From Candidatus Gastranaerophilales bacterium (GTDB lineage Bacteria; Cyanobacteriota; Vampirovibrionia; Gastranaerophilales; Gastranaerophilaceae): a DNA stretch of 37,044 nucleotides. The position numbers and the translations under genes are program-made. This document shows positions 1 through 37,044 of the stretch, one piece after another (position 1 is the first letter of the stretch; the number at the start of each line of letters is the position of its first letter). The DNA lies in the NCBI GenBank assembly GCA_944327225.1, contig CALVGZ010000019.1, positions 1-37,044 of the forward strand, given 5' to 3'. The notes below the pieces were generated by a model. That model had not been told where the DNA came from, searched no databases, and worked only from the letters and a program-made list of their open reading frames with translations.

Positions 1-138
1 CGTTGTTGAGGGTGACGTTCTGTCCATCTGAACATATTAATAAGTTTAAAAAGTGTCCACGAGAGGATTCGAACCTCTACATTCACGTTGTTGAGGGTGA
101 CGTTCTGTCCATCTGAACATATTAATAAGTTTAAAAAG
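1..138 (-). repeat. Tandem decayed tRNA-Arg copies (85-bp period)
   Basis: Positions 1-77 recur almost identically at 86-162, giving an 85-bp period that continues off the left edge. Read on the minus strand, each unit is a damaged copy of the intact tRNA-Arg at 139-212. The T arm, the 3' acceptor strand (54-61) and the D arm are kept. The 5' acceptor strand is replaced by AT-rich sequence (about 120-138), and the anticodon region carries a one-base insertion, with a one-base deletion beside the T stem. Without a 5' acceptor strand these copies should not make functional tRNA. The duplicated part is the tRNA 3' portion, which is what repeated integration and excision at a tRNA gene leaves behind; local slippage duplication is the alternative. 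Confidence 0.75.
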
Positions 139-212
139 TGTCCACGAGAGGATTCGAACCTCCGACATTCACCTTAGGAGGGTGACGTTCTGTCCATCTG
201 AACTACGTGGAC
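139..212 (-). tRNA. tRNA-Arg (anticodon CCT)
   Basis: The minus strand folds as a complete 74-nt cloverleaf. It has a 7-bp acceptor (GTCCACG/CGTGGAC), D stem GTTC/GAAC, anticodon stem TCACC/GGTGA enclosing loop CTCCTAA with anticodon CCT, and a T arm with TTCGAAT. The discriminator base is A and CCA is not encoded. It reads AGG codons. Its 3' end faces the decayed tandem copies at 1-138. Confidence 0.95.
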
Positions 213-219
213 ATTTGAC

Positions 220-248
220 TTGATTTTAACATAAACTTATTTTATAGT
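220..248 (+). promoter_or_regulatory. Promoter of tRNA-Lys
   Basis: A -35 box TTGATT (220-225), a 17-nt spacer and a -10 box TATAGT (243-248) stand 11 nt before the tRNA-Lys 5' end. This is near-consensus for the housekeeping sigma factor. Confidence 0.7.
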
Positions 249-259
249 ATACATGTTCT

Positions 260-332
<73 letters not shown>

Positions 333-524
333 GATTTTATTTTTTTAAGAACGGATGTTTATAATTAATATTTCTTAATGTTCAAAACTTGTGCGGGGAG
401 TAAGTTTTGTTTTGTATTATCGTTTTTTATATTTTTAAAAAAAATTATATTTCTTGCATTTATTTTTTATTTTTATTATCTTTGTAATATATGTAGATTT
501 ATTTATTTAAAAAGGTTGTCAGGT

Positions 525-998
525 ATGAGAATTTCACCCGTATCATTAAAGAATTACAGTTCAAGAAATGTTAGTTTTAAAAAATTTAAGAATGAAGAAA
601 CAGGAAAAAAAATAAAAGAGATGTTAGCTTCGGAGTATGGTTGGGACGATTTTTGTTGTTTTTCGAAGGGTTGGTATGAATATCTGAAAAAAAATCCTTA
701 TGCAGTTTTGCGAGCATTGGACGATGGTTCTGTAAAAGTTGATATAGATACTGAATTTTTCGAACAAGTTGGTGCAAAGGATATTAAAAATGATATCGAA
801 AGCATTAAAGATTATCGAGGAGCGGAAATTTCATCATTAGTAGTGATGCTTGAATGTTTGGATAGGCGTATTAAATCTAAAAATGATCCTAGAAAACCTC
901 TTGAAAACCAAAACAGAGAACTAAGCAAAGAGGAATTGGAAGCATATTGGGAAGCGAAAAGAGAAGACGAAGAAAGAATACGCAATCTTGCATTTTAG
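525..998 (+). CDS. Hypothetical protein with tag-like N-terminus (157 aa)
   Basis: I do not recognise this family. The reading frame is open from 378, but codons 1-49 of that longer version are a run of Phe/Ile/Leu/Lys typical of translated AT-rich spacer. I therefore place the start at ATG 525, giving MRISPVSLKNYSSRNVSFKK. The AGG just before it (521-523) is only a poor ribosome site. The start resembles the N-termini of other proteins here (1095, 4946), with a short polar stretch then an 'SFKKF' patch. The remainder is charged and soluble, with many Glu/Lys/Arg and a helical C-terminal third (about residues 120-157). No signal peptide or membrane segment is visible. It may be transcribed with the next gene, 96 nt downstream. 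Function unknown. Confidence 0.6.
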   Translation: MRISPVSLKNYSSRNVSFKKFKNEETGKKIKEMLASEYGWDDFCCFSKGWYEYLKKNPYAVLRALDDGSVKVDIDTEFFEQVGAKDIKNDIESIKDYRGAEISSLVVMLECLDRRIKSKNDPRKPLENQNRELSKEELEAYWEAKREDEERIRNLAF

Positions 999-1094
999 TT
1001 AATATTTGTTAAAAATTGTGTTTTTTAATGCAATTTATTTTTTTCAGGTGTATTAAAGAATTTGTTAGAATGTTATTTTTCGATACAAGTTCTT

Positions 1095-3098
1095 ATGAAT
1101 AGCCCTTCTTTAAATACTAACAATAACAGACTTAATTTTAAAGGCATGAAATTACCCGATTGTGCTGACCTTAGGGCTGCAAAAAGGTTTTTAAATTGCG
1201 GATATAAAAGTATTGAAAAAAAATTTATAGAATATATTCAAGAAGAAGCCCCAAAGTTAATTGCTGATGTAGATGGCGAAAAATATATTTTAGATGATAA
1301 AATAGGTGGAAAAATTTTAAGCGGGTTTAAATCTTTTATTGGGATTCCGCTTGATATAATTGATTTTTTTGCAAAAAAGTTTCCAAAATCTTTTATAAAT
1401 AATAGTAAATTTTTGGAAAAATATAGAAATTCTATTAAGTTTGAGGATAATTTAAAAGCGTTTCAGGGCATGCAAAGAAATGCCATAAGGTTTACTCAAG
1501 AGGTTTTACCTGAAAAAAATTATCCCACAGGAGAATGTACGGATTTTTGCAGGGGAGTTTGTAATAAAGTTAATGAAAAATTTAATAATTTATTAAATGT
1601 AGCAATGTCTGATGAAAAAGCGGTTTATGATACAAAAAAAGAAAGATTTTGGGCAAGAATAGTTTCGGGATTCACGGCCGCAGTTTTTATAGGAAATGAT
1701 TTTTACAATAAATCAATTCAGCAAGGAAAAACTGATAAAGAAGCAAAAAAAGAAAAAAAATTGAAATTGATTCAAGAAATTCACGAAAATATATGTGAAG
1801 CACTTGTGCAATTTAGTGTATTTGCTTGTTTTTCTCAAACTGTTAATAAAAGTATATGGGGATCTGCTTTAATAGGAACTGCAATAGGGCTGGTGTCTCG
1901 TACAGTTTCCAGAGTATCCAGCGGAATGCCAATTAAACGGATAAAGGTTTCGGATAAAAAAGATTTTTCAATGGAAATGAATGAGTATATTAAAGCTACA
2001 AAGGAAAATAATATAAAAGATTTAGAAAAAAGAAAGCAAGAAACAAAAAATAAAAATAATAAAAAGCCATTTTTAAGTCTTAAAAACATTCTTTTATTTT
2101 GCGGATTAAGCATTGCAGGCGGATATTTATTAAGATTTTTAAAAGGAAATACTGCAATTGGTAAAAATATTGTTAATAAATTAGCAGAATATAAAAACAA
2201 AATTAACGGTGAGGTAACTTATGAATTATATGCCGAAAAAAATGACCTAGAAAAAATGAAAAATTTATTAAATAGCAGTGGTCATTATTCTTTATATTCA
2301 AAAATTGACAATTTAACAGAAAAATCAGAAGGTACTCTTTTATTGGGTAGGGATTATAAAACAAGGAAAATTTTTGGTATAAAAGTAAAAGAAAAAGATT
2401 TAAGAAGTTTAAAATTTGCTCCTTTAAATTTTGTTAAAGAATTAATCTCTTATCCTTATAAAATAGTTTCCAAATTGGAAGCAGCTATAAGAAAGGTGCC
2501 ATTGAAAAATGTGGCAAGTGCAGGTGGTGATAGTGCTGTTTCAGATAAATACGGTATAAAAAATATTTATAAAATTTTTATGGAATTTAAAGAAAAATAT
2601 GGTAATGATGAAAAAAAGTTAAATAAAGAATTTGTTGAATGTATTGAAGAAACTTTTTTAAGGGCAAATAATAATGTCACTTCCTCATCATGTGATAATT
2701 CAAAAATTGCGGTTTTAGCCCAAACTTTAGGTGCATTATCCGGTATGTGGTTTAATATGAATGATGAATTTAATTCATCAATAAGAAACGGTGCTACAAA
2801 ATATGAAGCTCAAAAAGACGCAAGATTAAGGGGTATTAACAAATTCTTTAGAATGACGGTTCAGTTGATTATATCCGGCTCTTTAAATAATTTATTTAAA
2901 AAACAATACAATAAATCAATTGGTGCAGCAGCTATGGTTGTAGCAATAAGTACTATTTTAACAGATTCCGTTGCAAGAATTCTTACAGGTATGCCTTTTA
3001 GAAAAATGAATAAAGAAGAACTTGAAAAATATCAAAAAGAACATAAAGAAGGTATTATGTCAGGTTATTACAGATTTATCGATAAATTAGCTTCGTAA
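1095..3098 (+). CDS. Membrane protein with two copies of a ~100-aa domain (667 aa)
   Basis: No known family recognised. A TTG at 1062 extends the frame, but ATG 1095 gives a start (MNSPSLNTNNNRLNFKGMK) carrying the 'NFKG' tag seen in neighbours. Two internal segments are clearly homologous. Residues about 183-282 run from RFWARIVSG to SGMPIKRI; residues about 537-639 run from AVLAQTLGALSGMWF to TGMPFRKM. Each contains a hydrophobic helix, an N-D-x-(F/Y)-N-x-S-I element, a Lys/Glu-rich helix, two further hydrophobic stretches ending in K-S-I-(W/G)-(A/G)-(S/A)-A, and a closing (S/T)GMP(I/F)(K/R)K patch. A third hydrophobic segment lies near residue 335 (NILLFCGLSIAGGYLL). This suggests an inner-membrane protein built by duplication. 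Function unknown. Confidence 0.7.
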   Translation: MNSPSLNTNNNRLNFKGMKLPDCADLRAAKRFLNCGYKSIEKKFIEYIQEEAPKLIADVDGEKYILDDKIGGKILSGFKSFIGIPLDIIDFFAKKFPKSFINNSKFLEKYRNSIKFEDNLKAFQGMQRNAIRFTQEVLPEKNYPTGECTDFCRGVCNKVNEKFNNLLNVAMSDEKAVYDTKKERFWARIVSGFTAAVFIGNDFYNKSIQQGKTDKEAKKEKKLKLIQEIHENICEALVQFSVFACFSQTVNKSIWGSALIGTAIGLVSRTVSRVSSGMPIKRIKVSDKKDFSMEMNEYIKATKENNIKDLEKRKQETKNKNNKKPFLSLKNILLFCGLSIAGGYLLRFLKGNTAIGKNIVNKLAEYKNKINGEVTYELYAEKNDLEKMKNLLNSSGHYSLYSKIDNLTEKSEGTLLLGRDYKTRKIFGIKVKEKDLRSLKFAPLNFVKELISYPYKIVSKLEAAIRKVPLKNVASAGGDSAVSDKYGIKNIYKIFMEFKEKYGNDEKKLNKEFVECIEETFLRANNNVTSSSCDNSKIAVLAQTLGALSGMWFNMNDEFNSSIRNGATKYEAQKDARLRGINKFFRMTVQLIISGSLNNLFKKQYNKSIGAAAMVVAISTILTDSVARILTGMPFRKMNKEELEKYQKEHKEGIMSGYYRFIDKLAS

Positions 3099-3176
3099 TG
3101 TTAATTTAAAAATTCGTAAGACAAAAAATATTTTTTTGAGTTTTGTACATACAAAATTAATTAAGAAAGGAATTAA

Positions 3177-4147
3177 ACGAATATTCAAAGTGTTAATTTA
3201 GGCAAAATGGGTTTACAAAATTTTAAAGGTAAAATTATAGATTCCCATGGACATGTCGGGAAATGGACCAATGATTCTTTTTCTACAAGTGGTTTGTTGA
3301 ATTTTTTTAATAGAAGGTATAATGATGGCAGAGATACAGTTGATAGTGTAGTTTTATCAAATTTGGATTGCGTTTATGCACCGGAAGGAAAACCTTATAG
3401 AGATGAGATTGAGGGAAATCTTTCATTGATTAAAGAATGTTTGCATAATGACAAGCTTATTCCTCTTGTTGTTTGTCAGCCTGGATTTGGCTGCCCTACA
3501 AATATTGAATTATTATTAAATGCTTATCCGCATAAGATTAAAGGTCTTAAATTCCATCCTGCTTGCTTAAATTTGGCCGCAAATGATGAAAAATATGTTC
3601 CGTATATGGAGCTTGCTGAAAAATATAGAAAACCATGTTTATTTCATAGCGAAGTTGTTACAGATGAAGCAGGAAATTTCGTTAGAAGCGGGGTTTCTGA
3701 TCCTGAAAAGATTTATGAAATGGCAAGAAGATTTCCAAAATTCCGGTAATATTAGGACACATGGGACTGGGCGGAGATGAAGCTCATGAAGCCGGAATAA
3801 AAACTTTGATTGATTCAATTGAAAATGATGATGCAAATTTGTACGCTGACTTAGCTTGGGTGGATTGGGATAATCCGAAAAAACCCCATATTGTTGATGT
3901 GGTGGGCAAGCTTATGAATACATCCAGAGGTGACAAAACAGAAAGATTATTATTTGGAACAGATGCCCCTTTGGGTGTTTTTGGTGAAGCTGCTCTCAAA
4001 CAAGATGGTGCTTACGATTATAATATCAGATGTATAAAAGAAGCTTTAAAAGGTGAATATGGGGACGATGCACGTAAATTAATAAGCAGAATTTTTTATA
4101 GAAACAGTAAGAAATTGTTTGATGCTGGTTTGAATAAAATCGTATAA
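3177..4147 (+). pseudogene. Amidohydrolase (TIM-barrel metal-dependent hydrolase), frameshifted
   Basis: Two reading frames together make one amidohydrolase-2-type protein of about 320 aa. The first (ATG 3207 to stop 3749) has the metal-binding 'IIDSHGH' start, 'KGLKFHP' and 'CLFHSE'. The second carries 'PVILGHMGLGG', 'LYADLAWVDW' and 'LLFGTDAP', supplying the remaining His and Asp ligands. The second frame becomes readable at the AAAA run 3737-3740, so one missing A or a -1 slip there joins them. The start also looks damaged: a good Shine-Dalgarno (AAAGGA, 3166-3171) stands 5 nt before ACG 3177, and reading from that ACG gives (M/T)NIQSVNLGKMGLQNFKG, a tagged N-terminus like its neighbours. 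Probably a recently inactivated gene; two assembly errors are the alternative. Substrate unknown. Confidence 0.75.
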
Positions 4148-4236
4148 AAATTTAATTACATTTTTAATACTGTAAATTTATTATTTAAATTCATTTGCTA
4201 TATGCTATAAATTATATTAGGAATAGTTTATAGAAA

Positions 4237-4839
4237 ATGGTTTTTATGAAAAAGATAATATATTTTTTGGTATTTATTATTATGTCTCCTGTCTTTGCGG
4301 CAGATAAACTGCACGTTAGTGCTATGAACGATTTCAGTTCAATAAATCCTACTCAAAATTTTCAGGTGATGTTGGTTGAAGACGGAGTTTTAAACGGTAT
4401 TTATATGTTAAGGGGTGATATTTTAAATTGTACTTTAAACAAAACAACAAATCCGACACGTGCAAAAAGAGATGCAAAGATATATTTTAATGTAATAAGT
4501 TATTCGGATAAAAAAGGAACTCATCAGATAGAACCTAAAATGATTGCTAAATATGCCGAGAAAGTTTTGTCTGTTGAAGAAGTGAAAAAAACTCCTCCTA
4601 AAAAGATAGCTAAAAAAGCAGTTGGTACTGTCGGAAATTTATTTGTAACGGGATTTTCGTATGGGGTTTCATTTGTTGACGGTATAAAAGAAAATAAAGA
4701 AGATAACAGATTGAAATCCGGCGTAAAACAGGTTTATGATGATTCTTTTTTGTCTTATGCGGAATACGGGCATGAAGTCCAAATTAAAGAAGGACAAGAG
4801 TTTTATTTCATAGTTAAAAGAGCAAAAGAACAGGATTAA
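4237..4839 (+). CDS. Secreted/periplasmic hypothetical protein (200 aa)
   Basis: No family recognised. The N-terminus is a classical signal peptide: MVFMKKIIYFLVFIIMSPVFA, with likely cleavage after FAA/DK. The start could equally be the ATG at 4246, since neither has a strong ribosome site. The mature part contains a beta-rich first half (LHVSAMNDFSSI to KIYFNVISYSD). A Lys-rich linker (KKTPPKKIAKKAVG) follows, then a small hydrophobic patch (GNLFVTGFSYGVSFVDGI), and a C-terminal beta stretch ends in YFIVKRA. It lies between unrelated genes, with about 90 nt upstream and 106 nt downstream, and is probably transcribed alone. Envelope location is likely; role unknown. Confidence 0.7.
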   Translation: MVFMKKIIYFLVFIIMSPVFAADKLHVSAMNDFSSINPTQNFQVMLVEDGVLNGIYMLRGDILNCTLNKTTNPTRAKRDAKIYFNVISYSDKKGTHQIEPKMIAKYAEKVLSVEEVKKTPPKKIAKKAVGTVGNLFVTGFSYGVSFVDGIKENKEDNRLKSGVKQVYDDSFLSYAEYGHEVQIKEGQEFYFIVKRAKEQD

Positions 4840-4945
4840 TGTAACAAATTGTAAAAAAAATATTTTAAATGTTAAAGTTCACTTGAATATTTGACGATAT
4901 TCCTTATGTAGACAATAAAGACAATAGGAATAAGGAGCTTCGACA

Positions 4946-5323
4946 ATGGACATTAATCAGGTGAGATTTGGTGGTTTTTCGGTTGGCAATTCTAATACAA
5001 GGCAAGCTAAAGAGGAAAAATCTGAAGATAGCAAGGCGGAAGAATTTAGAAAGGAAAGCATTAGCACCTTTAATCCCGAAAAAATTATGGGTGCAATGGA
5101 AGCACAAGGATTGCAGAATTTGGCACAAGTTAATTTAGTGTCAAAGAAAGAAGTCGATCCTGCGGATTTTTTAACGGAAGATAGAATAGCAGACATTGAA
5201 GCCATGATGGGCGAATTTGAAATTGGAGTAGGCAAAATAGCAGATGTATTGGAAGAAGAATTGCCAATGTTATCAGCTGATAATAGACTTGCTTTTGCAG
5301 CTCATATATTTGCTGCTGAATAA
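4946..5323 (+). CDS. Tagged small acidic protein (125 aa)
   Basis: Unrecognised family. The start is well supported by AAGGAG (4933-4938) 7 nt before ATG. It begins MDINQVRFGGFSVGNSNTR, a short polar leader followed by 'RFGG', comparable to 'NFKG' in the 1095 gene and the broken amidohydrolase. Residues 20-40 are highly charged and probably disordered. Residues 45-125 are predicted helical and acidic (NPEKIMGAMEAQGLQNLAQ, then IADIEAMMGEFEIGVGKIADVLEEELP). No signal peptide or membrane segment. Single-gene unit closed by the terminator at 5371. Confidence 0.75.
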   Translation: MDINQVRFGGFSVGNSNTRQAKEEKSEDSKAEEFRKESISTFNPEKIMGAMEAQGLQNLAQVNLVSKKEVDPADFLTEDRIADIEAMMGEFEIGVGKIADVLEEELPMLSADNRLAFAAHIFAAE

Positions 5324-5370
5324 AAGTCTAAGAGAAGTTTCCTTATTCTCCTCTATTGTTTAATTTTATG

Positions 5371-5400
5371 CCGTTAAAGAATTTTAACGGCTTTATTTTA
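5371..5400 (+). terminator. Rho-independent terminator
   Basis: Perfect 8-bp stem CCGTTAAA/TTTAACGG (5371-5378, 5383-5390) with a GAAT loop, followed by CTTTATTTTA. It ends the 4946 gene and touches the stop codon of the convergent CCA-adding enzyme gene. Confidence 0.8.
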
Positions 5401-6703
5401 TATTTTTTATGAAATTGATTGCTTGTTTTTTTGTTAAAATTTCGCCGGTAAGTTGGGCTTCTTTAAGCATTTCCATAATTATTCCAATTTTTTTTGAAGG
5501 TTTTATGTTTAAAATTTTCATAATTTCATTTCCGTTTAAAAGGCTTTTTGGATTTTTAACAAAAGTCTGCACTTCATTGTAATAATTTAAAAGGTTTTGA
5601 AGGTGATTTAATGATAAGTCAATCATTTTTTTACTTACTGCAATGCCTTTGGCGGAAAGTCTGTCTGCACGAGATAATTCTATAATATCAGGAGTTTCAT
5701 CTCCGAGTTTTCTTATAAATCTTGCGTATGCCTTTTTATCATCACCGCAATTTATAAGACTTGCGGGATATATGTGATATTTTATCATTTTGCAGATGTA
5801 GGCGATTTGTTTATTTGAAAATTTAAGTTCCGTAAGTTCTTTTTTGGCCAGTTTGGATCCTTTTATATCATGTCCTATAAAGCGGTGTCTTCCTTGAGGT
5901 TCAATTGTCCATGTCGAGGGTTTACCGATATCATGGTATAAAGCTGCAATTTTTAAAATCGGATTGTTGATTCTAATGTTTTTTACCGTTTCGATGGAAT
6001 GATGCACTAAATCAAGGTGATGATGTGAATTTGAAGGTACTCTTTTAATTTCTTTAATAAAGGGAAAAATAATTTCAAGTGCTTCGTTTTCGTACATTTT
6101 TAAAAGAGTTTCAATTAAAAATTCTCCTTCAAAAATTTGTATTATTTCATAATTTATTCTTTCTTTTGCACAAGCTAAGACTTTTTTGAAATTAATTTTG
6201 GTATAATTTTCAAGTTCTTTTTCAATATTAAAACCGGTTTGCGACATAAATCTGTACATTCTTAAATATCTTAGAGGATCATCATCGAGATTTTTGAGGT
6301 TATATGTTTTTATAATTTTATTTTTTATATCATTTATTCCGTTCAGAGGGTCAAAAAATTCTTTTTTATTGATATTATAAAATATTGAATTTATTGTGAA
6401 ATCCCTTCTTTGAGCATCTTTTAATATATTATTTTCAACAGCATTTGAAATATCAAAATAGTTTTCTTTATCATCTAAGACTACTCTATAGATTTGATTT
6501 TCTTTATCTAGTTCAATAAAAGTTCCGTTTAATTTTGTAGCTATTTTTTTTGCTGTTATTTCAGCATTTTTAAGACAAACTAAATCCCTGTCTTTTGAGA
6601 TTTTATTTTTTATAAAATAGTTTCTTAAATATCCTCCAACAAGGTATATTTCTTGATTTTTTATAATGTCGTTTATTGAGTTTAAAATTTTATCGTTAAA
6701 CAT
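5393..6703 (-). CDS. CCA tRNA nucleotidyltransferase / poly(A) polymerase family, with HD domain
   Basis: Class II nucleotidyltransferase fold. The signature 'YLVGGYLRNYF' at residues 20-30 is followed by the catalytic acidic motif 'DRDLVC' (38-43), where the family usually has D-x-D. The conserved 'RRDFTINSIFYN' (99-110) and the neck motif 'DDPLRYLRMYRFMSQTGF' (141-158) are present. The C-terminal half is an HD phosphohydrolase-like domain with 'SHHHLDLVHHSIE' and 'ALYHDIGKPSTW' (HD at 257-258). The family adds or repairs the 3' CCA of tRNAs; this fits, because none of the three intact tRNAs in this window encodes CCA. A poly(A) polymerase role cannot be excluded from sequence. It starts 3 nt after the rsmE stop codon, so the two are cotranscribed. 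Confidence 0.88.
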   Translation of the reverse strand: MFNDKILNSINDIIKNQEIYLVGGYLRNYFIKNKISKDRDLVCLKNAEITAKKIATKLNGTFIELDKENQIYRVVLDDKENYFDISNAVENNILKDAQRRDFTINSIFYNINKKEFFDPLNGINDIKNKIIKTYNLKNLDDDPLRYLRMYRFMSQTGFNIEKELENYTKINFKKVLACAKERINYEIIQIFEGEFLIETLLKMYENEALEIIFPFIKEIKRVPSNSHHHLDLVHHSIETVKNIRINNPILKIAALYHDIGKPSTWTIEPQGRHRFIGHDIKGSKLAKKELTELKFSNKQIAYICKMIKYHIYPASLINCGDDKKAYARFIRKLGDETPDIIELSRADRLSAKGIAVSKKMIDLSLNHLQNLLNYYNEVQTFVKNPKSLLNGNEIMKILNIKPSKKIGIIMEMLKEAQLTGEILTKKQAINFIKNIK

Positions 6704-6706
6704 AAT

Positions 6707-7432
6707 TTATTCAATTCTTGTGATAATATTTGAAATTGCTGCTGTTATTGCGTTTGGTGCTTTATATATCATTTTTCCAAGACTTATTAATTTATAATTT
6801 TGTTTTTTAAAGTAGTCAAACTCGCAATCTGAAAATCCGCCTTCAGGGCCAATTATAATGGCAATTTTTTTGTTTTTGTCTATAGTTTTTATGCTTTCGT
6901 CGAGACTTATATTTTCATATTTTTCTGCGAAAATTAAAACATTTTCTTTTTCAAAGTTTTTCAAAACGGTTTTTAGATTTGAAATTTCATGTATTTTTGG
7001 TAAATCAGCTCTCTCGCATTGTTTAAAGTTTTCAAGGGCTATTTTTTTCCATTTTTCGATTTTATTTTTGGTTGAGTTGGTCGGAGTTGAAACATTATCC
7101 GAAAAAACAGGATAAATTTCTTTAATTCCTGATTGAGTTGCATTTGCAATAGCCATATTTTGGGCATCAGACATTAAAATCGATTGTACGAGACATAATT
7201 TTGTTTTTAAAAATCTTTCACTCTGCGTTGTTTCAATTATTTCAGCTTTAAGAGAATTTTTTGTTATATTAGTTATTTTTGCTAAATAAATATTTTGGTT
7301 TTTGTTTATAAATTTAATTTTTTCTCCGATTTTTACTCTTAAAACTTTAGTTAAATGAAAGAAATTTTCATTGTCATTAAGTTCAATGAAATTTCCTTTT
7401 AATTCTTCTTTTTTTATTAAAAAATGTGGCAT
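6707..7432 (-). CDS. rsmE: 16S rRNA (uracil-1498-N3)-methyltransferase RsmE
   Basis: A 241-aa SPOUT methyltransferase of the RsmE family. The N-terminal PUA-like domain has 'NENFFHLTKVLRVKIGEKIKF' (22-42). The middle 'QNMAIANATQSGIKEIYPVFSD' precedes the knotted SAM-binding core 'IAIIIGPEGGFSDCEFD' (190-206; GPEGG at 195-199). The usual last motif 'LG.RILR.ETA' is here LGKMIYKAPNAITAAI: recognisable but diverged (K-A-P-N where R-x-E-T is common). It methylates U1498 in the decoding region of 16S rRNA. First gene of a two-gene unit with the CCA-adding enzyme. A -10-like TGATAAAAT ends 9 nt before ATG, so the mRNA leader may be only about 3 nt. Confidence 0.9.
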   Translation of the reverse strand: MPHFLIKKEELKGNFIELNDNENFFHLTKVLRVKIGEKIKFINKNQNIYLAKITNITKNSLKAEIIETTQSERFLKTKLCLVQSILMSDAQNMAIANATQSGIKEIYPVFSDNVSTPTNSTKNKIEKWKKIALENFKQCERADLPKIHEISNLKTVLKNFEKENVLIFAEKYENISLDESIKTIDKNKKIAIIIGPEGGFSDCEFDYFKKQNYKLISLGKMIYKAPNAITAAISNIITRIE

Positions 7433-7544
7433 AACAACTCAATTTTATCACAGAATACTAATTTTCTCATACATTTGTAGGATATTTTAAATTAATTTTA
7501 AAGTTGTTGAAACCCTCTCTACTCTTGGATTTTGATTATTTTTT

Positions 7545-7578
7545 TATACTAAAGTATGAAAACAATATACTAAAGTAT
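7545..7578 (+). promoter_or_regulatory. Tandem palindromes upstream of flagellin
   Basis: TATACTAAAGTAT occurs twice (7545-7557 and 7566-7578), exactly 21 bp apart. Each copy contains the perfect dyad ATACT-AA-AGTAT. The second copy includes the putative sigma-28 -35 element, so a bound regulator would contact the polymerase site. Two helical turns of spacing suits two protein dimers on one DNA face. Confidence 0.55.
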
Positions 7579-7597
7579 AAAAAAATATTTTCGATAT
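7571..7597 (+). promoter_or_regulatory. Sigma-28-like promoter of flagellin
   Basis: TAAA (7571-7574), a 15-nt spacer, then TTCGATAT (7590-7597) against the flagellar sigma consensus TAAA-N15-GCCGATAA: 4/4 and 5/8 matches with exact spacing. It lies 30 nt before the flagellin ATG. A related pair precedes the gene at 32256. Confidence 0.6.
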
Positions 7598-7627
7598 AGG
7601 TAGTGTGGAAAAAATGGAGAGAAAAAA

Positions 7628-8494
7628 ATGGCTATCACATTAGGGACAAATGTACCTGCATTCGTTACCCGCATGAAACTTAATAGTGTAACAAGTGATT
7701 TGACCTCTACTATGGAGAGATTATCCACAGGATTAAGAATCAATAAAGCAGGTGATGATGCTGCAGGACTCGTAATTTCTGAGAACATGAAAGCGTTCAT
7801 CAGTAGTTCAAAACAGGCAATGAATAATATTCAAACTGCCGAAAATTATTTAAACGTCGCAGAAGACGGAATGGTGTCTATTTCGGATCATTTTCAAAGA
7901 ATTAACGATTTGTTAACCAACATGGCAAATGATACGAATGATATTGATTCAAGAACTGCCGCCGTTAGGGAAATAGTTGAAAGATTGGATGAGATTAATC
8001 GATTGGCGGAGTCAACCAATTTTAATGGTCGTACAATGCTTGATGGTTCTGCTATAAATGCTCAGATTATAGTGCAGATGGGACCGGACGAGACGGAATT
8101 ATCAACATTGGATATTTCACCGGCATTGACTGATTGCCACGTAAGTGCATTAGGGGCACTTCTTCCTGATAATTTAAATCCAGATGATCCTGCTTTTGAT
8201 CCGACAAATGAAAATTGTAGGGCGTATATGGCAATGGTTCAGGATGCAATTTCTGAAATTACGACACGCAGAGGTTTACTGGGTGCGTTTGAAAACAGGA
8301 TGGAAAGCTCATACGATAGTTTATCAATCCGTATTGAGTCATTAGAATCCGCAAAAAGTATATATACAGATACTGATATAGCAGAGGAAGCGACAAATCT
8401 AGCTTCCCAACAAATAATGCAGCAGATAAATGTTTCAATATTGTCGGTTGCAAACAGTATGCAACAAACAGCATTATCGTTGCTTGGCGGCTAA
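7628..8494 (+). CDS. Flagellin, short form
   Basis: The 288-aa flagellin keeps both conserved ends that build the filament core. The N-terminal D0/D1 helices contain 'STMERLSTGLRINKAGDDAAGLVISENMKA', followed by 'NIQTAENYLNVAEDGM' and 'RLAESTNFNGRTMLDG'. The C-terminal helices contain 'TTRRGLLGAFENRMESS', 'TDTDIAEEATNLASQQIMQQ' and 'SVANSMQQTALSLLGG'. Only a short middle (about residues 140-205, with an unusual two-Cys, Asp/Pro-rich loop) replaces the variable surface domains, so the filament should be thin-walled. The Shine-Dalgarno is GGAGAG (7616-7621). It is monocistronic, with a sigma-28-like promoter upstream and a strong terminator downstream. The second flagellar gene here, flhB, lies 25 kb away. 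Confidence 0.95.
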   Translation: MAITLGTNVPAFVTRMKLNSVTSDLTSTMERLSTGLRINKAGDDAAGLVISENMKAFISSSKQAMNNIQTAENYLNVAEDGMVSISDHFQRINDLLTNMANDTNDIDSRTAAVREIVERLDEINRLAESTNFNGRTMLDGSAINAQIIVQMGPDETELSTLDISPALTDCHVSALGALLPDNLNPDDPAFDPTNENCRAYMAMVQDAISEITTRRGLLGAFENRMESSYDSLSIRIESLESAKSIYTDTDIAEEATNLASQQIMQQINVSILSVANSMQQTALSLLGG

Positions 8495-8525
8495 AATAAC
8501 TAAAAGGTTATAACTTTCTCTCCGC

Positions 8526-8565
8526 AAGGCTTGCTTTTGAGGGTTCAAAGGCAAGCCTTGTTTAT
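8526..8565 (+). terminator. Strong intrinsic terminator of flagellin
   Basis: A 15-bp stem (8526-8540 with 8545-8559; one G-U pair) with loop GGGT, containing AAGGCTTGC/GCAAGCCTT, 32 nt after the flagellin stop. The downstream tract (GTTTATAAA) is only moderately T-rich. Confidence 0.8.
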
Positions 8566-8566
8566 A

Positions 8567-8600
8567 AAAATGCTACAAGGTATAACTCTTGTAGCATTTT
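8567..8600 (-). terminator. Terminator of rpsO (possibly bidirectional)
   Basis: A 9-bp stem TGCTACAAG/CTTGTAGCA (8571-8579, 8588-8596). On the minus strand it is followed by TTTTTA, fitting termination of rpsO. On the plus strand it is followed by TTTT, giving a back-up for flagellin. Confidence 0.75.
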
Positions 8601-8623
8601 AACTTGAAATTATTTTTTTGTTT

Positions 8624-8893
8624 TTAGCCTCTGATACCCAATTCTTTAATTAATGCACGATATCTTTCAAGATTGGCATTTTTTAAGTATGTAAGCATGC
8701 CTTTTCTTCTTCCTACCATAACTAAAAGACCCCTTTTTGCTTGAAAGTCTTTTTTGTTAGTTTTAAGGTGTTCTGTGAGTTCAGAGATTTTTTGAGAAAG
8801 CATTGCAATTTGGACTTCAATATTGCCGCTATCTTTTTCGGTTTTTCCGAATTTTTTGATAATTTCTTGTTTGTTTTTCAAGTTGATTGACAT
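8624..8893 (-). CDS. rpsO: 30S ribosomal protein S15
   Basis: An 89-aa protein of normal S15 length with the family core: 'KFGKTEKDSGNIEVQIAMLSQKISELTEHLKTNKKDFQAKRGLLVMVGRRKGMLTYL', then 'RYRALIKELGIRG'. S15 is a primary binder of the 16S rRNA central domain. AAGGAA lies 7 nt before ATG on the minus strand. Here it stands alone rather than next to pnp, its common partner. It is convergent with flagellin and divergent from uvrA. Confidence 0.96.
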   Translation of the reverse strand: MSINLKNKQEIIKKFGKTEKDSGNIEVQIAMLSQKISELTEHLKTNKKDFQAKRGLLVMVGRRKGMLTYLKNANLERYRALIKELGIRG

Positions 8894-9223
8894 TTTTTAT
8901 TTTCCTTTTTTGTTATACTCGTTCATAGATTGTAACAAAAACATGAAAAAATTAACAAAAAAATTTAATAAAAATTAATATTTTTATTAAAGACAGATTA
9001 TTTCTTAACGAAGAAAATAAAATATTGTTGCAAAATTCAAAAAAAACATATGCACTGGTAAATATGAAAATAGATTTAAAAATATCAAAAGCATGGATAA
9101 ATCTAAAGAGAATAAAAATGTTATTTTTTTCTTTTGATAGATCTTTTAGATTCAATAAAAGATTATAAACAATAAAGAATAAATTTTATAAAGTAATAAT
9201 TTTCTTGATGTTATAATTTCACT
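8894..9223. other. Gene-free AT-rich spacer between rpsO and uvrA
   Basis: The spacer is 330 bp of very AT-rich sequence. It should hold the rpsO promoter and 5' leader on the minus strand (a TATAAC lies about 20 nt before the rpsO ATG) and the uvrA promoter at its right end. A hydrophobic 67-codon minus-strand frame (8952-9155) lacks a ribosome site and looks like chance. I see no RNA gene or repeat. Confidence 0.6.
9209..9217 (+). promoter_or_regulatory. Extended -10 promoter of uvrA (leaderless geometry)
   Basis: TGT plus TATAAT (9212-9217), an extended -10, ends exactly 6 nt before the uvrA ATG. Transcription should begin at or next to the A of ATG. No Shine-Dalgarno is present. No LexA-type box was recognised. 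Confidence 0.6.
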
Positions 9224-12049
9224 ATGAATGATTTTATTGAAATTTATGGTGCAAATCAACACAATCTTGATAATGTTAATCTAAAAATTCCTAAAAATGA
9301 ATTAACTGTTTTTACGGGAGTTTCAGGTTCAGGCAAGAGTTCTCTTGCTTTTGATACAATTTTTGCAGAAGGTCAGAGAAGATATGTTGAAAGTCTTTCA
9401 ACTTATGCAAGACAATTTTTAGGTCAAATGGATAAACCTGATGTTGAGCGTATTGATGGTCTTTCGCCTGCTGTTTCCATTGATCAAAAATCAACTTCAA
9501 ACAATCCTCGTTCAACTGTCGGTACAATTACTGAAATATATGATTATCTGAGACTTTTATATGCAAGGGTCGGAATTCCCCATTGCCCTAAGTGCGGCAG
9601 GGTTATTGTTCCTCAAACGATTGATGAAATAGTTGAAAATATAATGAAATTTCCCGAGGGGGAGAAAATTCAAATTTTAGCTCCGATAGTGCGTTCTAAA
9701 AAAGGTGAATATAAACAAATGCTTTCCGGACTTTTGTCTGAAGGTTTCATCAGAGTGAGAATAGATGGAGTTATATATAATCTTGAAGAGGACGAAATTG
9801 AAATAAACAGAACTCAAAAGCATACTATTGAAATAGTTATAGATAGAATAATAGTCAAAGAAAGTGCAAAATCGAGAATTTTTGATTCGGTACAGACGGC
9901 TTTAACTAGAGCAGACGGTCTTTTGACTGTAAATATTATAAAAGATAACAAAGATATAATATTTTCACAAAAATTAGCCTGCCCTAATTGTAATATAAGT
10001 TTTGAAGAATTGACTCCCAGAATGATGAGCTTTAATAATCCTTACGGAGCTTGTCCTGTTTGTCACGGAATAGGTGCACATTATGAAATAAGTCCTGATT
10101 TGGTTGTGCCTGATAGTGAAAAATCATTAAAACAAGGTGCGATATACCCGTGGGCAAAGACAACAAATCCTTATTATTCGGATATTTTGGAAAGTGTTTG
10201 CGAGCATTATGGAATTGATTTTGAAGCTCCTTTTAAGTCTTTAACTCCAGCCCAAAAAGGAATAATTTTATACGGAAATGGTGACGAAAAAATTAAAATA
10301 AGATATGCCGATTTTGGTACAAAAAATTATAGAACCCATGTTATGAGCTATATGGGAGTTATTCCTTATTTGATGAAAAAATATGAATCAGATTCTGATA
10401 TTATAAGAGCTGAAATTGAAAAATATATGATTTCAAATCCTTGTAAGGCTTGTGGCGGCGGAAGATTAAATAGTTTTGCTTTAAATGTTAGATTACAAGA
10501 TAAAAATATTTTTGAATTTTGTTCAATGTCTGTTGTAAAAGAATATGATTTTATTCAGGATTTATATTTAACTTTGGATGAATTTAAATTAAAGATTGCA
10601 AAGCAAGTTCTTGATGAAATCAGAGCAAGATTAAAATTTTTAATTGATGTCGGAATAGGGTATTTAACCCTTGCTCGCTCGGCAGGTACTTTATCTGGCG
10701 GAGAAGCACAAAGGATTCGCCTTGCGACTCAAATAGGCTCAGGTTTATCAGGTGTTTTATATGTTCTTGACGAACCTTCAATTGGACTTCATCAAAGAGA
10801 TAATAATATGTTAATTTCAACTCTTTTGAAATTAAGAAATTTGGGGAATACGTTGATTGTTGTTGAACATGATGAGGACACAATGAGGACAGCAGATTGC
10901 ATTGTTGATATTGGACCTTATGCGGGTGTTAAAGGCGGTAAAATTGTTGCTGTCGGCTCAATAGACGATATTAAAAATTGTCCCGAATCTTTGACGGGTA
11001 AATATCTTTCAGGTGAAAGAAAAATTCCTGTCCCGAAAGAAAGAAGGGAAGGTAGCGGTGAATTTTTAGAAATTAAAAATGCCCATTTAAATAATTTAAA
11101 AAACATTGATGTAAATATTCCCTTGGGTAAAATCGTTGCAATAACAGGTGTTTCAGGTTCGGGTAAATCGACTCTTGTTGGAGATATTATTTCTGAATAT
11201 GCTCGCCATGAATTGTTAAAAAATAAACCAAAGCCTTTAGGTGTGGATTTAATAAAAGGTTTTCAAAATATAGATAAGATAGTTATAGTTGACCAATCAC
11301 CAATTGGAAGAACTCCAAGGTCTAACCCCGCAACTTATACGGAAGTTTTTACTCATATTAGAGAACTTTTTGCTCAGACTCCGGAAGCCAAAATGCGAGG
11401 TTATAAGCAAGGCAGATTTTCTTTTAATGTTAAGGGAGGAAGATGCGAAAAGTGTTCGGGTGATGGACTTTTGAAGATTGAAATGAATTTTTTGTCTGAT
11501 GTTTATGTTACCTGTGATGTTTGCAAAGGAAAGCGTTATAATCAGGAAACATTGGAAGTTAAATATAAAGGCAAGAATATAGCTGATGTTCTTGAAATGA
11601 GTGTTGCTGAAGCTTTGGAGTTTTTTAAAAATGTTCCAAAAATTGCAAATCGTCTGCAAACATTGTATGATGTTGGTCTGGATTATATTAAACTTGGACA
11701 GAGTGCAACAACATTGTCGGGCGGGGAAGCTCAAAGGGTTAAATTGGCTCTTGAATTAAATAAAAGAGCAACTGGAAGAACTTTATATGTTCTTGACGAA
11801 CCCTCGGTCGGACTTCATTTTTATGATATAGATAAATTGATGAAAATGCTTCAACAGCTCGCAGATAACGGTAATACAGTTTTAATTATTGAACACAATA
11901 TGGATATAATTAAATGTGCGGATTGGATTATTGACCTTGGTCCTGAAGGCGGAGATGGCGGCGGAGAGGTTGTCTTCAAAGGTACTCCCGAGCAAATTGT
12001 TAAATGTAAGAGAAGTTATACCGGTGAGTATTTGAAAAAATATTTGTAG
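9224..12049 (+). CDS. uvrA: Excinuclease ABC subunit A
   Basis: A full-length 941-aa UvrA, the damage-recognition ATPase of nucleotide excision repair. It has two ABC ATPase modules: Walker A 'GVSGSGKSSLAFD' at residue 32 and 'GVSGSGKSTLVGD' near 645. Both have the signature 'LSGGEAQR(I/V)(R/K)LA' and 'VLDEPS(I/V)GLH' Walker B. The zinc modules are visible: CPKCG near residue 122, CPNC / CPVC around 254-285, CKACGGGR, and the C-terminal 'CEKCSGDG...CDVCKGKR'. UvrB-binding segment 'RRYVESLSTYARQFLGQMDKPDVERIDGLSPA' is intact. UvrB and UvrC are not in the window. The start is fixed by a -10 box 6 nt upstream; the mRNA appears leaderless. Confidence 0.97.
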   Translation: MNDFIEIYGANQHNLDNVNLKIPKNELTVFTGVSGSGKSSLAFDTIFAEGQRRYVESLSTYARQFLGQMDKPDVERIDGLSPAVSIDQKSTSNNPRSTVGTITEIYDYLRLLYARVGIPHCPKCGRVIVPQTIDEIVENIMKFPEGEKIQILAPIVRSKKGEYKQMLSGLLSEGFIRVRIDGVIYNLEEDEIEINRTQKHTIEIVIDRIIVKESAKSRIFDSVQTALTRADGLLTVNIIKDNKDIIFSQKLACPNCNISFEELTPRMMSFNNPYGACPVCHGIGAHYEISPDLVVPDSEKSLKQGAIYPWAKTTNPYYSDILESVCEHYGIDFEAPFKSLTPAQKGIILYGNGDEKIKIRYADFGTKNYRTHVMSYMGVIPYLMKKYESDSDIIRAEIEKYMISNPCKACGGGRLNSFALNVRLQDKNIFEFCSMSVVKEYDFIQDLYLTLDEFKLKIAKQVLDEIRARLKFLIDVGIGYLTLARSAGTLSGGEAQRIRLATQIGSGLSGVLYVLDEPSIGLHQRDNNMLISTLLKLRNLGNTLIVVEHDEDTMRTADCIVDIGPYAGVKGGKIVAVGSIDDIKNCPESLTGKYLSGERKIPVPKERREGSGEFLEIKNAHLNNLKNIDVNIPLGKIVAITGVSGSGKSTLVGDIISEYARHELLKNKPKPLGVDLIKGFQNIDKIVIVDQSPIGRTPRSNPATYTEVFTHIRELFAQTPEAKMRGYKQGRFSFNVKGGRCEKCSGDGLLKIEMNFLSDVYVTCDVCKGKRYNQETLEVKYKGKNIADVLEMSVAEALEFFKNVPKIANRLQTLYDVGLDYIKLGQSATTLSGGEAQRVKLALELNKRATGRTLYVLDEPSVGLHFYDIDKLMKMLQQLADNGNTVLIIEHNMDIIKCADWIIDLGPEGGDGGGEVVFKGTPEQIVKCKRSYTGEYLKKYL

Positions 12050-12140
12050 TGTTTTTATTCTGACGGTTTTTTATACTATACCAATAATTAAAAATTTGGT
12101 GTATAATAATTTGCGACCCATTAGTTTTTGTGGAGGAATA

Positions 12141-12602
12141 ATGAAGAAAGTATTTTTTATATTAGCTATTATGTTTGCATTTTCAACAACGGTTTTTGCG
12201 GGAGACAAAGAGGATATTCTTGCGGTATTTGATAAATATGTTCAAGCTGCAAATACTTATTCAACTTCGCTTCCTTCATACTATGTGAATGATGCTAAAA
12301 TAGTGCGTGTTGTTAATAAAAAACAGGGCGGACAAAAAGCTATTATCATACCTTTTGACAGATATTTAAATGAATTAAAAAGCAGAGCCACACTTGCAAA
12401 AACAGTAAGATACACAAACAGGTATGAAAACAGAAAAGTAACAAAAGTAGATAATGACTATAAATTAACTGCAACAAGACTTCCAAGAAGCGATAAAGAA
12501 GGTTTACCCTGTTATTTTATATTTACAAAACAAGGTGATAAGTGGAAAATAAAGGAAGAAAGTTTAACTACAAATGTTCAAACATTTCTAAACGCAAAAT
12601 AA
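12141..12602 (+). CDS. Secreted NTF2-like protein (153 aa)
   Basis: The start is ATG 12141, with a strong GGAGGA (12132-12137) before it, rather than the in-frame ATG at 12096. A signal peptide MKKVFFILAIMFAFSTTVFAG precedes the mature part. That part begins with a helix (KEDILAVFDKYVQAANTYSTSLPSYY) and continues as beta strands ending in 'CYFIFTKQGDKWKIKEESL'. This order, and the 'F...GDKWKI..E' ending, resemble the SnoaL/NTF2-like superfamily, which binds small ligands in a cone-shaped pocket. No catalytic residues can be assigned. It follows uvrA after 91 nt but probably has its own promoter (TATACT near 12073). Location is probably periplasmic. Confidence 0.75.
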   Translation: MKKVFFILAIMFAFSTTVFAGDKEDILAVFDKYVQAANTYSTSLPSYYVNDAKIVRVVNKKQGGQKAIIIPFDRYLNELKSRATLAKTVRYTNRYENRKVTKVDNDYKLTATRLPRSDKEGLPCYFIFTKQGDKWKIKEESLTTNVQTFLNAK

Positions 12603-12615
12603 AGGAGTCTATATA

Positions 12616-12654
12616 GATAAAATAAAAGAGTCTGCAAGACTCTTTTATTTTATC
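12616..12654. terminator. Bidirectional terminator between convergent genes
   Basis: A perfect 18-bp stem with loop GCA (12616-12633 with 12637-12654; core AGAGTCT/AGACTCT) flanked by A-rich and T-rich arms. It serves the NTF2-like gene on the plus strand and overlaps the plsY stop codon on the minus strand. Confidence 0.88.
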
Positions 12655-13258
12655 TGACTTTATTTTCTTGTCTTTTTATAAGACGTTTTATGTTTTCTCT
12701 GTGTAAATAAATTATGTAAATTGCTGCAATCAAGCAATATAAAATATAACAAGGCGGGTTTTTAAATAGGTACATTAAAATCGGCGATAAAATTAAAGCT
12801 ATTATTGAACCTAAGGAAACATATCTTGAAATATAGGTTATAATTCCCCAAATAACTGCTATTAAGAGTCCGACAATTATATTTAAAGCTAAAATTGTCC
12901 CAACTCCTGAAGCAACCGATTTACCGCCTTTAAATTGAAGAAAAATCGGTTTAGAATGACCTATTATAACAAAAATAGCGCAAAAAACAGCAATAATTCC
13001 TATCGTGTCGTTTGCATAATTTGCTATAATTTTGCCCAAAACAACAGGCAATGCTCCTTTAATTGCATCCAGTATCATAACAACAAAAAACCATTTTTTA
13101 CCGAGAACTCTTTTGACGTTTGTTGCACCTGTTGAGCCGGAACCGATTTTTCTTATATCATCTCCGGTTTTAGCTTTAACTATAAGATATCCGGTTGGGA
13201 TTGAGCCTATAAGATAGGCTATTGTTGAAAAAATTATAATATATAAAATTAAGTTCAC
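12650..13258 (-). CDS. plsY: Acyl-phosphate:glycerol-3-phosphate acyltransferase PlsY
   Basis: A 202-aa polytopic membrane enzyme that makes lysophosphatidic acid from acyl-phosphate and glycerol-3-phosphate, the first step of phospholipid synthesis. The three PlsY motifs are present: 'GSIPTGYLI' with 'IRKIGSGSTGATNVKRVLGKKW'; 'GHSKPIFLQFKGGKSVASGVGTIL'; and hydrophobic helices around them. The start is GTG within GTGA, overlapping the der stop by 4 nt (translational coupling). The stop lies inside the shared terminator. Confidence 0.94.
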   Translation of the reverse strand: MNLILYIIIFSTIAYLIGSIPTGYLIVKAKTGDDIRKIGSGSTGATNVKRVLGKKWFFVVMILDAIKGALPVVLGKIIANYANDTIGIIAVFCAIFVIIGHSKPIFLQFKGGKSVASGVGTILALNIIVGLLIAVIWGIITYISRYVSLGSIIALILSPILMYLFKNPPCYILYCLIAAIYIIYLHRENIKRLIKRQENKVR

Positions 13259-14577
13259 TGCTTATCTCCTTTTTGTCTGTATGAAACAACTATTGGAACT
13301 CCTTTGAAGCCAAAGTTTTCTCTTAATTTTTTATTTATGTACCTTTTGTAATGATCTTGGATTAAATCTTTATTGTTTATGAAAATTACAAAAGTTGGCG
13401 GATTTATTTTGGCTTGAGTTGAGTAATAAATTTTTAAAAGTTTACCTTTGATTGATGTAGGGGGATTTAAATCAAAAGCTTCATTTATGATTTTATTCAA
13501 CAAACCTGTTGAGATTCTTTTTTCACGTTCTTTTTGAACTTCAAGTGCTATTTTAAATATATGTTCAAGTCTTTGACCTGTTTTGGCTGAAATAAAAATC
13601 TTTTGTGCATAATTTAAAAAAGGTGCTTCTTTTTCAATTTCTTCTTCAAATTTGTGGGTTTGAACATTTTTAATTAAGTCCCATTTATTAAAAGCTAAAA
13701 TTAAGCCGCAGCCTGCTTCCTCACATATCGAGGCAATTTTTTTATCTTGGTCGGAAAGACCTTCGGTTGAATCAATTACTAAAAGTGCTACATCGCATTC
13801 TCTTATGGCTCTTATAGCCCTATCAACTGCAAACATTTCAACACCGTAATTTACTTTGGATTTTTTTCTTATTCCTGCGGTGTCAATTAGGCGGAAGACT
13901 TTATCATTATATATAATTTCTTCATCTATGCTGTCTCTTGTAGTGCCTGGAACATCACTTACTATGGCCCTTTCTTTTTTCAAAAGATTATTTAGTATTG
14001 AGCTTTTTCCTGCATTAGGTTTTCCTACAATAGCTATTTTTAAGGGCTTGTTTTCTTCTTGCTCTGTTTCTTCTTCTGTTTTTATATCTTTTGTAATGAC
14101 ATCTAAAAGATCACCAACGCCACAATCACCATGGAGAGCGCTTAGCGGATACATATTTTCAAATCCTAATGCCCAAAATTCACTTGCTAAGTTATTTTGA
14201 GAGTTCGAGTCAATTTTATTAACGACAAGCAGAACTTCTTTTTTTGTTTGCCTTAGTTTATTTGCAATGTCATAATCATAAGGATTTAGACCGGATTTTG
14301 CATCAACAATAAAAAGAATCGTGTCTGCTTCTTCAAGTGCAAGATTAACTTGAGAGTTAATATTTTTAACAAATTCGTCATCATTTCCCTCAACGATACC
14401 GCCGGTGTCTATTAGGATAAAATTTTTATTTTGCCATTTGGCATCAATATAAATTCTGTCTCTTGTGATATTTGGTTTATCATCAACAATTGAGAGTCTT
14501 TTGCCTGCTATTCTGTTTACCAGCGTGGACTTTCCGACATTGGGACGTCCAACTATTGCTATAATTTTTTCTTTCAT
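13255..14577 (-). CDS. der: Ribosome biogenesis GTPase Der (EngA)
   Basis: A 440-aa double-GTPase specific to Der. Domain 1 has 'GRPNVGKSTLVNRI' (10-23), 'DTGGI' and 'VNKID'. Domain 2 has 'GKPNAGKSSILNNLL', 'DVPGTTRD', 'DTAGIRKKSKVNYGVE' and 'FNKWD'. The C-terminal KH-like domain ends the protein ('KLLKIYYSTQAKINPPTFVIFIN...YKRYINKKLRENFGFKGVPI'). Der acts in late 50S subunit assembly. On the minus strand TATAAT ends exactly 6 nt before ATG and no ribosome site is present, so the mRNA appears leaderless. First gene of a der-plsY operon. Confidence 0.96.
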   Translation of the reverse strand: MKEKIIAIVGRPNVGKSTLVNRIAGKRLSIVDDKPNITRDRIYIDAKWQNKNFILIDTGGIVEGNDDEFVKNINSQVNLALEEADTILFIVDAKSGLNPYDYDIANKLRQTKKEVLLVVNKIDSNSQNNLASEFWALGFENMYPLSALHGDCGVGDLLDVITKDIKTEEETEQEENKPLKIAIVGKPNAGKSSILNNLLKKERAIVSDVPGTTRDSIDEEIIYNDKVFRLIDTAGIRKKSKVNYGVEMFAVDRAIRAIRECDVALLVIDSTEGLSDQDKKIASICEEAGCGLILAFNKWDLIKNVQTHKFEEEIEKEAPFLNYAQKIFISAKTGQRLEHIFKIALEVQKEREKRISTGLLNKIINEAFDLNPPTSIKGKLLKIYYSTQAKINPPTFVIFINNKDLIQDHYKRYINKKLRENFGFKGVPIVVSYRQKGDKQ

Positions 14578-14583
14578 AAAGAA

Positions 14584-14589
14584 ATTATA
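14584..14589 (-). promoter_or_regulatory. -10 box of der (leaderless geometry)
   Basis: Perfect TATAAT on the minus strand separated by TTCTTT (6 nt) from the der ATG. This is the same geometry as uvrA, tatD and the 25184 dehydrogenase. Confidence 0.6.
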
Positions 14590-14695
14590 ATATAAAAAAT
14601 TTGCATTTTGAGCAAAAAAAATTGTGTATTTGTTTTAATATTATTATGTTATACTATTTTTAGTAAGTGTGTGCTTTTTAAGCAAGGGAGGCGTT

Positions 14696-14878
14696 ATGAT
14701 TCAACCGCTTAAAGCAATCGCAGGCAGGACAATGGTTTCAAATCCCATTGCCTTAAATCCCCAAGGAGCTTATAAAAATTCTATGAATTATATGAGTAAA
14801 GGGGAAAAGCTAAATATCAACTGTAATGAAGTTCGTTCATTGACTAGAGATGGTTTAAAACTTGATATTTTAGCTTAA
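14696..14878 (+). CDS. Small hypothetical protein (60 aa)
   Basis: ATG 14696 has an excellent ribosome site (AGGGAGG, 14685-14691), so translation is likely despite the size; the in-frame extension to 14669 is not needed. It begins MIQPLKAIAGRTMVSNPIAL, a short polar/aliphatic leader similar in flavour to the tagged proteins at 525 and 4946, but without FKG. No membrane segment and no known domain. It is a self-contained unit: an extended -10 (TGT-TATACT, 14647-14655) precedes it and a perfect terminator follows immediately. Strong expression signals on such a small gene suggest an abundant product. Function unknown. Confidence 0.7.
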   Translation: MIQPLKAIAGRTMVSNPIALNPQGAYKNSMNYMSKGEKLNINCNEVRSLTRDGLKLDILA

Positions 14879-14882
14879 AATG

Positions 14883-14910
14883 AATCGGATCCCTCTGGAT
14901 CCGATTTTTA
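14883..14910 (+). terminator. Rho-independent terminator
   Basis: A 10-bp GC-rich stem AATCGGATCC/GGATCCGATT (14883-14892, 14897-14906) with loop CTCT and a following T run, 4 nt after the stop of the 60-aa gene. Confidence 0.9.
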
Positions 14911-15015
14911 TATATAAAATAAATTGTTAATTTACATATAAATTAAATTGTCAAGTAATGGTTGATTCTTTTGTAAATTGTAAATAAATTATTTACTTTT
15001 TTGAAAAAATTTTTT

Positions 15016-15024
15016 TGATACACT
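15016..15024 (+). promoter_or_regulatory. Extended -10 of the tatD operon (leaderless geometry)
   Basis: TGA plus TACACT (15019-15024) ends 6 nt before the tatD ATG. No Shine-Dalgarno lies between. Confidence 0.5.
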
Positions 15025-15030
15025 TAAATT

Positions 15031-15789
15031 ATGCTTATAGATACTCATGCACATATAAATATGTTAAAAAATCCTGATGAAGGAATGCTTGAAGCAAGGG
15101 CTGCAGGAGTTGGTGAAATAATTATTCCTTCGGCATCTGAAGCAGATTTTGATTATATTCTTGAGATTTGTCATAAATACGAAAAAACTTATGCTCTCTT
15201 GGGAATTCACCCTGAGGATTGCGAAAAATTTAATGATGAAACGGCAAAAAAAATTATTAGTCTCGCTAAAGATAAAAAAGTCGTGGGAATTGGTGAGATT
15301 GGTTTAGATTATCATTATACAAAGGAAAATAAGGATATTCAAAAACGTTGTTTTATAAATCAAATAGAAATAGCTAAAATGCTTAATTTGCCTATTGTTG
15401 TTCATGATAGAGATGCCCATTTTGATACTGTTGAAATATTGAAATCTGAAAAAGTTGAAAAGGCACTTTTACATTGTTTTTCGGGTTCGCCTGAATTCAT
15501 GAAAGAGTGTGTTAAATTAGGTTATAAAATTGCACTTGGAGGGGTAGTTACTTTTAAAAATGCTAAAACAATTAAAGAAGTAGCACTTGAAATTGATTTA
15601 TCGGATTTAATGCTTGAAACTGATTGTCCGTATTTAGCCCCGCATCCTTTTAGAGGCGAAGAAAATTCACCTAAATATATAGGCTTTGTTGCAAAAGAAA
15701 TTGCCAAAATAAAGAATATATCTTATGATAGTGTTGTTATTCAAACAGCGAAAAATGCAAGAGAGTTTTTTAATTTGGAGGATAAATAG
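15031..15789 (+). CDS. TatD-family metal-dependent deoxyribonuclease
   Basis: A 252-aa TIM-barrel hydrolase. Metal ligands and family motifs are in order: 'LIDTHAHINM' (H-x-H at 6 and 8), 'LLGIHPED', 'VGIGEIGLDYHY' (the Glu ligand), 'RCFINQIEIAKMLNLPIVVHDRDA', 'LLHCFSGS' and 'LMLETDCPYLAPHPFRGEENSP'. TatD proteins are 3'-5' DNA exonucleases linked to repair and DNA clearance; cellular substrate uncertain. First gene of a tight four-gene operon (tatD, 85-aa protein, tlyA, SEC-C protein). The start codon has no ribosome site and a -10 box 6 nt upstream. Confidence 0.92.
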   Translation: MLIDTHAHINMLKNPDEGMLEARAAGVGEIIIPSASEADFDYILEICHKYEKTYALLGIHPEDCEKFNDETAKKIISLAKDKKVVGIGEIGLDYHYTKENKDIQKRCFINQIEIAKMLNLPIVVHDRDAHFDTVEILKSEKVEKALLHCFSGSPEFMKECVKLGYKIALGGVVTFKNAKTIKEVALEIDLSDLMLETDCPYLAPHPFRGEENSPKYIGFVAKEIAKIKNISYDSVVIQTAKNAREFFNLEDK

Positions 15790-16047
15790 ATGTCTCAACA
15801 ACAAGTTCAAGGAACAATAAAAACAAGAATGGCTGTTTTGGTTTTTTGTCGTGATGTAAGCAATCCCATGGTGCTATATTTTGATAATGCTCAAAAGGTT
15901 TATGACGATTTAAAAATTTTGATTAATTCAACGGAAGTTAAAATGGTAGAATTTGAACCTATAGGTCCTATTAAAAAGGCATCGTTATTGTCAAGTAATA
16001 TTGTTGGGGTTGCTCTGCAGGAAGAAAGATATCTTTCTCAAGAATAA
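15790..16047 (+). CDS. Conserved-looking small protein (85 aa), tatD-tlyA operon
   Basis: Not recognised. Its ATG directly abuts the tatD stop (TAG-ATG), with GGAGGA inside the tatD end as ribosome site, and tlyA begins one base after its own stop. The sequence looks like one compact alpha/beta domain: 'MAVLVFCRDVSNPMVLYFDNAQKVYDDLKILINSTEVKMVEFEPIGPIKKASLLSSNIVGVALQEERY'. Strands MAVLVFC and VKMVEFE surround a helix. Residues 'GPIKKASLLSSNIVGVALQE' suggest a closing strand pair. Neither a signal peptide nor a metal motif is present. Tight coupling on both sides argues for a real gene. Confidence 0.8.
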   Translation: MSQQQVQGTIKTRMAVLVFCRDVSNPMVLYFDNAQKVYDDLKILINSTEVKMVEFEPIGPIKKASLLSSNIVGVALQEERYLSQE

Positions 16048-16048
16048 T

Positions 16049-16831
16049 ATGGTTAAGAAAAGACTTGATTTAATACTTTTTGAACATGGGTTTTTTGAAA
16101 CAAAAAGTGCTGCAAGTGCCAATATTTTGGCTCATAATGTTAAGATAAACGGTGAAGTAATAACAAAATCGGGTACAATGTTTGATGAAAACGCATTGTT
16201 TGATTCAAATAATCCTGCTGTGATTGAAATAAGTTCGATTCCTTTTGTTTCAAGAGGTGGTTTAAAATTAGCTCATGCAATAAAAGAGTTTGACATTGAT
16301 TTGAAGGATAGAATTTGTATAGATATGGGGGCTTCAACAGGCGGATTTTGCGATTGTATGTTACAAAATGGGGCTAAATATGTATATGCTCTTGATTGCG
16401 GCTATAATCAGCTCGCTTGGAAATTAAGAAATGACAGTAGAATTAAATCAATTGAAAAAATAAATGTAAAAAATTGTTCTTTTGAAGATGTATATGGTAC
16501 GGATAAGCTTGATGATAAAGAGTTGCCTACTTTTATGAGCATGGATTTATCTTTTATTTCGATAAAGAAAGTTCTTGAAAATTGTGAAAAATTTATTTCT
16601 AAAAATTGTGAATGTGTGTTGTTAATTAAACCTCAATTTGAAGCTGGTAAAGATGAAATAGATAAAGGTGGGGTTGTGAAAGATGAAAAAACAAGAATGA
16701 AAATAGTCAAAGATATAAAAGAATATTGTGAAAGTATTGGTTTTTTGACTTTGGGGTTGATAGAAAGCCCTATTCAAGGTGCAAAAAGTAAAAATATTGA
16801 GTATTTAATATATTTAAAAAGGGGAAAATGA
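16049..16831 (+). CDS. tlyA: TlyA-family rRNA 2'-O-methyltransferase (S4 + FtsJ-like domains)
   Basis: A 260-aa protein starting at ATG 16049 ([20 protein letters not shown]), not the upstream frame inside the preceding gene. The N-terminal S4 RNA-binding domain spans about residues 3-65, ending '[14 protein letters not shown]'. The Rossmann methyltransferase follows with '[38 protein letters not shown]', '[12 protein letters not shown]' and '[22 protein letters not shown]'. TlyA methylates 16S/23S rRNA 2'-hydroxyls (affecting capreomycin sensitivity in mycobacteria). The name 'hemolysin' often attached to it is historical. The stop overlaps the start of the following gene. Confidence 0.93.
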
Positions 16832-18090
16832 TGGCAGGAGTCGTTGATACATTAAATATAATAAGTAAAACCATGGAAAATATTTTAGATTTTGTTGCTA
16901 ATGACAAAGTTTTAGCTGATGATTTTCAGCAATATCTTGAGATAAATGGAATCGAAATAGAATCTGAAAAAGAATTTAATAATGTAATAATTCAATATGT
17001 TTTGGATATGAAAATGCAAAGCGGTTTAAGAGTTTTGGAATATTATAGAAGAAATAATAAGACTTATGATGAAGTAATTGATGCCCTTTTAAATTCTTTT
17101 TGTTCTGTTTTTAAGGTTAATAAAATTTTATCTAATGCGTTTGATGTTAATTGTTTAACTTCAAACGTAAATTTAACGATAATCCCAATGGTTAAAATGG
17201 ATCATTTAAAGCAAATTGGTAAATTTGATTATATTCAGGCAAGGATAATCGAATTAAATAATGTTCAATATATTCTTGAAATTTACGATGTAATTTCTGA
17301 GTTTGATGTGTATAAGGCAACAACAACAGCAATAAAATATATGTTACAAAACCCAAAAACCGTATACTTTAAAAATGAAGAAAAGAAAATTCAACTTGAA
17401 AAAAGTGTTGAAGAATTTAATCAAAAATTTGAAGAATGTTTTAAATCCCAATTTGTTATAACAACAAATAAAAAAGTTGACAGTTTAATTGAGTTTTTCA
17501 ATAATTATCGCTTGTCAGGTAACAAAGAAGATTATAGCGGGTTAATTGAAAATGTCGAGCAATTAAGGTATATAAAAATTGACGAATTTAACTGTGACGA
17601 TGATACTTTTATGCAAAATGCAGTTGGCGGTTTTGCATCACATAAAGAAGTTTATGATGTTGCTCTTTGGATGGACAAAAAAAGAGGCTTGTATATAATT
17701 CCGTTTTTAAAAACTTTTTTCCAGTGTTTTGAAAGCGATGTCGAAGGAAAAAAAGATTGTGTGAGAGAATTTTTAACAAGTGATAAAATTCCCCCGAGTG
17801 TTATAAAATTCGCCTGTGAAAGATATGAAAAATTTTTTGATGTTGTAAATGATGCTTTGAATACTAAATTTGATAATTTAGAAGAACTTTTATTTAATAC
17901 AAAAGCTGTTTATATTGACTCAGGTGTTTATTCTCCGGTTGTGGTGCTTTTTAATTCTGAATTATTTTCAACCATGCTCGGAATTGAAGAGAAAAAAGAA
18001 GAAAAAAACTCTTTCCAAGTTGGCAGAAATGATTTATGTCCTTGTGGATCAGGATTAAAGTATAAAAAATGTTGTGGGAAAAATTTATAA
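16831..18090 (+). CDS. Uncharacterised protein with C-terminal SEC-C zinc motif (419 aa)
   Basis: Only the tail is recognisable: '[19 protein letters not shown]' (about residues 398-416) is a SEC-C motif, C-x-C-x8-CC, the small zinc-binding module known from the end of SecA and many other proteins. The preceding 390 residues match no family I know. They are mostly helical with an acidic character, no signal peptide and no membrane helix. Two consecutive ATGs are possible (16828, 16831). The second has better spacing (6 nt) from AAGGGG and shares its A with the tlyA stop, so expression is coupled to tlyA. Last gene of the tatD operon. Co-transcription with an rRNA methyltransferase hints at translation, but this is weak. 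Confidence 0.8.
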
Positions 18091-18157
18091 ACAAAAGTCT
18101 TTTAAAAAATAAAAATTTATGATATAGGTAAGTTATATTTAATTTAAGGAGTTTAGT

Positions 18158-18676
18158 ATGTCACAAGAAAATCAAGTTGAAGAAAAAGTTGAAAAGAAAT
18201 GTAAGTTTACTTTACTTTTAGTTTTAGTTATAGCTTCGCTTTTATTTTCTATTTCAGCTTTAATTTTGTCTGTTATGTCTTTTAATAGTGCAAGTGTGCC
18301 ATCGGAATCTGGTCCGGTTGTTATTTCAAAGCAATATGATAAAGGAAGAAGTTTAGATAAAGCAATTGCAACAAAGAAACCGATGATTGTATTTTTCTAT
18401 ACTGATTGGTGCGGATTTTGTCAAAGATTTATAAAAACTTTTGATGAAGTAACGAAAGATAAAAAAATTAAATCTAATTTTGCAATTGCTTATGTAAATT
18501 GCGAAGATCAAAAAAATGCTAAATATGTTGAAGAATATCAGGTTGAAGGCTTTCCGACCGTTTATGTCGTAACTAAGGATGGCAAGAAAACTCATCTGGA
18601 TAATAATACTTTCTTTAATGCTGATAGTGTAGAAGTGATTAAAAATAATGCACTTGATCTTATTAAAGAAAAATAG
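18158..18676 (+). CDS. Membrane-anchored thioredoxin-like protein (172 aa)
   Basis: The N-terminal cytoplasmic stretch (1-15) is followed by one hydrophobic anchor (about 17-43) and a thioredoxin fold outside the membrane. The active site is 'FFYTDWCGFCQRF' with Cys85 and Cys88, and the cis-Pro motif is 'VEGFPTVYVV'. The CGFC dipeptide and the 'KKPMIVFFYTDWC' lead-in resemble the thioredoxin_7/DsbD-gamma group that handles periplasmic disulfides, not cytoplasmic TrxA (CGPC). Partner and substrate unknown. The start is supported by AAGGAG (18145-18150). It has a 67-nt gap from the preceding operon and a strong terminator after it, so probably it is monocistronic. Confidence 0.87.
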   Translation: MSQENQVEEKVEKKCKFTLLLVLVIASLLFSISALILSVMSFNSASVPSESGPVVISKQYDKGRSLDKAIATKKPMIVFFYTDWCGFCQRFIKTFDEVTKDKKIKSNFAIAYVNCEDQKNAKYVEEYQVEGFPTVYVVTKDGKKTHLDNNTFFNADSVEVIKNNALDLIKEK

Positions 18677-18691
18677 ATAATTAATTTAATA

Positions 18692-18726
18692 AAAATGCTC
18701 CCTAATATCAGGGAGCATTTTTATTG
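18692..18726. terminator. Bidirectional terminator
   Basis: A 12-bp stem AAAATGCTCCCT/AGGGAGCATTTT (18692-18703, 18710-18721), loop AATATC, with a T run on the plus strand and TTTTAT on the minus strand. It separates the thioredoxin and aminotransferase genes, which converge. Confidence 0.88.
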
Positions 18727-18742
18727 TTTGTTTATTTTTATT

Positions 18743-19870
18743 TTATATTGCAACTGTTGAATTTGCTTCTTTTACACATTCAATTAACGTTTTCGCTACT
18801 TCTTTTTGTTCTTCTTTTGTGATTTCCGCAAACATCGGAAGTGAAAGAACCAGTTTTGTATTTTTTTCCGTTATGGGAAGCATTCCTTCTCTAAAATTAT
18901 ATTTTGCATGAACTTTTTGCAAATGTAAAGGAATGGGATAATATATCATAGCACCAATACCTTTATCTGAAAGCATTTGATGAACTTTGTCACGGTTTGG
19001 TATTTTAACTGTGTATTGATGATACACACAATAGGTGTTATCAAGCTCTTTTGGCGTTTCAATTAAATCGCAATTTGCAAACAGTTCATTATAATATGCA
19101 GCATGTTCCCTTCTTGCTTTGTTCCAAGAGTTAACATAAGGCAATTTAATTCTTAAAATTGCTGCTTGAATTTCATCAAGTCTTGAATTAACGCCAATTT
19201 CATCATGATGATAACGAATAGCACCACCATGGTTTCTGAGAGCTACTACTCTATCTTTAATATATTGGGAGTTTGTTGTTAAAAGTCCGCCATCTCCCAT
19301 TGTGCCGAGATTTTTGGTGGGATAGAAACTGAAACATCCTATATCGCCAATAGTGCCGACTTTTTTACCTTTATATTCCGCTCCTATTGCTTGGCAAGCA
19401 TCTTCTATAACAAAAAGATTGTGGCGTTTTGCAATGTCTATGATTGTATCCATATCGCATGGTTGACCGTATAAATGAACGGGGATAATTGCTTTTGTTT
19501 TTGGTGTAATTGCAGCTTCAATTTTTGATGCGTCAATATTAAATGTATCAGGGTCAATATCGACAAAAACAGGTTTAGCACCAACTATTCCGATTGATTC
19601 CGAAGTGGCAACAAAAGTAAATGCTGTCGATATTACTTCATCGCCTTCGCCTATATCAAGGGCACGAAGTGCAAGATGAAGTGCGTCAGTTCCGGAGTTT
19701 AGAGTTACTGCATGTTTAACATCAAGAAAATCGCATATCTCTTTTTCAAATTCTTTATTGTTTGCTCCCAAAATGTACGAGCCGCTTCTCATAACATCAA
19801 GTACTGCAGCTTCTGCCTTTTGTGCTATTGTTTCATATTGTCTCTTTGAATTGATAATAGGAATTTTCAT
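18743..19870 (-). CDS. DegT/DnrJ/EryC1/StrS-family PLP aminotransferase
   Basis: A 375-aa fold-type I aminotransferase of the sugar aminotransferase family. 'LNSGTDALHLALRALDIGEGDEVI' (57-80), 'VFVDIDPDTFNID', 'VHLYGQPCDMD', the PLP-binding Asp157 in 'FVIEDACQAIGAEYKGKKVGT', and the Schiff-base Lys186 in 'CFSFYPTKNLGTMGDGG' are all present. These enzymes transfer an amino group to UDP- or dTDP-keto-sugars used in surface glycans, or to flagellin glycans in some bacteria. The exact sugar cannot be told from sequence. No other sugar-nucleotide genes adjoin. The start has a GAGGAG ribosome site. The same 28-bp element as upstream of the tolC-like gene lies about 56 nt before the start. Confidence 0.9.
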   Translation of the reverse strand: MKIPIINSKRQYETIAQKAEAAVLDVMRSGSYILGANNKEFEKEICDFLDVKHAVTLNSGTDALHLALRALDIGEGDEVISTAFTFVATSESIGIVGAKPVFVDIDPDTFNIDASKIEAAITPKTKAIIPVHLYGQPCDMDTIIDIAKRHNLFVIEDACQAIGAEYKGKKVGTIGDIGCFSFYPTKNLGTMGDGGLLTTNSQYIKDRVVALRNHGGAIRYHHDEIGVNSRLDEIQAAILRIKLPYVNSWNKARREHAAYYNELFANCDLIETPKELDNTYCVYHQYTVKIPNRDKVHQMLSDKGIGAMIYYPIPLHLQKVHAKYNFREGMLPITEKNTKLVLSLPMFAEITKEEQKEVAKTLIECVKEANSTVAI

Positions 19871-19925
19871 ATTTTTCTCCTCATTTTCTTCCCTGATTAT
19901 TTTATATTAGCACGATTTTATTTTT

Positions 19926-19953
19926 TAATTTATAAAGATTGCATAAAGATTTT
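19926..19953 (-). promoter_or_regulatory. 28-bp regulatory element, copy 1 (upstream of aminotransferase)
   Basis: Identical over 28 bp to 21275-21302. Internally it is two direct 9-mers ATAAAGATT with 11-bp periodicity, the arrangement bound by OmpR/PhoB-type response regulators. It lies 56-83 nt upstream of the aminotransferase ATG and just after the tolC-like stop. A TAATATAAA -10-like stretch (19901-19909) lies between it and the start. Confidence 0.6.
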
Positions 19954-19955
19954 AA

Positions 19956-21221
19956 CTATAGTGCGTCATCATTAAGCAAGACATCATGTCCTACATTTTC
20001 CATTAAATCGAGATATGAAGTGAAAAAAAGTTTCATTGCACTTAAATAGTCACCTATTGTATTTTTATATTCGTTTTCAATTTGAATGACGTCTAAAAGG
20101 CTCACTTCTCCTTTTTTGTATTTATTTTCATATAATTTTACCATGCCGTAAGCATCTTTTAATATTATTTTGTAGTGTTTTAGATTGTCTTGTGCGTATT
20201 TAAATTCATTGTAGTCTTTTTTTAGTGCTATTTTAAGATGACACTCATAGGATTCTTTATTAGTTTTTGTCTTCTCTATTATTTCCTTTGCCTTATTTAT
20301 ATCGGGTTTGTATTGGTTCAAGATAGGTATATCGATATATGCTCCTACAAAAGCACCTGGGAGAGCTTCACCTTTTGTTTGGTGAGCTGTTTGATATGCG
20401 GTTCCACCTGCCAGAGCTATGTCAGGAATGATTTTATGTTGTTGAATTATTAAATCTTTTTCTGCAATGTCGATTTCACTATCTGCAATTTTCAACGTAT
20501 GGCTATATTTTAGAGCCATTTCTTCAATGGTTTTGTATTGAGGAACGGTTATATTCAAAATGTCTAAATTTTCATCAAAAAGATTATTTTCAATAGTGTC
20601 ATACATTTTCGAATCATCTCTTAAGTTTAAGACATCATTTAAATTAAATTGTGCTACAAGTAGGTTTGATTTGGCTTCGTTTATAAAAACAAGTTGTTTT
20701 TTATATTTAATATCTGATTGTAAAAGTTCGGCTTCATAATTTTTATTTTTGGTCTTTGTTTTTGATATATTTTGCATTTGATTGAAGAGTTTTTCTCTAT
20801 CTTGATATACTTTTAGGATGGATTTTGCATATAAAACGTCAAAATATGCTTTCATAATTTTTATTTTTAATTGATGTTCGAATGCTGATATTTCTTCTTG
20901 AGATTTATTTAGTTCTGCAATAACTAAGTCTTTTCTTGGTTTTCTTTTAAAAAGCTCAATAGGTAAAAAGCCTCCAAATTGACTGGAATTACCTCTTGTA
21001 ACTTTTCCCATTAAAAAATTTGATTGAAATTGAGGGTTTTTGAGTTCGTTAGCAATTTTTATTTCCTGATATTTAATTTCAATATCTTTTTTCTTGGCTT
21101 GAAGTTCAAGATTATTATTTAAGGCAATATTAAAAGCTTCTTGGGCTGAAATTTTAATAATTTCAGCATTCGCGATTTGGACAGAAAAAATTATTAAAAA
21201 TAAAATAAAAAAAATTTTCAT
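19956..21221 (-). CDS. TolC-like outer-membrane efflux protein
   Basis: A 421-aa protein with signal peptide (MKIFFILFLIIFSVQIANA) and TolC/OEP architecture. It contains two alternating helical-repeat halves. Each half begins with an 'A.NNNLELQAKK' or 'HTLKIADSEIDIAEKDLIIQQHKIIPDIALAGGTAYQT' type motif, then beta segments, then a long coiled helix ('ELNKSQEEISAFEHQLKIKIMKAYFDVLYAKSILKVYQDREKLF'; 'YKKGEVSLLDVIQIENEYKNTIGDYLSAMKLFFTSYLDLMENVG'). TolC-like trimers form the outer-membrane duct of efflux or type I secretion systems, implying a diderm envelope. No inner-membrane pump or adaptor is adjacent, so the partner is elsewhere. The upstream region is divergent from pfl and holds the 28-bp element, with TATAAT (21258-21263) 37 nt before ATG. 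Confidence 0.88.
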   Translation of the reverse strand: MKIFFILFLIIFSVQIANAEIIKISAQEAFNIALNNNLELQAKKKDIEIKYQEIKIANELKNPQFQSNFLMGKVTRGNSSQFGGFLPIELFKRKPRKDLVIAELNKSQEEISAFEHQLKIKIMKAYFDVLYAKSILKVYQDREKLFNQMQNISKTKTKNKNYEAELLQSDIKYKKQLVFINEAKSNLLVAQFNLNDVLNLRDDSKMYDTIENNLFDENLDILNITVPQYKTIEEMALKYSHTLKIADSEIDIAEKDLIIQQHKIIPDIALAGGTAYQTAHQTKGEALPGAFVGAYIDIPILNQYKPDINKAKEIIEKTKTNKESYECHLKIALKKDYNEFKYAQDNLKHYKIILKDAYGMVKLYENKYKKGEVSLLDVIQIENEYKNTIGDYLSAMKLFFTSYLDLMENVGHDVLLNDDAL

Positions 21222-21274
21222 AACGATTCATAATAATATTATTATCGAAGTTCTTTTATTATAAGAAAAATAAG

Positions 21275-21302
21275 TAATTTATAAAGATTGCATAAAGATT
21301 TT
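21275..21302. promoter_or_regulatory. 28-bp regulatory element, copy 2 (tolC-like / pfl divergent region)
   Basis: Exact second copy of the element at 19926-19953, with the same two ATAAAGATT direct repeats at 11-bp period. It is 54-81 nt upstream of the tolC-like ATG, nearly the same distance as copy 1 from its gene, and just upstream of the -35 position for the minus-strand TATAAT. For pfl on the plus strand it is 29 nt before the -10, so a bound regulator could affect both genes. Confidence 0.6.
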
Positions 21303-21337
21303 TTATAAAACTTTACATAAATTTTTTGTGATATAAT
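21301..21337 (+). promoter_or_regulatory. Promoter region of pyruvate formate-lyase
   Basis: TATAAT at 21332-21337 with TTTACA at 21312-21317; the 14-nt spacing is short, so an activator is plausible. The stretch TTTATAAAAC-TTTACATAAA plus the following T run closely matches the pflA promoter at 32337-32362. Confidence 0.55.
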
Positions 21338-21372
21338 TTTTAGTAAAGTGAAAGTTAAAAAAGGAGAAAATA

Positions 21373-23418
21373 ATGAATTTTAAACCTGGTAAATGGCAAA
21401 CGGAGATTAATGTTCGTGATTTTATTCAAAGAAATTATACGCCATACGATGGTGATTCCAGCTTTTTAGCTGGCCCAACTGAAGCAACAACAAAACTATG
21501 GGAAAAATGTTGTGATTTATTCAAACAAGAAAGAGATAAAGGCGGCGTTTTAGATATGGATACAAAAGTTGTGTCCACAATCGTTTCTCATGGTGCAGGA
21601 TATATTGATAAAGACCTTGAAACAATTGTTGGTCTTCAAACAGATGCTCCCTTAAAACGTTCACTTCAACCTTTTGGCGGTATCAGAATGGCTGAAACTT
21701 CTTGCAAATCTTATGGTTACGAAGTTGACCCTGAAGTTTCGGAAATTTTCACAAAATACAGAAAAACACATAACCAAGGTGTTTTTGATGCTTATACTCC
21801 TGAAATGAGAAAAGCTCGTCACGCTGCAATTTTAACGGGACTTCCGGATGCCTATGGTCGTGGTCGTATCATTGGCGATTACAGACGTGTAGCACTATAT
21901 GGTATTGATAGATTAATCGAAGATAAAAAAGAACAACACGCTTCATTAGATGGCGAAATGACTCCAGAAAAAATTCAATTAAAAGAAGAAATTATGGAGC
22001 AAATCAGAGCTCTTGAAGAAATGAAGCAGTTGGGTGCTACTTATGGTTATGATATTTCAAAACCAGCTCAAAGCGCTAAAGAAGCTATTCAATGGTTATA
22101 TTTTGGTTATTTATCAGCAGTAAAAGAACAAAACGGTGCTGCAATGTCAATCGGAAGAACTTCAACTTTCCTTGATATTTATATTGAAAATGACCTTCAA
22201 AATGGTGTTATAACCGAACAACAAGCTCAAGAAATGATTGACCATTTCATTATGAAATTAAGACTTGTTAAATTCGCAAGAACTCCTGAATATAATTCAT
22301 TATTCTCAGGCGATCCTACTTGGGTTACTGAATCAATCGGCGGTGTCGGAGTTGACGGTCGCCACATGGTTACCAAAAACTCATTTAGATACCTTCATAC
22401 ATTGGAAAATTTAGGAACTGCACCTGAACCAAACTTAACAGTTCTTTGGTCTAAGAGATTACCTCATAACTTTAAACAATACGCAGCTCATATTTCAATT
22501 AAAACTTCATCAATTCAATATGAAAATGATGATATGATGAGAGTGACTCACGGTGATGATTATGCTATTGCATGTTGCGTATCATCAATGGTTGTAGGTA
22601 AAGAAATGCAATTTTTCGGTGCTCGTGCTAACCTTGCAAAATGCCTATTGTACGCAATTAATGGCGGTGTAGATGAAAGATTAAAAGAACAAATCGGTCC
22701 AAAATATCGTCCAATTACATCTGAATATCTTAATATCGATGAAGTAATGGAAAGATACGAAGATATGATGGAATGGCTTGCAGGTCTTTATGTTAATACA
22801 TTAAATGTAATTCACTATATGCATGATAAATACTGTTATGAAAGATCTCAAATGGCTCTTCATGACAGAGACGTAAAACGTTATTTTGCAACAGGTATCG
22901 CTGGTTTATCAGTTGTTGCAGATTCACTTTCAGCTATTAAATACGCTAAAGTTAAAACAATTCGTGACGAAAACGGTTTAGTTGTAGACTATGAAGTTGA
23001 AGGCGATTATCCAAAATATGGTAACAACGATGACAGAGCTGACCAATTTGCAGTAGATATTGTTAAAAAATTCATGGCTATGATTAGAAAACACTATACA
23101 TATAGAAATTCTATTCCTACAATGTCAATTTTAACAATTACATCTAACGTTGTTTACGGTAAGAAAACAGGCAATACTCCTGATGGCAGAAAAGCAGGTA
23201 TACCTCTAGCTCCCGGTGCTAACCCGATGCATGGACGCGACAGCAATGGTGCTGTTGCATCTTTAGCTTCAGTTGCAAAACTTCCGTTTAATGATGCTCA
23301 AGACGGTATCTCAAATACATTCTCAATTATTCCTAATGCACTAGGAAAAGATGATGTATTTATGGGCGATTTAAATATTGAGCTTGATTGCGGATGTTGC
23401 AGTGGTAGTGTTCAATAA
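21373..23418 (+). CDS. pflB: Pyruvate formate-lyase, catalytic part lacking the glycyl-radical domain
   Basis: A 681-aa protein closely matching PFL (formate C-acetyltransferase) from '[26 protein letters not shown]' through '[17 protein letters not shown]', the catalytic pair Cys401-Cys402 in 'IACCVSSM', and '[23 protein letters not shown]', to '[13 protein letters not shown]'. The usual protein continues for about 80 more residues with the glycyl-radical loop. Here it stops after a Cys-rich tail ([10 protein letters not shown]), and the missing domain is encoded 66 nt downstream. PFL converts pyruvate and CoA to formate and acetyl-CoA in anaerobic fermentation. AAAAGGAG precedes ATG. Codon use is richer in C-ending codons than its neighbours, as expected for high expression. 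Confidence 0.93.
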
Positions 23419-23426
23419 TAAATAAA

Positions 23427-23449
23427 GGGGTGAAATTCTGTTTCGCCCT
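23427..23449 (+). other. Hairpin between the two pfl genes
   Basis: GGGGTGAAA/TTTCGCCCT (23427-23435, 23441-23449) forms a 9-bp stem with two G-U pairs and loop TTCTG. It is not followed by a clean T run, so it may be an RNA-processing or stabilising stem, or a partial terminator setting subunit ratio. Confidence 0.45.
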
Positions 23450-23484
23450 CTTATAAGTTTAAATAAAAGAAAAGGAATATAAAA

Positions 23485-23727
23485 ATGACAACTCAACAAG
23501 AAGAAAATTTAATTAATCTTTTAGATGGTTATGTTGAAAAAGGCGGACATCATTTAAATGTTAATGTTTTCAATCGTGAAACATTATTAGACGCTCAAGC
23601 TCATCCTGAAAAATATCCTCAATTAACCGTTAGAGTTTCAGGATATGCGGTTAATTTTATTAAATTAACAAAAGAACAACAAGATGATGTTATTTCAAGA
23701 ACATTCCATTCTCAATTAGGTGCTTAA
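23485..23727 (+). CDS. Free-standing glycyl-radical domain of pyruvate formate-lyase (80 aa)
   Basis: The protein matches the last about 80 residues of PFL and the C-terminal domain of GrcA/YfiD. '[72 protein letters not shown]' includes the radical loop 'RVSGYAV' with Gly53. It has its own ATG and ribosome site (AAAGGAA, 23471-23477) and is in the same frame as the large ORF, with several stops between, so this is a true split gene, not one sequencing slip. E. coli GrcA replaces the radical domain of oxygen-damaged PFL. Here the small protein is probably the only source of the radical glycine for this pflB product. PflA (32394) would activate it. Confidence 0.9.
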
Positions 23728-23750
23728 GAAAGTAAATTTAATAAAATAAT

Positions 23751-23780
23751 AAAAACCGATAGATTTTCTATCGGTTTTTT
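23751..23780 (+). terminator. Rho-independent terminator of the pfl operon
   Basis: A 13-bp stem AAAAACCGATAGA/TCTATCGGTTTTT (23751-23763, 23767-23779) with a TTT loop and T run. Confidence 0.9.
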
Positions 23781-23872
23781 CATATTAAGAATGTATAAAA
23801 AAGCTTGTATTTTTGTAAATATTTAGTTCTTTTATAATATAATATTTTTTGTCTTTGGTTGGAGTACTATAT

Positions 23873-25120
23873 TTGAAAAGTTCAAAAAGATTAACACTAC
23901 ATATATTTATAGCTTTAATTGCAGGCATTATAGTCGGGTGGTTGTTTCCTAAATTTGCCGTTAAACTTCAACCGCTCGGTGATATGTTTTTAAGAATGGT
24001 CAAGATGATTATTGCTCCATTGATATTTGCTACATTAACTGTTGGAATAGCAGGTCATGGAGATGTTAAAAATCTTGGTAAGATTGGCTTAAAGACAATA
24101 ATTTATTTTGAAATTGCAACAACAATCGCTCTTATATTAGGTCTTGTTATGGCAAATATATTAAAACCGGGAGTTGGTTTTAATATTGATGTAAGTTCTG
24201 TTTCAATGGCTGTTGTGGAAAAAATGAAGATGGTACCACAGGGACATTCTTTAATTCAGATGTTGGTGGATGCCGTACCTGAAAGTGTTGTTGAATCAAT
24301 GGCAACAGGTGATTTGTTGCAAATAGTTGTTTTTGCGATATTTTTTGCTCTTGCTGTTTGTGCGGTAGGGCCAAAAGCTCGTCCGGTTTTGGATTTTTTG
24401 CAAAGTACGTGTGATGTTATGTTTAAATTTACGGAATATGTAATGAAATTTGCTCCAATTGGAGTTTTTGGTGCAATTTCAGCCACAATAGGTCATAATG
24501 GCATAGGTATTTTGGCAAGTTATGCAAAGCTAATAGGTATAACTTATTTTTCTTTAATTGTTTTTATTGTAATTGTTTTGGTTGTTGCTTGTAGGATTAT
24601 TAAAGTTCCTTTTTTTGGAATTTTAAAGACTATAAAAGATCCCGCACTTTTGGCTTTTACAACTGCATCATCTGAGGCGGCTTTACCTAAGGCAATGAGC
24701 CAAATGGAAAAATTTGGAGTTCCAAAAAGCATAGTCAGTTTTGTTATGCCTATGGGGTATACTTTTAATTTAGACGGTTCAACTTTGTATCTTACTCTTG
24801 CAACTCTATTTTGTGCTCAAATTGCAGGAATTAATTTATCGATTGAACAACAATTAATGATTATGTTGACTCTTATGCTTACTTCAAAAGGTATAGCCGG
24901 AGTTCCAAGGGTTTCTTTGGTTATTTTAACAGGCACTTTAACAAGTTTTGGTTTGCCGGTTGTGGGGGTTGCAATATTGCTTGGAATAGATCAAATCCTT
25001 GATATGGGAAGAACAACAGTTAATTTAATAGGTAATTGTGTTGCAACAACTGTTGTTGCTCGTTGGGAAAATGAATTTGATCATAAGAAAATGGTAAAAT
25101 TTTTAGCTCAGAAAGATTAA
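23873..25120 (+). CDS. Dicarboxylate/amino acid:cation symporter (DAACS family)
   Basis: A 415-aa transporter of the GltP/GltT/DctA fold. The frame is open from 23849, but GGAG (23861-23864) points to the TTG at 23873, giving MKSSKRLTLHIFIALIAG. Family signatures are clear: 'MIIAPLIFATLTVGIAG', the serine-rich re-entrant loop 'AFTTASSEAALPKAMSQMEKFGVP', the substrate/sodium site 'VMPMGYTFNLDGSTLYLTLATLFCAQ', and 'SKGIAGVPRVSLVILTGTL' with 'GIDQILDMGRTTVNLIGNCVAT'. About eight membrane segments. It imports glutamate, aspartate or C4-dicarboxylates with Na+ or H+; which one cannot be decided here. TATAATATAATAT at 23832-23844 is the likely -10 region. Confidence 0.92.
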   Translation: MKSSKRLTLHIFIALIAGIIVGWLFPKFAVKLQPLGDMFLRMVKMIIAPLIFATLTVGIAGHGDVKNLGKIGLKTIIYFEIATTIALILGLVMANILKPGVGFNIDVSSVSMAVVEKMKMVPQGHSLIQMLVDAVPESVVESMATGDLLQIVVFAIFFALAVCAVGPKARPVLDFLQSTCDVMFKFTEYVMKFAPIGVFGAISATIGHNGIGILASYAKLIGITYFSLIVFIVIVLVVACRIIKVPFFGILKTIKDPALLAFTTASSEAALPKAMSQMEKFGVPKSIVSFVMPMGYTFNLDGSTLYLTLATLFCAQIAGINLSIEQQLMIMLTLMLTSKGIAGVPRVSLVILTGTLTSFGLPVVGVAILLGIDQILDMGRTTVNLIGNCVATTVVARWENEFDHKKMVKFLAQKD

Positions 25121-25171
25121 TTATTCTTTTTAATTATTCTTGTGTCTGATTTGAAAAATAAAATAAAAAAA

Positions 25172-25177
25172 TATACT
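25172..25177 (+). promoter_or_regulatory. -10 box of the D-lactate dehydrogenase-like gene (leaderless geometry)
   Basis: TATACT with TTGAAA (25151-25156) 15 nt upstream. The -10 ends 6 nt before ATG 25184, and there is no Shine-Dalgarno. Confidence 0.5.
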
Positions 25178-25183
25178 GTTTTT

Positions 25184-26188
25184 ATGAAGATTTTATTTTA
25201 TGATATGGGAAATTTTGAATTGGATTATTTTTTGGAAAAAATTCCAAACAAAATTGAGCCTGTTTTTTTTAAAAAAACTTTAAATTCATCTGCTTATATA
25301 GATACTAAAAATTTGGATGCCGAAGCTCTAAGTGTTTTTGTTACTTCAGATTTAAGCAGGGAAGTTTTATCAAAATTTAAAAATTTAAAATATATATTTT
25401 TAAGGTGTGTTGGTTTTTCAAATGTTGATTTGAATTATTGCAAAGAAAATAATATTTATGTTTTTAATACACCTAATTATGGAAATTCGACAGTGGCAGA
25501 GTACGCATTTACTTTAATTTTAATGCTTTCTAAAAAAATTCTTCAATCTAAAAATGACCTATATGAAGGAAAAGTTGACAGAGATGAAATTACGGGAATA
25601 GAATTATTCAAAAAAACTATCGGTGTAGTTGGTGCCGGTGCAATAGGAAAAGAAATAATCGGCATTGCAAAAGGCTTTAAAATGGATGTTTTAGTTTATG
25701 ATTTGAAGAAAAATGATGATTATAATTTTGTTTCCTTTGATGAATTATTAACAAAATCTGATTTTGTCGTTGTTTCTTGTCCTTTGACCGAAAATACAAG
25801 AAAAATGTTTAATAAAGAAGCATTTTCAAAAATGAAAAAAACCGCTGTTTTTGTGAATGTTGCAAGGGGCGAAATAGTTGATACGGAAGCTTTGTATAAC
25901 ACAATTGTAAATAAAAGACTTTTTGCATGCGGATTGGATGTTGTAGAATGTGAAGAAATGCTTTGTGAAAGTCATAAAAAATGTTTAAAAAATGATAATC
26001 TTAAAGAGCATTGCCTTAAAAAATATTTCTTTATTCAAAAGATGATGAAATTAGATAATATTATAATAACTCCTCACAATGCTTTTAATACATTTGACGC
26101 ACAAACGAGGATTTTGGATATGACTTTAGAAAATATTAAGGCTTCTTTTGATATAAATTCTGGCACGAAAAATTTAGTTTTGATATAA
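25184..26188 (+). CDS. D-isomer 2-hydroxyacid dehydrogenase, D-lactate dehydrogenase-like
   Basis: A 334-aa NAD-dependent enzyme starting MKILFYDMGNFELDYF at ATG 25184; the GTG frame extension to 25142 is AT-rich filler. Family landmarks: 'FLRCVGFSNVDLNYCKENNIYVFNTPNYGNSTVAEYAFTLIL' (catalytic Arg region), the Rossmann 'GVVGAGAIGKEIIGIAKGF', 'VFVNVARGEIVDTEAL', and the catalytic-His motif 'IITPHNAFNTFDA'. The insert 'CEEMLCESHKKCLKNDNLKEHCLKKYFF' between the last two is typical of D-lactate dehydrogenases of fermenters. It would reduce pyruvate to D-lactate, competing with PFL upstream. Other 2-ketoacids are possible substrates. The gene appears leaderless. Confidence 0.85.
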   Translation: MKILFYDMGNFELDYFLEKIPNKIEPVFFKKTLNSSAYIDTKNLDAEALSVFVTSDLSREVLSKFKNLKYIFLRCVGFSNVDLNYCKENNIYVFNTPNYGNSTVAEYAFTLILMLSKKILQSKNDLYEGKVDRDEITGIELFKKTIGVVGAGAIGKEIIGIAKGFKMDVLVYDLKKNDDYNFVSFDELLTKSDFVVVSCPLTENTRKMFNKEAFSKMKKTAVFVNVARGEIVDTEALYNTIVNKRLFACGLDVVECEEMLCESHKKCLKNDNLKEHCLKKYFFIQKMMKLDNIIITPHNAFNTFDAQTRILDMTLENIKASFDINSGTKNLVLI

Positions 26189-26198
26189 TTATTTTGTT

Positions 26199-26867
26199 AT
26201 GGAAATGATAAATAATTATATCGAACATACACTTTTAAAACCTGATGCTGATATTTTAAGTATTGAAAAAATAGTTAAAGAGGCAATTTTATATAAATTT
26301 TTTGGAGTTTGCGTTAATCCTTCTTATGTTAAATTGGCTAAAAATATTATAGACTCAGCAGATGTCAAGGTGGTTACGGTTGTTAATTTTCCTCTTGCTT
26401 CAAATACAATTGAAACAACGCTTTTTCAAACTGAAGAAGTTCTAAACTTGGGAGCTGATGAAGTTGATACCGTTTTAAATATTTCGGAATTGAAAAATAA
26501 AAATTATAAAAAAGTAGTATCCGACATCAAAAGAACAAAAGAAATTTGTGATAAACGTAATTTGAAAGTGATTTTAGAGACAGATTTACTTACAAAAGAA
26601 GAAATTGTTATTGCTTCAAAGTGTGCAATTGAAGCTGGTGCAAATTTTGTTAAGACTTCGACGGGATTTGTTAAAAATGGAGTTGGAGCAAAGGTTGAAG
26701 ATGTAAAATTAATGTATAAAACCGTTTCTTGTGAGGGACTTGGTGTTAAGGCAAGCGGCGGTATTAAGAATTATAAGCAGGCAATAGATTTGATTAATGC
26801 CGGTGCAAGCCGACTTGGAACATCAAGCGGTGTTGATATTATGTTAGGAGAGGTTAAAAATGACTAA
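26199..26867 (+). CDS. deoC: Deoxyribose-phosphate aldolase
   Basis: A 222-aa class I aldolase. 'YIEHTLLKPDA' (7-17), 'VCVNPSYVKLAK', 'VVNFPLASNT', 'GADEVDTVLNI' (Asp90), the Schiff-base Lys152 in 'FVKTSTGF', and 'GLGVKASGGIKNYKQAIDLINAGASRLGTSSGVDIM' are complete. It splits 2-deoxyribose-5-phosphate into acetaldehyde and glyceraldehyde-3-phosphate, allowing deoxynucleosides to be used as carbon. An extended -10 TGA-TATAAT (26184-26189) overlaps the preceding gene's stop codon and ends 9 nt before ATG, so the leader may be about 3 nt; ATG 26205 is an alternative. It begins an operon with the next three genes (8-nt overlap with the first). Confidence 0.95.
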   Translation: MEMINNYIEHTLLKPDADILSIEKIVKEAILYKFFGVCVNPSYVKLAKNIIDSADVKVVTVVNFPLASNTIETTLFQTEEVLNLGADEVDTVLNISELKNKNYKKVVSDIKRTKEICDKRNLKVILETDLLTKEEIVIASKCAIEAGANFVKTSTGFVKNGVGAKVEDVKLMYKTVSCEGLGVKASGGIKNYKQAIDLINAGASRLGTSSGVDIMLGEVKND

Positions 26868-27057
26868 AGAAGAAAACAAAATTACAATTCGTTCTGATAG
26901 GGATACCGATTATACTTTTATGTATAAGGGTGAAGAAGTAGTGTTAAAAGCAGGAAGCGTAGTGTCAATTGCTGATGGACTTAAAAATGTCGTATTTCCT
27001 ACTGTTGCAATGAAAATAATGAATAATCTTATTGTTATTAAGGAAGATGTTAAATAA
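26860..27057 (+). CDS. Small hypothetical protein in the deoC-ACT operon (65 aa)
   Basis: Not recognised. It overlaps the deoC end by 8 nt and its last base is the first of the ACT gene's ATG (TAATG), so it is translated within the operon; AGGAGAGG (26847-26854) is its ribosome site. The sequence reads as a small beta-rich domain: 'NKITIRSDRDTDYTFMYKGEEVVLKAGSVVSIADGLKNVVFPTVAMKIMNNLIVIKED'. It has four probable strands and a short helix. No Cys, no membrane segment. Tight overlap supports a real gene. Confidence 0.75.
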   Translation: MTKEENKITIRSDRDTDYTFMYKGEEVVLKAGSVVSIADGLKNVVFPTVAMKIMNNLIVIKEDVK

Positions 27058-27344
27058 TGGAAGAAAATAATTCAAATCAGATTATAATAACCGTTACGGG
27101 AAAAGATAAAGTCGGTATAGTTTCTGCTGTATCGAAGTGTTTGGCAAAAAATCAGGTCAATATTGAAGATATTAAGCAAACTATAATGCAGGATAATTTT
27201 GTTATGATTATGCTTTGCAATATTGAAAAAATGATTGTTTCTTTTAAGGAATTTAAAGAAGATCTTTTGAATTTAGGTGAAGAACTCGGAATGGAAATTT
27301 GGGTTCAAAAGAAAGATATATTTGATAAAATGCACACTATATAA
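27057..27344 (+). CDS. ACT domain protein (UPF0237 type)
   Basis: A 95-aa stand-alone ACT domain with the characteristic beginning '[48 protein letters not shown]'. Single ACT domains of this UPF0237 group resemble GcvR and bind amino acids or similar small ligands as dimers. They are very often encoded directly before a UPF0210 protein, exactly as here (8-nt gap). It is a likely regulator or ligand sensor for its partner; the ligand is unknown. Confidence 0.88.
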
Positions 27345-27352
27345 GGTTTTTT

Positions 27353-28720
27353 ATGTCTGATTTTAATCAAAAACAAATACTTGAAACAATAAGGATGATA
27401 AAAATTCATCATCTTGATATAAGAACTACAACTCTTTCTTTAAGTCTTAGAGATTGTATGAGTCAAGATACAAAAAAAACTGCAGTTAAGATATATGATA
27501 AGATAATAAAATATGCTAAAAATTTCGTATCCTTAGCTAATGAAATCGAAAATGAATATTCTATTCCAATAATTAATAAAAGAATTGCTCTAACTCCTAT
27601 ATCATTGGTTGGAGAATCTTGCGACAATTGTGATTATGTTTATATTGCAAAAATGATTGATAAAGCAGCTAATGAAGTTGGAGTTGATTTTGTCGGAGGT
27701 TTTTCAGCTATTGTTGATAAAGGTTTTACAAACGGAGATTTAAGATTTTTTGAGCAAATTCCTGAAGCCTTGGCATATACGAAAAAGCTTTGTTCTTCTG
27801 TTAATCTTGGCACTTCAAAAGCCGGCGTTAATATGGATGGGGTTTTAAAGACCGCAGACGTTATTAAAAAAACTGCTATATTAACAAAAGATTTGGATAG
27901 TATTGGTGCTGCTAAATTTGTTTGTTTTTGTAATGCAGTAACGGATAATCCTTTTATGGCAGGGGCTTTTTGCGGTGTAAATGAAGCTGAATGTGCTTTA
28001 AATATAGGAGTATCCGGCCCGGGGGTTGTTTCTAGTGCTATTTATGATTTATCACCCGAAGCGGATTTTGGTGAAGTTAGTAATTTGATTAAAAAAATGG
28101 CTTTTAAAATTACGGTTGCAGGTGAACTTATTGGAAGAAAACTTGCAAAAAAAATGAATATTCCCTTTGGTGTAATTGATTTATCCCTTGCACCGACACC
28201 TTTAAGAGGAGATAGTGTTGCTGAAATTTTCAAGGCGATGGGATTAGAACAGGCAGGAGCTCATGGAACTACTATGGCACTTGCAATGTTGAATGATGCG
28301 GTTAAAAAGGGCGGTATTATGGCATCTAGCTATGTCGGCGGATTATCAGGGGCTTTTATTCCTGTTTCAGAGGACGCTGGCATGATTGAAGCGGCTGAAA
28401 TAGGTTCTCTTACAATAGATAAATTGGAAGCAATGACATCTGTTTGTTCCGTCGGCCTTGATATGATTGCAATACCAGGTGATACCCCAAATTCAACAAT
28501 AGCGGGTATGATAGCTGATGAAATGGCCATCGGTATGATTAATAAAAAAACAACCGCAGTAAGAATTATCCCTGTTATAGGTAAAAATGTTGGAGATAAA
28601 GCAGAATTTGGCGGTTTATTGGGCTATGCCCCCATTATGAAGGTTAATCCTTATTCATCTTTAGATTTTGTAAAAAGGGGTGGAAGAGTTCCTGCACCTA
28701 TTCATAGTATGAATAATTAA
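27353..28720 (+). CDS. UPF0210 (DUF711) family protein
   Basis: A 455-aa member of UPF0210. Recognisable family segments: '[27 protein letters not shown]' at the start, '[15 protein letters not shown]', '[10 protein letters not shown]', 'VSGPGVV', '[46 protein letters not shown]' and '[43 protein letters not shown]'. Databases sometimes call it 'PFL family', from fold similarity to glycyl-radical enzymes, but it has no radical-glycine loop and its reaction is unknown. Strict pairing with the ACT protein suggests the two work together. A weak terminator follows. Confidence 0.9.
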
Positions 28721-28734
28721 TTATTAAAAATTGT

Positions 28735-28764
28735 TTCAAACGATATGTGGTTTGAGTTTTTTTT
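28735..28764 (+). terminator. Weak intrinsic terminator
   Basis: TCAAAC/GTTTGA (28736-28741, 28750-28755), loop GATATGTG, followed by GTTTTTTTT. It ends the deoC-UPF0210 operon immediately before the next promoter (TGA-TAAAAT, 28764-28772). Confidence 0.6.
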
Positions 28765-28799
28765 GATAAAATGGTTTTGAAGAAGGATAGAGGTATTAT

Positions 28800-31127
28800 A
28801 TGATTAGCTTATTTTCCCGTAAAAAACAATGCAGTGCAAATTTCGATTCTAAGGAATTAGATACGTTACTTGCAAAAATTGCTCAGATATATAGAATTGA
28901 AGAAATTAATCCGGATAGGAAAAGATATTTATCGAAAACAATTAAAAAATTCGGCTATCTTCCGTATCCTCAGTTTAAGGTTTTGCAAGAATTGACTCCG
29001 GCAGAAACCATATATTGTTTAGTTGAAAAATTAGTTTATGCTAAAACGTTTGTGGTTAATAAATTTATTGAATTTGATAATCCTTCGGTTTTAGCGAGAA
29101 AAAATATTAAAAATACTGATTGGTTTAAACAAGAAGGTCATGATATAAAACTTCTTTCTTTAAGCGGATTGGGTGATGGAAATGCAACTGAAAATGCGGG
29201 AAAATTTATTGATTGGTTGAAATGTCTTATTACTTTAAATTCCGGAAATGAAGAACTCGGGATTTTGCCGACAACACTGTATCTTATTCCTTTTAATAAG
29301 CGAGAATTTGATTGTGCTTATTTACCAAAGTCATCCGAAGTTTCAGAAAAGCTTCAAGATGATAATTTAATGAAATTTTTAGGTCTTGATGTAAAAAATC
29401 AGGTAAAATTGTTTATTCAATTGGCTCAACTATGTAATCATCCTGTTATATACGATATTTTACCTCAAACTGCCAGATTCTCTAAAGTTGTCTTGGCAAA
29501 TCCTTATGTTGCTCGTTGGATAGATATAAATGAACTTACAAATAGCATTATCGGTTATTTAAATGCTTTGTGTGCTCAAATTATGCAAAAAAGAATTTAC
29601 AAGGATGAGGATGTTATAAGTACTCAAAAGAAATATATTGAAAATTTGAAAGGTAATTATAAAAAGTATTCCGCTCAAGAAGAAAAAATTGCGGCTGAAA
29701 TTGAAGAAGATATTAAGGAATATAAGATTCTTGTTTCGTATAAAATGAGTTTTGCTCAAAAGCAAGATGAATTATCTAAAAGAGCAAAAGATATAATAGA
29801 TTGTATAGCAAAGAAGCATATTAAATCAGAGGATGATATTTTAAATCAAGATGAGATTGTATCCGAGCTGATTAAAGCGGGTCTTTGGACTATGTCCGGT
29901 GGGGCGTGGTGTTCTGCGGGTGTTCCTGCCTTTGATAAAATGAGCAAAGGTGCACAATATCCTTTATTTAAACATTATAACTATAAAGGTGAGGATGTTA
30001 CCCGTTTTGCAAATTTGGATTGTCAGACCCCATATTTCTTTTATCATTTTGAGATAAATAAATATAATGGTGATGTTATAGATTTCTATGTGGATTATGT
30101 TTCAAAATTGCAAAAAGAGTACAATTTCGACGGTTTTAGAATAGACCATATAGATCATATTGTAGATGAAGTTTCTCAAGATAAAAAAGGGCAACCTTTG
30201 AGTTATAGAATTCCTGCAAAAGTTTTAGCTAAGGTTAATTCTTTAATGAAAAAGAAAATACCTTATTTTGCTACATTAGCTGAATATATGCTTTGGGATG
30301 GGTATTTTAAGGAGTACCATAAGGATATGAAGTTTGACGTTCTTTGGGGGGATGATATAGTTTCTCAAAGTACAAAAACACCTGAACAAATAATAAATGA
30401 TAATTTGCGTTTGTCTACTTATAATCAAAGAAATGCTAAGACGAATCCTCTTGCAATTTTAAAAACATATAATAATCAAGACGGAGAATTTAGAGATATA
30501 AATCAATATCCCGGTCAATTAGGGGCTCAGGGGGCTTTGTTTAAGTGGTTTAAGATGAAATTTATTCCGGGCGGAAAGTTTGCAAAACGTCCTGTTATGT
30601 TTGTTGATGGAGATGAAAGTTTTACAAAAGTAGGTATTGAAAGAGTTATTTCGAAAGAAGCATCAATGGTAAGAAATTATGATTGGGATTTTTTTGAAAA
30701 ATTTAATGCGTTGGATTATTTTGCTCAAAATGATAAACTCTTAAATTCCGGAAGGGCTGTATTGCATAATCAGGAGAATAACGGTTTTGTTTGTTGGGAA
30801 ATTGTTCCTGATGAAGTCAAAAAAGCTAAAAAAGGTGAAAAACAATATACGTATTTAGTTGTTGCTAATTATTTTTCTCCTTATGAAATTAAAGATATTC
30901 AATTTGAAGACGGACATATAGAAAAGAAAAATGTCAGAGGTACAATTACTCGAGATAACATTGTAAAATTAAAAAAAGGCAAAAAATTGATTTCATATTT
31001 TAGTTTTGAATTGGATGAGTTGAACAAATGTATGTTTGTTGAAAAACCTCTTGAGAATGATATATCTAAACAAATTATATTTAAAGAATTAAGACCGGGT
31101 GAATTTAAAGTTTATAAAATGTTGTAA
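28800..31127 (+). CDS. Divergent GH13 (alpha-amylase-like) glycosidase, 775 aa
   Basis: The glycoside hydrolase family 13 signature lies in the second half: 'YNFDGFRIDHIDHIVDE' gives the nucleophile region (Asp449, His453) and 'ATLAEYMLWD' the acid/base (Glu495). 'PVMFVDGDESF' (Asp603/Asp605) may be the third carboxylate, although the usual 'HD' is absent. Residues about 260-345 form a long charged coiled-coil insertion. The C-terminal about 150 residues look like a beta-sandwich. The N-terminal 240 residues are unfamiliar and there is no signal peptide, so it acts in the cytoplasm, perhaps on stored glucan or sucrose-like substrates. AGAGG precedes ATG with an extended -10 upstream, and a terminator follows. 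Confidence 0.72.
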   Translation: MISLFSRKKQCSANFDSKELDTLLAKIAQIYRIEEINPDRKRYLSKTIKKFGYLPYPQFKVLQELTPAETIYCLVEKLVYAKTFVVNKFIEFDNPSVLARKNIKNTDWFKQEGHDIKLLSLSGLGDGNATENAGKFIDWLKCLITLNSGNEELGILPTTLYLIPFNKREFDCAYLPKSSEVSEKLQDDNLMKFLGLDVKNQVKLFIQLAQLCNHPVIYDILPQTARFSKVVLANPYVARWIDINELTNSIIGYLNALCAQIMQKRIYKDEDVISTQKKYIENLKGNYKKYSAQEEKIAAEIEEDIKEYKILVSYKMSFAQKQDELSKRAKDIIDCIAKKHIKSEDDILNQDEIVSELIKAGLWTMSGGAWCSAGVPAFDKMSKGAQYPLFKHYNYKGEDVTRFANLDCQTPYFFYHFEINKYNGDVIDFYVDYVSKLQKEYNFDGFRIDHIDHIVDEVSQDKKGQPLSYRIPAKVLAKVNSLMKKKIPYFATLAEYMLWDGYFKEYHKDMKFDVLWGDDIVSQSTKTPEQIINDNLRLSTYNQRNAKTNPLAILKTYNNQDGEFRDINQYPGQLGAQGALFKWFKMKFIPGGKFAKRPVMFVDGDESFTKVGIERVISKEASMVRNYDWDFFEKFNALDYFAQNDKLLNSGRAVLHNQENNGFVCWEIVPDEVKKAKKGEKQYTYLVVANYFSPYEIKDIQFEDGHIEKKNVRGTITRDNIVKLKKGKKLISYFSFELDELNKCMFVEKPLENDISKQIIFKELRPGEFKVYKML

Positions 31128-31130
31128 AAA

Positions 31131-31158
31131 GAAGGGGCATATTTGCCCCTTTATTATA
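31131..31158. terminator. Terminator between convergent genes
   Basis: AAGGGGCA/TGCCCCTT (31132-31139, 31144-31151) with loop TATT, followed by TATTATATT. Confidence 0.8.
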
Positions 31159-31179
31159 TTTTGGAGTCAATGACAATTT

Positions 31180-32256
31180 TTAAGCAAAAACTTTAAATGT
31201 TTTTTCTACGTTGTCGCTTATAACTTTTTCAACTGATTCCATTTCTGTTGCGATAGCGTTTTGTTCTGTGTCCAGTTGTTGCAATCTTAATTCAAGTTGC
31301 TGGTCTTCTTGTTGGATAATTTCAGTTTTAGCATTTATATCAGAAATTTTCTTTTCATATACTGTTTTTTCGTATTCATAGTCGTTATAAGCATCATCAT
31401 AAGCGTTTTGATCCATTTCTTGAACGGTTGAAAGAGAAAAAGTCATTCCTTTTAAATCATTAGGATAAGAATCATCGTCTGCTATTATAATCGAACTATA
31501 TCTTCCGGTGTCTGATTGTTCTAATGTTGCGGTTACTTGGGTAGTTACTTCTTTAAAATAAGTATAAGGATATAAGATGTTATACTTATCGATTTGAGGG
31601 TTATCAGAAGTCATGTCTAACAACTGTTCTTCTGTTAAAAAGTGATTTTTGCCTTGAGAATCTTGAAAGAAATAATATTGCACATCTTTTTCAGTACAAC
31701 ATTTATCGTATCCCGGAAGATTTTTATTAGCTTCTGCCTTATATATTTGATACTGATTGACTAAAAGCGAACCGTTTTCTCCCGTGTAAGCATTTGTTTC
31801 ATTTTCATTATATACAATCGAAGTCGTAACTTTGTTTCCTGTGTCAATAAGTGGTAATGTGTATGTATTGTAAGTTGTTCCGTCATCATTTTCTACTGTT
31901 TTTTTAATGATATTACCAAGGCTATATGAAGTATTTTTTGAATCCATATATTCTTGTTTGCTTGTTAAGCTTACTATATATTCATTTTCTTTGTTGTAGG
32001 TTTTTGTTAAATTGGAAATAACATAATCTTCTGAAGCATAGGAGCTTGAAGAATTTTCCAGAACATAGCTTGTTGAGTAGTAGTCTGATGTTGCAGGCGG
32101 AGTTGGAACCGTTAAATCCATCATTTCATTGTATAAATTAGCACTTTCATTTGAAAGAGCAGTTCTTTGCTGGTTAATTTGCTGACCTTGATATTCAACA
32201 TTGCTTTTTCTTGCTGTTAAACCCAGAAACCTTGCTTGACTGGCTGCCATACCCAT
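31180..32256 (-). CDS. Coiled-coil protein, possible flagellar-export substrate (358 aa)
   Basis: Not a named family. I place the start at the ATG read from 32256 (MGMAASQARFLGLTARKSN), because GGAGG lies 10 nt before it; an ATG at 32274 precedes that GGAGG. The N-terminal helix 'AASQARFLGLTARKSNVEYQGQQINQQRTALSNESANLYNEMM' and a C-terminal helical coil ('YEKKISDINAKTEIIQQEDQQLELRLQQLDTEQNAIATEMESVEKVISDNVEKTFKVFA') flank a Ser/Thr/Tyr/Asn-rich beta middle. There is no Sec signal. This helix-ended layout, with no signal peptide, is that of axial proteins exported by the flagellar apparatus. A sigma-28-like TAAA / CCCGTAAA pair upstream strengthens the idea. Other possibility: an unrelated surface protein. 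Confidence 0.65.
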   Translation of the reverse strand: MGMAASQARFLGLTARKSNVEYQGQQINQQRTALSNESANLYNEMMDLTVPTPPATSDYYSTSYVLENSSSSYASEDYVISNLTKTYNKENEYIVSLTSKQEYMDSKNTSYSLGNIIKKTVENDDGTTYNTYTLPLIDTGNKVTTSIVYNENETNAYTGENGSLLVNQYQIYKAEANKNLPGYDKCCTEKDVQYYFFQDSQGKNHFLTEEQLLDMTSDNPQIDKYNILYPYTYFKEVTTQVTATLEQSDTGRYSSIIIADDDSYPNDLKGMTFSLSTVQEMDQNAYDDAYNDYEYEKTVYEKKISDINAKTEIIQQEDQQLELRLQQLDTEQNAIATEMESVEKVISDNVEKTFKVFA

Positions 32257-32292
32257 AACTGTCATTGCCTCCATTGTTTGCTTACAATAGTG

Positions 32293-32323
32293 TTTACGGG
32301 TTATATTTAATGAATCTTTAGTA
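32293..32323 (-). promoter_or_regulatory. Sigma-28-like promoter of the coiled-coil protein
   Basis: On the minus strand TACTAAAG (32323-32316) is identical to the core upstream of flagellin, and CCCGTAAA (32300-32293) resembles GCCGATAA. The spacing is one base longer than ideal. About 37 nt before the chosen start codon. Confidence 0.45.
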
Positions 32324-32336
32324 CAAATAAAGTATT

Positions 32337-32376
32337 TTTTACAAAAGTTTACAAATTTTTTTGCTTAGAATATAAT
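32337..32376 (+). promoter_or_regulatory. Promoter of pflA
   Basis: TTTACA (32348-32353), 17-nt spacer, TATAAT (32371-32376): near-consensus. The -35 region contains TTTACAAAAG-TTTACAAATT and a T run, closely matching 21301-21327 upstream of pflB, so the two genes probably share a regulator. Confidence 0.7.
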
Positions 32377-32393
32377 TAACTTAGGAAAAGAAA

Positions 32394-33149
32394 ATGACAC
32401 AAATTATTGGAAATATTCATTCATTGGAATCGTGCGGAACGGTTGACGGCCCCGGTATTCGTTTTGTCGTATTTATGCAAGGTTGTCCGATGCGTTGCTT
32501 ATATTGTCATAACCCTGACAGTTGGGATTTTAACGTTAATAAAAAAATGACAGCTGATGAGATATTAGAAAAGTATGACAGTGTTAAGGAATTTTTAAAA
32601 AACGGTGGTTTAACGGTTACAGGCGGAGAACCTTTGGCTCAAATAGATTTTGTAGTGGAACTATTTAAGAAAGCAAGAAAAAAAAATATACATACTGCTC
32701 TTGATACATCAGGTGTTACATTTAACAGAAGCGATACAAAAAAAATTGATGAACTTTTAAAGTATACAAGCCTTGTTATGCTTGATATTAAGCATATTGA
32801 TAATGTTCAGCATAATAAATTGACAGGTCATCCAAATGATCAAATACTTGACTTTGCCAGATATTTATCTGAAAAAAGAGTTCCTGTCTGGATTAGACAT
32901 GTTGTTGTGCCTTCAATTACTTATAATAAAATTTATCTGACAAGACTGGGTGAGTTTCTGGCAACCTTGAATAATATTGAGGCATTAGACGTTTTGCCAT
33001 ATCATGATATGGCAAAACCTAAATACGAAAGCTTAGGTAAAGAATATCCTTTGAAAGACATTCCTCCTTTGACTAAAGAAGAAGCAATGGATGCCAGAAA
33101 TATAATTTTAGATTCTATGAGAAATGCAAGAAAAACGCAGCATAACTAG
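32394..33149 (+). CDS. pflA: Pyruvate formate-lyase activating enzyme
   Basis: A 251-aa radical-SAM enzyme. The iron-sulfur motif is 'GCPMRCLYCHNPDSWD' (Cys31, Cys35, Cys38; C-x3-C-x2-C), preceded by 'GTVDGPGIRFVVFMQ', the PflA hallmark. 'LTVTGGEPLAQ', 'LDTSGV', 'VMLDIKHID', and 'PVWIRHVVVPS' follow in order. It abstracts hydrogen from the radical glycine of PFL, here carried on the separate 80-aa protein. It has its own promoter and AGGAAAAG ribosome site, 9 kb from pflB. Its TAG stop overlaps the flhB stop on the opposite strand (CTAG), with no terminator between. Confidence 0.94.
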   Translation: MTQIIGNIHSLESCGTVDGPGIRFVVFMQGCPMRCLYCHNPDSWDFNVNKKMTADEILEKYDSVKEFLKNGGLTVTGGEPLAQIDFVVELFKKARKKNIHTALDTSGVTFNRSDTKKIDELLKYTSLVMLDIKHIDNVQHNKLTGHPNDQILDFARYLSEKRVPVWIRHVVVPSITYNKIYLTRLGEFLATLNNIEALDVLPYHDMAKPKYESLGKEYPLKDIPPLTKEEAMDARNIILDSMRNARKTQHN

Positions 33150-34321
33150 TTTTCTTCTTTTTTAAATTTTTTGAGTGACTCTTCTTTTTTCTTTTGAATT
33201 TCTTTTTGTGTTTGAATGTCGCCTCTTTCTTCTGCTGTTTTTTCGATTATTTCTTGTTGGTGAGTTGTTGTTCTTTTGAGTTTGTATACAAAAATGAGAA
33301 TTTCTGCTATCGCCTTATATAAATCCGGCGGAATTTGTCTGTTTATTTCTACAAGTCTAAATAAAGCCCTTGCAACAGGCGGATTTTCGATAATTGGAAT
33401 ATTATGTTCACGAGCAATTTCTTTTATTTTATGTGCAAAAAGTTCCGTACCTTTTGCAACAAGCATGGGTGATTCCATTTTTTCGGCATCATATTTGATA
33501 GCACAGGCTATATGGGTCGGATTGGTAACAACAAAATCACAGGTAGTGACGGCATCCATCATTTTTTGTTGTAAAAGTTGTTGTCTTCTTTGTCTTAGAG
33601 CTGCTTTTACATTTGGGTCACCTTCAGAGTTTTTGTATTCATCTTTAACTTCTTTAAAAGACATTTTTTGGTCTTGTAAAAATTTCCATTTAGTCACGCC
33701 ATAGTCTGCTGCTGCTATTATTAAAAAAGCTATTCCTGCTTTTATAATGAAGTCCATCATTAGGGAGCCGAATTGAATCATAATTGCAAAATGATTGTCA
33801 ATAGCGGCAAGCATCAGTATATCTTCAAAGTGTTCTTTGTATACCATGTAGCCTATAATCCCTAAAACTATAACTTTTGCTATATTTTTGAATAAATCGA
33901 ATAAAGTTTTAGGACTCATTAAGTTTTTAAAATATTTTGCCGGATTAAATTTTTCAGCATTAAATTCCATAGGCTTTGTTGTAAAAAGAGGTCCTATTTG
34001 AATTAGGTCTCCTAAAATTCCCATTATGGAAGCAAGCACCAGAATCGGTAAAAGTATAAGGGCTGTTGGAACGACTGTTTTGGTAAATAGATAAGCGTAA
34101 CCTATTTCATCAAGGTGTTTGTTTGGAATTTGTTCATATATTATTGTAAATAATGCTGTTAACTGTCCCCAAATTAGTGGAGAGAGTAAATAAATAGCAC
34201 TAAACATAACTATTATAGCAAGAGCTGTAGATAAATCTTTTGATTTTACGACTTGTCCTTGTTCTCTTGCTTTTCTTAGTTTTTGCTGGCTTGCTTCAAA
34301 TTGTTTATTCTCGTCGCCCAT
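33146..34321 (-). CDS. flhB: Flagellar export switch protein FlhB
   Basis: A 391-aa protein with the FlhB N-terminus 'QFEASQQKLRKAREQGQVVKSKDLSTA' and four membrane segments (about 33-60, 84-112, 148-163, 180-206). A cytoplasmic linker follows ('DQKMSFKEVKDEYKNSEGDPNVKAALRQRRQQLLQQKM'). The self-cleaving 'NPTH' is at 267-270, and 'VARALFRLVEINRQIPPDLYKAIAEILIFVYKL' follows. The C-terminal 40 residues are Lys/Glu-rich. FlhB sits in the flagellar type III export gate and changes specificity from rod/hook to filament subunits after cleavage. Its neighbours are not flagellar; it begins 4 nt after the stop of the HerA-like/Tudor gene and is cotranscribed with it. Confidence 0.95.
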   Translation of the reverse strand: MGDENKQFEASQQKLRKAREQGQVVKSKDLSTALAIIVMFSAIYLLSPLIWGQLTALFTIIYEQIPNKHLDEIGYAYLFTKTVVPTALILLPILVLASIMGILGDLIQIGPLFTTKPMEFNAEKFNPAKYFKNLMSPKTLFDLFKNIAKVIVLGIIGYMVYKEHFEDILMLAAIDNHFAIMIQFGSLMMDFIIKAGIAFLIIAAADYGVTKWKFLQDQKMSFKEVKDEYKNSEGDPNVKAALRQRRQQLLQQKMMDAVTTCDFVVTNPTHIACAIKYDAEKMESPMLVAKGTELFAHKIKEIAREHNIPIIENPPVARALFRLVEINRQIPPDLYKAIAEILIFVYKLKRTTTHQQEIIEKTAEERGDIQTQKEIQKKKEESLKKFKKEEN

Positions 34322-34325
34322 AGAA

Positions 34326-36770
34326 TTATTGTTCTAATTTAATGTCTGCAACTTTGGGGTCAAGCAGTTTTTTGCCAAATTCTTCAAATTCAACCTGAAC
34401 AAGTTGTCTTTGTTCATATTTAACTGTTTTTGTTACGGTTCCTTTGCCGTATTTTTTATGACTTATTATATCGCCGGTTTTAAAAGTCGGTGTTGTATTT
34501 TCATTTATTTCTTCTTTAAAAATCGGCAAGTTTTCGTTTTCTGACGATTTTTCGATAATATCGGTATTTATTGAAGTGTTTTCGTCTATTTCTATTGTAG
34601 TTTCATTTTGATTGGGTTTGGCATCTATAATTTCCTCGAAACTGTTATCAAGTGAAGTGTTTGCAATTTCGCTTAAATTCAGCTCGTCGTCCTCATCCGT
34701 ATTTTGAATTTTATATTCAATATTATCAATATCTATATTTTTGTTTTCGTATTTTTCTGAACTTTCTTTTGCCATTTGGAAAAAGTCTAATTCTTCATCA
34801 GAAAGTTTAATTGATTCTTGATTGTCATCTAATTCAACAGTTACTTTTTGATTGTTATTATTAAATATTGCACTGATTTTATTTTCATTAGTTGTTGTTA
34901 TTTCTTCATTATCCTCTTCTTTTTCCTCGCTATTAAGTTCCGTTGATTCATTTTTGGAAATTTGTTCCTCTTCAGTATTTTTTTCCTCGATAACTTTTTG
35001 CACAACGGAACTTTTATTTTCCGGTTTGTCCTGTGCTTCTTCAAGAGTTTGAGTAAACGATTTTATTTCTTCTTCTTTAATGGCGGGTTCCGTATTTTCT
35101 GTTGTATCTTGAGTTTTTTCAGAAGGTTTGTTCGAAGATTCTATCTTAATTTCCGAGTTATTTTCCTCTATAGTTTCGTGGGATTCTTTTAATTCTTGAA
35201 ATTCATCTTTAGATTCTAATGTATTTTTTTGACTGTAGTCAAAACCGCCAGAAACAGTTTCAAAATCATCTTCTTGTTTCTTTTCTTGTTGATTTATTAC
35301 TTTTGGGTTTTCTATTTCTTCAAAAGTTTCTTTGTCTTGATCTTCAAGAGCTTTATCTTCGTTTTGAATTTCTTCTTCAAAGAAATCATCTGTATCATTA
35401 ATTTGTTGTTCTTTTTTGGTTTCGTTTTCAAATTTTGTAAGTTCTTCCATTAATTTTTCGGAGTCGGTTTTTTGTAATTCTTCTTTTTCGTCTGGCCTTT
35501 CTTCATCTTCTTCTACTAATGAAAGAGCAATTTTTCTGTAATTTTTTCTTTTTTCTTGAGTTTCAAGCTCGTAATCTTTTGCAAGATAAAGAAAATCATC
35601 CGTATTTTCACCAAAAATTATGCAACCTTCTGATATTAAATTTGAAAGTGCAAAATTTGCATCCAGAAAGTCGGTTCTTTGATATAAACTTGGAAGAAGA
35701 ACATAATTTTTGCAATATTGCATAATCGAAGGCAATTTTTTGTAGTTATAAGATACGTTTGGTATAAATTTTATGTTTTTCTTTTGGTTGTATATCTCAT
35801 TAATTAAATCTACATCGCAATTTTCGTCATTAATTCTTGTAATTAAATAAATTTCTTGATTTGTGTCTTCAACTATGTATTCAAGGTATGCTTTCTGCCA
35901 TGATGCTTCAATGCCTGATAAATCAAGGATTGTTATCGGATTTTTTTCGATTGTTTTAAAAAGAGTTTCATTATCTTTTTTTGTGCGAGCAAAAATCTCA
36001 TCCATTTGAAATCTTTTTAGTCTTGTTAAAAGAACTTTTAATTCAGGATAGGGTGTCGCTTTATATTGTTCAAGAAGAACTCTCGTAAATGCGTTAAACG
36101 GGATAAAACCGTTTTCCTGTTTTTTTGCAAATTTTTTAATTTCGTTTATTATTTCTCCGCCAATCGCTTGAAATTCAAGGCTTGCATCGGATAGACATTT
36201 GTCAAAAATAAAATCTATTGTTGTATAATTTAGGGGCATTCTGAAATTCTTAGAAGCTTTTATTTTTTTTGCGTTTTCAAACTCCAGAATTCCGGTTGAA
36301 TCAATAATTACAACATTTTTTTCGGTTGATAAATTTTTCGCAAGATTAAGTGAAATTGCGTTAGCATTTTCAATTTTATCCGCCAATATAATTGCGTTGT
36401 TGTTGAAAAAGTCATATTGCACATCAAGTGAACAAGAGGTTTTAGTGTTTGTTGCAAAAATAAAAGTTTTTTTATCTTGATTTATAAAGTTTTCAATTTC
36501 TTCTTGCTTTACTTTTACAATTTCGCACTCTCTGTTGGGTGTAAAATTGTCATAGGGCATGACTTCATTATTTTCAGCAATTTTGTAGAAAAGTTTTAGT
36601 TTTGCAATATTTTGTGATGCATCAAATTTGTTGTCATAAATTTCAATAATTTGTGCAATATATCTATTGTTATCCGATTTTACCATTAAAAAATCAAATA
36701 ATCTAAAATCTTCCACTCTGGGGTTAAAAAGTATTCTTATACTATTGTTTACAGTATTTGCAACTTGCAT
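34326..36770 (-). CDS. HerA-like (degenerate ATPase) protein with acidic linker and UvrD/PcrA-type Tudor tail (814 aa)
   Basis: Four parts are visible. Residues 1-95 look like a HAS-type beta barrel ('FDFLMVKSDNNRYIAQIIEIYDN'). Residues about 100-410 resemble a HerA/FtsK-like ATPase ('NVVIIDSTGILEF', 'PITILDLSGIEASWQKAYLEYIV', 'LPSLYQRTDFLDANFALSNLISEGCIIFGEN'). The P-loop is missing: 'IILADKIENANAISLNLAKNL' stands where G-x-x-G-x-G-K-S/T is expected. Residues about 415-760 are a Glu/Asp/Asn-rich disordered linker. Residues about 762-814, 'FKTGDIISHKKYGKGTVTKT...QVEFEEFGKKLLDPKVADIKL', match the Tudor-like C-terminal domain of PcrA/UvrD, which binds RNA polymerase. The promoter TTGGAT-N17-TATAAT is at 36800-36828. 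Cotranscribed with flhB. Domain calls are by eye. Confidence 0.7.
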   Translation of the reverse strand: MQVANTVNNSIRILFNPRVEDFRLFDFLMVKSDNNRYIAQIIEIYDNKFDASQNIAKLKLFYKIAENNEVMPYDNFTPNRECEIVKVKQEEIENFINQDKKTFIFATNTKTSCSLDVQYDFFNNNAIILADKIENANAISLNLAKNLSTEKNVVIIDSTGILEFENAKKIKASKNFRMPLNYTTIDFIFDKCLSDASLEFQAIGGEIINEIKKFAKKQENGFIPFNAFTRVLLEQYKATPYPELKVLLTRLKRFQMDEIFARTKKDNETLFKTIEKNPITILDLSGIEASWQKAYLEYIVEDTNQEIYLITRINDENCDVDLINEIYNQKKNIKFIPNVSYNYKKLPSIMQYCKNYVLLPSLYQRTDFLDANFALSNLISEGCIIFGENTDDFLYLAKDYELETQEKRKNYRKIALSLVEEDEERPDEKEELQKTDSEKLMEELTKFENETKKEQQINDTDDFFEEEIQNEDKALEDQDKETFEEIENPKVINQQEKKQEDDFETVSGGFDYSQKNTLESKDEFQELKESHETIEENNSEIKIESSNKPSEKTQDTTENTEPAIKEEEIKSFTQTLEEAQDKPENKSSVVQKVIEEKNTEEEQISKNESTELNSEEKEEDNEEITTTNENKISAIFNNNNQKVTVELDDNQESIKLSDEELDFFQMAKESSEKYENKNIDIDNIEYKIQNTDEDDELNLSEIANTSLDNSFEEIIDAKPNQNETTIEIDENTSINTDIIEKSSENENLPIFKEEINENTTPTFKTGDIISHKKYGKGTVTKTVKYEQRQLVQVEFEEFGKKLLDPKVADIKLEQ

Positions 36771-36799
36771 TTGTAGACTTTCTTAAAAGTAGTAAGTTA

Positions 36800-36828
36800 A
36801 TTATACCAATAAAAATTTCATAATCCAA
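36800..36828 (-). promoter_or_regulatory. Promoter of the HerA-like/flhB unit
   Basis: Minus strand TTGGAT (36828-36823), 17-nt spacer, TGG-TATAAT (-10 at 36805-36800), an extended -10 promoter about 30 nt before the start codon. Confidence 0.65.
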
Positions 36829-36924
36829 CATAAAAGTTATTTTTTTTTATTATATTACATCAAAATATGTATTTTTTGCAATTTTATTTTTTGGATTTTG
36901 TTTTAGTAGTTGTCAAATTACTAC

Positions 36925-36956
36925 TTGACAGTTTTTTATATCCACAATAATATAGT
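36925..36956 (+). promoter_or_regulatory. Promoter of tRNA-Thr with overlapping dyads
   Basis: Consensus -35 TTGACA (36925-36930), then TAATAT at 17 nt (36948-36953) or TATAGT at 20 nt (36951-36956). Two interleaved inverted repeats precede and cover the -35: AGTAGT/ACTACT and TGTCAA/TTGACA (within 36905-36930). Confidence 0.65.
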
Positions 36957-36968
36957 ACTTATGAAAGT

Positions 36969-37040
36969 GCCGATGTAGCTCAATGGTAGAGCAACGGTTT
37001 TGTAAACCGTAGGTTGCGGGTTCGAGTCCCATCATCGGCT
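36969..37040 (+). tRNA. tRNA-Thr (anticodon TGT)
   Basis: Complete 72-nt cloverleaf: acceptor GCCGATG/CATCGGC, D arm AGCTCAATGGTAGAGC, anticodon stem ACGGT/ACCGT around loop TTTGTAA (anticodon TGT), T loop TTCGAGT, and discriminator T. CCA is not encoded. It reads ACA codons, and likely other ACN codons by wobble. Confidence 0.95.
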
Positions 37041-37044
37041 ATTT

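What the first reader, a model, noticed from the sequence alone, without database searches (positions are those of the whole stretch)
525..5323. Recurrent short N-terminal tag (polar leader plus NFKG/RFGG) on unrelated proteins
Proteins with different bodies begin alike: MRISPVSLKNYSSRNVSFKK (525), MNSPSLNTNNNRLNFKGMK (1095), (T)NIQSVNLGKMGLQNFKGK (3177, before an amidohydrolase barrel) and MDINQVRFGGFSVG (4946). The leader is 8-18 residues, rich in Asn/Ser/Gln with I/V at alternate positions, ending in aromatic-Lys/Gly-Gly. It is not a Sec signal. On an enzyme such as an amidohydrolase, which needs no such extension, it looks like a targeting or export address, possibly for a type III-like (flagellar) apparatus or a compartment. 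This may be the most novel system here.
Basis: partly seen in the sequence, partly recalled or inferred. Interest (0 to 1): 0.65.

Follow-up and report, generated by a model that had tools for sequence, protein, structure and literature searches.

The report
N-terminal address tag in gut Gastranaerophilales
Some 2% of proteins in gut bacteria of the order Gastranaerophilales, including four neighbouring genes here, begin with the same kind of floppy tail ending in Phe-x-Gly, which looks like an address label whose destination is still unknown.

Summary
Window genes 525, 1095 and 4946 begin with a polar Asn/Ser/Gln/Ile leader closed by (N/S/R)-F-(K/G)-(G/K). The amidohydrolase at 3177-4147 carries the same tag, but here it is a broken gene (ACG in place of the start codon, plus a frameshift). 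The genome is a Candidatus Gastranaerophilales. Across the order the tag occurs on unrelated proteins: N-termini hit the narrow motif 23 times in 1945 genes against about 7 expected (P about 1e-6). The scored motif gives 3.6-4.5-fold excess; I estimate some 35-50 tagged proteins per genome. Orthologues keep F-x-G while the rest of the leader changes almost freely, and a structure model of one tagged enzyme leaves the tag disordered outside the fold. It was not found in 247 genes of the sister order. It is modular: untagged paralogues exist, and FolE2 is tagged in one lineage only. So 'an address on unrelated bodies' is supported. The destination is not. Leader composition resembles a type III signal, and every genome tested keeps a flagellum-derived export core; but single-copy housekeeping enzymes and membrane proteins are tagged too, which favours a docking tag read in the cytosol. 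No description was found in the literature searched.

The parts
525..998 (+). Protein of 157 aa, no Pfam family; tag = residues 1-20 (525-584), degenerate end F-K-K
   Evidence: tag score 12.4
1095..3098 (+). 667-aa, probably multi-pass membrane protein found in 129 of 146 genomes of the order; tag = residues 1-17 (1095-1145), MNSPSLNTNNNRLNFKG
   Evidence: orthologues in and near the genus keep F-x-(G/A/R) with different leaders
3177..4147 (+). Amidohydrolase of the Amidohydro_2 type, tag at 3177-3233; start codon is ACG and the frame breaks near 3740-3750: probably a pseudogene of a family that is intact and tagged in other genera
4946..5323 (+). 125-aa protein without known domain, tag = residues 1-10 MDINQVRFGG (4946-4975); orthologues in 21 of 21 genomes of the genus
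33146..34321 (-). FlhB/YscU-family export protein, part of the flagellum-derived export core found in all genomes tested; candidate machinery only, no link to the tag shown
   Evidence: Bac_export_2, E 1e-112

Best explanation
The tag is an order-specific docking or sorting signal: an uncleaved, disordered N-terminal tail (about 8-45 residues, usually starting M-[K/R/Q]-[I/V]) whose only strict part is a short F-x-G motif just before the folded body. It most likely acts inside the cell: a receptor common to Gastranaerophilales binds the motif in the cytosol and brings otherwise unrelated soluble enzymes and membrane-anchored proteins to one place or partner (a scaffold, membrane patch or quality-control machine). 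Shown here: it is real, above chance, conserved, modular, outside the fold in the one enzyme modelled, and confined to the order among the groups sampled. Inferred: that it is a binding site and is not cleaved. Guess: that the receptor sits in the cytosol. No receptor was identified.
For: Enrichment at N-termini only. Leaders share 36% identity (shuffled leaders 26%) between amidohydrolases whose barrels are 78% identical, yet the F is present in nearly all tagged members and the G in most. AlphaFold: residues 1-11 pLDDT below 50, barrel above 90. Modularity: untagged 272-aa paralogues starting at the barrel; FolE2 untagged in other genera. Read in the cytosol: the only FolE2 copy of one genus is tagged; AAA ATPase, NTP transferase, DHH and HAD enzymes are tagged; amidohydrolases with a C-terminal membrane anchor more often have the more positive flank on the tag side (14 of 23 against 6 of 23).
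Against: Leader composition (D+E 3.5-8% against 11% at other N-termini; N+S+Q+T+P 41-47% against 26%) fits type III signals better than generic disordered tails. A tagged 5'-nucleotidase of a normally exported family has no Sec signal. Weak clustering near export genes. FolE2 itself may be one of the roughly 25% of hits expected by chance. No receptor, compartment or scaffold has been identified.
Confidence: 0.45

Rival explanations
1. Export signal: the tag is an uncleaved type III-like signal read by the flagellum-derived export apparatus (FliOPQR, FlhA, FlhB) that Gastranaerophilales keep even without a flagellum, and tagged proteins are its secreted or injected substrates.
For: Composition as reported for type III signals (PMC2669295). 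Export core in all genomes tested, including flagellin-less ones. None of the curated tagged set has an N-terminal hydrophobic segment, against 17% of other genes, although the score itself disfavours such segments. Tagged genes sit inside operons half as often (16% against 32%). Most have no Pfam family. Weak proximity to export genes (odds ratio 2.6-5 within 5 kb, P 0.004-0.13, post hoc).
Against: Sister order with the same core lacks the tag. Sole FolE2 and nucleotide-dependent cytosolic enzymes tagged. Ordinary-hydrophobicity and multi-pass membrane proteins tagged. Type III signals have no strict F-x-G. The protein family encoded near FlhB (31180-32274) has a different N-terminus.
Confidence: 0.27
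2. Export by another, unrecognised non-Sec route specific to the order.
For: Order-specific occurrence and no Sec signal.
Against: No candidate machinery was found or looked for systematically; the arguments against export apply here too.
Confidence: 0.08
3. Several unrelated features lumped together: polar low-complexity starts common in AT-rich genomes, with F-x-G as a chance or fold-related motif in each family.
For: Absolute excess is only about 2% of genes; 20-30% of high scorers are expected by chance; a loose regex shows no excess; glucose-6-phosphate isomerase looks like a native N-terminus.
Against: Narrow motif P 9e-7, frame test, F conserved within a region predicted disordered, absence in the sister order (broad regex P 0.002; narrow P 0.06), acidic residues depleted relative to ordinary hydrophilic segments.
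Confidence: 0.1
4. A translation or turnover device: the leader tunes initiation or serves as an N-terminal degron, not an address.
For: N-terminal position; rapidly changing leader.
Against: The conserved unit is a peptide at variable distance from the start (leader lengths 9 to 43).
Confidence: 0.1

Closest known systems
Type III secretion signals (effectors and flagellar substrates)
   Same: N-terminal, disordered, rich in Ser/Pro/polar residues, poor in Leu and acidic residues
   Different: Here a strict F-x-G core and taxonomic restriction; cargo includes housekeeping enzymes and membrane proteins; no secretion data
Cargo-loading peptides of encapsulins and encapsulation peptides of bacterial microcompartments (from general knowledge)
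   Same: Short peptide at a protein end brings unrelated enzymes to one place
   Different: Tens of scattered, mostly single-gene cargos per genome; no shell gene was searched for; the motif does not look like either known peptide
Sec/Tat signal peptides and lipoprotein signals
   Same: N-terminal address on unrelated proteins
   Different: No hydrophobic core, no twin arginine, no lipobox cysteine

Membership tests
Type III secretion signal | Polar, Ser-rich N-terminus depleted in Leu and acidic residues | tested here: met
   against PMC2669295
Type III secretion signal | Disordered, outside the folded body | tested here: met
   one family only
Type III secretion signal | A type III export core in the same genomes | tested here: met
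   FHIPEP in 146 of 146 genomes of the order, FliP in 19 of 19 tested genomes of the order
Type III secretion signal | Occurrence follows the machinery across lineages | tested here: not met
   Sister order has the core, 0 tags in 247 genes
Type III secretion signal | Genes close to the machinery | tested here: inconclusive
   P 0.004-0.13, post hoc
Type III secretion signal | Secretion that depends on the signal and the machine | not testable with these tools
   needs a cultured strain or a heterologous assay
Sec signal peptide | Hydrophobic core in the first 30 residues | tested here: not met
   0 of 61 curated tagged proteins, though the score disfavours hydrophobic starts; the four window tags also lack one
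Encapsulin or microcompartment cargo peptide | Shell protein genes in the genome | not tested
   no shell-family search was run
Amidohydrolase superfamily (body of 3177-4147) | Metal-binding HxH...H...H...D on a TIM barrel | tested here: met
   invariant D17, H19, H21, H150, H192, D260 in the family; ACMSD-like fold matches; the window copy itself is broken

The most novel reading that the evidence does not exclude
Gastranaerophilales use a flagellum without a filament as a general protein exporter, with its own F-x-G entry tag, sending some 35-50 otherwise cytosolic-looking proteins per genome out of the cell or into gut neighbours or host cells.
Probability: 0.22. Interest if true: 0.87.

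Novelty: new variant of a known kind. Interest (0 to 1): 0.6.

Why it matters
Sorting tags are how cells decide where a protein works. A tag shared by tens of unrelated proteins across a whole order of common gut bacteria would mark a set of proteins, most of unknown function, as one system, and would give a handle on how these rarely cultured bacteria organise their cell or act on their surroundings. It can be tested with one reporter fusion and one pull-down. It also bears on whether the widely kept 'incomplete flagella' of these bacteria are working machines, not leftovers.

Tried and rejected
A loose regex for the motif and simple F-x-G counts (pattern B) show little N-terminal excess; the signal appears only with the narrower context. 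F-x-x-x-hydrophobic, the flagellar gate motif (from memory), fits the amidohydrolases but not the other tags (judged by eye). Glucose-6-phosphate isomerase (L110, L180) was set aside: its FTG/FSG probably belongs to its native N-terminus. Transmembrane segments of tagged proteins are not unusual in hydrophobicity. Pfam, NCBIfam and PHROGs found no family for the unknown bodies in the window. Literature searches on Gastranaerophilales/Melainabacteria/Vampirovibrionia with N-terminal, signal peptide, secretion, tag, motif or FlhA gave no description of the tag. The whole genome was not available as a file, so stretches were sampled (roughly a quarter to a third of three genomes, less of others).

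Full report
The observation. Three are open genes. The fourth, the amidohydrolase, has ACG at 3177-3179 behind a good ribosome-binding site, where intact orthologues have ATG, and a frameshift near 3740-3750 splits it into 3207-3749 and 3761-4147. None of seven other genomes of the genus in the first sample has the gene. It is probably a decaying copy, although two assembly errors cannot be excluded.

The organism. Relatives found in named records are Candidatus Gastranaerophilales or uncultured Melainabacteria. The window lies in a 1.73-Mb, 29-contig genome.

More than chance. I sampled genome stretches from nine genomes of the order and used a simple gene finder of my own. A loose pattern gave no excess, so the claim rests on narrower tests. 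In residues 2-24 the narrow motif occurs in 23 of 1945 genes, against 0.35% per equal internal window, P 9e-7. A scoring matrix built partly from the amidohydrolase family, tested with that family and the seeds left out, gives 3.6-4.5-fold excess over internal windows starting at Met for thresholds 5-10. By genome, 12 genes against 2.7 expected (window's genome), 21 against 4.3 (G031) and 14 against 3.6 (G101), from which I estimate about 35-50 tagged proteins per genome. In a phylum-wide DNA scan the listed in-order matches are in frame and open in 22 of 32 cases, with leaders such as MKIQSIHANTNFK and MQVSKITLTNFK, against 6 of 36 in a sample from other cyanobacteria. In the sister order no hit was seen in 247 genes (broad pattern P 0.002, narrow P 0.06). 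The tag is therefore at least strongly concentrated in this order.

Conservation. Amidohydrolase orthologues with 70-95% identical barrels share only 36% of the leader (26% if shuffled), with leaders of 9 to 43 residues, while F and nearly always G stand just before the first barrel strand. The comparison was restricted to members with F-x-G, so the conservation of F-x-G rests, where a few members read FKP, FKS, FMS or FTA. The 667-aa family keeps F-x-(G/A/R) with quite different leaders in and near the genus. The 125-aa protein at 4946 has orthologues in all 21 genomes of the genus, 20 of which align from residue 1-4.

Structure. The model of a tagged amidohydrolase (39 sequences) has residues 1-11 below pLDDT 50 and the barrel above 90. 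A conserved motif in a disordered tail is the signature of a short binding motif; this is inference, shown for one family. The body resembles ACMSD-type amidohydrolases and keeps the metal ligands.

Modularity. The amidohydrolases come in three forms: tag plus barrel (about 324 aa), tag plus barrel plus C-terminal membrane segment (about 365-390 aa), and an untagged 272-aa form that starts at the barrel. GTP cyclohydrolase FolE2 starts at its domain in other genera but has MKSPNKNINFGG in front in G101; all nine genomes of that genus tested have a single FolE2, with a slightly longer open frame than most others. Other tagged bodies are a HAD phosphatase, DHH phosphoesterase, nucleotidyl transferase, 5'-nucleotidase, AAA ATPase and many proteins without a Pfam family.

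Where does it lead? For type III export: the leaders are poor in acidic residues, Leu and Ala and rich in Ser, Asn, Gln, Pro, matching the published type III signal (PMC2669295). FlhA-family genes are in 146 of 146 genomes of the order and FliP in all tested, including ten genomes of the order without flagellin. In one such genome FliO, FliP, FliQ, FliR, FliE, FliF and FliH are present. Published work noted such partial flagellar sets and read them as loss (PMC4040986, PMC3787301). Tagged genes lie somewhat nearer to export genes, a post hoc test whose P depends on thresholds. Against export: the sister order has the core and no tag, the sole FolE2 is tagged, several cargos need cytosolic nucleotides, and about a quarter of tagged proteins have ordinary membrane segments, most often with the more positive flank on the tag side. 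I therefore put docking inside the cell first (0.45) and type III export second (0.27). No receptor was identified, and neither route is shown.

Limits. Gene starts come from my own finder; 20-30% of high-scoring hits outside the conserved families are expected to be chance. Sampling covers about a quarter to a third of three genomes. The literature search covers only open-licence PubMed Central text.

Noticed in passing
window 33146-34321; L091:16414-19190; L154:13010-18944: Genomes of the order keep a flagellum-derived export core (FliOPQR, FlhA, FlhB, FliE, FliF, FliH) even without flagellin; the sister order also has FlhA and FliP without flagellin. It looks like a maintained machine, not a remnant.
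   Followed up: partly
L099:13538-15019 (G013); G000:C8:42573-43613: A separate protein of about 500 aa carries only the FlhA C-terminal (substrate-docking) domain; found in most genomes listed.
   Followed up: no
window 31180-32274 (-): Member of a family starting MGMAASQAR.LGLTARK, with several copies in G031, encoded next to export genes; no Pfam family. Possible substrate of the export core.
   Followed up: no
window 1-212: The left end holds repeated partial copies of the tRNA-Arg region beside an intact tRNA-Arg (138-212); assembly edge or integration remnant.
   Followed up: no
window 14696-14878 (+): A 60-aa protein begins MIQPLK, like a tagged protein at L017:11171 (MIQPLKYGTNIAFKG), but lacks the F-x-G.
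   Followed up: no
L114:18276-19775 (-) and G031:C1:359965-361773 (+): A tagged AAA ATPase and a divergently transcribed tagged 602-aa protein (leader of about 33 residues before FTG) are neighbours; a possible functional pair.
   Followed up: no
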